Source: Bdellovibrionales bacterium (GTDB taxonomy: Bacteria > Bdellovibrionota > FAC87 > UBA2466). Taken from it: DNA of 43,533 nt. The position numbers and the translations under genes are program-made. How positions within the stretch are numbered: the first letter of the stretch is position 1; every line of letters begins with the position of its first letter. The notes under the pieces are model-generated. The model did not search any database. It saw only the letters and a program-made list of their open reading frames with translations, and was not told where the DNA came from. The stretch is taken from positions 1 through 43,533 of the forward strand of contig SXPJ01000088.1 of NCBI GenBank assembly GCA_005776395.1, written 5' to 3'. Positions 1-43,533 of the stretch are shown in pieces.

Positions 1-24
1 GTCTACCAATTCCGCCACGCGAGC
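1..24 (-). tRNA. tRNA-Leu, 5' part only
   Basis: Read on the minus strand, these bases give an acceptor strand GCTCGCG, then TG and the D-arm start GCGGAATTGGTAGAC. This is the standard beginning of bacterial tRNA-Leu, which belongs to the long-variable-arm class. The window cuts the gene before the anticodon, so the isoacceptor cannot be told. Confidence 0.85.
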
Positions 25-62
25 CTAGTAAAAAACGAGCCGAAGAATGACATTGAAAAAGC

Positions 63-1250
63 TTAATGTAAACCCCTTAGGTACCTTCTTTCTTTAGATA
101 GATAGACTCCGTAGCCCAAAAGAGACAAAAAGATTAAAATTCCTGGAAGCCAATAGGCCCGCTCAATCCCAAGACCCGTCGCTATTTTTCCAACTCCCCA
201 ATGTGAAATCGCTAAAGTCAGCTGTCCCATGCCTAAGATCCAAAGGGTTACAACTTTAGATTGGCCGCTAAAAACCCGACTCACCCTTCCCAAAAAAAGA
301 GGGAAAAATGGGCCTAGCACCCCCGCTAAAGGAAAAGCCCATAGAAAACCTGCATGCCCCAAACAAAAAAACATTAAAGACATCAAAAGGCATCCTATTA
401 AGAGCTTGCTTTCTTGCTCTTCTTTAAAAGAGAGAAAACAGAGTGCTCTTGTAAGGGTCATCAAAAGAAAAAAACCACTTAAATATCTAGAGCTTAGGCC
501 TACAGAAATGGACTTGGTTTCTGTTAAAAAAGTGACCAACCAAAGAGAGTTTAAGACCTCCCCCGCAATATAGAGACAAAAAACAAAAACCACCCATATC
601 TGAAGGCCATTTAATTTCAAGGAAGAGTTAACTTTGTCCTCAAGGTGACTATCTTCAGGAATTTTATTGCCCATAAAAATAAGGACTCCAAGAAGCATCA
701 AGGCCACCAGGGCCAGACATCCTGCCCAACTAACCCCTTGAGATAAAAGCCATGTAGAAAACATGGGGGCCACAATACTGGTGAGCCCATACACCATATG
801 CAAACCACACATAACCTTTGAACGATGATGAAGATCACTACCACGAATAACAAAGAGGTTACTCAAAGCTCCATAAACCGATAGAGCCATTCCTAAAAAA
901 ATGGCAAACAACATTAAAGTATAAACACTGGAGACCTTAAATCCCAAAACCAATCCAAAAATTCCAGCCCCTGCCGTCACCTTAGCTAATCTCTTTTCGG
1001 AAAACCTATGAGAAAGGGGTAAAAGTAAAAAAGTTGCCACCACAGCTCCAATATTGCCCAAAATAAAAAAGCAACTACTTTGAGTATAAGAAAGCTGAAA
1101 CTTTTCAGTTAGAATGGGCAGTAAAACGCCTCGGCTATTATCGATAAAAGATCCGCAAGCCAGAAGAAAAAGCCCTGAAAAAATAAATCGCCAATTCATT
1201 GAACACCTATACACTTCTAAATCAATGGAAATTACAGAGGATTCTTTCAT
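63..1250 (-). CDS. MFS family transporter
   Basis: About 395 residues made almost entirely of hydrophobic segments separated by short basic loops, as in a 12-helix major facilitator. The loop between helices 2 and 3 (LSHRFSEKRLAKV) resembles the basic A-motif region of MFS proteins. Substrate cannot be read from sequence. Two starts are plausible: ATG at 1250 preceded by AGGGG seven bases upstream, or ATG at 1199 preceded by AGGTG, where the first membrane helix begins (MNWRFIF). The first gives an 17-residue hydrophilic lead. It stands alone, downstream-facing toward the tRNA-Leu. The family call is firm, the function unknown. Confidence 0.8.
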   Translation of the reverse strand: MKESSVISIDLEVYRCSMNWRFIFSGLFLLACGSFIDNSRGVLLPILTEKFQLSYTQSSCFFILGNIGAVVATFLLLPLSHRFSEKRLAKVTAGAGIFGLVLGFKVSSVYTLMLFAIFLGMALSVYGALSNLFVIRGSDLHHRSKVMCGLHMVYGLTSIVAPMFSTWLLSQGVSWAGCLALVALMLLGVLIFMGNKIPEDSHLEDKVNSSLKLNGLQIWVVFVFCLYIAGEVLNSLWLVTFLTETKSISVGLSSRYLSGFFLLMTLTRALCFLSFKEEQESKLLIGCLLMSLMFFCLGHAGFLWAFPLAGVLGPFFPLFLGRVSRVFSGQSKVVTLWILGMGQLTLAISHWGVGKIATGLGIERAYWLPGILIFLSLLGYGVYLSKERRYLRGLH

Positions 1251-1354
1251 AGCCAAGCCCCTATGAAAAGACTCTAGATAAATTCAATGAAAAGATTTCG
1301 AAAAGCAAGTAGACTTGTATAAAGAGTTTAATAAGAAAGAGAGATAAAGAACCC

Positions 1355-1765
1355 ATGCTTTTTAAATTTTTCACACTGTCATTCGTAAGTGTTATTTTGT
1401 TATTATTAACCTCCTGCGGAAATGAGAAACTATGTGTTATGGGATTTGGAGATTGTAAAGCTCCCGAAAAGCCTACAACGACCCTACAGAACACAAATTC
1501 CTTGACCCTTACCACTAGTAAATCATCAATTGCTATTAATCAGACTGCAACTCTTACAATCTCAGGTGGAGTCTCTCCGTATAATCTTCAATTTCATGAG
1601 GCGGCCACTGGGGGGCTAAGCGGGACTCCTGGGATTTTCTCCTCTGCTACAAGTTACACCTACACCGCTGCAGCTACGACCGGAACCACAACTTTCAAAG
1701 TCACTGACTCTGCATCCCCTGCCAAAACCGTTTTTGTGTCTGTCGTTATTACAGCCAACAGGTAA
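1355..1765 (+). CDS. Small lipoprotein with Ig-like domain
   Basis: 136 residues. A hydrophobic signal peptide ends in the lipobox LTSC at about residue 21, followed by Gly, so it should be lipidated and exported. The mature part is Thr/Ser-rich and reads as a single beta-sandwich of the bacterial Ig-like kind: SITLT-type strands, 'ISGGVSPY', and a final 'TTFKVTDSASP...VFVSVVI'. This order resembles SprB/PKD-like repeat units. It is followed after five bases by the remnant of a membrane glycosyltransferase. A weak purine-rich ribosome site (AGAGAGAT) lies upstream. Its role is unknown; surface display or adhesion is a guess. Confidence 0.65.
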   Translation: MLFKFFTLSFVSVILLLLTSCGNEKLCVMGFGDCKAPEKPTTTLQNTNSLTLTTSKSSIAINQTATLTISGGVSPYNLQFHEAATGGLSGTPGIFSSATSYTYTAAATTGTTTFKVTDSASPAKTVFVSVVITANR

Positions 1766-1770
1766 AATAG

Positions 1771-2200
1771 GTGGCTTCAACCTTAAATCGGTTAAAAAGT
1801 AATCAATGGCTTTGGCTTATTTTGGGGCTCACCTTTTTTTCTTTGGCTCGCCTCATTTGGGTGGGCGATATCCCTTACGGAAATGATGACTCACAACTTT
1901 TCTTACGGGCTTTAAGCGATTCTCAAAATCAAACATTCACTTCTCACGGGCTTATGGGTTCTCGAGGAATGAATTATGGCCCCTTTGCTATTTGGACATA
2001 CAGAGCTGGATTATTTTTCACTCATGATCTTATTTGATTTTCAATAATTAGAATTCTCATTACGACCTTAATGGGCCATTATACGCCCTACCATTCAAAA
2101 CCCATTAACAACTTCAGCGTTAAAAGTCGAAATTCAATATGCCGAACCTAACAATCTGCATAGCGGCAGGATAGTTTTAATAAAAAACAAAAACAATTAA
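1771..2200 (+). pseudogene. Decayed GT39-like membrane protein
   Basis: A GTG-started frame gives 88 residues with one clear membrane helix (LWLILGLTFFSLARLIW) followed by a periplasmic-type loop containing GNDDSQ and NYGPFA, as at the start of PMT/ArnT-like membrane glycosyltransferases. It stops at a TGA (2035-2037) exactly where the same frame continues sensibly as FSIIRILITTLMG, so TGG (Trp) to TGA is the likely lesion. From 2090 another frame reads TIQNPLTTSALKVEIQYAEP and ends IKNKNN-stop at 2200, which looks like the original C-terminus. The few hundred codons expected between the two are missing. Two intact relatives by architecture lie at 16741 and 19539. Confidence 0.65.
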
Positions 2201-2235
2201 TGTGGTATGATAATTCTTCATTAGGAGGAGAAATT

Positions 2236-2883
2236 ATGACACTCAGTAAACAACTCGGTTTTGCAGTTTTAAGTTTTGCCTTTTTGATTTCTACAGTCTC
2301 TCAAGGTGCTGTGGATCCTTTGGGACAATCCGCCAATTATAAAATTGATAAAGATCCCAAGCGAACTAGCTCCATGTTAAAAAGTGGAACCATCAAATTA
2401 TCAGTACCTAAAGAAGGTAAAGATGAGGGCAAAGGACCTTCCTATCAAGTACGCATTGATTATCAGTTTAATATTGCACTCATGGGTAACTATGAAGGTA
2501 TGAAAGAGACCCAAATTGAAAAAGAATATTTCTCAGAAGAGTTTTTGCAAGAACTCAGAGAAAAAGGTCACTATGAAGGACAATTCTTTAAAGCAGATCA
2601 TATGGGCTATGCTGATGCCAGAAATATGGACGGAAAATTCTATCCTCATTGTGACAAAATTCTACTCTACGATCTTAAAGAGCCCGCAAATCTCAACCTA
2701 TTCAAAGATCTCCTATCGGTAATTGCTACCCCTCTAATTGATGATAGAGAAGACATTGAAAACCTGAAAGTTCTAACCCATATCTTTATCGGAATTCCAG
2801 TTTTAGGAGCTGTTAAAGTGGATGTATCCGGAATTTATCAGGGGATGAATGTTAAAGCTGGCGGTGATTACATAGCTCGCTAA
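2236..2883 (+). CDS. Secreted protein of unknown function
   Basis: 215 residues, started at ATG 2236 because AGGAGGA sits seven bases upstream (2223-2229); an earlier in-frame ATG at 2200 lacks such a site. A possible -10 box TATGAT is at 2206-2211. The signal peptide (LGFAVLSFAFLISTVSQG) is followed by AVDPLGQSANYKI, strikingly like the DPFGDPSNYEF that follows the signal peptide of the beta-barrel protein at 27700. The rest is mixed charged and hydrophobic with two Asp/Glu-rich stretches and one central Cys. I do not recognise the family. Likely periplasmic or outer-membrane associated. Confidence 0.6.
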   Translation: MTLSKQLGFAVLSFAFLISTVSQGAVDPLGQSANYKIDKDPKRTSSMLKSGTIKLSVPKEGKDEGKGPSYQVRIDYQFNIALMGNYEGMKETQIEKEYFSEEFLQELREKGHYEGQFFKADHMGYADARNMDGKFYPHCDKILLYDLKEPANLNLFKDLLSVIATPLIDDREDIENLKVLTHIFIGIPVLGAVKVDVSGIYQGMNVKAGGDYIAR

Positions 2884-2908
2884 CTTAGGGATAAGATTAC
2901 TTAGGTAG

Positions 2909-2940
2909 GCTCGTAATGACGAAAGCAAGTCATTACGAGC
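2909..2940. terminator. Perfect 12-bp hairpin between convergent genes
   Basis: GCTCGTAATGAC at 2909-2920 pairs perfectly with GTCATTACGAGC at 2929-2940 around an 8-base loop. It lies between the stops of the secreted protein (2883) and recQ (2958), which converge. There is no T-tract on either side, so it may act as a shared transcript-end hairpin or mRNA stabiliser rather than a classical intrinsic terminator. Confidence 0.55.
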
Positions 2941-2957
2941 TAAACCGGAAAAGCAAT

Positions 2958-4505
2958 CTAAGCTAAAACCTTTTCTTGAGTCCACTCATTGGTAGTCGGA
3001 ATCGGATTTAAAAATTTACCTTTGCAATTGTCACATTTCTGACAAACTTGACCATGTTTCTCACCGAAGTAGTCTCTAAAAAACTGAGCTCGACAACTCG
3101 TCGTTTGCCCATATTTCATAATCTCTTGAATCCGAGTTTTATCCTGTCCTAAACGCTCTTCATAATGACTTAAAAATTTATCGAGAGAGTCTCCATCTGT
3201 AAAAACTTTCTTCAATGAAATCCCTTTTCTATTCTGAATAATTTTTTCTTTCTCAAGGTAGGCAATCAGCACTTGAACCTTTCGCTTTGCGAGACCTGAT
3301 GTTGCGATAACAGCATTAAGCTCGGTGGTTTTTTGCCCTATCTCCGTGAGCTTGATCAAAGTCGAATAAAGCTGAGCTGCATCAGAGCGATTAGGATACT
3401 TCCCTCCCAAAAAGAAGCAGTGAACCCTCTTATCTTCTAAACGATAAAGCAAAGCGACAACAGCCTTCTTCCCATCTCTTCCTGCTCTTCCAGCCTCCTG
3501 ATAGTAACTCTCAACAGAGTCTGGAAACGTATAGTGAATCACAAATCTCACATCGGGTTTATCAATACCTAGTCCAAAGGCTTTCGTAGCTACAATCACT
3601 CGATAACGATTAGCCATAAAGTCTTCTTGAACCGCTTCGCGATCTTTCATTCGCATCTTGCCATGATATTTCCCCGCAATAACTCCTACTTTCAAAAGCT
3701 GAGCATGAAGTTCATTAGCTAACCTTATTGTACTCACATAAATAATTCCAGTTCCTGGGTTATCATGAATAAGTGTGGTTAAACGCTGAAATTTCATTTC
3801 AGCATTTACAGTTCGATACACTGCGAAACTTAAATTCTTTCTATCAACGCCGGTATGAAACACTTTCACATTTTCAACATTCAATTGAGCGAGAATATCT
3901 TTTTCTACTTCAGGAGTTGCTGTAGCTGTTAAAGCAAGAACAGGTGGATTTCCTAAAGCCTCAATAGCTTTTCGAATAGCAAGATAGGCCTGACGAAAAT
4001 CATGCCCCCACTGAGAAACACAATGGGCCTCATCCACGACAAGAAGTGAAACTCCCCCTTTCTTCAAAATCTCTAAATACTGGGGATTTTCTAACCTTTC
4101 AGGTGTGACATAAACGAGCGCATTATGCCCATTTTTGACATCCCTCACAGCCTCTTTCTCCTCTCGACTTGTGAGAGTAGAGTCTAGGTGAGTGACCTCC
4201 ACCCCAGCCTCCTCAAGCTTAAGCGTTTGATCATGCATTAAAGATAGTAAAGGTGTAACTACAACAGTAGTCTTAGGGAAAAAGAGCGCAGGCAATTGAT
4301 AGCACAGGGACTTTCCAGCTCCTGTAGGCATTACCCCCAGGGCATTTCCCCCCTTCAGAACGGTCTCAATGATCTGCTTTTGTCCAGGTCTTAACTCTTC
4401 AATTCCAAAATACTTGTAGGCTTTTTTGTGTAACTTAACCCAATCCCAAGAAAAAGTTATTCGTTTATGTTTTCGCATACGTTCCACTCGGGCCTCAATG
4501 TGCAA
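2958..4505 (-). CDS. recQ: ATP-dependent DNA helicase RecQ
   Basis: 515 residues. 3'-5' superfamily 2 helicase of DNA repair and recombination. The Q-like FGIEELRPGQ, Walker A MPTGAGKSLCYQLPA, the DEAH box VVDEAHCVSQWGHDFR, motif III LTATATP, motif V ATKAFGLGIDKPDVR and motif VI YYQEAGRAGRDG are all present in order. A C-terminal zinc cluster C-x17-C-x2-C-x2-C ends the protein. It is short of the ~600 residues of E. coli RecQ because the HRDC domain is absent. The longest frame begins with TTG at 4505; ATG at 4478 (MRKHKRITFSW) is an alternative, and neither has a strong ribosome site. Stands alone. Confidence 0.95.
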   Translation of the reverse strand: MHIEARVERMRKHKRITFSWDWVKLHKKAYKYFGIEELRPGQKQIIETVLKGGNALGVMPTGAGKSLCYQLPALFFPKTTVVVTPLLSLMHDQTLKLEEAGVEVTHLDSTLTSREEKEAVRDVKNGHNALVYVTPERLENPQYLEILKKGGVSLLVVDEAHCVSQWGHDFRQAYLAIRKAIEALGNPPVLALTATATPEVEKDILAQLNVENVKVFHTGVDRKNLSFAVYRTVNAEMKFQRLTTLIHDNPGTGIIYVSTIRLANELHAQLLKVGVIAGKYHGKMRMKDREAVQEDFMANRYRVIVATKAFGLGIDKPDVRFVIHYTFPDSVESYYQEAGRAGRDGKKAVVALLYRLEDKRVHCFFLGGKYPNRSDAAQLYSTLIKLTEIGQKTTELNAVIATSGLAKRKVQVLIAYLEKEKIIQNRKGISLKKVFTDGDSLDKFLSHYEERLGQDKTRIQEIMKYGQTTSCRAQFFRDYFGEKHGQVCQKCDNCKGKFLNPIPTTNEWTQEKVLA

Positions 4506-4581
4506 CTCATGTGCCCGTTAAACAGATGCGAAAAGATGAAATTCAAAGCCCTATTCGGCTAAACAACTCTCGAAGTTCGGC

Positions 4582-5199
4582 TCAGAGCGAATAGATCCTC
4601 TCTTTTTTGGGGATCCCAAAGGCTCCAATAGGTCTGGGGATCAGCCGTTTTTTTGGGCTTTTTCTTCCAGTAAGCCAAGTGATAAGTCTTTCTCTAACCT
4701 CATTTTCCTCAAGCCAACCGAAATCTTTTTCCCATTTCTTTTGAAGCGAGTTGGCACCTCTTTTTTTTAACTGTTTCTGAAGAATCCCCATCAACCTCGG
4801 TTCAGCCACACACACAAGATTAGATATTTTTTCTTTCGCTTTATTTTTTTCAATCCAATCAATCACTTTCTTCACCGAAATCTCAGCTACATGAGTTTGA
4901 GGATCTATTTTATTACTATAGCTATGTCGAGGAGCTCCGCTCTGGTGCCCCCCTTTTGAAATAGTCATCGAATTAAAAACTCTACCTGGCTGATCCGAAA
5001 CCAGATCGGAACCCCTCATTTTCCCCTTGGGAAACTCCCATGATTTAACCTCTATTAAATCTGTCGATCGATTTTCTAAATTGAAAATTTTAGCTTGAGA
5101 TCGATTCATCAAAATCAACCATGTTTGGCTCTTTTTGCTGACTTTCATTCCTAGTGTGCTGCGCATTTCAACACCTTGATGGGTTTTACTTCTCGACAT
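4582..5199 (-). CDS. Host attachment protein / bacterial archaeo-eRF1-like (baeRF)
   Basis: About 205 residues. Family features seen: TWLILMNRSQAKIFNLE near the N-terminus (like the 'WvlvADrarARIFe' of the family), DQPGRVFNSM followed by a His-containing region in the middle, and NLVCVAEPRLMGILQKQLKK, the conserved 'LvvvApPrfLG.LR'. The family was named for attachment of rhizobia to plant hosts, but structurally it belongs to the eRF1/Pelota-like domain and is thought to act in translation or ribosome rescue. ATG at 5199 is preferred over the GTG two codons earlier because GAGGTG is then well spaced. The C-terminus is basic (TGRKSPKKR). Confidence 0.7.
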   Translation of the reverse strand: MSRSKTHQGVEMRSTLGMKVSKKSQTWLILMNRSQAKIFNLENRSTDLIEVKSWEFPKGKMRGSDLVSDQPGRVFNSMTISKGGHQSGAPRHSYSNKIDPQTHVAEISVKKVIDWIEKNKAKEKISNLVCVAEPRLMGILQKQLKKRGANSLQKKWEKDFGWLEENEVRERLITWLTGRKSPKKRLIPRPIGAFGIPKKERIYSL

Positions 5200-5330
5200 A
5201 TTCACCTCATTTTTTTAATCACATCTCTATTGAGACAATAAAATGCAGATATAATGCCTAAAATTGTTCACTCAAAATAAAACCCTGGTTTGGCATCTCC
5301 TCTGCAATTCAAGATAATCAGGAGGGGCCA

Positions 5331-5543
5331 TTGAAAACAAAGACTGTCTATTTTTTTAAGATGACTTCCATGGTTTTAGGATTAGCGCTTATGTTTTGGG
5401 GAATCTACTCAAGAGTTTGGTGGGGGGCCTTAGGTGTTCCTCTTTTTATTTATGGGATTCTTCCCCGCCGATCTGACGAGGAATTTACCGTTAGATTTAA
5501 CGAGGAAGAAGATAGAGGAAAACCCCCTCGCAGAGTCGCTTAA
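5331..5543 (+). CDS. Small two-helix membrane protein
   Basis: 70 residues. TTG start at 5331 is decided by an excellent ribosome site AGGAGGG at 5320-5326. Two hydrophobic segments (MVLGLALMFWGIY and WWGALGVPLFIYGIL) are followed by a charged cytoplasmic-type tail rich in Glu, Asp and Arg. No family recognised. It lies between the divergent baeRF gene and the convergent ABC-F gene. Confidence 0.6.
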   Translation: MKTKTVYFFKMTSMVLGLALMFWGIYSRVWWGALGVPLFIYGILPRRSDEEFTVRFNEEEDRGKPPRRVA

Positions 5544-5578
5544 TTCCGACCTGAACTAAATGCAACTGAACTCAGGGA

Positions 5579-7534
5579 TTAAGCTTCAGCCATTTTGCTT
5601 CGAGCCACTTCAAGCTCGGTTGAAAATTTTTCCCAATCAACCATCGATTGGCGAAGCTTAACTTCAAGATTAGCTAGTTGACTCATGATAGTTTGCTGTT
5701 CATCTCCAGATTTTGAAGTAAAAGAAGATTCAGATACCAAAACTTGGAGTTTATCTTTATCTCGTCCTAGTCTTTCCATCTCAATCTCAAGACTACCAAC
5801 TTTTTTATCAAGGGAATTAACTTGGTTCTTTAATTTCTTTCTATCTTCAAATGAAAGCTTGATCTCATTTTTATTCTCCACCTCTTTGGCCGCAACCATA
5901 ACCGGAGCTTGTGAAGGTTTTGTTTTTCCCTCAAAGTGTCTTACCAACTCAGGATACTTCTCAAAAAATGAATTTAGATCACCAATATGATCAGTCAGTA
6001 CATGATTACTTGAAAGATAAAGAATTCTCTCTGCTACATCAGATATAAACTCTCGATCATGTGACACAATGAGAGTTGTCCCTTCAAAATCTTTGATAGC
6101 TTTTTTTAACAGATCTTTAGTTTCGATATCCAAGTGATTGGTGGGCTCATCCAGAAGAATTAAATTAACTCGGGTTACAAGAATTCGAAGCAAGGCCAAT
6201 CTAGCCTTTTCTCCTCCGCTTAACACTTTAGCTTTCTTTTCTATTTCATCATTTCCACTGAACCCAAAGGCTCCTAACCAACCTCTTAACTCTTCTAATC
6301 CCACTCCATGGGCCTTACTTCTTAAGTTATCAATAACTGTATAATCTAGGCTCAGTTCATCTAATTGATGCTGACCAAAATACCCTGTTTCAACTGCATG
6401 ACCTTTAAGAAGCTCCCCTTCAGTAAGTTTTAGCCGCTCACCCAACACGTTTAGCAACGTAGTTTTTCCAGCACCATTATCACCGATAATTGCAATTCTC
6501 TGGCCCCGTTTAATATCGAGTGAAATATTCTTTAAGATCCAAGGTTGTTCTTCTTTGTACCTAAAAGATATGTTTTTCAGTGAAATGGGAAACTTGGCAC
6601 CTGTTCCAGATAAACGGAACTTGAAGTTCAAATTGTAATTAAACCCTTCAATTCTAAGAAGGCGGTCTTTCAACTCTTGCTTTTCAACCTCAAGATCTTC
6701 AGCCATTTTAAGTTTGTGTTGTGCGCGAGCTGCTGTTTGCGCTTTAGCTCTAAACTTGTACACAAACTCCATGTTCTCTTCGATCTTCTTCTGAATTGCT
6801 TCGATATTTTTCTCTAAGTGGCGTTTTTCATCCCCGAGAGATTCCCTAAAAGTTAAATAATCTCTCTGATGGGTTCGAAAATAGAACCGCCCCCCATGTA
6901 AAATCGCAAGAGAATCGGTCACTCTTTTTTGTAATGCCACATCGTGAGTCACAAGGACCAAGCTACCTTCATATTCCTTTTCAAGAAACTCCTCGAGCCA
7001 CTGAATGGAAGAGATATCCAAATGGTTCGTAGGTTCATCAAGTAGAAGAACTTCAGGTTTCTCAAGAAGTGCTTTCGCGATAAAAATACGGAGCAACCAG
7101 CCTCCGCTTAATTGTCCCATTGGAGCTTCTATCCACTCTTTGCTAAACCCTAGACCACTTAAAATCTTTCTAATTTCCCATTCCTGTTCAGCAGGATCAA
7201 AAAAATCGTCATCATCGACTGTCATATGACTTTGAATATATTTTAAAGGCGACTGGCTCTTATCTTTATGGTGGGAAATTTCAGTGACTGCATTTTCAAG
7301 AAGAGTTTGATCTAAAAACCCAACCCGGAGTTTTTTTCCTCCAACTACATTTCTTTTGCCTGCAGTTGATTCCGTGACTCCAGCTAAAATTCTAAGCAAA
7401 GTTGATTTCCCAGAACCGTTTCTTCCAGCTAAAGCGACCCGCATGCCTTCATAAAGTGTCCAGTTGACATCTTGAAATAAAAGACGATTGGGTAAACGTA
7501 CTCCAATGTTTTCTAAAACTAACTGAGCATCCAT
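5579..7534 (-). CDS. ABC-F family ATPase, YheS-like
   Basis: 651 residues with two ABC domains and no membrane domain. Domain 1: GRNGSGKSTLLR, signature LSGGWLLRIFIAKAL, Walker B VLLLDEPTNHLD. The linker (FVYKFRAKAQTAARAQHKLKMAED) is the P-site-tRNA-interaction-type arm and resembles that of E. coli YheS. Domain 2: GDNGAGKTTLLN, LSGGEKARLALLR, LILLDEPTNHLD. The last 90 residues form a charged coiled coil. ABC-F proteins bind the ribosomal E site and act on stalled or antibiotic-bound ribosomes. It lies 7 bases after the peroxiredoxin gene, so the two are probably cotranscribed. Confidence 0.93.
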   Translation of the reverse strand: MDAQLVLENIGVRLPNRLLFQDVNWTLYEGMRVALAGRNGSGKSTLLRILAGVTESTAGKRNVVGGKKLRVGFLDQTLLENAVTEISHHKDKSQSPLKYIQSHMTVDDDDFFDPAEQEWEIRKILSGLGFSKEWIEAPMGQLSGGWLLRIFIAKALLEKPEVLLLDEPTNHLDISSIQWLEEFLEKEYEGSLVLVTHDVALQKRVTDSLAILHGGRFYFRTHQRDYLTFRESLGDEKRHLEKNIEAIQKKIEENMEFVYKFRAKAQTAARAQHKLKMAEDLEVEKQELKDRLLRIEGFNYNLNFKFRLSGTGAKFPISLKNISFRYKEEQPWILKNISLDIKRGQRIAIIGDNGAGKTTLLNVLGERLKLTEGELLKGHAVETGYFGQHQLDELSLDYTVIDNLRSKAHGVGLEELRGWLGAFGFSGNDEIEKKAKVLSGGEKARLALLRILVTRVNLILLDEPTNHLDIETKDLLKKAIKDFEGTTLIVSHDREFISDVAERILYLSSNHVLTDHIGDLNSFFEKYPELVRHFEGKTKPSQAPVMVAAKEVENKNEIKLSFEDRKKLKNQVNSLDKKVGSLEIEMERLGRDKDKLQVLVSESSFTSKSGDEQQTIMSQLANLEVKLRQSMVDWEKFSTELEVARSKMAEA

Positions 7535-7541
7535 ATTTTTA

Positions 7542-8027
7542 TTAAATAAGCCCTTTCGCTTTGAGTTCCTCTAGAGTTTTAAAAACATCCTCTGATGTCC
7601 TATAGGTAACTGCAATCGGCTCTACATGTCTGTAGAGAAGCCTCTGGTCCTTCCCCACAATACAAATGGCTCGACTAACCCTTCCAAGCATATACAAGGA
7701 GGTACAACCATAGTCTTTAGCAACTTGGTTTTTAATATCGGTCACTAAGGGAAATGAAAATCCATACCTCTCGGAAAAAGATTTATGTTTCTCCGATGAG
7801 TCCTTACTCAATCCAAGCAACTGAACATTCCACTTTTGAAACGCTTCAAAGTTTTCTTGATACCCACAGAACTGCTTAGTACAGACAGGGGTGAAATCAC
7901 CCGGATAAAAAACCAACACTACAGGTTTTTGTCGGCAAGCTTCGGCTAAATGAAATTCAGTGCCTTCAGTCTTTTTAAGTCTGAAGTCGGGGGCTAAACT
8001 ACCTATGACGGGTTGAGTCTCTTTCAT
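7542..8027 (-). CDS. bcp: Peroxiredoxin Q / Bcp
   Basis: 161 residues, the full length of the PrxQ/Bcp group. It reduces hydrogen peroxide and organic hydroperoxides with electrons from thioredoxin. The peroxidatic Cys is in FTPVCTKQFC, with the resolving Cys five residues later, which is the PrxQ arrangement. N-terminal SLAPDFRLKKTEG and YPGDFTP are further family marks. First gene of a pair with the ABC-F ATPase. No good ribosome site is visible upstream of the ATG. Confidence 0.93.
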   Translation of the reverse strand: MKETQPVIGSLAPDFRLKKTEGTEFHLAEACRQKPVVLVFYPGDFTPVCTKQFCGYQENFEAFQKWNVQLLGLSKDSSEKHKSFSERYGFSFPLVTDIKNQVAKDYGCTSLYMLGRVSRAICIVGKDQRLLYRHVEPIAVTYRTSEDVFKTLEELKAKGLI

Positions 8028-8185
8028 AAGGGGTCAGAATAAATCAAAAATTAAGGCTAAAGGGAAGGTTAATTTTAGATTAAAGCCCCCCCTTTTTATT
8101 AAGCAATAGCTCCGTGCAACCCACTGAAATCTGTGAGAAAATATAGAGGGTGTTCAGTTTTTCCTCTTCTTAATCTAAACTTAGA

Positions 8186-9127
8186 ATGAAAATTAAATTC
8201 AAAAAGCCCCTGCTTAAGCTTTTGCTTTGGGTATCTATCTTAAGTCTTTGCTTAAGCCCTAGAGAAGCCCAAGCTGAACCTTATGAACCTCCTGAGGATA
8301 GGGAGCTAGAATTACGTCCCTACTTCGAACCCCCTAATGGAGATCTCACCCCAAGAGGCTTTATTATCCCCCCCCTACTCTCCTTTCTCGTGCCAGGGGC
8401 CGATCAATGGGTTGAGGGGCAAATAAAACCTGCAGCCCTCTATACTGGGGGAGGCATGGCCGGAGCCCTATTCCTATCTCAAGCTAAAAAAACCACTCCT
8501 GATAATCGATATAAAGATTTCGCCTGGCAGATCTATTTCACGGCTGGAAGTTTGAGTCTCTATCACAGTTTCAGAACTGCTTTAACAACGAGAATTCCGC
8601 AAGGTGAGTTCACATTCATGAGCTCCACCCCCGAAAAGCCCTCGGATCTTTTAGAAGCCCCCATTGATTTAAGTTACTTGGGGAGATGGACGACTCTCTT
8701 ACCTCTTGGGCTTGCAGCAGGAGTCTTTTTTTTCATGACTCCAAGTAAGTCAGATGAAACCACTGCGGCAAGTTTAGATGACGCTTTCTATGCTTCCTCG
8801 GTGGGATACATGACTGGGGTTGGAGAAGAGGCAATTTTCAGAGGATTTGTTCTTCCTCTGATGTATTACTACACCGAAGATCAGAAGTTAACTCTAGGTC
8901 TTTCCAGTATCTTTTTTGCTTTGAGCCACGGGCTTAAGCTTGGCCATTTTGTGACGGCTTTCTTCTTTGGCCTTTATTCCGGCTGGCTTACCCAGCAAAA
9001 CAATTGGTCTATTGGCGAAGTTACATTTATTCACACCTGGTGGGATGTAATGGCTTTTATGGCCGATTACACCAATCACCGCAAACATGCCTTCTTGAAA
9101 CTTCCCACTATTTCCATCAACTTCTAG
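8186..9127 (+). CDS. CPBP family intramembrane metalloprotease
   Basis: 313 residues. The second half carries the CPBP (CAAX protease and bacteriocin-processing, ABI) motifs in order: GVGEEAIFRGFVLPLMYYY (EExxxR), FFALSHG (FxxxH) and HTWWDVMAF (HxxxD, Asp in place of the usual Asn/Asp). These would hold the catalytic Glu and metal-binding His residues within membrane helices. Unusually, the first half starts with a cleavable-looking signal peptide ending AQA, followed by an acidic Pro-rich part with DRELELRPYF. Substrate unknown. Alone on the plus strand, diverging from bcp. Confidence 0.85.
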   Translation: MKIKFKKPLLKLLLWVSILSLCLSPREAQAEPYEPPEDRELELRPYFEPPNGDLTPRGFIIPPLLSFLVPGADQWVEGQIKPAALYTGGGMAGALFLSQAKKTTPDNRYKDFAWQIYFTAGSLSLYHSFRTALTTRIPQGEFTFMSSTPEKPSDLLEAPIDLSYLGRWTTLLPLGLAAGVFFFMTPSKSDETTAASLDDAFYASSVGYMTGVGEEAIFRGFVLPLMYYYTEDQKLTLGLSSIFFALSHGLKLGHFVTAFFFGLYSGWLTQQNNWSIGEVTFIHTWWDVMAFMADYTNHRKHAFLKLPTISINF

Positions 9128-9181
9128 CCTTTTCATCGCAATGCATCGCCCCATTGGGGATATCATGGTTCTAACCGCAGC

Positions 9182-9242
9182 GGATATGAAAGTGGGGGGT
9201 ACAGCGACTTTCCTTGGAGCTGGTAGCCCCACTTTCATATCC
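9182..9242. repeat. 16-bp perfect inverted repeat, REP-like hairpin
   Basis: GGATATGAAAGTGGGG (9182-9197) and CCCCACTTTCATATCC (9227-9242) are perfect complements around 29 bases. The loop itself contains TACAGC and GCTGGTA, which can extend the stem. There is no T-tract after it. It lies between the CPBP gene and the transaldolase gene and may be a palindromic repeat element or transcript-end hairpin. Confidence 0.6.
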
Positions 9243-9378
9243 AAGTTCTTGAATGACTCCACTTTTTATCATGCGCTGTGGCTCACCGAGAACTGCTGCT
9301 CTAACCGATTCTTACTTTTCAATTAAGAAAAAGACCGCTAGTGTTCAGGCCACAAATACTTGAACTTTTGGGGGTATC

Positions 9379-10104
9379 ATGTCAACCAACTCACCTTTCA
9401 CTGGAAAAGTAAAAATTTTTTCTGATGGCGCAGATAAAAAAGCCATGCTGGAGATGAACCAAAATCCCCTGGTTAAAGGGCTCACCACCAACCCCTCACT
9501 CATGAAAAAATCGGGTGTCACCCAATATGAGGTTTTTTGTAAAGAGATCTTAAGCGAAATAAAAATTAAACCCATTTCATTCGAAGTATTCGCAGATAGT
9601 TTCATCGAAATGAAACGACAGGCTCTCATAATCGCAAGCTGGGGAAGCAATGTTTATGTCAAAATTCCAATCACCAACTCGGAAGGCGAATCTTCACTTC
9701 CCTTGATTAAAGACTTGAGCCACTCTGGAGTTAAATTAAACGTCACAGCGGTTCTTACTTTGGACCAATCTTTGGGGGCTTGCCAAGCTCTCAAAGGTGG
9801 AGCCCCCTCTATTCTATCGGTTTTTGCAGGTCGCATCGCAGACACAGGGCGAGATCCTCTTCCTTTGATGCAAGCCTCACTCGAAATGTGCCACAGTCAT
9901 GATAAAAATATTGAACTTTTATGGGCAAGTTCCAGAGAGGCTTTTAATATTGTTCAAGCAGATCAAATGGGATGTCACATCATCACAGCTACCAATGATC
10001 TCATTAAAAAGGTTTCAATGTTTAATAAAGACCTCCTTCAATTAAGTCTTGAAACAGTCCGCATGTTCAAAGCCGATGCTGAAAGTGCAGGATACTCTTT
10101 ATGA
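9379..10104 (+). CDS. Transaldolase family protein
   Basis: 241 residues, the length of the small transaldolase / fructose-6-phosphate aldolase group. GLTTNPSLMKKSG near residue 35, the Schiff-base Lys in VYVKIPI, the KLNVTAVLTLDQ strand and SVFAGRIADTGRDP all match the family barrel. It transfers or cleaves a three-carbon dihydroxyacetone unit. First gene of a three-gene operon with a GmhA-like SIS protein (4-base overlap ATGA) and a Gfo/Idh/MocA oxidoreductase. Such trios occur in loci making modified heptoses or other unusual surface sugars, so a role in sugar-precursor supply is more likely than in central metabolism. Confidence 0.88.
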   Translation: MSTNSPFTGKVKIFSDGADKKAMLEMNQNPLVKGLTTNPSLMKKSGVTQYEVFCKEILSEIKIKPISFEVFADSFIEMKRQALIIASWGSNVYVKIPITNSEGESSLPLIKDLSHSGVKLNVTAVLTLDQSLGACQALKGGAPSILSVFAGRIADTGRDPLPLMQASLEMCHSHDKNIELLWASSREAFNIVQADQMGCHIITATNDLIKKVSMFNKDLLQLSLETVRMFKADAESAGYSL

Positions 10105-10700
10105 TGAATTTTTCTGAAAACTATATTCAAGAAAGCATCTCTCTTCTCAAAGATTTAGATACTCACTCGATTGAAAATATGGTGAACGGCTTGAGCCGAG
10201 TAAGAAACAATGGAGGGCGACTCTTTATTTTAGGAGTAGGCGGCTCAGCAGGACACGCAAGCCATGCGGTCAATGACTTTAGAAAGATCTGTGATTTTGA
10301 GTCTTATACCCCCACAGACAATGTTTCTGAACTCACCGCAAGAGTAAATGATGAAGGTTGGGACACCGCTTTCTCTGAGTGGCTTAAAGTCTCTAGAATT
10401 AGTTCTAAAGATGCAGTTCTAGTTTTCTCCGTAGGGGGTGGAAACCGTGAAAAAAATATTTCGGTAAATTTAGTTAAGGCTTTAGAGCTTTCTAAAGATG
10501 TGGGGGCCGCGATTTTTGGAATTGTGGGAAAAGATGGGGGCTTCACTAAAACAGTTTCTGAAGCCTGTGTAGTCATTCCCTCAGTCTCTTCTGAACGAAT
10601 GACTCCTCACACAGAGGGTTTTTGTGCTGTGGTATGGCATCTATTGGTAAGCCATCCTGCCCTTAAAAAAACGATGACTAAGTGGGAATCGGTGAAATAA
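10101..10700 (+). CDS. SIS-domain phosphosugar isomerase, GmhA-like
   Basis: 199 residues, the length of sedoheptulose-7-phosphate isomerase GmhA. The phosphosugar site GVGGSAGHASHAV and LTARVNDEGWDTAFSEWL follow the GmhA order (GGS...A..H, LTA..ND). The 'StSGnS' loop reads VFSVGGGNREKN. The usual metal-binding pair HxxxE reads HAVND, and the C-terminal Q-E-x-H helix is replaced by TPHTEGFCAVVWH, so this is a divergent subgroup whose substrate may not be sedoheptulose-7-phosphate. Start ATG overlaps the transaldolase stop, which implies translational coupling. Confidence 0.82.
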   Translation: MMNFSENYIQESISLLKDLDTHSIENMVNGLSRVRNNGGRLFILGVGGSAGHASHAVNDFRKICDFESYTPTDNVSELTARVNDEGWDTAFSEWLKVSRISSKDAVLVFSVGGGNREKNISVNLVKALELSKDVGAAIFGIVGKDGGFTKTVSEACVVIPSVSSERMTPHTEGFCAVVWHLLVSHPALKKTMTKWESVK

Positions 10701-10708
10701 CTCCAAGT

Positions 10709-11698
10709 ATGTACCGAGTTGGGATCATAGGTGCAGGGCTTATCGGAGCTAAACGCGCAAAAGCGTTAAGACCTTGCGATAAACTTATAGCCGTTGCTGA
10801 TCTGTCTCACGAACGGGCCGTCACTCTAGCAACCACTTACGGTGCCCAGGTGGAATCTTCATGGGAAACCCTGATCCAAAGAAAAGAGATAGATATCGTC
10901 GTTATTGCTACTTCTAATAATGCAATTCCAATTTGCGCTACCGAGGCTCTTAAAAAGGGCAAACATATTTTGATTGAAAAGCCAGGAGGTAGGAATCCTA
11001 GTGAATTAAAACCCCTACTAGAACTTTCTAAAAAGACTCAGAAGACTGCTAGAGTTGGTTTTAATCACCGTTTTCATCCCGCCATGCTCAAAGCTAAAAG
11101 CATGCTTGAGGAAGGGGCTATTGGTGAACTCATGTACATACGAGCCCGTTATGGCCATGGGGGGCGAATAGGCTACAATCAAGAGTGGCGAGCCAATCCT
11201 GAAATCTCTGGAGGAGGAGAGCTGCTCGACCAGGGAGTTCATCTTATTGATCTATGCCGGTGGATGGGGGGGGAATTTTCCTTAGATGTAGGTCGAGTTC
11301 ACACTTTTTACTGGAATATGCCTGTTGAGGATAATGGATTTCTTATTTTAAAATCTCCAGATCAAAAGCGTTTTGCGCATCTTCATGCAAGCTGTACTGA
11401 ATGGAAGAACCTCTTTGATTTTGAAATCTTTGGAAAAAAGGGCAAGCTCCAAATTTGGGGATTGGGACGCAGCTATGGAACTGAGGAGTTAAGATATTAC
11501 AAAGTAAAACCTGAAATGGGAGTCCCAGAACTTACCTCTTTTTCTTTTCCAGAAGAGGATCAATCCTGGAATCTTGAATGGTCAGCCCTTATTGATAGTA
11601 TCGAAGGCAAACAGGCCCCCATTAGCACTCTAGAAGATGCTTTTAAAGCTCTAGAGATCGTTTATTCAGCTTACGAGCAATCAGGACTTAAGTTTTAA
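10709..11698 (+). CDS. Gfo/Idh/MocA family oxidoreductase
   Basis: 329 residues. NAD(P)-dependent sugar dehydrogenase fold: Rossmann motif GIIGAGLIGAKRAKAL at the start, ATSNNAIP strand, the catalytic EKPGGRNP, and the C-terminal sheet with GGGELLDQGVHLIDLCRWMGGE, where the Asp-x-x-x-His pair is typical. ATG 10709, 8 bases after the SIS gene stop, is preferred over an upstream GTG. Third gene of the sugar operon; it may oxidise or epimerise the product of the first two. Its last four codons (CTT AAG TTT TAA) form most of the target duplication of the adjoining inserted element. Confidence 0.88.
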   Translation: MYRVGIIGAGLIGAKRAKALRPCDKLIAVADLSHERAVTLATTYGAQVESSWETLIQRKEIDIVVIATSNNAIPICATEALKKGKHILIEKPGGRNPSELKPLLELSKKTQKTARVGFNHRFHPAMLKAKSMLEEGAIGELMYIRARYGHGGRIGYNQEWRANPEISGGGELLDQGVHLIDLCRWMGGEFSLDVGRVHTFYWNMPVEDNGFLILKSPDQKRFAHLHASCTEWKNLFDFEIFGKKGKLQIWGLGRSYGTEELRYYKVKPEMGVPELTSFSFPEEDQSWNLEWSALIDSIEGKQAPISTLEDAFKALEIVYSAYEQSGLKF

Positions 11699-11941
11699 TA
11701 CCTGGCACCCTACACTGTATTTTTTAGAAAATTTTTTGGTTCAGTCTCTCTACACAATATCTGGAATAGTAAGTATTTAATGAGCAGACTGCGCGGGCTA
11801 GAACTTCGACAGAGTAAGGGAATTTACTTTTTTAAGTTTAGGTGACATTTTGTTTGCCAAAACAGCCCAAGAATTTAAATGGCTTGTAAGGCAAACAAGA
11901 CCAAAAAATTTTCTAAAAAATACAGTATAGGGTGCCAGGTA
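11699..11941. mobile_element. MITE-like element, 42-bp terminal inverted repeats
   Basis: Left end 11699-11740 begins TACCTGGCACCC and right end 11900-11941 ends GGGTGCCAGGTA. The two 42-base arms match as inverted complements at 41 of 42 positions (C/T difference at 11713). The element is flanked by an 11-base direct repeat TTAAGTTTTAA (11688-11698 and 11942-11952), a target duplication that includes the stop codon of the oxidoreductase gene. The 159-base interior has no convincing gene, but holds a 9-base inverted repeat TTGTTTGCC / GGCAAACAA. Total 243 bp. It has no transposase, so it would depend on one encoded elsewhere. Confidence 0.85.
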
Positions 11942-11987
11942 TTAAGTTTTAAAATTCTTTCGTATTGAATAGTTGCTGTTTTTTTAT

Positions 11988-12224
11988 CTAGCACATTCGA
12001 CGACATCGAGACTGGCATCGAACTCGAGTCACTGTGTGACAGCGAACTTTTCTAGCGCATCGAGCCCTAGGCCGAACACATCTTCTAGCACAGGGTCTTG
12101 CAGACTGACGAACTGGAGCACAACCATGGCTTCCCCTTGCTATCGCAGCCTCAGGAATCATAAAGCCAAGGGCCAAGGTTAATAATAAAAAAGCTTTAAC
12201 TGTCTGACTTTTCAAACTAATCAC
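11988..12224 (-). CDS. Secreted Cys/Arg-rich cationic peptide
   Basis: 78 residues from a GTG start at 12224 with a strong GGGGGAG ribosome site. A signal peptide (VKAFLLLTLALGFMIPEAAIA) leaves a mature part of about 49 residues containing 8 Cys and 15 Arg, no Asp and no Glu. The Cys are spaced in Arg-rich blocks (CARRC, RARCARKVRC, VRCQSRCRRMC) and the last residue is Cys. Eight cysteines could form four disulfides. No family recognised; it resembles defensin-like or nucleic-acid-binding secreted peptides by composition only. It lies just beyond the MITE-like element, with an A-rich stretch (revealed as T-rich on plus) after its stop. Confidence 0.65.
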   Translation of the reverse strand: MISLKSQTVKAFLLLTLALGFMIPEAAIARGSHGCAPVRQSARPCARRCVRPRARCARKVRCHTVTRVRCQSRCRRMC

Positions 12225-12444
12225 GTCACTCCCCCACAGGTATTTAAATTAACTCTCATAAATACAAACTCGAAATGAGTCTGTCGAAATCCAATGGAGC
12301 AGAAAGCAAGTGATGTACCAGATTATAATTAGAACTATCTAGCTCCAAAGACAGTAGACCAGTTCTGTGACAGACGGAAAGTTGTTAGACAGTGGGGGAA
12401 AAGAGGTTCCCAAAATTGTTACTCTCCACATGTTATTTTTGAAT

Positions 12445-13263
12445 TTACTGCTCCAAAGCACAATGAAGGATAAACTCTAGTTCAGAAGAATTGAGAGTAA
12501 TATGAACCGACTTCAGATCTTCATCCATGTGCTCAGGATCAGTAGTTCCGGTTAAGGGAATCATCCCTATCTGCCTAGAAAAAGAAAAAACAATCTGAGC
12601 AAGGGTTGCGTTATGCTGCTTAGCCATTTCAATCACCTCTGGAAATTCCATCACAAAGGGATTAGCGGTTAATAATGAAAAACCCTGGTACATAATTCCA
12701 TTTGACTGACAGATTTTTCTAACATGAAAGTCCCATCCTGTTTGAGCAAAACAACGATTTTGAACAACAGTAGGTTTCACAGTAGCTCTCTCTAGCAATT
12801 CAGTTAATTGAAAAGGGGTCACATTGCTCACCCCAATTTTTTTGGCCTTTCCACTTCGATAAACCCTTTCTAAAGCAGTCCAAACCTCCCAGTCCTCATC
12901 TCCCAATCGAGGATGGTTGTACGGCCCATGAAGCAGATAAGAATCCACATAATCGCTATGAAGCTGTTTGAGAGAACTCTCAATGGACTGTTCTACCTGA
13001 ACTGAAATAGTAGCATTTCGATCGTAAGGAGTTCTATGATCTTGTCCATCCACCGATGTAAATTTAGTCTGAATAAAAAACTTATCTCTTGAATGGCCCT
13101 TTTTTAAAAATTGAGCAAGAGACTCACCTACAAGAGGTTCAGTGTAATGTTTAGGTTGATTGGCGGTATCAATCGCAACAAATCCTTTTTCTAAAGCCAA
13201 AGTCACGAGAAATTGAGTCCGTTCTTTTTTCCATGCAGTTCCGTAAATCATTGAAAAACTCAC
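12445..13263 (-). CDS. Aldo/keto reductase
   Basis: 272 residues. NADPH-dependent TIM-barrel oxidoreductase. AIDTANQPKHYTEPLVG carries the catalytic Asp and, shifted from the usual spacing, a Tyr; the catalytic Lys is in FIQTKFT and the His in YLLHGPYN. GVSNVTPFQL and the cofactor-binding end IPLTGTTDPEHM follow. GTG start at 13263 is supported by AAAGGAG six bases upstream. Substrate unknown. It stands alone, diverging from the serine hydrolase at 13402. Confidence 0.88.
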   Translation of the reverse strand: MSFSMIYGTAWKKERTQFLVTLALEKGFVAIDTANQPKHYTEPLVGESLAQFLKKGHSRDKFFIQTKFTSVDGQDHRTPYDRNATISVQVEQSIESSLKQLHSDYVDSYLLHGPYNHPRLGDEDWEVWTALERVYRSGKAKKIGVSNVTPFQLTELLERATVKPTVVQNRCFAQTGWDFHVRKICQSNGIMYQGFSLLTANPFVMEFPEVIEMAKQHNATLAQIVFSFSRQIGMIPLTGTTDPEHMDEDLKSVHITLNSSELEFILHCALEQ

Positions 13264-13401
13264 AAAAATCTCCTTTGAGATATTAAAGATCCTACTATGA
13301 TTTCCAATGAACGCACATTATAATTAGAAAAATATTATTGCTGGTATTTATAAAAGCAGTAATGTTTTTAGATCGATTTTTTTCGCATCCGAAGTCCTCA
13401 A

Positions 13402-14580
13402 ATGAAAAACATTTTTCTTGCTCTATTTGTATTTCTTATCTCTGGATCGATTGTTGCTCAGTCGGTGGAGCGAGTGCATCAGAGAACAGAGGCAAATAAG
13501 GGACAGAGGGCCCTTGCGGATGGCGACTATATGTTACACCAATATTTCAATAAATTATTCTCAAAAACGACGCCGGGCTGTTCGTTTTCAGTTGAAAAAG
13601 ATGGAATAACTATTTTTTCTAGGGCTTACGGAGCCTCTCGCTTATTGGCTAACAAAGAATCTAAATCACAGCCCCTTTTAAATACGCCAAATCGAAGGAT
13701 GCGAGTGGCGTCCGTTTCAAAGCCAATTCTAGCGATGGCAACGCTAATACTTCGTGATCGACTCCTACAAGAGACCGGTCAAGATCTTTTAGAACTTAAT
13801 TTAGGAGAGATCTACCCAAGCAAATTAAAAAATTCTCTGCTGGCTAGAATTACGGTTCGCCAAATACTTCATCATACCAGTGGTCTGAAAAGAGAGCCTG
13901 CTAGTATTCCGACAAGTGAATCCGATTTCCCCAGTTTAATGGCGAAGTCTCCTGGTTCTTGGATCAGCCAAAATCAACCAGGATCAAAATATAGCTACTC
14001 TAATGTAGGGTACATGTTACTTGGAGATATCATACGTCAGAAGTCTGGTATGGATTGGAAGGAATTTGTTCGGCGTAATATTTTTGTTCCACTTCAAATG
14101 AAAAACTCTAGTTTTGAGGATCCCGTCCCTCTTATAGAAAAAGGGGCGGTGGCTCAAGGTTATGAGGCAAGTGAAGATTCCTTTACGCCTCAATCAATCG
14201 ATATAAGCCGCAGAAATCTTCTAGGAAGCGGAGGCTTAATTTCCACAACGCAAGATCTTAGTAAATTAACATCTATAGTGCGTTCAAGAGAACTTCTCTC
14301 CGAATCTTCATGGAAAGCTCTCCTCAAACCCAATAGGGCATCGATGAGAGCGAATGATCCTTACGGATTAGGTTGGAATGTAAGTACAAACAATCAAAAT
14401 CTTATCTTGGAACATTCTGGAGCAGGGTACGGTTCTTCGACTCTTATAAAAGTCATCGACAATCAAAAGCCCGACTGCAAAATGGGGATCTCTATTTTAT
14501 GTAACTTCGAAGAGGATACTCTTGAAAATTTCACAGTTGACAGCGCCGCCACTCGAATTCAGAAGGTATTTTGCCCATAA
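13402..14580 (+). CDS. Exported serine hydrolase, class C beta-lactamase fold
   Basis: 392 residues. A signal peptide (FLALFVFLISGSIVA) precedes a penicillin-binding-protein-like domain. The catalytic SxxK is in VASVSKPI, the YxN is in YSYSNVGYMLLGD, and the third box reads HSGAGYGS in place of KTG, as in EstB/AmpH-like esterases and D-amino peptidases. This group hydrolyses esters or D-amino-acid peptides in the periplasm more often than beta-lactams. Two Cys near the start and two near the C-terminus may form disulfides. Alone; no clear ribosome site. Confidence 0.82.
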   Translation: MKNIFLALFVFLISGSIVAQSVERVHQRTEANKGQRALADGDYMLHQYFNKLFSKTTPGCSFSVEKDGITIFSRAYGASRLLANKESKSQPLLNTPNRRMRVASVSKPILAMATLILRDRLLQETGQDLLELNLGEIYPSKLKNSLLARITVRQILHHTSGLKREPASIPTSESDFPSLMAKSPGSWISQNQPGSKYSYSNVGYMLLGDIIRQKSGMDWKEFVRRNIFVPLQMKNSSFEDPVPLIEKGAVAQGYEASEDSFTPQSIDISRRNLLGSGGLISTTQDLSKLTSIVRSRELLSESSWKALLKPNRASMRANDPYGLGWNVSTNNQNLILEHSGAGYGSSTLIKVIDNQKPDCKMGISILCNFEEDTLENFTVDSAATRIQKVFCP

Positions 14581-14794
14581 ATATTTCTTGCTTAAACTCC
14601 AACGCATTAGAGTTCATTGAAACATTTAGATACAATTCCACCTTGCTTTGATGCAAATAGGTACACCTCACAGTCATTCTCCTGCAAATCACAGTGGCAC
14701 TTGCTTTGCAAAAAAAAATTATATTGTGAATCTGTAGGTTCAGCATTGCACGCGGAACCCTAATAATAAAACAGCTCTTATTCGGAGGGATATC

Positions 14795-15499
14795 ATGAAT
14801 CAATCACTATCTAAGTTAAAATATTATTGGTGCCTTTCAACGGTACTCACTTTAATGGCTCATCAAAATCTATTTGCAATATCGCCCAACGAAATTCTCG
14901 ATAAAATAGCGGATGGAAATTCGAACTCTGCATTAGATATCCACAAGGACACACCTGAAGGGCAAGTGAACGCTGCATTTCATACGCTCCACGGCAAACT
15001 TAAACCTAAAAACCAACAGCCTTCGAACCTCGAAGTAGAACCCAACTTTCATGCGTCACTCACTAACAAACAGAAGCAGGGGATTCAAAAAATCAATCAA
15101 GGATACCAACAGCGTGTTCAGGAAGGGGCCATTCGTCCTGTAAAAGATGCATCGGGCAAATGGAGTGTCACCTCTCCGGATGGTAAATACAGCAACAAAG
15201 GTAAACATCCAGATAGGAACACCGACACCATGGGCACCTCTTATTATCATGCAACGGGAGATGGATGGTGGTCATGGCGAATAAGTTATAGTTGGTGGGG
15301 GGTCAGGGTCTATGTGAACCACAACTTCTTATATTATCTGTGTCACTACCGCTCATGGCTCCTCGGTGCATCGGGACTTCCTGGTTGGATCAGAACGGTC
15401 CTCTCTATCATCGCATGCGCACCTCACGCATTCGATTATAATGCTGACGGAGCGACCGTCTACATTACTTACTTGGGAGCGTTTTGGTATTCACCTTAA
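14795..15499 (+). CDS. Secreted protein with Trp/Tyr-rich C-terminal domain
   Basis: 234 residues with GGAGGG seven bases before the ATG. Signal peptide to about residue 28 (LMAHQNLFA). Residues 30-145 are hydrophilic, Gln/Lys/Asn-rich and probably flexible (a propeptide or linker). From residue 150 the character changes sharply: GDGWWSWRISYSWWGVRVYV, then a hydrophobic stretch (LPGWIRTVLSIIACAP), then GATVYITYLGAFWYSP. A W-rich beta pair, a hydrophobic helix and a final strand resemble some secreted bacteriocin-like proteins, but no named family can be given. Its own promoter region and a strong terminator make it monocistronic. Confidence 0.6.
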   Translation: MNQSLSKLKYYWCLSTVLTLMAHQNLFAISPNEILDKIADGNSNSALDIHKDTPEGQVNAAFHTLHGKLKPKNQQPSNLEVEPNFHASLTNKQKQGIQKINQGYQQRVQEGAIRPVKDASGKWSVTSPDGKYSNKGKHPDRNTDTMGTSYYHATGDGWWSWRISYSWWGVRVYVNHNFLYYLCHYRSWLLGASGLPGWIRTVLSIIACAPHAFDYNADGATVYITYLGAFWYSP

Positions 15500-15541
15500 G
15501 ATGAGAGAAGAAAAAATACAGAAACGGGTTAATACTATATG

Positions 15542-15573
15542 GAGGGGCTCATTAAACGGGCCCCTCTTTTTCT
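15542..15573 (+). terminator. Intrinsic terminator
   Basis: GAGGGGC at 15542-15548 pairs with GCCCCTC at 15560-15566 around an 11-base loop, followed by TTTTTCT. Ends the transcript of the Trp-rich secreted protein. Confidence 0.85.
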
Positions 15574-15797
15574 ATTCAGTTAAGTTCTATAAACAGGTTT
15601 TAAGTGGCTAGCTTATAGAAATTAATTATTCGAAAGAGCTACAACTTCAAATCTTTGTAGATAATTCCTCAAGTATACTCATCGTGGCTCCAGGATTGCA
15701 AAATAAGGGTTTGAGTGACTGTAAGTTTTGAGTCTAAAATTATCGATCTTGGCAACACTTAGTAATTTAAGGAGCTGTAGCTTCAAGAGGGGTTCTT

Positions 15798-16730
15798 GTG
15801 ATCCTATTAATTGGACTATTTATTTTCATATATAGCCCCCTTAGTCAGGCGCAATTCGTATTGGTAGAGACTAGCGCGCAAGGACGTTTATTTGAGAAAG
15901 ACCCCTCGCTACAAAGCCAACCGAGAAAGTTCAGGTTTGTTTTAGATAAGAACATCCCCCTTCAATGTTCAACAGAAACCGTCTTTTCTTTTAATATTCC
16001 AACCTTTGGAAAAACGATCGCCAAACTCTCGGCTAAGATACAACATCTTAGACCAGAGGGTGATACGCACTATTGGAGTTTAGCTGTACACCCTGGGCAA
16101 ACGGAATATGGGTATTCGATTGGGGACGATTTATGTCCCAATTATGGACCTTTCAGAAAAGTGAATATCGGTATAGGCCAACTTAGCGAAACAAAAAATT
16201 CGGTAATTATCAGAGGTCGCAATGGTTCGTCATTCTGCTCCAATGGAACTCTTTGGGTGAAAAATAGATCCTATGTCGATGTCTACGTTTACGAACCCTC
16301 CTTAACGCAACCGTCTCCCATCCTTTATTCCTCTTGGATGAAAAATCATGGAACTTCGGCGTACTTTGAGTGGAACACAACCGCACGTACTATCGTAAAA
16401 AAAACTATCGTAGTTACTCAACCAGGAAAATACCGGGTATTAGCGACCCTTGAAGGAACTCCTCATAATAATCCAAATAAGGTATGCGGTCAGGAGGCTG
16501 CTACTTTAATGTCACGCATTATTCTCAATGACAAACCGCTCTCATCGACGAGTGGTCAAGTAAACGCATCTCCTTCAATGGGCCACCTCGTGCGTTTTTT
16601 CGATACTCCGGTTACGCTTCCTGCAGGCACCCATAACTTCGAGTTACAGGTAGGAGCCAACTTCTATGGAAGAGTTACGACAGGGGGATGTTGCGGCGAT
16701 GGCATTATTGCCATTATTCCGGATAAGTGA
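15798..16730 (+). CDS. Secreted beta-sandwich protein, unknown function
   Basis: 310 residues from a GTG at 15798 with an AGGGG site upstream. The signal peptide is short (LLIGLFIFIYSPLSQAQ). The mature part alternates polar and hydrophobic strands without membrane helices. The second half (VVTQPGKYRVLATLEG ... LPAGTHNFELQVGAN) reads as a carbohydrate-binding-like or C-terminal beta-sandwich domain. A vicinal GGCCGDG near the C-terminus and several single Cys suggest disulfides. No family recognised. Converges with the membrane glycosyltransferase that begins 11 bases on. Confidence 0.6.
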   Translation: MILLIGLFIFIYSPLSQAQFVLVETSAQGRLFEKDPSLQSQPRKFRFVLDKNIPLQCSTETVFSFNIPTFGKTIAKLSAKIQHLRPEGDTHYWSLAVHPGQTEYGYSIGDDLCPNYGPFRKVNIGIGQLSETKNSVIIRGRNGSSFCSNGTLWVKNRSYVDVYVYEPSLTQPSPILYSSWMKNHGTSAYFEWNTTARTIVKKTIVVTQPGKYRVLATLEGTPHNNPNKVCGQEAATLMSRIILNDKPLSSTSGQVNASPSMGHLVRFFDTPVTLPAGTHNFELQVGANFYGRVTTGGCCGDGIIAIIPDK

Positions 16731-16740
16731 ATCTGATCCC

Positions 16741-18483
16741 TTACGTTTTTTTTTCATCTAAGATCTTTAAAATACGGTTTCTCATTCGCACTTCTGTAAG
16801 TTTTGCAACTCTATCATTTGTTTTTCTAACTCTAAGAAATACGTAAACATTAACCCCCTCAGACAAAAGATAATGTTCAGGAAGCATCTCAAAGTCCGAA
16901 CTAATCTCCCATTTATTAATAAACACGTCATGAAGTACTTCAACACACTGCTGAACATCGGGCCGTATGTGCCACTGAAAAGGGGTGGGAACTATCACCC
17001 ACTCTGCTTTCAGAATTTCCTGAATTGGAACATGCTTATAGGAATCTGCATGTAAGATACCCATAACTTTCAATCTTCGATTCTTGCGTCCCATGAGTTG
17101 AGTCTCAGCATCAATTAATATCCCCTCATTCAAAATCCCAGATGAACCCGCCACTAGAATAGGACTATCAGAATTGGTTTTTTGTTGAAGGTCTTTTACA
17201 AGCTTTACCATCTCTCCATAGTCCGATCGAACAACTGGAACAATCCCTTCTGGGAATAAATATTTGGGGACTGTAGAGCTTCCAAAAAGCATCCAGGCAT
17301 GAATGAGAGCAATAAAAGAGAGAAAACTTATCGTTAACTTCGTAGCTAACAGGGAATTAAACCGATTATAAAGAATTGAAATAAATCCTAAACACCCGAT
17401 AGGAAATAACCAAAAAATAGTAACTGCGTAATTGTGTCTAGCACTAAATCCAATAAAAATCCAAACTAGGATCCACATAGCACTAAATAAAATCAAAAAC
17501 AGAAGAGACTGTAATTTTTCAGAACTAATTCTTTTCCTGCTAAAAAAACTATAAATCCCGATCCCTGAAAGAAGCCACCACAAGGCACCAAAAAATGAAA
17601 TGAAGTACATAGCTGCAAGACCAACTCCATGGTCTTTAGCCACCTCATAAGAGGAATAGATTTCCCTTAAAGAGGAATCAAAATATCTCGATAAAAACGG
17701 ACGTCCCAGAGTTACTAAAGTCACTAAAGTGCTTAACCCTAAAATTAAAATTCTTACGATTGCCTCTTTTTTAGTCGCATTGGCCTGAGGTTGATTTGAA
17801 GAGCTTAAAAATCCACCCCTGAAAATTTCCAAAACAAATGCAGCCCCTAAAAATGGCGGAAGAACCAATATGAAGTGTCTTCTAAAAAGAAGACTCATAG
17901 CCAATAAAACACCGCTTAGACCGCAAAATACCAATCCCTTTTTACCAGGCGAAATAAAAACAAATAAAATAACGGCTAAAAGAACTAATCCAACGCCCCC
18001 AATATCCGGACGTCCATCTAAAATCGACCTCCAACAAAAAGGGCTTAAAAGCAAAAAAAAGGCAGAGGTCCAGAAAGTTAATAGTTTTTTAGACTCAACC
18101 AATCGACTACAAAACCATGAAACCAAAATAATCGTCGGTAATAGATAGCAAAAGGCCATAGCCAAAACAAATACAAATCTTGATTCTCCAAAATTTTCTA
18201 CAAATGGAAGTAGGGGAACAGCAAAAAGATTGCTAATTTCATCAGAAAAAGAATGGTAAAGATCTCTTAAAAGATCTAATTTAGAAACAGTATGGAACCG
18301 ATCTTTCAGCTCAAGAAGAATATTATGATACCCAGCTGAATCCCAGAAATAGAACTCACGTGAAGAGTTCAGATGATATTGAGTTATAAAAACTACTGAA
18401 GCACAAGTCAGAGCTACTAGAACTCCATTCAGCAACAGTAGCTCAATGTTTTTTTTAAAAGAGCCCGATTTAGTATTTATCAT
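16741..18483 (-). CDS. GT39-like polytopic membrane protein
   Basis: 580 residues with about ten hydrophobic helices followed by a soluble C-terminal part of about 150 residues. It has the layout of PMT/ArnT-like (GT-C) glycosyltransferases: after the first helix a periplasmic loop with YFWDSAGYH, where the Asp would be the catalytic or metal-binding residue, and later ILDGRPDIGGVGL. These enzymes move a sugar from a polyprenyl phosphate to an acceptor on the outer face of the inner membrane. A similar RPD-x-x-G occurs in the neighbour at 19539. Start ATG at 18483. Confidence 0.7.
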   Translation of the reverse strand: MINTKSGSFKKNIELLLLNGVLVALTCASVVFITQYHLNSSREFYFWDSAGYHNILLELKDRFHTVSKLDLLRDLYHSFSDEISNLFAVPLLPFVENFGESRFVFVLAMAFCYLLPTIILVSWFCSRLVESKKLLTFWTSAFFLLLSPFCWRSILDGRPDIGGVGLVLLAVILFVFISPGKKGLVFCGLSGVLLAMSLLFRRHFILVLPPFLGAAFVLEIFRGGFLSSSNQPQANATKKEAIVRILILGLSTLVTLVTLGRPFLSRYFDSSLREIYSSYEVAKDHGVGLAAMYFISFFGALWWLLSGIGIYSFFSRKRISSEKLQSLLFLILFSAMWILVWIFIGFSARHNYAVTIFWLFPIGCLGFISILYNRFNSLLATKLTISFLSFIALIHAWMLFGSSTVPKYLFPEGIVPVVRSDYGEMVKLVKDLQQKTNSDSPILVAGSSGILNEGILIDAETQLMGRKNRRLKVMGILHADSYKHVPIQEILKAEWVIVPTPFQWHIRPDVQQCVEVLHDVFINKWEISSDFEMLPEHYLLSEGVNVYVFLRVRKTNDRVAKLTEVRMRNRILKILDEKKT

Positions 18484-18554
18484 TTTTAATTGTAAGATTT
18501 AGTTAAAAAATTATCATCTACCGTATTAATTTAGTCAATTTACTTGTCTAAATA

Positions 18555-18689
18555 CCAGCGATTCTCGGTGAAGGGACTTGTTTTACTTAAAAATAGAAAA
18601 AAGGGGGCTAAATGACTACATTTAACCTGGATTTTTATCCCCTCTTTCCAGTTTTAAGTAAAACAAGTCCCTTCACCGAGAATCGCTGG
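18555..18689. repeat. Perfect 38-bp inverted repeat with 59-base spacer
   Basis: The arm 18555-18592 (starts CCAGCGATTCTC) is the exact inverted complement of 18652-18689 (ends GAGAATCGCTGG). The right arm lies in frame inside the start of the HNH gene. In the spacer, AAAAAGGGGG and CCCCTCTTT allow further pairing. A transcript crossing it would fold into a very stable hairpin. No flanking direct repeat is visible, so a fold-back duplication is likelier than a transposon. Confidence 0.9.
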
Positions 18690-19286
18690 ATTGCTATGTC
18701 ACAAACTCTTTCTCAAAGAGAACTTAAAAAGAAAATTGTGGCAGAAAGACCTAAAGAGGCAGTGAGAGATAAAATAACTTATCTACAGCCCAGCCAAGTA
18801 AAACTCGTGTGTGGTATTTCAGAAGAGCTTATGAAGGAGATTGAGCGAATTAAAGAGCTTGTCTCTCAAAATACGGGAAGGCCAGCAAATCTTGAAGAGA
18901 CCCTTAAAGCCATGGCTACTTTATATCTTGAAAGAAAAGATCCTATTAAAAAGGCTGAGCGAGTTCTTGCAAAAGAACAAATTTCCTATTCTCCTTCTGC
19001 AAAAAGAGAGGGCCCCTCTTTTTTATCCTCTTCTCTTTCCTTAAGGAGAGTAGGTAACTCCCAAAGCAAACGAACTCCCATTCCCGCCCAAATCCGGCAC
19101 GAAGTCATGAAACGGGACCGTGGCCAATGTACTTTTAAAGATAAAGTAGCTACCCCATGTCAGAATAAAATCTGGATAGATCTTCACCATAGAAAAAGCA
19201 TCGCGAACGGTGGAGAGCATAGCCTTAATAATATTATTACTCTGTGCCGGCAGCATCACCGGTTCCTTCATCAAAGAATCTTCTAA
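18612..19286 (+). CDS. HNH endonuclease, 5'-truncated
   Basis: 224 residues. The C-terminal HNH nuclease is intact: IPAQIRHEVMKRDRGQCTF, a second Cys in TPCQN, then IDLHHRKSIANGGEHSLNNIITLC and QHH, giving the D-H-H, N and H of the ββα-metal site and Cys pairs for zinc. The part before it (SQRELKKKIVAERPKEA, KLVCGISEELMKEIERIKEL) resembles the middle of the longer HNH proteins that carry an N-terminal helical DUF222-like part, so roughly the first half is missing. ATG 18612 has GGGGG nearby but lies in the repeat spacer; ATG 18696 is an alternative. Activity is uncertain. Confidence 0.7.
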   Translation: MTTFNLDFYPLFPVLSKTSPFTENRWIAMSQTLSQRELKKKIVAERPKEAVRDKITYLQPSQVKLVCGISEELMKEIERIKELVSQNTGRPANLEETLKAMATLYLERKDPIKKAERVLAKEQISYSPSAKREGPSFLSSSLSLRRVGNSQSKRTPIPAQIRHEVMKRDRGQCTFKDKVATPCQNKIWIDLHHRKSIANGGEHSLNNIITLCRQHHRFLHQRIF

Positions 19287-19362
19287 CGAATGGAGAACCC
19301 GATACAAAAATCATGACCAATTTAAAAAGAGGTACCGACTCTAAAAAAGAACAGGGACCGTA

Positions 19363-19374
19363 GCTTTGCAAAGC
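19363..19374. other. 12-bp perfect palindrome in a gene-free stretch
   Basis: GCTTTGCAAAGC is its own complement. It lies in the 252-base space (19287-19538) between the end of the HNH gene and the end of the membrane protein gene that converge here. Nothing else convincing was seen in that space; a protein-binding site or small hairpin are both possible. Confidence 0.3.
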
Positions 19375-19538
19375 AAATCGTAGAACTAGCAAGCCGCTAT
19401 ACAACCATTTTGTAAACTGGATAAGTTAAGAGGTTTCAATAGCCTTACAAATTATTCACCGATAACTGCTTTAACTTAAGATTATTTAAGCAGATACGCT
19501 CCTCTAAAAAGCCACTATAGAATGTCGGGTATAAAGGA

Positions 19539-21098
19539 TTAGAAATGATTTGAAAAACCTGAAGCCACTTGGCGAGGAAAGTTTTCAGTACAGCGAGTAT
19601 TCTTGTAAAGAGTCCCCCCATTACCTCGAGTAATATATCCCGTATTCCATCCCGCAATGATAAGGGGAAAATTTTGAGAGAGATTATCAATAGGTTCAAA
19701 GCAGTTAACTTGACGTGCTGACCAGCATGGAATGGGAACAGCTGCAGGATGCCCCTGCTTAGAACTCCACATTCGGGTCACATAAACATAATCAAACTTA
19801 GATAACCCCGAACAAACGAAACTGATATTTGCAACCTCTCGATAGGTTCTTAAGGTAAAAAATTGATCGGGAGAAACAGCCACACGTTCCTCAGGTTTAA
19901 TCTGCTTAAGAAGCCTCTCTCGAACAAAGGAAGAGTTTTCTTGAGCAGGTCGATAGATCACAGTAATAAAACTTTTTGCTTCTTGAAAAAATACAGGGAA
20001 GAAAGCAACAAAAACTCCAATAAAAGCAAAAGCCCGATTAGATTGTTCGAGTTTTAATTGACTCGCCAAAAAGAACACCGCTATCGGCAAAACTGAAAAC
20101 CACAAATAATAGGGTTGCAATGACCAAATAAAGGGGGCAATCAATGCAAAAACAATCGAGGAAATTTGAAAAGGATGAGTTTTAAATTTCAATCGCTCTC
20201 TCATAAGCAAAGCAACCGATACGGTACAAAACAAACAAAAGACCAATTTGAAGCCCGTTAAAAAATAGTGATTCATGCAATATTGCATTCGAGAAAAAAA
20301 CTTCGCCCAAGTAACTCCATTAATACCAGGCAGTGTATATGGAATAGATGAAGCATGTGCAGAAACGGAAAATCTTTTGATCACTTCACCATGAGCTATA
20401 AGCAAAGGAGAGACACAGGCAGCAAAAACCAATCCAGCTCCACTCCCTATAATTAAAAGTGGTTTTAACTGTCGTAAATTGAAAACAAAATAAGCAAGTA
20501 TCCCCAATCCAATACAAACACCACAGGCAGGGGAAGCAGCTCCCGTAAGCCCCAGAAGTAATCCCACCCAAAGATATTGATCTCGACTTTTAGCCCGTAG
20601 TAAAAACCACCAGCTACAGAGCCCTAAGACAAGTCCTAACTCATCAGGGCGATCATCATCGGTTGAAACTATCGAGGCTAACAGTAGAAACAGAATAGTC
20701 CCTACAGCCCATCCCCTGAGCCGTTTATCCTTTAGAGCCTCTTTGAGAGATGGCCAAATAAGAGCCCCCAATAGCAAGGAACGCAAACCTCGCAACAAGC
20801 ATTCAAACAAAAGAGATTGTTTCAAACCGATTCCAAAGATCTTCATCCATAATCCAAAAACAGTCGGATAGACAGGGGGATAATGCGCAAAAGGCATCTC
20901 TTTGTCTAAAGGCATATAGACGAGATTTGAAGCAACTAGCCGACTTTTTAATGCGAAATTAACAGCGGCCTCTTTAAAGAGAAAGACATCTGTTCCAGAA
21001 AATCGGCACTCAGATAGAACAATGAACCCCACGATTAAAGCCCAAGCCCCAAAGCTTAATCCGATAACCATTCGACCATATTTCGATGAAGAGTTCAT
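19539..21098 (-). CDS. GT39-like polytopic membrane protein
   Basis: 519 residues with about ten membrane helices and a soluble C-terminal part of about 130 residues. The first loop contains SGTDVFLFKEAA and FAHYPPVYPTVFGLWMKIFG, the 'YPPxYP' being common in the first extracytoplasmic loop of GT39/ArnT-like and related GT-C proteins. STDDDRPDELGLVLGL resembles DGRPDIGGVGL in the gene at 16741, so the two are probably distant paralogues. Likely transfers a sugar from a lipid carrier in the inner membrane; acceptor unknown. It may be expressed with the cyclotransferase-like gene 64 bases upstream. Confidence 0.68.
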   Translation of the reverse strand: MNSSSKYGRMVIGLSFGAWALIVGFIVLSECRFSGTDVFLFKEAAVNFALKSRLVASNLVYMPLDKEMPFAHYPPVYPTVFGLWMKIFGIGLKQSLLFECLLRGLRSLLLGALIWPSLKEALKDKRLRGWAVGTILFLLLASIVSTDDDRPDELGLVLGLCSWWFLLRAKSRDQYLWVGLLLGLTGAASPACGVCIGLGILAYFVFNLRQLKPLLIIGSGAGLVFAACVSPLLIAHGEVIKRFSVSAHASSIPYTLPGINGVTWAKFFSRMQYCMNHYFLTGFKLVFCLFCTVSVALLMRERLKFKTHPFQISSIVFALIAPFIWSLQPYYLWFSVLPIAVFFLASQLKLEQSNRAFAFIGVFVAFFPVFFQEAKSFITVIYRPAQENSSFVRERLLKQIKPEERVAVSPDQFFTLRTYREVANISFVCSGLSKFDYVYVTRMWSSKQGHPAAVPIPCWSARQVNCFEPIDNLSQNFPLIIAGWNTGYITRGNGGTLYKNTRCTENFPRQVASGFSNHF

Positions 21099-21162
21099 TT
21101 ATGTTCTTTTCGGCATTTTTAGCCGATGACTTTACGCTCCATTAACGCCCAGCTCCTTAATT

Positions 21163-21912
21163 CTATTTTCTGGAAGAAATAGATCTTAAACTAGGTTTTT
21201 TCACATAGTAAATAGAAGGACACTCTTTACCTGTGATCCAAAAAGACTTTCCATCATAGGCTATTCCATCAATCACAGGGCAACTTTCATCAGGCAAAGC
21301 AAAAAAACCCATAATTTTTCCAGTTTTTGGATCAATCGCAAATATTTTTCCTTTCTCAGTTGTAAAACTAGAGCTCCAAATAAATTGTCCATCCCAGGCC
21401 AAATCTTCCAAATCCTTCCCCTGTGTCTCAAGTGTTCTAATTAGCTTCAATGTTTTGGGATTAAGAAAGTACAGTTTCGAACTAAAATCTCCAGTAAGAA
21501 TCAATTCATTTCCATTATGCGCAAGCCCCCAACCATGAACCTCCGGAGTTTCACCTTTTTTCTGAAACTTTAGCTCTCCTTTAGAATTTAAAACTCCACG
21601 ATAAATTCCATTGTTCGAAAAACTCAAATTCCAAAGAGCCCCTTGAAACCAAGTTAAGCTTTCACTGTAATCTGAACTGGGAACTAATCGACTAAGAATA
21701 GTGCCATCTTTGGGATCTATTTTTAAAAGTTGTTTTGGAAGAGCATGCCATAAAAACCCCTCATAGAAATCTAGCCCTTCAGAATAACCTGAGTGAGGAA
21801 TTTTTCGAATGAGCTCAAGTGTATCCGCAAAGCATACAGCCTTAGAAATGGCCACGCCTAAAAGCGTCACGAGCAACATTTGTCGGCATAAAAAAACGCC
21901 ATTTTGTGTCAT
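21163..21912 (-). CDS. Glutaminyl-peptide cyclotransferase-like beta-propeller
   Basis: 249 residues. ATG 21912 is chosen because AAGGAAAG precedes it and a signal peptide (MLLVTLLGVAISKAVCFA) follows at once; longer in-frame starts add a hydrophilic lead. The mature part is a repeated beta-propeller. SGYSEGLDFYEGFLWH, HGWGLAHNGNELILTGDFSSKLYFLNPKTLK and FAIDPKTGKIMGFFALP match the plant/bacterial glutaminyl cyclase family (GWGL...SD.S..L.fldP; IDP.TG.V.gw). That group makes N-terminal pyroglutamate in exported proteins. The 'SDGS' site reads TGDFSS here, so activity is uncertain. Precedes a membrane glycosyltransferase on the same strand. Confidence 0.65.
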   Translation of the reverse strand: MTQNGVFLCRQMLLVTLLGVAISKAVCFADTLELIRKIPHSGYSEGLDFYEGFLWHALPKQLLKIDPKDGTILSRLVPSSDYSESLTWFQGALWNLSFSNNGIYRGVLNSKGELKFQKKGETPEVHGWGLAHNGNELILTGDFSSKLYFLNPKTLKLIRTLETQGKDLEDLAWDGQFIWSSSFTTEKGKIFAIDPKTGKIMGFFALPDESCPVIDGIAYDGKSFWITGKECPSIYYVKKPSLRSISSRK

Positions 21913-22025
21913 AATTCTTTCCTTAAGATCGAGCCTCAATCTAGATTCAGAGGTAAAATTACCTTTTATTATGTCATCTTTCACCCCATGCCTCATGGCA
22001 CAGTGCTTGCTTTTTTAAAGTCATA

Positions 22026-22246
22026 GAAGAGGTTTAAATGAACGTAAGTGAACAGTAGAACGTGGGAAATGCCTCTTCGAAGTTTTAAAAAGGCTTACCC
22101 AAAGACTCCATGAGGAGTCGCAAAAACAGGGCCTTCCGACGGTAGCTTTCCTAATTTCCCCAATACCCTGAACGAGAATTCATTTCTCATCCGTCGTCGT
22201 TCGGTTCTGGATAGCCTAGAGAGACTCCAGGTCTCTCTAGGCTGTC
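22026..22246. other. Structured gene-free stretch, possible small RNA or 3' UTR
   Basis: No gene is seen between 21997 and 22264. The stretch is rich in inverted repeats: GAAGAGG (22026) with CCTCTTC (about 22072), GACTCC-ATGA-GGAGTC, GAGAA-TTCAT-TTCTC nested in GAAC/GTTC, and the strong 13-bp hairpin at 22213-22243. It could be a structured RNA read from the plus strand or the 3' leader-out of the pilin-like gene on the minus strand. It does not match tmRNA, SRP RNA or RNase P motifs that I know. Confidence 0.3.
22213..22243. terminator. Perfect 13-bp hairpin
   Basis: AGCCTAGAGAGAC (22213-22225) and GTCTCTCTAGGCT (22231-22243) pair perfectly around TCCAG; a G-T and two more pairs extend the stem outward. 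It stands 20 bases after the stop of the pilin-like gene. As with the hairpin at 2909 there is no T-tract. Confidence 0.6.
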
Positions 22247-22263
22247 AAATAACTTAAAGACCC

Positions 22264-23097
22264 CTACCTCTTTTTCATATTGCTGAGACCAATCAAAATC
22301 ACTAAGAAAATAATCAACCCTACAATTAATACTTTAATAAGAAGCCACCAATCAAAAGGCGAGGCTCTAGATCTCTCCTCATCCCTAGCTTCACTCAACA
22401 CCAAATTCTGTTTAGCCCTTTTATCAGGGCTCATATCATCCTGCTTAGTTTTTTTCTGTTTTTCCAGGGCAGTATCTTTTTGATTTCTATTTCCTATTCG
22501 ATTTTTCGGGGAGTATTCATCGCTAGATCCCTTAGGCCCATCGCCTTTAGCCACAGTCCCATCCCCAGATTGAAACCCATCTGCACTGGTTGCCTCTTTT
22601 TTATCCCCTCCTCCGAAGAAATCAGGATCTTGAGCTCCTGAACCTAGAGCCGCTCTTCCACCTCCACCTCCTCTCCCTCCTCCTCCAGGATTTATCGAAC
22701 CCGGTGCATTAATCTTTTTAGGTTCTTTAATGTTTTTGGGCGCTTTAATCGGTTTAGTCTTTATGTCCTGGGGCGCATTAATATCCTTAGGAGGAGAGAT
22801 CTCTCCCGGTTCATTAATATCGTCAGTTTTAATCTCTTTAGGCTCTTCTATATTTTTGGGATCTTTTAATTGAGCCAATCTCTCACCTGCAAACCACTCG
22901 TTAGGAACAGTTCTCTTATTGTCTTGAGCCAAAAAACTCACAAGACCTTTTTTCTGCCCCTTAAAAAGCTCTATCAAAGGGACTAAAGCAAATTTGTAAA
23001 CAATAGGAATAAGAACCGCAGCGATAACTGCAGTCATCATTAGATTTTCAACAGTGCCCTGTCCTCGGCGATTAAAAATGGGAAACCTTTTCCGCAT
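22264..23097 (-). CDS. Pilin-like N-terminus, Ile-Pro repeat linker, C-terminal anchor
   Basis: 277 residues. The N-terminus FNRRGQGTVENLMMTAVIAAVLIPIVYKF has the look of a Flp/Tad-type prepilin: basic leader, Gly cleavage site, Glu at +5, hydrophobic helix. Residues about 75-135 form a repeat of roughly six residues with Ile and Pro in register (KNIEEP, EINEP, DINAP, PIKAP, NIKEP, KINAP), then a Gly-rich stretch (PGGGGRGGGGG). A charged disordered region follows, and the protein ends with a second membrane helix (LLIKVLIVGLIIFLVILIGL) and KKR. It would span the periplasm between two membrane segments or be a processed pseudopilin. Not a recognised family. Confidence 0.6.
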   Translation of the reverse strand: MRKRFPIFNRRGQGTVENLMMTAVIAAVLIPIVYKFALVPLIELFKGQKKGLVSFLAQDNKRTVPNEWFAGERLAQLKDPKNIEEPKEIKTDDINEPGEISPPKDINAPQDIKTKPIKAPKNIKEPKKINAPGSINPGGGGRGGGGGRAALGSGAQDPDFFGGGDKKEATSADGFQSGDGTVAKGDGPKGSSDEYSPKNRIGNRNQKDTALEKQKKTKQDDMSPDKRAKQNLVLSEARDEERSRASPFDWWLLIKVLIVGLIIFLVILIGLSNMKKR

Positions 23098-23141
23098 TGA
23101 TATGCCCCTAGGCGTTAAAAGCCATTAAAAGTAGAAATTAG

Positions 23142-24542
23142 CTACTTAGTAAAATAGGTAACTATCTTCTCTTGTATTTTATCAAATTCACCGTTGGACA
23201 TCACTACGATGACATCATTTTCTTTTATTTGAGGAAGAGCGAAATTTAATATCTCAGCCACACTGTTAAAACTTTGTGCAATCTTTCCCTTGTCAGTAAT
23301 CTCTTTCGCTAATAATTCCGATGAGAAACGCTGTTCTTCCAAAAGCTCTGAGCTTCGAAAGGGGGAATTAATACAAATAACATCGCCACTATCGAAAGCT
23401 TTGACATATTCTTCTTGATGAACCTTTCGTCGGGCAGTGGCAGAGCGTGGCTCAAAAAAAGCCCATACTTTTCTGCTCCCGTATCTTTTCTTAATTGCAC
23501 TCAGTGTTGCAGCAACTTCTGTGGGGTGATGAGCAAAATCATCGATAAGGAGAATAGGTTTCTCCAATAAAATCTCTTGGCGTCGTTTAACTCCTCGGAA
23601 TTTTTCAACGATAGTTCTAATCTTATCCATCGGTAAACCCAAGTTTACAGCCACAACCATTCCCGAGAGCAAATTCACCAGATTATGTTCACCAAACATT
23701 TGGGTTTTAAAAGTTCCAATACTTCGATTTCGATATAGCACTTCAAACTCAAGCCCCTTTTCCGTCTCCTCAACTTTCCCAATTCTCCACATAGCTCCAG
23801 CTCCCAGACCAAATGTTTGGATAGGGCAAAGAGCTCCAGAGGCCACCTGCATCACAACAGGATCATCAAAACGGGCAATACAAAGCCCATCTCCTGGTAA
23901 AAGTGCCACTAGCTTTTCAAAGGAACTTCGAACGTGCTCGAGATCTTTATAAATATCGGCATGATCAAACTCGATGCTAGAAAGAATTAAAAAATGGGGG
24001 GCATAATGCAGAAACTTTGGACCTTTATCAAAAAATGCAGAATCATATTCGTCCCCTTCAACAACAAAAAGATCTGAAGAGGTTAAAACACAACCACTAT
24101 CTAAATCTCTTGGAACCCCCCCAATCAGATAACTAGGATTTTTGCCTAGCTCTTTGAGAAGAAAGCTAACCCAAGAGGTTGTGGTAGTTTTCCCATGGGT
24201 TCCGGCACAGACAATTGATGTTTTATCCTGGATTAAGAAGGTTCTTACAGCTTCAGGAAAGGAAACAAATTTAACCCCTTTGTTTAACCATGCCTTAACC
24301 TCCGGATTATCTCTTCGAGTTACATTCCCAATCACTACGAGTTCCGCAGAAAGGAGATCGGCAGTCGAAGATTCATAGCCTTCAATCACTTTTATTTTGT
24401 TTTTAGCAAGAACCCCTTTCATAGGTTCATACACTTTTAAATCACTCCCGGTAATTTCATAACCGGCATTGGATAACGCAACTGCGAAGGTTCCCATACC
24501 CACTCCGCCCACACCTACAAAATGAATTTTTTTATTTCCCAT
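23142..24542 (-). CDS. mpl: UDP-MurNAc:L-Ala-D-Glu-mDAP ligase (Mpl)
   Basis: 466 residues. Cytoplasmic Mur-ligase that rejoins the recycled tripeptide to UDP-N-acetylmuramate. N-terminal Rossmann motif IHFVGVGGVGMGTFAVAL, central P-loop CAGTHGKTTTTSW near residue 112, VVEGDEYDSAFFDKGPKF (the acidic site shared by Mpl proteins), LSSIEFDHADIY and DDFAHHPTEV follow the Mpl/MurC order; the 'DEYDSAFFDKRSKF' segment marks Mpl rather than MurC. ATG 24542 is preferred because GGGAG precedes it. It overlaps the preceding serine hydrolase gene by 11 bases, so the two are coupled and probably join in wall recycling. Confidence 0.92.
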   Translation of the reverse strand: MGNKKIHFVGVGGVGMGTFAVALSNAGYEITGSDLKVYEPMKGVLAKNKIKVIEGYESSTADLLSAELVVIGNVTRRDNPEVKAWLNKGVKFVSFPEAVRTFLIQDKTSIVCAGTHGKTTTTSWVSFLLKELGKNPSYLIGGVPRDLDSGCVLTSSDLFVVEGDEYDSAFFDKGPKFLHYAPHFLILSSIEFDHADIYKDLEHVRSSFEKLVALLPGDGLCIARFDDPVVMQVASGALCPIQTFGLGAGAMWRIGKVEETEKGLEFEVLYRNRSIGTFKTQMFGEHNLVNLLSGMVVAVNLGLPMDKIRTIVEKFRGVKRRQEILLEKPILLIDDFAHHPTEVAATLSAIKKRYGSRKVWAFFEPRSATARRKVHQEEYVKAFDSGDVICINSPFRSSELLEEQRFSSELLAKEITDKGKIAQSFNSVAEILNFALPQIKENDVIVVMSNGEFDKIQEKIVTYFTK

Positions 24543-25599
24543 AACTCTCCCAGGATTTAGCCACACAATCATGAATCAGAGGTCTAAATCGTTTAATTCT
24601 TTCATCCAGTCGAGAGGGATGAACTCGATTAGTTAATAAAATAACCATTCCCAATTTCTCAGGATCAATCCAGATACTTGTTCCAGGGTAACCCAAGTGA
24701 CCAAAACTAGTGGCTGAAAAAAGATCTCCTGCCGATGAAAACGCCTTGGATTTCGTATCCCAACCGATTCCCCATGTACTCTCAGGTAAACCCTGTCCGG
24801 ATTGCACAAACTTTTTTGCTGTCGCCTGAGAAAGCCATAAAGATTTTCCCTGAATCGCTTTCAACCATTCCCTAGCCCAAGGAAGTAGATTCTGAGCAGA
24901 TGAAAAAAGACCTGCATGAGAACAGACAGGACCTAAATGGGTGGTGTTAAAATCAAAAACCTCTCCTTGTAGAAGTTTTTGCCTCTCCAAACAAAACTCG
25001 GTAGCCGCGCAGCTATCAGCTGAAACAGGCCCAAAACAGATCTCTTTTAATTGAAGAGGAAGAACTACCTCTTTTTGAAAAAGATCTTCAATTTTACCGA
25101 AGTTGCTTTTAAGCACTTCACCTAAAAGTAAAAAACCCAAATCACTATAAACTGTTTTAAAATTCGCAGGATTTGTTAAAAACAATCTCTCATTTTTAAC
25201 AAATATATCTATCAACGGCTCTTTAGCTTCTTTATAAAAGGGGTGCCAGGCGATAAGACCTGAACTATGGGTTAATAATTGCCTAAGGGTAAGAGATTTA
25301 TACCCTGTGTTCTCGAAAACTGAAAAAAAATCCCCTAATGAAGAGGATAGATCCAATTTATTTTGATCCACAAGCCGTGCGATAATACTCGTCGTCGCAA
25401 TCACTTTAGTAAGTGATCCTAGATCGAAATAGGTGTTTTCAGTTACGTTCTTTGCGAACTCCCAATAACTAGTTTTCCCACCGCACCAATGGGTTAGATC
25501 TTGGGCAGACTCCACCACCAACTGATATCCCGAAAACACAAAGGTTCTACAGGCTTCGTTAAGAAGGTTCTCTATTTGAGTTTGATTTATTGAATTCAC
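24532..25599 (-). CDS. Serine hydrolase, beta-lactamase/PBP fold
   Basis: 355 residues. The SxxK box is LGSLTKVIATT, the second box reads YSDLGFLLLGE (Tyr-Ser-Asp in place of Tyr-x-Asn), and FGHLGYPGTSIW carries the HxG third box, as in class C-like D-aminopeptidases, esterases and AmpH. No signal peptide is visible, so it may act in the cytoplasm on wall fragments, which would suit its position: its 5' end overlaps the BamB-like gene by 41 bases and its 3' end overlaps mpl by 11. GTG start lacks its own ribosome site; coupling to the upstream gene is likely. Confidence 0.82.
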   Translation of the reverse strand: MNSINQTQIENLLNEACRTFVFSGYQLVVESAQDLTHWCGGKTSYWEFAKNVTENTYFDLGSLTKVIATTSIIARLVDQNKLDLSSSLGDFFSVFENTGYKSLTLRQLLTHSSGLIAWHPFYKEAKEPLIDIFVKNERLFLTNPANFKTVYSDLGFLLLGEVLKSNFGKIEDLFQKEVVLPLQLKEICFGPVSADSCAATEFCLERQKLLQGEVFDFNTTHLGPVCSHAGLFSSAQNLLPWAREWLKAIQGKSLWLSQATAKKFVQSGQGLPESTWGIGWDTKSKAFSSAGDLFSATSFGHLGYPGTSIWIDPEKLGMVILLTNRVHPSRLDERIKRFRPLIHDCVAKSWESYGK

Positions 25600-26731
25600 G
25601 TAAAATTGCCGATGAGGTCCTCATAGTCTGAGGTCCTTCAAAAATAAGGTGTGTTTTAGAAAGTTCAAATGCGAATAGGTTACCGAAGTTGCTCAACACA
25701 TAGAACCATCCCTCAGGTGAAGGTAAAGCAGGCGTCAAAGTACCTGCCCCCAAATTATGAGTTAATACCACTTTGCCATCAGAGGGTCGGACCACATAAA
25801 AAGGATCTCCAGAAGTAGTAAAAACTAAATACTCACCTACCTTAGCTGGAGTTAAACCTATACCGTTTTCAAAAGGAGTTTTCCAAACCAGACTTCCTTG
25901 AGCTTTTGTTAAACAGTAAAAGTGATTATCTAAACCGGAGAAGTAAATCTTATCATCCTCAACCCAAAAACCGCCATAGCTTCCGACTGGAAAAACCCAG
26001 TTGATATTGCCTGTAACCCGATTTAGACCATAAACTTTCCCATCGAAAGTTCCAACAATTACAATCTTCTCGTCAACATAAGGACTCATGTCGACATCGT
26101 AAAACCTTTCTTTAGATTTTAGTTTTTTTACCCAAAGAACTTTTCCTTGATTAGCCGACAGAGCGACTAAATCGCCATTTGAGAAGCCCTGAAAAACCTC
26201 ATTTCCAAAAACAACCGGAGCCCCCATGCCCCTTACGGTCATTTTTTCATCACCTCTATGTGAGTAATGCCAAATTTCTTTTCCTTGTGTTTCTGAAAGA
26301 GCATAAAGCTCATCATTCGATGTCATTACAAAAACTTTATCTCTAGAGATAGTAGCTGGAGAAAGCCATTCTCCACCGATCTTAAAACGCCAATAGTCGG
26401 AACCATCCCTTGAATTTAGAGCCACCAAATTCCCAAAAAGATCACCTACAATAACTTTGGAGCGCCCATAGCTGAGAGAACCTTCAACCCCAGCAGCCAT
26501 TTTTCTTTCCCAAAGCTTGTAACCTTCAAATCTATGTATGGCAGAAACCTCTCCTGCAAGGTTCGAAGAATAAACAATATCACCCATAATAACCGGACGG
26601 GTCCGCTCTTGAGATGTCTCAAAATCTCTGCGTTTAGTTGAAGCTTGAACCCAATGATGAACGGCTTCAACTTCCGAACGAACTGTCAAACACCCAGTTA
26701 ATATTAAAAAGGTAAGTGAAAAATATCTCAT
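25559..26731 (-). CDS. bamB: BamB-like outer-membrane assembly lipoprotein
   Basis: 390 residues. The signal peptide ends in lipobox LILTGC at residue 14. The rest is a PQQ-type eight-bladed propeller with repeats of the form 'GxVYALxxxxGxxxWxxxxG': GNLVALNSRDGSDYWRFKIG, DELYALSETQGKEIWHYS, GDLVALSANQGKVLWVKKL, GKVYGLNRVTGNINWVFPVG, NHFYCLTKAQGSLVWKTPFE. In the BAM complex BamB helps place beta-barrels in the outer membrane. The gene starts in TAATG overlap with the YfgM-like gene, the same order as yfgM-bamB in E. coli; the third member, der, is 15 kb away here. Confidence 0.8.
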   Translation of the reverse strand: MRYFSLTFLILTGCLTVRSEVEAVHHWVQASTKRRDFETSQERTRPVIMGDIVYSSNLAGEVSAIHRFEGYKLWERKMAAGVEGSLSYGRSKVIVGDLFGNLVALNSRDGSDYWRFKIGGEWLSPATISRDKVFVMTSNDELYALSETQGKEIWHYSHRGDEKMTVRGMGAPVVFGNEVFQGFSNGDLVALSANQGKVLWVKKLKSKERFYDVDMSPYVDEKIVIVGTFDGKVYGLNRVTGNINWVFPVGSYGGFWVEDDKIYFSGLDNHFYCLTKAQGSLVWKTPFENGIGLTPAKVGEYLVFTTSGDPFYVVRPSDGKVVLTHNLGAGTLTPALPSPEGWFYVLSNFGNLFAFELSKTHLIFEGPQTMRTSSAILREFNKSNSNREPS

Positions 26732-27450
26732 TAAGATTTAGACTCCCCAAAAAGAGGGCTCTTCAAACGACGAAGATAACTCTTGGCTATTTTTCCATAC
26801 TCGGTATTAAGAAAATCGGCCGATATTTTTTCATAGGTTTCAATAGCCTTGGCCGAGTCTTTTTTAACTTCATAAACCCGCGCTTGCCCCAAGAGAGCGA
26901 TAGGTTTTCCTTCAAAGCCTATTTTTGCAGACTCAGCATAATCATTCATAGCTTCATCCCACTTTTGAACCAACTCATAAGCTCCAGCACGATTAATAAG
27001 CAACACCCCCTTCTCATTGGGAGAGAGCTTGGAATACTTCAATGCATTCGAATACCACTCAATTGAAAGCGCCGAACTTGAAGAGGATGATTTAGGATCC
27101 TTTTCTAAGAGCTTTTTGGCCTCATCAAAATAGTGATCAGCCAATTGAACTGCCACAAACTGACCTAAGGCTACCGAACTATAATCTTCAGCAAGTTTTT
27201 TAAACCTATCCCATCGCTCAGTTTCGGAACTCTTCATCACCTGAGCAAACTCTTTCCAACCCTGCTCGTTCTTTGAATCCATTTTCCAACTATAAAAATA
27301 GGCCCCTGCAGCGATAACCGCGATAGTAGCAATTCCGGATAAAATTTGTGTCTGGTACCCTGCCATAAGCTCTAAAACATGTCTTCCCTGTTGGAGAAAC
27401 TCGTCAGGACGATTGAGTTCTTTTCGATCGATTTTAGGTGGTTTAGACAT
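26731..27450 (-). CDS. YfgM-like TPR membrane protein
   Basis: 239 residues from ATG 27450, which has GGAG upstream; a longer frame to 27519 lacks support. A basic N-terminal part, one membrane helix (SGIATIAVIAAGAYFYSW) and a periplasmic tetratricopeptide-like region (WDEAMNDYAESAKIGFEGKPIALLGQARVYEVKKDSAKAIETYE) match YfgM/UPF0070, a partner of the Sec translocon and periplasmic chaperones. Stop TAA overlaps the start of the BamB-like gene. First gene of the operon YfgM, BamB, hydrolase, Mpl. Confidence 0.75.
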   Translation of the reverse strand: MSKPPKIDRKELNRPDEFLQQGRHVLELMAGYQTQILSGIATIAVIAAGAYFYSWKMDSKNEQGWKEFAQVMKSSETERWDRFKKLAEDYSSVALGQFVAVQLADHYFDEAKKLLEKDPKSSSSSSALSIEWYSNALKYSKLSPNEKGVLLINRAGAYELVQKWDEAMNDYAESAKIGFEGKPIALLGQARVYEVKKDSAKAIETYEKISADFLNTEYGKIAKSYLRRLKSPLFGESKS

Positions 27451-27617
27451 GGGACTCCTTTTGCCTCCAAGACATTTAGATAAGATGGTTAAAAGTAACA
27501 AAAAATCGACTAAAGTCAAAAAAGATGAACCGGATTCGCAAATTAACTAGAACATTGCGTTAGGCGCCATTTAGATAGCCCTATTCCTGTATTCTCCCTG
27601 TCTACCCCTAAAATGAA

Positions 27618-27661
27618 ATTCCTCGAGGAATATCGACGCAAATTTATCTTTCAGATATAAT
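27618..27661 (+). promoter_or_regulatory. Promoter with upstream palindrome
   Basis: A -35 box TCGACG (27633-27638, four of six consensus bases) and a perfect -10 TATAAT (27656-27661) are 17 bases apart and precede the beta-barrel gene by about 38 bases. Just upstream, ATTCCTCGAGGAAT (27618-27631) is a 14-bp perfect palindrome in the place where an activator would bind. Confidence 0.6.
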
Positions 27662-27699
27662 ATAAAAATATTCTTCCTATTTTAAGAAAGAGTCCGTTA

Positions 27700-28437
27700 A
27701 TGGCAAAAGTAACCTTATTAACTTCCATTTTAGGGGCCTTAATGATGGCTTTTTGTTCCATCCCCCTTCAAGCCGAAAGCCAAGGAAATGATTATAAAGG
27801 GATTACCGATCCGTTTGGCGATCCGTCTAATTACGAATTTTCCGAAGATGAAAAAGAGGACAAAGAGTTTTTCCATTTAGGTAGATATTTAATGCTTGGG
27901 GTGGATCTTGGGCTAGGGCTTTATACGGGAGGGCTGGGTAAAATCAGTACCCCAGGGTTCTTGGTTGGGGGAAAACTTGTTTACTTCTTTGATAAATCGA
28001 TCGCTTTTGAAGCTGCTATTCACTATACAAGGCAGACCAAGACATTACCCATCATAGGAGCCCAAGAAGAGATTATCGATACCACCCTCATTCCAATTAC
28101 CGGATCCTTTAGATTCTATTTTGATGTTAAAAGCGCCCCTAAAGCAATTGCTGTAGCCAATCCTTATTTGGTTGCAGGGGGGGGGGTCTATATGCGCTCA
28201 GAAAACTCTCTGACCGGAGGAGATTCCGCAGCTACCAATAGTTTTGGGGCTTTAATCGGGGGGGGAGCCGAATTTAATATTTACCGTAAGCATATCTATT
28301 TAGGTATCGATCTTAGATACCATTTTGTATTTTTCCCAGATGAAGATATCACAACCTTCAATGGCTCAAACATTGAAGCTGGCACCAATGCCGGAGATTA
28401 TTTCACCTCTCTCATCACTCTAACCTTCAGTTTCTAA
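27700..28437 (+). CDS. Outer-membrane beta-barrel protein
   Basis: 245 residues. Signal peptide (LLTSILGALMMAFCSIPLQA), a short acidic region with GITDPFGDPSNYEFSEDEKEDKEF, then alternating strands typical of an 8-stranded OmpA/OmpW-like barrel: LMLGVDLGLGLYTGG, SIAFEAAIHYTRQ, PYLVAGGGVYM, SFGALIGGGAEFNIY, IYLGIDLRYHFVFF. It ends SLITLTFSF with a terminal Phe, the signal recognised by BamA. The DPFG...NY motif recurs in the secreted protein at 2236. Has its own promoter and terminator; monocistronic and probably abundant. Confidence 0.8.
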   Translation: MAKVTLLTSILGALMMAFCSIPLQAESQGNDYKGITDPFGDPSNYEFSEDEKEDKEFFHLGRYLMLGVDLGLGLYTGGLGKISTPGFLVGGKLVYFFDKSIAFEAAIHYTRQTKTLPIIGAQEEIIDTTLIPITGSFRFYFDVKSAPKAIAVANPYLVAGGGVYMRSENSLTGGDSAATNSFGALIGGGAEFNIYRKHIYLGIDLRYHFVFFPDEDITTFNGSNIEAGTNAGDYFTSLITLTFSF

Positions 28438-28445
28438 AACTTTTC

Positions 28446-28482
28446 ATCTGTCTAACTTTTAGGCAGATAAAATATTTTTCTT
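28446..28482 (+). terminator. Intrinsic terminator
   Basis: ATCTGTCTAA pairs with TTAGGCAGAT (28446-28468, one G-T pair) around three bases, followed by an A/T stretch with TATTTTTC. Ends the beta-barrel transcript. Confidence 0.65.
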
Positions 28483-28595
28483 CTAAGTTCTTAGACCTAT
28501 TATCTAAACCTCTATTCAAATCTCTACAGTGTTTTTTTAGCTTTGTTTTATCTAAAATGAAATTACTACAACGAGTGTACAACATGGGAGACATC

Positions 28596-29114
28596 ATGGA
28601 ACGGCTTAAATTAGGAATCAAATTCTCACTCTTTCTCAGTTTATGTTTATGGATGGTGGGCTGCCAGCAACCCTATCCTCAACAATCTTTGGCGAGAATC
28701 AACTCCTCAAACCAATTCTCTCAACAATCATCTCAACAATTTTCTCCCGCGAATTACTCTAATCTTTTTAGTAATTCTAGTAGTTCCACAGTCTCACCTC
28801 CCAATGGAGACTCGAGTACTCAAATTGTACAACCCCCTCAGGCTGAAGCAACCTCATGCTCCCGATATACGGCTCCAACCCAACAATTTATATCGGCATG
28901 CGGCCCCATTTTGATCCAATATCAAGCAGCTTTATATGAAGAGGCACCCTCATGTGCTCAAAATTTTCAAGCCATTACACCCAACTCCGCCTGTACCACT
29001 TTGGTCCCTCAATTAAACAATATGATAAGTGGTTGTAGGATTGTCTTTACTGATTACCAATCTTATTTAGGAGTTAATTGCTTAGAGAGTCTAAAAAGAT
29101 TACTTAATTCTTAA
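28596..29114 (+). CDS. Gln/Ser-rich lipoprotein with six mature Cys
   Basis: 172 residues from ATG 28596 with GGGAG upstream. The signal peptide ends in lipobox WMVGC. A low-complexity Gln/Ser/Asn stretch (about 75 residues, QSSQQFSPANYSNLF) is followed by a compact C-terminal domain with six Cys (SCSRY, SACGP, SCAQN, SACTT, SGCRI, VNCLE), enough for three disulfides. Unrecognised family. Likely a surface or periplasmic anchored domain on a flexible tether. Converges with uppP, whose stop is 8 bases away. Confidence 0.65.
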   Translation: MERLKLGIKFSLFLSLCLWMVGCQQPYPQQSLARINSSNQFSQQSSQQFSPANYSNLFSNSSSSTVSPPNGDSSTQIVQPPQAEATSCSRYTAPTQQFISACGPILIQYQAALYEEAPSCAQNFQAITPNSACTTLVPQLNNMISGCRIVFTDYQSYLGVNCLESLKRLLNS

Positions 29115-29122
29115 AAACTCTA

Positions 29123-29941
29123 TCAAACTTTAAATACCACACTCCAGATCACCACAAAGATAGAAAGTCCCAATCGATACCAGGTGAAGATGGCTAGATC
29201 CGATTGTCTTAAATATCCCAACATAAAATGTATACTGATCAGTCCAAACAAGAATGCCGAACCAAAACCACTAAGAACATAATTCCAAGAAATATTAGTA
29301 CCGATTTGATTAATAAGTTCAGGAAGCTTAACGGTCACGGCTCCCAAGATAATTGGAATACAGAGAAGAAACGAAAACTTTGCAGCAGCATCACGACTAA
29401 AACCCAATCGTCTACCCATCGCCATAGTAGCTCCAGAGCGAGAAACTCCAGGAATAATAGCAAAAGCTTGCGCTATACCGATTAAGAAAGAGCTACCAAA
29501 GCTCATCTCTTCGAATCGCTTAAGATGAGGATAGTGTCCATCAATCCATAAAACAATAAACCCCACAAGCGCTAACATCATAGCAATTAAGAGAGGGGCT
29601 CGAAAAGTTACCTCAGCCAAATCATTGAATAAAACACCCGCAATGGCTGCAGGGATAGATCCTATGCCCAACATCCAAAAAAGTTGACGATTAGATTCAA
29701 AACCGATTCGTCTTTCTAGAATGCTGCTAATTCCTCCAATGAATATGGCCCAAAGATCTCGATAAAAATAGACAAAAAGCGCACATAAAGTTCCAAGATG
29801 TAAAAAGACATCAAACGCTAAACCAGGATCGGTCCATTTAAAAAACCAGGGAAATAAAATCAAGTGAGCAGAAGAGCTCACCGGAATAAATTCGGTAAGC
29901 CCTTGAATCATGCCTAAAATAATAGATTGATATAATTCCAT
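29123..29941 (-). CDS. uppP: Undecaprenyl-diphosphatase UppP (BacA)
   Basis: 272 residues, full length. Multipass enzyme that removes a phosphate from undecaprenyl pyrophosphate so the carrier can be reused for peptidoglycan and surface polysaccharides. Signature 1 LGMIQGLTEFIPVSSSAHL and signature 2 IPGVSRSGATMAMGRRLG are both intact. Last gene of the minus-strand operon that begins with the ureohydrolase, starting 11 bases after the P1 peptidase stop. Confidence 0.95.
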   Translation of the reverse strand: MELYQSIILGMIQGLTEFIPVSSSAHLILFPWFFKWTDPGLAFDVFLHLGTLCALFVYFYRDLWAIFIGGISSILERRIGFESNRQLFWMLGIGSIPAAIAGVLFNDLAEVTFRAPLLIAMMLALVGFIVLWIDGHYPHLKRFEEMSFGSSFLIGIAQAFAIIPGVSRSGATMAMGRRLGFSRDAAAKFSFLLCIPIILGAVTVKLPELINQIGTNISWNYVLSGFGSAFLFGLISIHFMLGYLRQSDLAIFTWYRLGLSIFVVIWSVVFKV

Positions 29942-29952
29942 GTTTTTACAAG

Positions 29953-31095
29953 TTAAAGAGTTACAGAATTGTATCGGTGATAGAGCTGTTTTAATAGCTC
30001 ATTATTTATGGCAGGAATGCAATTATTGTTAATCCCATCCATAGTTACAGCTCGAGTTAGTGAATTCAAAATTGCTTCTTCAGTCGCTTCAATAACCGCC
30101 TTATAAACCGGATCGAGAGCCGTATCCCTGATAGCTCTGAGTTCCATTTGAGGTGCGCTTGCGACCCTAGTAACTTCATTTGCAGTTGAAAACCCAATAA
30201 TAATTTCTCCACTACTATGAGCCCCATAACTCCCCACTCGCCCCAACCCCAATGCAGCTCGTCGACATACTCGATTCATCTGCATATGAGTGAGTGGAAT
30301 ATCAGTCCCCACGACTACAATAATAGACCCGTAATTATTAACTCGGCGGGAGTATTTCCCCTGCGAAGAGGCTAAACCCCTTCCAATGGGAAAGCCATCA
30401 ATGCGCAAATGTTCCATAAATCCAAAATTACTTACCACCAAAACACCAAGTAAATGTTGTTGTTCTCCAAACTTCAAAACTCGACTGGAGGTGCCCACTC
30501 CAGACTTAAAATCACAACAGATCATCCCAGTTCCGGCCCCCACAGAGCCTTCAAGAGGTAAATCATTCTTAGCGTTATCAAACGCGGAAAAAACATGCTG
30601 CGGTTTAATGTGAAGCCCCACAGCATCGTTTAAAAAACTATCATCACATTCACCCACAACAGGAATAACAACTTCCTGCTGTTCTCGAATTTCAGGGTAT
30701 TTTTGCGCCATCCATTTGACCACACAATCACTCACTCGTCCGACGGAAAGAGTATTGGTTAGAGCTATCGGAGTTTCAATAACACCCCACTCCATCACTT
30801 GAGTTAGACCTGAGACCTCTCCTGCTCCACTCAAAGTAAAACTGCCACTCACAAGCTTTCGATTGTAAACATCCTCATTGGGAAGAATAACGGTTACACC
30901 CGTTCGCACAGGACCGTTTCCAGATTTACGTCTGCCCGAGCCCTCAATCAAAGTAGTGTGCCCCACTTTAACCCCAGAAACATCAGTAATGGAATTTAAA
31001 GGTCCTGTAGGAAACTCACCAATAGAAATCCCTAAATCTCTTAAACGGAATCGATGAAGTCCTTCGTCTCGATATTTTTCAAATAAATTACTCAT
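29953..31095 (-). CDS. P1 family (DmpA/S58) aminopeptidase
   Basis: 380 residues. Self-processing Ntn-fold enzyme: L-aminopeptidase, D-Ala-esterase/amidase or beta-peptidyl aminopeptidase. Family marks: GPLNSITDVSGVKVGHTTL, VRTGVTVILPN, SGLTQVMEWGVIETPI and LTNTLSVGRVSD. The autocleavage region reads VGAGTGMICCDFKSGVGTSSRVL; the nucleophile Ser/Thr should be in GTSSR. Gene 7 bases after the tandem ATP-grasp ligase. DmpA-type enzymes release D-Ala or beta-amino acids from amides, so it may undo or trim what the ligase makes. No signal peptide, so cytoplasmic. Confidence 0.88.
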   Translation of the reverse strand: MSNLFEKYRDEGLHRFRLRDLGISIGEFPTGPLNSITDVSGVKVGHTTLIEGSGRRKSGNGPVRTGVTVILPNEDVYNRKLVSGSFTLSGAGEVSGLTQVMEWGVIETPIALTNTLSVGRVSDCVVKWMAQKYPEIREQQEVVIPVVGECDDSFLNDAVGLHIKPQHVFSAFDNAKNDLPLEGSVGAGTGMICCDFKSGVGTSSRVLKFGEQQHLLGVLVVSNFGFMEHLRIDGFPIGRGLASSQGKYSRRVNNYGSIIVVVGTDIPLTHMQMNRVCRRAALGLGRVGSYGAHSSGEIIIGFSTANEVTRVASAPQMELRAIRDTALDPVYKAVIEATEEAILNSLTRAVTMDGINNNCIPAINNELLKQLYHRYNSVTL

Positions 31096-31101
31096 GAAGT
31101 C

Positions 31102-33144
31102 TTACCAAGATTTCATCCTCTCTACATTTCGCCAACGCTGAATTGCGGGGGTAAGAATCCTTCGAATTAAGCTGTCATAAGCCATTCCCGATTTCTCGGC
31201 TAAGATAACTAAATCACTAAAATTAGGCGCCAAGCCAGGTAGCGGATTGATCTCAATAAAGAAAATATTCCCTCGATTATCTATTCTAAAATCGATTCTT
31301 GCAACATCCCGACACCCCAGAGATGTAAAACACTTTTTCGCAAAACTTATAATTTTCCGATCCATCTCACGTCCTAAACTTACCGGACAATTCAAAGAAA
31401 AAATGGGATTATTGGTCGGCTCCACATGTTTAGCCTCGAAAGAGTAAACGGGATATTTTCCCCCTTCAGAATTAAAAACTATCTCCATAGGACCTAAAAC
31501 TTTAAGGGTACTATTGCCTAGAACACCAATCGTAAATTCACGTCCTTCAATATACTCTTCACATAAAATAGGTTCGCGAAATTTTTTCCATTGACGACTA
31601 GCCTCTTGTTCTAGTTCCTCTTGAGAACTCACCACACAGGTGTCCCCAATTCCTTTGGAAGTCCCTTCGTGGTTAGGTTTGCAGATGACCGGAAATCTTA
31701 GTCCAGGCTCCACTCCACGTGCACTTCCCTGATACAATCGATATTGAGGGGTTAAAATCCCGTCTTGGCTTAAAAGTTTTTTAGTAATAGCTTTATCTAA
31801 AGTAATAGCTAAACAGGTCGCATCACTCGCGGTGTGTTCAATTCCTAAGAGATCACAAATGGCTGGCACTTGGGCCTCTCTCGCCCTCTTGTTCGACCCT
31901 TCAGCAATATTAAAAACAACATCTACTTTGGACTCTTTTAAGTTCTCCATAAGTTGCTTATTAGCTTCAATGGGAACCACCGTTAGACTGAATCCTTCTA
32001 AAGTTCTTCTAAGAGCGTCCACCGTTCGTTGCGAATCAAACTCAGCCTCATGTTCATAATTAGGATCTGAGATATCCTTGCGACGCAAATTATAAACCAA
32101 CGCGACATTAGGATTTTTTAAAGTACGTAATCGTTTTGGAGATCGGCTCCCTTTCCCAGTCAGCTTAAGTCGGGTAGTAGCAGCCTCTAAGATCTTTAAA
32201 ATGGTCTGATTGTAATCTAATCCCAAACATTGAGTGGCTTCAAAAACACCCGCTCCAGGTTGAAGACTAGGCAAAGCATTCAGCTCTAAAAAATAGAGTT
32301 CTCCTTCGGGAGTTAGACGAAAGTCTGCCCGCGCAAAATCAACTACCCCCAATGCCGGAACAATCCGCTTCATCATTTCAATAAGAGCTAACCGAATACT
32401 GGGATCAATAGCTGCCGGACATTTCACTGAAACGGCATCATCATAAAAGTTCTTAAGATCGTAATCGTAAATAAACTCAGTCCCCTCTTTGAGACTTTGC
32501 ACAACATACTCTAATGATTCCAGAACTCCAGACTCTCCCAAACCCGCGATATAAGGAACCGAAATATCTCTTCCTGGAATGTAGCGTTCTATTAAAATTC
32601 CCTGTGGGAAGATCTTTAAACATTCGGTTCCATACGCTAAAAGCTCATCGGCATCTTTGCAAACCGAACGACTTGTTATCCCTTTGCTAGAGCCTTCATA
32701 ATTGGGCTTCACAAAGGCCGGATAAACGATCTCCCGACGAATACTATCGAGTTCATCGACAAAGTTTACGAAATAGCCCTCAACTACTGGGATTTTTCGG
32801 CTCGCTACCATCTGTTTAGTTAAAAACTTATCTAGTGTAAGAAAACAACCATAGGGTCCCGATCCCACATAGGGAATTTGCAACTGTTCAAATAACGTAG
32901 GGCCTAAACTTTCACGACCTACTCCATAATACCCTTCAGCGGTATTAAAAATAATATCCGGTTTTACTGTGATAAGTTTTGAGATCGAACCCGAAAGATT
33001 TTCTCCAGACATATCAACATCAACAACTTCGTGACCGCCTGAAACTAGGGCATGATGAATAGCGCTGACAGTTTCTGGAGTGTCAAATTCGGCCTGTTCT
33101 AACGATGAGTTGGTTTTTTTATTAAAAACAAATGCGATTTTCAC
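31102..33144 (-). CDS. Tandem D-Ala-D-Ala-ligase-type ATP-grasp protein
   Basis: 680 residues made of two complete Ddl-like halves (about 1-335 and 345-680). Half 1: FNTAEGYYGVGRES, TLDKFLTK, FVKPNYEGSSKGI, FIYDYDLKN, KCPAAID, ARADFRLTPEG, FLELNALPSLQPG. Half 2: FNIAEGSNKRARE, TLDKAITK, ICKPNHEGTSKGI, YSFEAKHVEP, NCPVSL, ARIDFRIDNRG, FIEINPLPGLAP. Both keep the ATP-binding Lys, the glycine loop and the metal-binding Glu-x-Asn, so both may be active. Ordinary Ddl has a single half of about 300-370 residues. Each would join two amino acids or amines at the cost of ATP. GTG start. Second gene of the operon. Confidence 0.85.
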   Translation of the reverse strand: MKIAFVFNKKTNSSLEQAEFDTPETVSAIHHALVSGGHEVVDVDMSGENLSGSISKLITVKPDIIFNTAEGYYGVGRESLGPTLFEQLQIPYVGSGPYGCFLTLDKFLTKQMVASRKIPVVEGYFVNFVDELDSIRREIVYPAFVKPNYEGSSKGITSRSVCKDADELLAYGTECLKIFPQGILIERYIPGRDISVPYIAGLGESGVLESLEYVVQSLKEGTEFIYDYDLKNFYDDAVSVKCPAAIDPSIRLALIEMMKRIVPALGVVDFARADFRLTPEGELYFLELNALPSLQPGAGVFEATQCLGLDYNQTILKILEAATTRLKLTGKGSRSPKRLRTLKNPNVALVYNLRRKDISDPNYEHEAEFDSQRTVDALRRTLEGFSLTVVPIEANKQLMENLKESKVDVVFNIAEGSNKRAREAQVPAICDLLGIEHTASDATCLAITLDKAITKKLLSQDGILTPQYRLYQGSARGVEPGLRFPVICKPNHEGTSKGIGDTCVVSSQEELEQEASRQWKKFREPILCEEYIEGREFTIGVLGNSTLKVLGPMEIVFNSEGGKYPVYSFEAKHVEPTNNPIFSLNCPVSLGREMDRKIISFAKKCFTSLGCRDVARIDFRIDNRGNIFFIEINPLPGLAPNFSDLVILAEKSGMAYDSLIRRILTPAIQRWRNVERMKSW

Positions 33145-33191
33145 TTAAAGTTTTTATCCTTGGTTTTAGAAATTCGATTATAGGCTCAATT

Positions 33192-34262
33192 TTAAAAAAG
33201 AGCATGTAAATAGTCAGCTGCTAATCGACAGGTTTTTTCCTGTGAGTAATCTCTAGTTCCCGATAAGGGGGGGGCTACCTCAACCACATCCCCACCAATC
33301 AAGTAAAACTTTTGTCGAACAGCTGCTATTAATCCTTGGACAAATTGAGGTGATAGCCCCTTGGGCTCAGGAGTTCCGGTCGCAGGTGCACTCACAGGAT
33401 CGGTGCCGTCGATATCATTAGTAATATAAATTTTCTTAACCCCGCTTTTTAAAAAATATTGAAGAACTTGGGTCACAACCTCAATCTCTCTTCCTGGAAC
33501 CTCTTCAGCCCAAACTTGAAGAAGAGGAAACTTATCCATCCAATACTGTTTCGTTTTTGTAGATGTTCGAACCCCCACTTGAACCATATGATGGGGTTTC
33601 ATTAATTTCGCGGCATGCCCCGCCCAAGTAGCAAAGCAGTACTTAACCCCTAATCGGCTTTCCATAAGATCACTGTGAGCATCAAAATGTAAAACTCCGA
33701 AATCCCCTCCATATTTTTTGTGACAATGAACCATCGCTGGCCAAGTTACACTATGGTCCCCCCCAATCACAAAAACTTTCAAATCAGCATTGAGTTCCAT
33801 CAGAGCCACATAAAGAGCCTCTGTGATAGAGAGTGGGGAGACAGGTAATTTTTCATTTCGACCCGGATATAATTCAGCACGACTGCTTTCAATCTGAGAA
33901 TCACTCAACATTTCATCATGTAAGAGTTGAGGAACCACAATGATATCCCCAATATCAATGATCCCTTTAGGATAGGACTTATAATGAGTAAGATAAGCCT
34001 CCCTAACTCCAATAGGGCCAAAATTGGCCCCCCGCAAAATTCCAGCTCCAGTATCTGAGGGGACTCCAAGAACAACCCCTTCTACCCTTCTAATTCGTTG
34101 CAAACTTTCTTCCCACGCATCGGTAACCTCTTTACTCGACTCGGTTCCATAAAGCTTTTTAAGTACTGGAAGCGCATATCCACCCCCCGTTGAATTGGTG
34201 TGAAGACCTCGTCCAGGAGGTCGCAAAAAAAGTCTTAGTCTGTCAATAGCTGAAATAGTCAT
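33192..34262 (-). CDS. Ureohydrolase, agmatinase/guanidinobutyrase-like
   Basis: 356 residues from ATG 34262 (a TTG frame runs to 34286). The two-manganese site is complete: GGDHSVTW, HFDAHSDL, and NDIDGTDPVSAPATGTPEPKGLS. Arginase-family enzymes split a guanidino compound into urea and an amine; agmatinase makes putrescine. The N-terminal ~60 residues before the core (RPPGRGLHTNSTGGG) are longer than usual. First gene of an operon with the tandem ligase, 48 bases apart, and divergent from a polyamine transporter, which supports a polyamine-type substrate. Confidence 0.85.
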   Translation of the reverse strand: MTISAIDRLRLFLRPPGRGLHTNSTGGGYALPVLKKLYGTESSKEVTDAWEESLQRIRRVEGVVLGVPSDTGAGILRGANFGPIGVREAYLTHYKSYPKGIIDIGDIIVVPQLLHDEMLSDSQIESSRAELYPGRNEKLPVSPLSITEALYVALMELNADLKVFVIGGDHSVTWPAMVHCHKKYGGDFGVLHFDAHSDLMESRLGVKYCFATWAGHAAKLMKPHHMVQVGVRTSTKTKQYWMDKFPLLQVWAEEVPGREIEVVTQVLQYFLKSGVKKIYITNDIDGTDPVSAPATGTPEPKGLSPQFVQGLIAAVRQKFYLIGGDVVEVAPPLSGTRDYSQEKTCRLAADYLHALF

Positions 34263-34295
34263 AAAAGTTAGTGTAACCCACTTCAAATTCTTATG

Positions 34296-34307
34296 AAAAC
34301 CGGTTTT
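34296..34307. promoter_or_regulatory. Palindromic candidate operator between divergent operons
   Basis: AAAACCGGTTTT is a 12-bp perfect palindrome lying between the ureohydrolase start (34262) and the potA start (34349), only 86 bases apart. Placed so, one regulator could control both operons. No clear -35/-10 pairs are seen. Confidence 0.45.
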
Positions 34308-34348
34308 TTTCCTTGTAGAGAAAGGTAGTTTCTTTTATTAAAACGAAC

Positions 34349-35437
34349 ATGCCTTTAGAGCTAACGGGACTCACAAAAACCTACAATAAAGATGGAAGTG
34401 GATTTCATTTATTTCCCGTCGATCTTTCTATTGAAACCGGAGAATTTTTCTGTCTGCTAGGTCCCAGCGGTTGTGGAAAAACCACCGTCCTAAGGCTTAT
34501 TGGAGGGTTTGAAACCCCGAACTCAGGCAAAATAACTTTAAATGGGAAAGATATTACCCATCTCCCCCCCCACAAGAGAAATCTTCATACTGTTTTTCAA
34601 CGCTACGCCCTATTTCCCCATCTTTCTATTTTTGAAAATATAGCCTTTAGCCTTCGTTTAAAAAAAGTTACCCGAAATGAAATTCAGGAACGGGTCTTAG
34701 AGGCCCTAAGACTTGTTCAGATTGAAGATCTTAAAGATAGGCGAACCTACCAGATCAGTGGGGGGCAAGCTCAGAGAGTGGCTTTGGCTAGAGCCTTAGT
34801 CGACCAACCTGAAGTCTTACTTTTAGACGAACCCTTATCGGCTTTAGATCCCGAACTTCGAGTTAAGATGAGAGAAGAGTTAAAAGCTCTTTGTAAAAAA
34901 GTAGGTCTCACTTTTATTATGGTCACCCATGATCAAGAGGAGGCTCTTCAACTCTCTGACCGAATGGCTGTTATGCGAGACGGACAGTGTCTGCAAGTAG
35001 GCACTCCTAAAACTATCTACGAAGATCCCATCGACCCCTTTGTCGCAAGATTTATCGGGCAAGTGAATGAAATTACCGGAGACTTAACGGGAGAGACTCC
35101 TGAGACTTATGCCCTACAATCCTCTTTGGGGACTTTCAGAGTTAAAAAGAATGGTCACCCCTTAAGCAAACGACTTAACCTAATTTTAAGACCTGAGAAG
35201 ATGAGGCTTTTAAGGCAACGATCTCAAATTCAGGAAAACCTTATTGAAGGTAGTATTTGCGATCTAACCTACTTAGGATCCCGTACTGAGTACACGGTCA
35301 AAGTCAAAGATGCGACATTTAAAGTTTTTGAACAGGAACTTGAGCGCCTTAAAAAGCGAAAACTCAATGTGGGAGACAATGTTTATCTTACATGGAGAAC
35401 TGAAGACGCTATTTTGTTGAATACTCCTAACTCTTAA
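34349..35437 (+). CDS. potA: Polyamine ABC transporter ATPase (PotA)
   Basis: 362 residues. Energy-coupling subunit in the cytoplasm. Walker A GPSGCGKTTVLRLIGG, Q-loop FQRYALFPHLSIFENIAF, signature ISGGQAQRVALARALVDQ, Walker B LLLDEPLSALDPELR and the H-loop VTHDQEEA are present; the C-terminal third is a TOBE domain (LILRPEKMRLL, GSRTEYTVKV) of the CUT1/Pot type. The order potA-potB-potC-potD is that of E. coli. Diverges from the ureohydrolase operon. Confidence 0.93.
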   Translation: MPLELTGLTKTYNKDGSGFHLFPVDLSIETGEFFCLLGPSGCGKTTVLRLIGGFETPNSGKITLNGKDITHLPPHKRNLHTVFQRYALFPHLSIFENIAFSLRLKKVTRNEIQERVLEALRLVQIEDLKDRRTYQISGGQAQRVALARALVDQPEVLLLDEPLSALDPELRVKMREELKALCKKVGLTFIMVTHDQEEALQLSDRMAVMRDGQCLQVGTPKTIYEDPIDPFVARFIGQVNEITGDLTGETPETYALQSSLGTFRVKKNGHPLSKRLNLILRPEKMRLLRQRSQIQENLIEGSICDLTYLGSRTEYTVKVKDATFKVFEQELERLKKRKLNVGDNVYLTWRTEDAILLNTPNS

Positions 35438-35452
35438 GGAATTAAAACAACT

Positions 35453-36325
35453 TTGGATTCAAAATCTACAACTACAAAACCCATTCCGATAACGGCGATG
35501 GTCTTTATCGGTTGGCTTTTCTTGATGACGTTTCTTCCGTTTCTAATCATTCTTGGAATGAGTTTTTTAGAAAGAACCCCTGTTGGAACTCTCTCTTTTC
35601 ATTTTAATCTGAATAATTACATAAGAAGTTTTCAGTACATCTATTTAAAAGTTCTTTTTAAGACCGTGTGGATAGCCTTAATAGCCACCTTAAGTTGCTT
35701 AGCCGTGGGCTTTCCAGTGGCCTATCATTTGGCCAGAAGTAAAGGCTGGATGAAGCAACTAGGCTTGGTGTTACTTTTCATTCCCTTTTGGACCAACTTT
35801 ATTTTAAGAATCTATGGTCTCGTTTCTCTATTGGGAAATCATGGCCTCATTAACCAAGTTCTACTCCATTTTGGAATCATCAAAACCCCTATTGAAATTC
35901 TTTACACTCGAACTGGAGTTTATATAGGGCTCTTATACAACTATTTGCCCTTCTTAGTAGTTCCCATCTTTTCCTCATTGGAAAAGTTAGACCCCTTACT
36001 CCGAGAGGCCGGATTTGATCTCGGAGCAAATCGAATTCAGGTTTTTTGGAGAATTGTCATTCCCAACATTAAGGAAGGGGTTTTCATTGGCAGTCTCTTT
36101 GTCTTTATTCCAATGCTTGGAGAATACGTAATTCCCGATCTTTTGGGCGGGGCCAAAGAGGCCTTTCTAGGAAATGTCATGGTTAACCAGTTCTTTGTCA
36201 TGCAAGATTGGCCCTTTGGTTCAGCTATTGCGGGACTCCTCTCAGTACTTTTGCTAATAACCCTCTGGCTTCAAACTCGCTGGTCACGAACCCCTGGCTT
36301 AAAGATGGAAGGATTAGATGCGTAG
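35453..36325 (+). CDS. potB: Polyamine ABC transporter permease PotB
   Basis: 290 residues, six membrane helices. The EAA loop reads LREAGFDLGANRIQVFWRIVIPNIKEG, matching the Pot/MalF-type consensus. TTG start at 35453, with AAGGA twelve bases upstream. Its stop overlaps potC by 8 bases, so the operon is coupled. Confidence 0.9.
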   Translation: MDSKSTTTKPIPITAMVFIGWLFLMTFLPFLIILGMSFLERTPVGTLSFHFNLNNYIRSFQYIYLKVLFKTVWIALIATLSCLAVGFPVAYHLARSKGWMKQLGLVLLFIPFWTNFILRIYGLVSLLGNHGLINQVLLHFGIIKTPIEILYTRTGVYIGLLYNYLPFLVVPIFSSLEKLDPLLREAGFDLGANRIQVFWRIVIPNIKEGVFIGSLFVFIPMLGEYVIPDLLGGAKEAFLGNVMVNQFFVMQDWPFGSAIAGLLSVLLLITLWLQTRWSRTPGLKMEGLDA

Positions 36326-37103
36326 ATCTAACCCTTTTGTTGCAGCGATCTTTTTCATCGCTATTTTTCTTTTATATACCCCTTTGTTCTATCTCATCTT
36401 ACAAACATTTCTAAACAATCCAAATGACCTTAAAAGCGGTTTTACTCTTAATTGGCTCATCAAACTTTTCCACAGCCCCTCTTTGTGGGAACCCTTGATG
36501 ACCAGTCTAGAGATTGGAATTCTTTCGGCCTCCTTAGCGGTGACTGTGGGAACTCTAGGAGCCGTAGGATTAGTTGAGTTTGCCTCATTACTGCCCGTTT
36601 CTATTCAATCTCTTATCATGTTGCCCATTTTACTCCCCGAAGTTATTACCGGCCTGTCTTTGCTCCTGTTTTTTCTACTTCTTAGAGTAGAACTCGGGTT
36701 TACAACCGTGGTGATGGCTCACGCCAGTTTTAGTGCTAGTTTTGTGTACTTTATTATGTTGGAGCAGTTAAAAAAATTGGACCCTCAAATGGCCGAGGCG
36801 GCCCAAGATCTAGGGGCTAAACCCCACGAAATTTTATGGAAAGTCACTTTACCCAATATCATTCCAGGACTGATGGGAGGGTGGCTACTCGCCTTTACTT
36901 TATCTTTTGACGACTTCCTTATTTCTTTCTTTACAAGTGGAGCTGGACTTACCACTCTACCTCTTAAGATATACTCACTCATGAAAATTGGGGTAACTCC
37001 GGAACTCAATGGACTCTCTTTTCTCATGATCTGTATTTCTACGTTTCTTGTTCTTCTCTTAGTATCAAAGGAGCAAAGTCGCAAATGGGTCTTAAGAGGA
37101 TAG
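36318..37103 (+). CDS. potC: Polyamine ABC transporter permease PotC
   Basis: 261 residues, six membrane helices. EAA loop: MAEAAQDLGAKPHEILWKVTLPNIIPGLMGG, followed by FTLSFDDFLISFFTSGAG, a hallmark of PotC/PotI-type permeases. Pairs with PotB to form the channel. Overlaps potB by 8 and potD by 19 bases. Confidence 0.92.
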   Translation: MRRSNPFVAAIFFIAIFLLYTPLFYLILQTFLNNPNDLKSGFTLNWLIKLFHSPSLWEPLMTSLEIGILSASLAVTVGTLGAVGLVEFASLLPVSIQSLIMLPILLPEVITGLSLLLFFLLLRVELGFTTVVMAHASFSASFVYFIMLEQLKKLDPQMAEAAQDLGAKPHEILWKVTLPNIIPGLMGGWLLAFTLSFDDFLISFFTSGAGLTTLPLKIYSLMKIGVTPELNGLSFLMICISTFLVLLLVSKEQSRKWVLRG

Positions 37104-38134
37104 TTGTTTTAGTCATTGTTTTAGGTTTAGTTACTACCAGTCTAATCTACCTAAGAGCCCGTAAAACTTCTCCCCCTAAGCTGCGAGTTTCCACTTGGAG
37201 CAACTACTTTCCGGACTCAATCATTCGTGACTTCACCCAAAAGACAGGAATTAAGGTTGAGCTATCGTATATCTCAAGTAATGAAGAGCTCTTTGCTAAA
37301 TTGAAAGCAGGAGCCACAGGTTTCGATATTGTTCAGCCCTCCGATTACATGATTCGACAAATGAAAGCTCTGTCGATGCTCTCAAAGTTAGACCTCTCTT
37401 TACTTCCTCATTTGAACCACCTGGACGAATACTATCGAAATCTACCCTATGATCCAGGTAACGAAGTTTCGGTCCCTTTTAATTGGGGCACATCTGGCAT
37501 TGCCATCAATACTGCCCGAGTTAAAATCCCCGCCCAAGGAGTCAGTTGGAGTCTGCTTTTAAACTCAAGTTTTCCCAGACAAACCTCTCTCTTAGATGAC
37601 ATGAGAGAAGTTTTTGCAGGAGTTCTTTTCTTAAATAACCTCTCACCTAATACTGCTGAACTTAAATCCTTAGAAGCAGCTAAAAAACAGATCTTTCACA
37701 TCAAAGATAAAGTCCTTCTATTCACTTCAGAGCCGAAGCCTCTATTGCTCAAAGAAGAAATTGTTATTGCTCATATTTATTCGAGCGATGCAGTTCAAGC
37801 CCATGCTCAAAATCCTAATATCCAGTTTTTCATTCCCAAAGAGGGTGGAATTATATGGACTGATAACTTTGCAATTCCCTCCTCTAGCCAGCATAAACTT
37901 GAAGCCCATGCTTTCATTAATTATTTCTTAAATCCAGACAATGCTCTAGCTACGGTTCGCCAAAGCCACTTAGCGACCCCTAATAAAACTGTTAAATCAA
38001 TGTTGTCTATTGAAGAAAAAAACGATCCCAATATCTATCCTCCACCAGAAATTTTTAAGAAATTGTTTTTTCTTGAAGATCTAGGGGACACTCTTCCTTC
38101 TTTAAATCAAATGTGGACAGAACTTAAAAGTTAA
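37085..38134 (+). CDS. potD: Polyamine-type solute-binding protein (PotD-like)
   Basis: 349 residues. After one N-terminal helix (RIVVLVIVLGLVTTSLIYL) the mature part starts RVSTWSNYFPDSIIRDFTQKTGIKVEL, close to PotD/PotF ('YnWsdYi...l..Fek.tGikV'). FDIVQPSDYMIRQM, YDPGNEVSVPFNWGTSGIAIN and the C-terminal ALATVRQSHLATPNKTVKS are further marks of the group. There is no AxA cleavage site or lipobox Cys, so it may stay anchored to the inner membrane by the helix. Whether it binds putrescine, spermidine or another amine is not shown. Confidence 0.9.
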   Translation: MGLKRIVVLVIVLGLVTTSLIYLRARKTSPPKLRVSTWSNYFPDSIIRDFTQKTGIKVELSYISSNEELFAKLKAGATGFDIVQPSDYMIRQMKALSMLSKLDLSLLPHLNHLDEYYRNLPYDPGNEVSVPFNWGTSGIAINTARVKIPAQGVSWSLLLNSSFPRQTSLLDDMREVFAGVLFLNNLSPNTAELKSLEAAKKQIFHIKDKVLLFTSEPKPLLLKEEIVIAHIYSSDAVQAHAQNPNIQFFIPKEGGIIWTDNFAIPSSSQHKLEAHAFINYFLNPDNALATVRQSHLATPNKTVKSMLSIEEKNDPNIYPPPEIFKKLFFLEDLGDTLPSLNQMWTELKS

Positions 38135-38899
38135 ATGCGCTTTGTACTATTTAAAATACTGCTTGAGCTTTCAAGGCCTCTAACTCTTGTTCTCCTTTTA
38201 CTAACTTTAGTTATTATTTTGTTTCAAAAAAAGAAAACAATAGCGGCTCAAGCAGTCCTCTTGTTCTGTTGGATTTCACTTTTTATCATGAGTAATCAGG
38301 GAACTAACCATGGGTTCATAGCCTCTTTAGAACACCAATTCCCTGCTCTTAGTATCGCCACCACTCCAACGGCTGAAGCTATCGTTGTTCTTGGGGGCAC
38401 TTTATCCCGCCTTACCCCCCCCAGAATACAATCCGAAGAGTCTAAGGGATCCAGATTGGCTTATGCCGTAAGGCTTTTTCAGCAAGGCAAAGGCCCCTTA
38501 ATCCTCGTAAGCGGGGGGAGCCCTTACAAGGATATTCACGGTCAAATGAGAACAGAGTCCTTAGACATGAAAGATTACTTAATCTCTTTCTCGGTTCCAG
38601 AAAACCAGATTCTCGAAGAAAACCAATCCAGAAACACAGAGGAAAACGCCCTATATTCAGCCCGTCTTTTAAAGGAAAGAAATATAAAAAAAATAATTCT
38701 AGTCACTAGCGCATTTCATCTACCGCGTGCCATGACTTGGTTCAAAAAATATAATCTTGAGATCATTCCATTTCCTACCGATTTTAAAGACGCAACAGGC
38801 GAAAACTACTCTAATCTAATCCCTAACGCTGAAGCACTTGTTGATTTTTCCTTAGCTCTCAAAGAATATTTAGGAATTCTAACCCTTAAAGTTTTGTAA
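38135..38899 (+). CDS. DUF218 (YdcF/ElyC/SanA-like) membrane protein
   Basis: 254 residues. Two N-terminal membrane helices (LTLVLLLLTLVIILF and LLFCWISLFIMS) are followed by the DUF218 domain: AIVVLGGTLSRLTP, GSRLAYAVRLFQQGKGPLILVSGG, a set of ESLDMKDYL, NQSRNTEENALYSARLL, ILVTSAFHLPRAMTWFKKY. ElyC, a member, affects peptidoglycan assembly at the lipid-carrier stage in E. coli. It starts directly after the potD stop (TAAATG), so it is cotranscribed with the transporter, which is unusual for the family and may tie transport to the envelope. Confidence 0.85.
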   Translation: MRFVLFKILLELSRPLTLVLLLLTLVIILFQKKKTIAAQAVLLFCWISLFIMSNQGTNHGFIASLEHQFPALSIATTPTAEAIVVLGGTLSRLTPPRIQSEESKGSRLAYAVRLFQQGKGPLILVSGGSPYKDIHGQMRTESLDMKDYLISFSVPENQILEENQSRNTEENALYSARLLKERNIKKIILVTSAFHLPRAMTWFKKYNLEIIPFPTDFKDATGENYSNLIPNAEALVDFSLALKEYLGILTLKVL

Positions 38900-38971
38900 C
38901 TATTCACCACATTTGATTTAAAAAATACGGATGACTATTTTTGAACTAGGGTGAATAGTTCCCGTTTTTTT
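38898..38971. terminator. Shared terminator for convergent operons
   Basis: AACTATTCACC (38898-38908) and GGTGAATAGTT (38950-38960) pair perfectly (11 bp) around 41 bases. On the plus strand the second arm is followed by CCCGTTTTTTT. The right arm also encodes the last residues and stop of the GH-like gene on the minus strand. Confidence 0.65.
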
Positions 38972-39932
38972 GTTCTTCTTGAGCTGAAATTACATTATTC
39001 AAAACTGACCACAAGGGTTTGGTTTTAGGCACCATGTCTCCTTTGAAATACCACCAGAAGTATCCTCCAATAAAAGAGGGAAGTGAAAGATTTAGGGAGT
39101 AATATCTCTTTATAAGTTCCGCTTTTTTCTGTTCATTTCGAGTGCCGCATTCACCTACTCCGACCTTGGAGTTCGGAAACATTGTAGCTAACTTTGACAT
39201 AACCAACGGCCAATTAGGTTGATAGTTATTACAATCCTCCTCGTAATAGCTTACTAAGACGTAATCAAGGCCGGTCTTCATGCGACTGGGAATATTAGTT
39301 GCCGCCCAAAGAAACATTTCATTGGAGGGTTTGGCCCAGCAATCCGGATTATAATAAAGGGTCAGGGCAGTTCTTTGGGATTTCGCTTTTACTATGTCAT
39401 AAGCCGCCGCCATTTTTGCCACAACCCTAGGTGTATACCCTAACCATTCCCCATTGATCTCATTACCTATCTCCCAAATATCTATTTTATCCCCCATTAC
39501 ATTCAAATACTCAGTAGTTCTAGCCTTGTATTGAGCTAAAGAGTACTGGCTAACATAGTAGGAGTCCAATAGCTCCCCCATCACAAAACTCTTCTCATAA
39601 ATTTTTCTTACCGCATTTAAATATAAAGTTGCAGGCTGCCATTCATCAAAGACCACACGGGTTATCGGTTTTTTTCCTAAACTTCCAATCGCATCCAAAG
39701 TAGCTGTTAGCCCCCCGATTGAATCCAAGGTTATTCCATAAAGCTTTGATGGGAGAGGTCTTAAAAAGGGCTTCGCGGTCTGTTGTACGGGAACTTTATC
39801 TACAGGAATCTGATCTATGGGAATCTGATTTATTAGCTCTTGCTCTGTGGGAACCTGCTCTACTAGAGGAAAACCATTGCAGTTGATTAAAAACATTAAA
39901 AATACAAAAGATTTTACAAATGAATTATACAT
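38946..39932 (-). CDS. Secreted glycoside-hydrolase-like (clan GH-A) protein
   Basis: 328 residues. Signal peptide with an unusual lipobox-like LINC at residue 18. Then a repeat with Ile/Val-Pro (EQVPTEQELINQIPIDQIPV) of about 30 residues, then the catalytic-type domain: DKIDIWEIGNEINGEW (acid/base Glu in 'NE') and SKVGVGECGTRN (nucleophile Glu in 'GEC'), the clan GH-A order. Also YNPDC and YFWWYFKGD near the end. It probably breaks a cell-surface or host polysaccharide; no family number can be assigned. GAGGT precedes the ATG. A damaged copy of its start exists at 40610-40640. Confidence 0.7.
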   Translation of the reverse strand: MYNSFVKSFVFLMFLINCNGFPLVEQVPTEQELINQIPIDQIPVDKVPVQQTAKPFLRPLPSKLYGITLDSIGGLTATLDAIGSLGKKPITRVVFDEWQPATLYLNAVRKIYEKSFVMGELLDSYYVSQYSLAQYKARTTEYLNVMGDKIDIWEIGNEINGEWLGYTPRVVAKMAAAYDIVKAKSQRTALTLYYNPDCWAKPSNEMFLWAATNIPSRMKTGLDYVLVSYYEEDCNNYQPNWPLVMSKLATMFPNSKVGVGECGTRNEQKKAELIKRYYSLNLSLPSFIGGYFWWYFKGDMVPKTKPLWSVLNNVISAQEEQKNGNYSP

Positions 39933-39954
39933 TTTTTACCTCAGTTTTTTAATC

Positions 39955-40326
39955 TTAATTACAGATAGGCATATCTTGCCCCACCTCTGTTCTTGTAATC
40001 GCTAACTTATAAAGAGCCTCTGCCGCACCTATAGAGGCTTTTTTCTCGAAAACAAAAGCTTCAGCTATATGAACATTAGCTTCTCTTGATTTAAATTCTT
40101 CTCTAGGCATGACCCCCCTGGCGAATAGGTTTTTTCCAATATCATATTTAATCCACTCCAATTCCAGAACAGCTTCAGCTTTCTTAAGCTGAGCCTTACT
40201 TTCATGCACTCGCTGCAGATAGAGATCCACATAGGGATTAGAGTTACTTGAAGGGGGTTCTACCGCTTTGATGGGTAGAGCCCAAAATAGGAATGACAAT
40301 AAAATTAAAGTTTTCAAAGAAGTCAC
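39955..40326 (-). CDS. Small secreted helical-hairpin protein, copy 1
   Basis: 123 residues from a GTG with AGGAGG eight bases upstream. Signal peptide ends LPIKA, mature protein starts VEPPSSNSNPYVDLYLQ. Two charged helices follow, separated at LFARGVMPREEF; 'G-x-x-x-x-E-E/F...A...A' resembles the alpha-hairpin of HlyD/TolC-type efflux adaptors. It ends GQDMPICN. It is clearly a paralogue of the gene at 40669 (last 30 residues nearly identical). Just upstream of the GH-like gene with which it may be coexpressed (22 bases apart). Confidence 0.75.
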   Translation of the reverse strand: MTSLKTLILLSFLFWALPIKAVEPPSSNSNPYVDLYLQRVHESKAQLKKAEAVLELEWIKYDIGKNLFARGVMPREEFKSREANVHIAEAFVFEKKASIGAAEALYKLAITRTEVGQDMPICN

Positions 40327-40360
40327 TTAGGTTTCCTCCTTTCAATCAATAACTATTTTG

Positions 40361-40390
40361 CTTATAAATTAGATAATAAATTTCAGTCAA
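40361..40390 (-). promoter_or_regulatory. Promoter for hairpin protein copy 1
   Basis: On the minus strand, TTGACT (40390-40385) and TATAAG (40366-40361) are 18 bases apart, about 35 bases before the GTG start and its AGGAGG. A matching pair precedes copy 2. Confidence 0.55.
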
Positions 40391-40423
40391 ATGAGGAAAT
40401 GAGCAGATTTGTAGCGCTTAAGC

Positions 40424-40668
40424 TTGCCATTTTTTGAGCCAATATTTCTGCACTCGACGTCTCACTTATTTGTTAGAGATCCCAATATATTGGAATTAAT
40501 AACAAGCAATCGAGGAGTTTTTTTGACCTACGAAATATTCCCGAGCAATCAGAGAGAGGGAAAAGCCCTTATTAAGATTGTTAAAAAGATTAAGAATGTG
40601 ATGAGGGTGACTGTAAAAATTCCAAACACACAAAAGCTTTTACAAATAAATTATATATTTTTTTTACT
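40424..40668 (-). pseudogene. Remnants left by tandem duplication
   Basis: The 342 bases 40327-40668 hold no intact gene. Near 40424-40450, the minus strand reads KYWLKKWQA-stop, matching the KYRLKKWQA C-terminus of the GT2 gene at 41149. Near 40600-40660 it reads FVKAFV..EFLQ, matching the FVKSFVFLMFLIN start of the GH-like gene. So this space keeps the broken 5' end of one gene and 3' end of another, carried with a copy of the hairpin gene and its promoter. Confidence 0.65.
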
Positions 40669-41037
40669 TCAATTACAGATAGGCATATCTTGTCCTACCT
40701 CTGTTCTTGTAATCGCTAACTTATAAAGAGACTCGGCCGCACCTATAGAGGCTTTTTTCTCAGCAATAAAAGCTTCAGCTATACGGAAATTGGCTTCTCT
40801 TTCTTTATACTCTTCCCTAGACATGGCCCCCTTAGGAAACAGGTTTTTCGCAATATCAAATTTAACCTGCTCCAATTCTAGAACAGCTTCAGCTCTCTTA
40901 AGCTGAGCCTTACTTTCATGCATCCGCTGCAGATAGAGATCTACATAGGGATTAGAGTGATTCAGAGGAAAATCTTCCGCCTTAATGGGTAAAGTCCAAA
41001 ACAACAACAACAAAATTAAAGCTTTTAAAGATCCCAT
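40669..41037 (-). CDS. Small secreted helical-hairpin protein, copy 2
   Basis: 122 residues. Signal peptide ends LPIKA; mature part EDFPLNHSNPYVDLYLQRMH..., the same two-helix plan as copy 1 with LFPKGAMSREEY at the turn. The C-terminal stretch from KKASIGAAE to GQDMPICN differs from copy 1 by one residue. Divergence is greatest in the linker after the signal peptide, so both copies appear to be kept. ATG with GAAGGGAAG upstream. Lies after the GT2 gene on the same strand. Confidence 0.75.
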   Translation of the reverse strand: MGSLKALILLLLFWTLPIKAEDFPLNHSNPYVDLYLQRMHESKAQLKRAEAVLELEQVKFDIAKNLFPKGAMSREEYKEREANFRIAEAFIAEKKASIGAAESLYKLAITRTEVGQDMPICN

Positions 41038-41094
41038 TTAAGTTACTTCCCTTCAATTAAACTATAAAAAACACGTTTCCCGTGCTTTCCCTTG

Positions 41095-41121
41095 CTTATA
41101 AACAGTCTATAAACTTGTCAA
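41095..41121 (-). promoter_or_regulatory. Promoter for hairpin protein copy 2
   Basis: On the minus strand, TTGACA (41121-41116) and TATAAG (41100-41095) are 15 bases apart. Copy 1 has the same boxes 18 apart; here three bases fewer lie between them, so this copy may be weaker. Confidence 0.5.
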
Positions 41122-41148
41122 ATGAAGAAACGAGCAGATTTAGTTCCC

Positions 41149-41940
41149 CTAAGCCTGCCATTTTTTGAGCCTATATTTTTGAGGAAGAGAGGGTAAAAAC
41201 CTCTCACTTCTAGGACAGAGCCAATTAAAATACAAGATGTGCCACAGCGCTGCTATGCCGTCTTTCCAGGTAATTTTCTTCCCCTCTAAATAACTACGAG
41301 GGTAATAACTTATAGGTAATTCCCAAACAATAATCTTAAGGCGAGCCAAATGGGCCGTGACCTCTGGTTCAAATCCAAATCTTTCACTCTTCAATCTGAT
41401 ATTAGCAATGATATCTCTTCGAAACGCCTTATAACAGGTTTCCATATCCGTAAGATGGAGCCCACTCGCTAGATTACTTAATAAAGTTAAAATTCTATTC
41501 ACTAAATAATGATACGTTCGATGAGCTTGCGAAACATTTTGGCGAAAACGGCTACCAAAAACCACATCGGCCCTGTTCTCTAAAATGGGATTAACCAGAG
41601 CCGAAATTTCCGAAGGAGCGTACTCGCCATCAGCATCCTGCACAATCAGGACAGCCCCAGTGGCTAGAGTAATAGCCTTCTGAATAGATATCCCTTTTCC
41701 TCGATTCACTTCATTTCGAAATTGTTGAACACTGATATGTCTTGAGGCTAACTCATCTTTTTTCGTTATCCACCATTTCTGAAGTAACTCCCACGAATGA
41801 TCTTTAGAACAGTCATCCACTAAAACAAGCTCGATAGGCCATGCCCATGGAACCGCCACCACACTATCTAAAAGCGAAATAAGATTATCTTCTTCGTTAT
41901 AGATTGGAATAAGTAGAGAAAGAGCTGGCTCAGAAGTCAT
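41149..41940 (-). CDS. GT2 family glycosyltransferase, DPM1-like
   Basis: 263 residues. GT-A fold: LSLLIPIYNEEDNLISLLDSV, ELVLVDDCSKDHSW, NRGKGISIQKAI, VLIVQDADGEYAPSEI (the DxD-like DAD) and VVFGSRF, YLVNRILTLLSNLASGLHLTDMETCYKAFRRDII. This is the dolichol/undecaprenyl-phosphate sugar synthase order, which would make the lipid-linked sugars used by GT39-like membrane enzymes in this window. No C-terminal membrane helices. Its last residues exist as a fragment at 40424-40450. Confidence 0.85.
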   Translation of the reverse strand: MTSEPALSLLIPIYNEEDNLISLLDSVVAVPWAWPIELVLVDDCSKDHSWELLQKWWITKKDELASRHISVQQFRNEVNRGKGISIQKAITLATGAVLIVQDADGEYAPSEISALVNPILENRADVVFGSRFRQNVSQAHRTYHYLVNRILTLLSNLASGLHLTDMETCYKAFRRDIIANIRLKSERFGFEPEVTAHLARLKIIVWELPISYYPRSYLEGKKITWKDGIAALWHILYFNWLCPRSERFLPSLPQKYRLKKWQA

Positions 41941-41992
41941 AGAAAGCTTCTAGCACCAGTCAACTCATGTGGCAAATAGCCGAACCTGTTTT

Positions 41993-43261
41993 TTAATTAC
42001 GTTCATTACCTCGAAAAAAGACACGAATCGTCTGCTTTTTAAGCCCGAGACTGTCTTTAAGAGCTCCCCCAATGTATTTTTGGTAACTCTCTGGGAGATT
42101 ACGCTTTCTATTCATAAAAAATACAAAGGTTGGAGGATCCACCCGTACCTGTGACGCGTAAAGAATGTTAAAATTGCCTCTACCTGCATTGGGAGGTGGA
42201 TTACGCTGAATAATTTTTTCCACGATCTCATTGAGCTTAGAAGTTTTGATACGCTTATTGGCCTGTTTCACCAATTTTTTGGCCAGAGGCAAGAGCTCTC
42301 CTATTTTCAGCCCCGTTTTTCCACTGATAGGCATTGTGACAAAATGGCTCAAATAATTTCTAAAATCAGAGTTCTCAATATAATCTTTCTTCTCCTGTGC
42401 ACTTAAGATATCCCAAAAATTCAACAAAATAGCCGCAGGTCGCCCCTCTCGCTCTAAAAGCCCTAGTAGCCTCATATCTTGATCCGTAATTTGTTCCGAA
42501 CAATTAATAAGAAGAAAAACTACATCACTCTCACGAATGGTTCGAGTGGTGGCTTGAATTGAGAAGGTTTCAATATCTCCCTTTTTAGCTCTAGGACGCC
42601 TCATCCCTGCAGTATCAACGATTCTTACCCATCCATCTTCAGTTTCGAATTCATGGCTCACAGGATCTCTAGTCGTTAAAGCCTCTGGACTCACTCGAGA
42701 AACCTCTTTTTTACAGAGACGATTCATGAGAGTAGATTTTCCCGTATTAGGTCTCCCTATAAGAGTTAGCTTAATAAAGGGCTCTTTCGCTACTTCAGCC
42801 GTACCGGCTTTCGCGAGGCACCACTCCTTAATAAAACTTAAGTTAGTTCGATGGGAGACAGAGACTGTCACATACTCTTTAAATTTTAATTTTGCGAATT
42901 CGCTCTCTTCGAAGGCCCGTTTAGATTCACATTTATTAATGACCAACAATACTGGCTTTTGACTCACATGTATAACTCGAGCAATCCACTCATCGAAAGG
43001 GGTCATCCCAGTAATTCCATCGACCATGAACAAACAAACATCTGCGGCTTCAAGGATTTGGTGAAGAACCTTACTATCCCCTTCCCCATAGATTCCTTGA
43101 GAGTCCAGGAGCATTAAATTAGCCCAATCTACTTTTTCTTGGATAAGATCTAATGTAGTTCCAGGTTCATCGAACACAATAGTTCTTCGATAACCCAAAA
43201 GCACATTAAATAGAGACGACTTTCCAACATTGGGACGTCCAACTAAAGCTACTTTCAGCAT
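41993..43261 (-). CDS. der: Ribosome-biogenesis GTPase Der (EngA), divergent
   Basis: 422 residues: two GTPase domains and a C-terminal KH-like domain (PPTFVFFMNRKRNLPESYQKYIGG). P-loops GRPNVGKSSLFN and GRPNTGKSTLMN are intact. The other switches are altered: domain 1 has DSQG for DTPG and NKCE for NKxD; domain 2 has VDTAGMRRPR intact but NFWD for NKWD. Der helps assemble the 50S subunit. It starts two bases after the Era-like frame on the same strand, so era and der are probably an operon. The protein is somewhat shorter than the usual 430-490. Confidence 0.9.
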   Translation of the reverse strand: MLKVALVGRPNVGKSSLFNVLLGYRRTIVFDEPGTTLDLIQEKVDWANLMLLDSQGIYGEGDSKVLHQILEAADVCLFMVDGITGMTPFDEWIARVIHVSQKPVLLVINKCESKRAFEESEFAKLKFKEYVTVSVSHRTNLSFIKEWCLAKAGTAEVAKEPFIKLTLIGRPNTGKSTLMNRLCKKEVSRVSPEALTTRDPVSHEFETEDGWVRIVDTAGMRRPRAKKGDIETFSIQATTRTIRESDVVFLLINCSEQITDQDMRLLGLLEREGRPAAILLNFWDILSAQEKKDYIENSDFRNYLSHFVTMPISGKTGLKIGELLPLAKKLVKQANKRIKTSKLNEIVEKIIQRNPPPNAGRGNFNILYASQVRVDPPTFVFFMNRKRNLPESYQKYIGGALKDSLGLKKQTIRVFFRGNERN

Positions 43262-43263
43262 GA

Positions 43264-43533
43264 TTACTCCAACTCCAGATAAGAGTTTAATTGCCGGCTA
43301 TTTTCTTTCCAATCTTTCTGAACATCGACAAAAAGTTTTAAACAAACCTGATGCCCCAACATCGTTTCAATCTCTTTTCTAGCTTCAATTCCAATTCGTT
43401 TAAGCATTTCTCCGCCTCTGATCTCCTGACCGATCCTCGCCCGAATCACCTCCAGCAAACCGATTCCGGCGTCTTCGACCATATTCAGCACATGGTCGAA
43501 GCCCTCCGCCCCGCCGTAGTAGGGATCCGGCAC
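43264..43533 (-). CDS. Era C-terminal KH domain joined to LMW-phosphatase end (chimeric)
   Basis: One open frame of 89 codons with two parts. Codons nearest the 3' end (43264 to about 43419) read GGEMLKRIGIEARKEIETML, a perfect Era KH-domain start, then VCLKLFVDVQKDW and a normal stop; Era binds 16S rRNA. The part at the window edge (about 43420-43533) reads PDPYYGGAEGFDHVLNMVED and GLLEVIRARIG, the C-terminus of a low-molecular-weight protein-tyrosine phosphatase. By hand count its GC is about 61% against about 37% for the adjoining 114 bases. The usual Era 'VIGKGG' is broken at the join. Most likely an assembly chimera, not a real fusion. Confidence 0.75.
   Translation of the reverse strand: MPDPYYGGAEGFDHVLNMVEDAGIGLLEVIRARIGQEIRGGEMLKRIGIEARKEIETMLGHQVCLKLFVDVQKDWKENSRQLNSYLELE

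What the first reader, a model, noticed from the sequence alone, without database searches (positions are those of the whole stretch)
11688..11952. 243-bp MITE-like element inserted on a stop codon, with 11-bp target duplication
42-base inverted ends (41/42 match) flanked by the direct repeat TTAAGTTTTAA. The left copy is the last codons plus TAA of the oxidoreductase gene, so the insertion left that protein unchanged. The interior carries a subterminal inverted repeat. I cannot assign it to a known family.
Basis: seen in the sequence. Interest (0 to 1): 0.65.

Follow-up and report, generated by a model that had tools for sequence, protein, structure and literature searches.

The report
Stop-codon-seeking mini-transposon family
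The 245-base hairpin element is a small, gene-less jumping element that borrows the ends of an IS1-like transposon, and this whole transposon group lands with striking preference exactly on the stop codons of genes, so it spreads without breaking proteins.

Summary
Confirmed and extended. The host, an uncultured Bdellovibrionales-type bacterium, has about 18 full or partial copies; young ones are 99.3% alike. Uninserted copies of another repeat family in the same genome serve as exact empty sites. None of 58 relatives searched, including 5 congeners, has the MITE.

The same genome holds an intact 1149-bp IS with matching ends (17-18 of 22), a 9-bp duplication and a 302-aa transposase remotely related to IS1 (43 bits, cut-off 100). 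It, or a decayed sister IS (19-20 of 22), most likely mobilises the MITE in trans.

The surprise is the landing site. The IS completes the stop codons of both flanking tail-to-tail genes. Of 35 complete IS copies from 16 genomes, 29 have a gene ending within -8..+10 bp of an end (null about 8%), 11 at both ends. Seven E. coli IS1 copies do not. The MITE is ordinary; the gene-end insertion habit is the interesting part. Whether it reflects targeting or selection is open.

The parts
10682..11698 (+). Gfo/Idh/MocA oxidoreductase gene (338 aa); stop codon TAA 11696-11698 is completed by the first base of the element
   Evidence: Pfam GFO_IDH_MocA 2.1e-19; ORF list
11689..11697 (.). left 9-bp target duplication TAAGTTTTA
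   Evidence: sequence; same register in IS C103, C7, C6/C44 and repeat-X sites
11698..11942 (.). the MITE, 245 bp, ATACC...GGTAT
   Evidence: boundaries from alignment of copies and from filled/empty sites
11698..11739 (+). left terminal inverted repeat, 42 nt
   Evidence: 41/42 identical to the reverse complement of the right arm
11901..11942 (-). right terminal inverted repeat, 42 nt
11742..11791 (+). interior hairpin 1 (AGTCT...AGACT), conserved in sequence between copies, without compensatory pairs
11797..11843 (+). interior hairpin 2
11943..11951 (.). right 9-bp target duplication TAAGTTTTA

Best explanation
The element is a non-autonomous MITE mobilised in trans by an IS1-related transposase that recognises the shared ends ATACCTGGCMCC...ATACTGT. 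Shown: it is multi-copy, its ends match an intact IS in the same genome, both make 9-bp target duplications, and a recent burst produced near-identical copies. Inferred: the transposase encoded by that IS (C103) or its now decayed sister (C79) does the cutting and joining. The IS group, and the MITE with it, inserts at the 3' ends of genes, often at tight or overlapping tail-to-tail junctions. The target is AT-rich and roughly TTA-N5-TAA, which is what two overlapping facing stop codons look like. Duplicating 9 bp and adding one base from each element end gives each gene its own copy of the shared 11 bp, so both proteins stay unchanged. Whether the transposase actively seeks such sites or only the harmless insertions survive is not settled; I favour a contribution of target preference on top of selection.
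For: Copies: about 18 places; 14 young fragments, mean identity 99.3%. Intact IS with the same ends: TIR 98% over 41 nt; duplication TATTCCTTA; MITE right end 18/22 to C103 IS, 20/22 to C79 IS. Exact empty sites: repeat X reads GGTAATTTTATGATG when empty and TAATTTTAT|ATACC or GGTAT|TAATTTTAT when filled. Absent in 58 relatives. IS1 relation: all 13 aligned group members hit NCBIfam IS1, the partner IS below the cut-off. Gene-end insertion: own genome 9 of 27 element ends within -1..+10 bp of a stop, 6 with the stop completed by the element; congeners and G010 16 of 30 ends; phylum-wide 29 of 35 complete IS with at least one and 11 with both ends at a gene end, against simulated 6-8% and 0.3% or less. 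Neighbour genes are real and end with complete Pfam domains: PrkA, SerA with ACT domain, FAD-oxidase, MacB/FtsX. E. coli K-12 IS1 copies, 7 of 7, do not sit at stop codons of annotated genes, leaving aside the 42-codon ykgS.
Against: No transposition was observed. The interior of the MITE has no counterpart in the IS, so it is not a simple internal deletion of that IS. Only one intact parent copy exists, and its ends differ from the MITE's at 4-5 of 22 positions. The gene-end pattern was noticed first and tested afterwards, gene calls are simple ORFs, and nearly half of convergent pairs in this genome are tight (31 of 65); with that per-junction null the both-ends excess falls to P about 1e-4. 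The 11-bp dyad consensus rests on few sites with a full duplication, and several older IS copies show no clear duplication.
Confidence: 0.88

Rival explanations
1. The element is a structured RNA or 3'-end regulatory hairpin (terminator or mRNA stabiliser) that spread as a useful part and is maintained for its RNA.
For: Very stable fold; copies lie at gene 3' ends; the terminal stem keeps pairing through 11 pairs changed on both sides.
Against: Double changes are confined to the terminal inverted repeat; the interior hairpins show 0-1. No Rfam family at gathering score. No intrinsic terminator signature. Target duplications, empty sites and a same-ended IS are not expected of an RNA gene. Absent in all congeners.
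Confidence: 0.06
2. The insertions are random, and only those at gene ends survive purifying selection in a compact genome; no target preference exists.
For: Targets are AT-rich without a strict motif; tight tail-to-tail junctions are common in this genome (31 of 65 convergent pairs).
Against: Among non-disruptive positions only about 5% lie within -1..+10 bp of a stop on one side, against 16 of 30 congener and G010 ends. Weighting by the target motif raises exact-stop hits only to 3%, against 4 of 16. Both-ends excess remains under a per-junction null. IS1 in E. coli does not show it.
Confidence: 0.3
3. The transposase targets terminator hairpins or other palindromes behind genes, as some IS target REPs.
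For: Insertion close behind genes; two of eight reconstructed empty sites fold better than shuffles (z -2.8 and -2.9).
Against: The other six empty sites, including the window and C103, have no hairpin (z -1.1 or weaker); the insertion point is at the stop itself rather than 20-40 bp behind it.
Confidence: 0.1

Closest known systems
Bacterial MITEs (Correia elements, RUP, ERIC, MITEAba12; review PMC10969869)
   Same: Short, no gene, long inverted ends, target duplication, multi-copy, mostly intergenic, presumed mobilised by a resident IS
   Different: New family; 9-bp duplication; insertion flush with stop codons. The term 'stop codon' does not occur in the main text of that review
IS1 family (NCBIfam NF033558)
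   Same: Zinc-ribbon-like N-terminus and catalytic region related to the IS1 model (aligned over residues 37-160); about 9-bp duplication
   Different: Single 302-aa frame instead of insA/insB; scores 43 of the 100 bits required; different ends; gene-end insertion not seen in 7 K-12 IS1 copies
IS that target REP palindromes (PMC1525189, abstract only read)
   Same: IS sparing genes by choosing intergenic sites
   Different: Target here is the stop codon region, with no consistent palindromic repeat at the empty site
Tn7 (attTn7 behind glmS; own knowledge)
   Same: Insertion at a gene 3' end that leaves the protein intact
   Different: Tn7 uses one gene and a dedicated target protein; here many unrelated genes and a single transposase gene

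Membership tests
MITE | short element without transposase gene and with terminal inverted repeats | tested here: met
   245 bp, 42-nt ends 41/42; no ORF of 100 aa or more lies within it
MITE | dispersed multi-copy | tested here: met
   about 18 places
MITE | target site duplication and empty site | tested here: met
   9 bp; repeat X empty sites
MITE | ends shared with an autonomous element in the same genome | tested here: met
   C103 IS 17-18/22, C79 decayed IS 19-20/22
MITE | actual mobility in trans | not testable with these tools
   needs a transposition assay
IS1 family (for the partner IS) | transposase above the curated IS1 model score | tested here: not met
   43 bits against 100; all 13 relatives match the model at E 0.01 or better
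IS1 family (for the partner IS) | 8-9 bp target duplication | tested here: met
   TATTCCTTA at C103; AACAATTTA at G072 C23
IS1 family (for the partner IS) | two overlapping frames insA-insB (classical IS1; own knowledge says single-frame groups exist too) | tested here: not met
   single 302-aa frame
IS1595 family (for the partner IS) | DDE_Tnp_IS1595 domain | tested here: not met
   one of 13 members at E 0.055, partner IS none
Structured RNA (Rfam) | match at gathering score | tested here: not met
   only sub-threshold hairpin look-alikes

The most novel reading that the evidence does not exclude
An IS1-related transposon group widespread in the phylum (Bdellovibrionota by my reading) has evolved to target stop codons and overlapping tail-to-tail gene junctions: its 9-bp duplication plus one base from each end regenerates both stop codons, so insertion separates overlapping genes without changing either protein, and MITEs of the group inherit this safe landing.
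Probability: 0.5. Interest if true: 0.78.

Novelty: new variant of a known kind. Interest (0 to 1): 0.62.

Why it matters
Transposons that avoid harm usually do so with dedicated target proteins or by hitting repeats. A one-gene IS that lands on stop codons of many unrelated genes would be a simple and general safe-site strategy, directly testable by insertion mapping, and possibly useful as an insertion tool that leaves coding sequence intact. It also gives a concrete explanation for how repeats can build up in a gene-dense genome.

Tried and rejected
Local chance was ruled out by copies and fold scores. Rfam gave only sub-threshold microRNA and snoRNA look-alikes. The orthologous gene in congeners is MITE-free, but downstream synteny is broken, so it is not an exact empty site; the convergent gene next to it in congeners was not found in this genome, a search without a positive control. 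A hairpin or terminator as the target was tested on eight reconstructed empty sites and not supported. The worry that neighbouring genes are merely truncated by the insertion, with a stop supplied by the element, was tested by in-silico insertion and by domain completeness of neighbours and does not explain the pattern. A control with DDE_Tnp_1 (IS4-type) transposases in the same genomes failed because none was found there. Plasmid and phage collections hold no relative of the transposase at E 1e-5. Paper searches gave no match for MITEs of this kind in Bdellovibrio. One search failed on wrong coordinates.

Full report
Observation. The window holds an oxidoreductase gene (10682-11698; Pfam Gfo/Idh/MocA) directly followed by a quasi-palindrome. 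Folded alone, the strand beats every one of 200 shuffles. Comparing copies puts the ends at ATACC...GGTAT, 11698-11942, with a 9-bp duplication TAAGTTTTA. The stop codon TAA (11696-11698) consists of two bases of the duplication and the first base of the element.

Copies. The host genome (2.76 Mb, 106 contigs) is related to Bdellovibrionales MAGs. It has about 18 places similar to the element. Most are cut at contig ends, as expected for a repeat that breaks a short-read assembly. The young subfamily is 99.3% identical on average over 51 comparisons; the window copy, C13, C7 and a truncated copy at C41 are older (about 85%). 58 relatives, five of them congeners, have no copy.

Empty sites. A second dispersed repeat (called X here; about 40 matches) contains GGTAATTTTATGATG. 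In C14, C12, C64 and C57 the MITE sits in this very site, with TAATTTTAT on the side that is assembled. This gives the 9-bp duplication and shows that nothing else was gained or lost. Halves at C6 and C44 share CAGATTTAT and may be the two sides of one insertion.

Partner IS. A decayed transposase remnant near one end-match led to an intact copy at C103:32881-34029: 1149 bp, inverted ends 98% over 41 nt, one ORF of 302 aa, duplication TATTCCTTA. The MITE ends match this IS at 17-18 of 22 and the decayed C79 IS at 19-20 of 22; the interiors are unrelated. Congeners G002 and G005 carry many ends of the same type, in part with transposase fragments. The transposase hits the NCBIfam IS1 model at 4.7e-11 but at 43 bits against a cut-off of 100; all 13 aligned group members match that model. 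Invariant D126 and D209 are likely catalytic; the third residue may be N257 by position relative to IS1, which is inference from the alignment and from memory of IS1.

Arms. The two arms of the window copy agree at 41 of 42 positions but agree with arms of other copies at only 31-36. Eleven pairs of the terminal stem have changed on both sides, while interior hairpins have almost none. The arms therefore evolve in concert. I infer correction of one arm from the other in the hairpin, or joint selection for transposase binding, rather than an RNA under structural selection.

Mini-palindromes. At C5 and C102 30-bp palindromes (ATACCTGGCAC-xCTATAGx-GTxCCAGGTAT) carry duplications matching at 8 of 9 positions; C87 has a 25-bp form. 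They look like elements that lost everything between two CTATAG motifs, one in each arm, by slippage across the hairpin; this is inference.

Landing at gene ends. The IS at C103 lies between two tail-to-tail genes and completes the stop codon of both. The C3 IS of G005 does the same. In the own genome 9 of 27 element ends lie within -1..+10 bp of an ORF end, 6 with the stop completed by the element; in congeners and G010 16 of 30; the null for non-disruptive AT-rich positions is 5%. For 35 complete IS copies of the group in 16 genomes, 29 have a gene end within -8..+10 bp at one end or both, and 11 at both; simulated insertions give 6-8% and 0.03-0.33%. Removing two orthologous pairs leaves 27 of 33 and 10 of 33. 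Under a stricter per-junction null, in which 31 of 363 junctions are tight convergent ones, the both-ends excess still has P about 1e-4. Flanking genes are real: complete SerA-ACT, FAD-oxidase, PrkA and MacB/FtsX domains run to near the last residues, so they are not truncated products. Seven IS1 copies of E. coli K-12 do not show the pattern for annotated genes of ordinary size; one of them lies at the 3' end of the 42-codon ykgS, which I left out.

Mechanism. Target duplications fit an AT-rich dyad, roughly TTA-N5-TAA including one base beyond the duplication on each side. Two convergent genes overlapping by 11 bp present exactly this. Duplicating the middle 9 bp and adding A/T from the element ends gives each gene a full copy. 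Weighting by this motif raises the expected share of exact stop hits fivefold to 3%, still short of the 4 of 16 seen. Hence target preference and selection probably both act; the relative weight is open. Hairpins at empty sites are not a general feature.

Verdict. The MITE is a new family of a known kind. The gene-end insertion of its IS group is the part I would follow up. I found no description of it in the papers searched, but the library is partial and ISfinder was not available.

Noticed in passing
L120:1501-1730 and about 40 further places in the genome: A second dispersed repeat of about 230 bp with ends CAGCAGTTCTCGGTGA / TCACCGRGAACTGCTG and an inner 38-bp inverted repeat, no Rfam match. 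Several copies are entered by the MITE.
   Followed up: partly
L075 (C5), L076 (C102), L074 (C87), L077 (C55): 25-31 bp mini-palindromes made only of the element's two outer ends, three with near-matching duplications; possible slippage remnants or minimal elements.
   Followed up: partly
window 11988-12224 (-): Small ORF of 78 aa with a signal-like N-terminus and an Arg/Cys-rich tail, ending 45 bp from the right end of the MITE.
   Followed up: no
L113-L117: In five congeners the oxidoreductase gene is followed tightly by a convergent ORF (about 500 aa where complete in the stretch held) that was not found in the window's genome; in three of them the two genes overlap at their ends.
   Followed up: partly
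15 genomes of the phylum: No DDE_Tnp_1 (PF01609) transposase in any of them, although they carry the IS1-like group; these genomes may be poor in other IS.
   Followed up: no
L254 (G034 C12): IS flanked by an inverted repeat of host sequence (AACTCCA / TGGAGTT), unlike most other sites.
   Followed up: no
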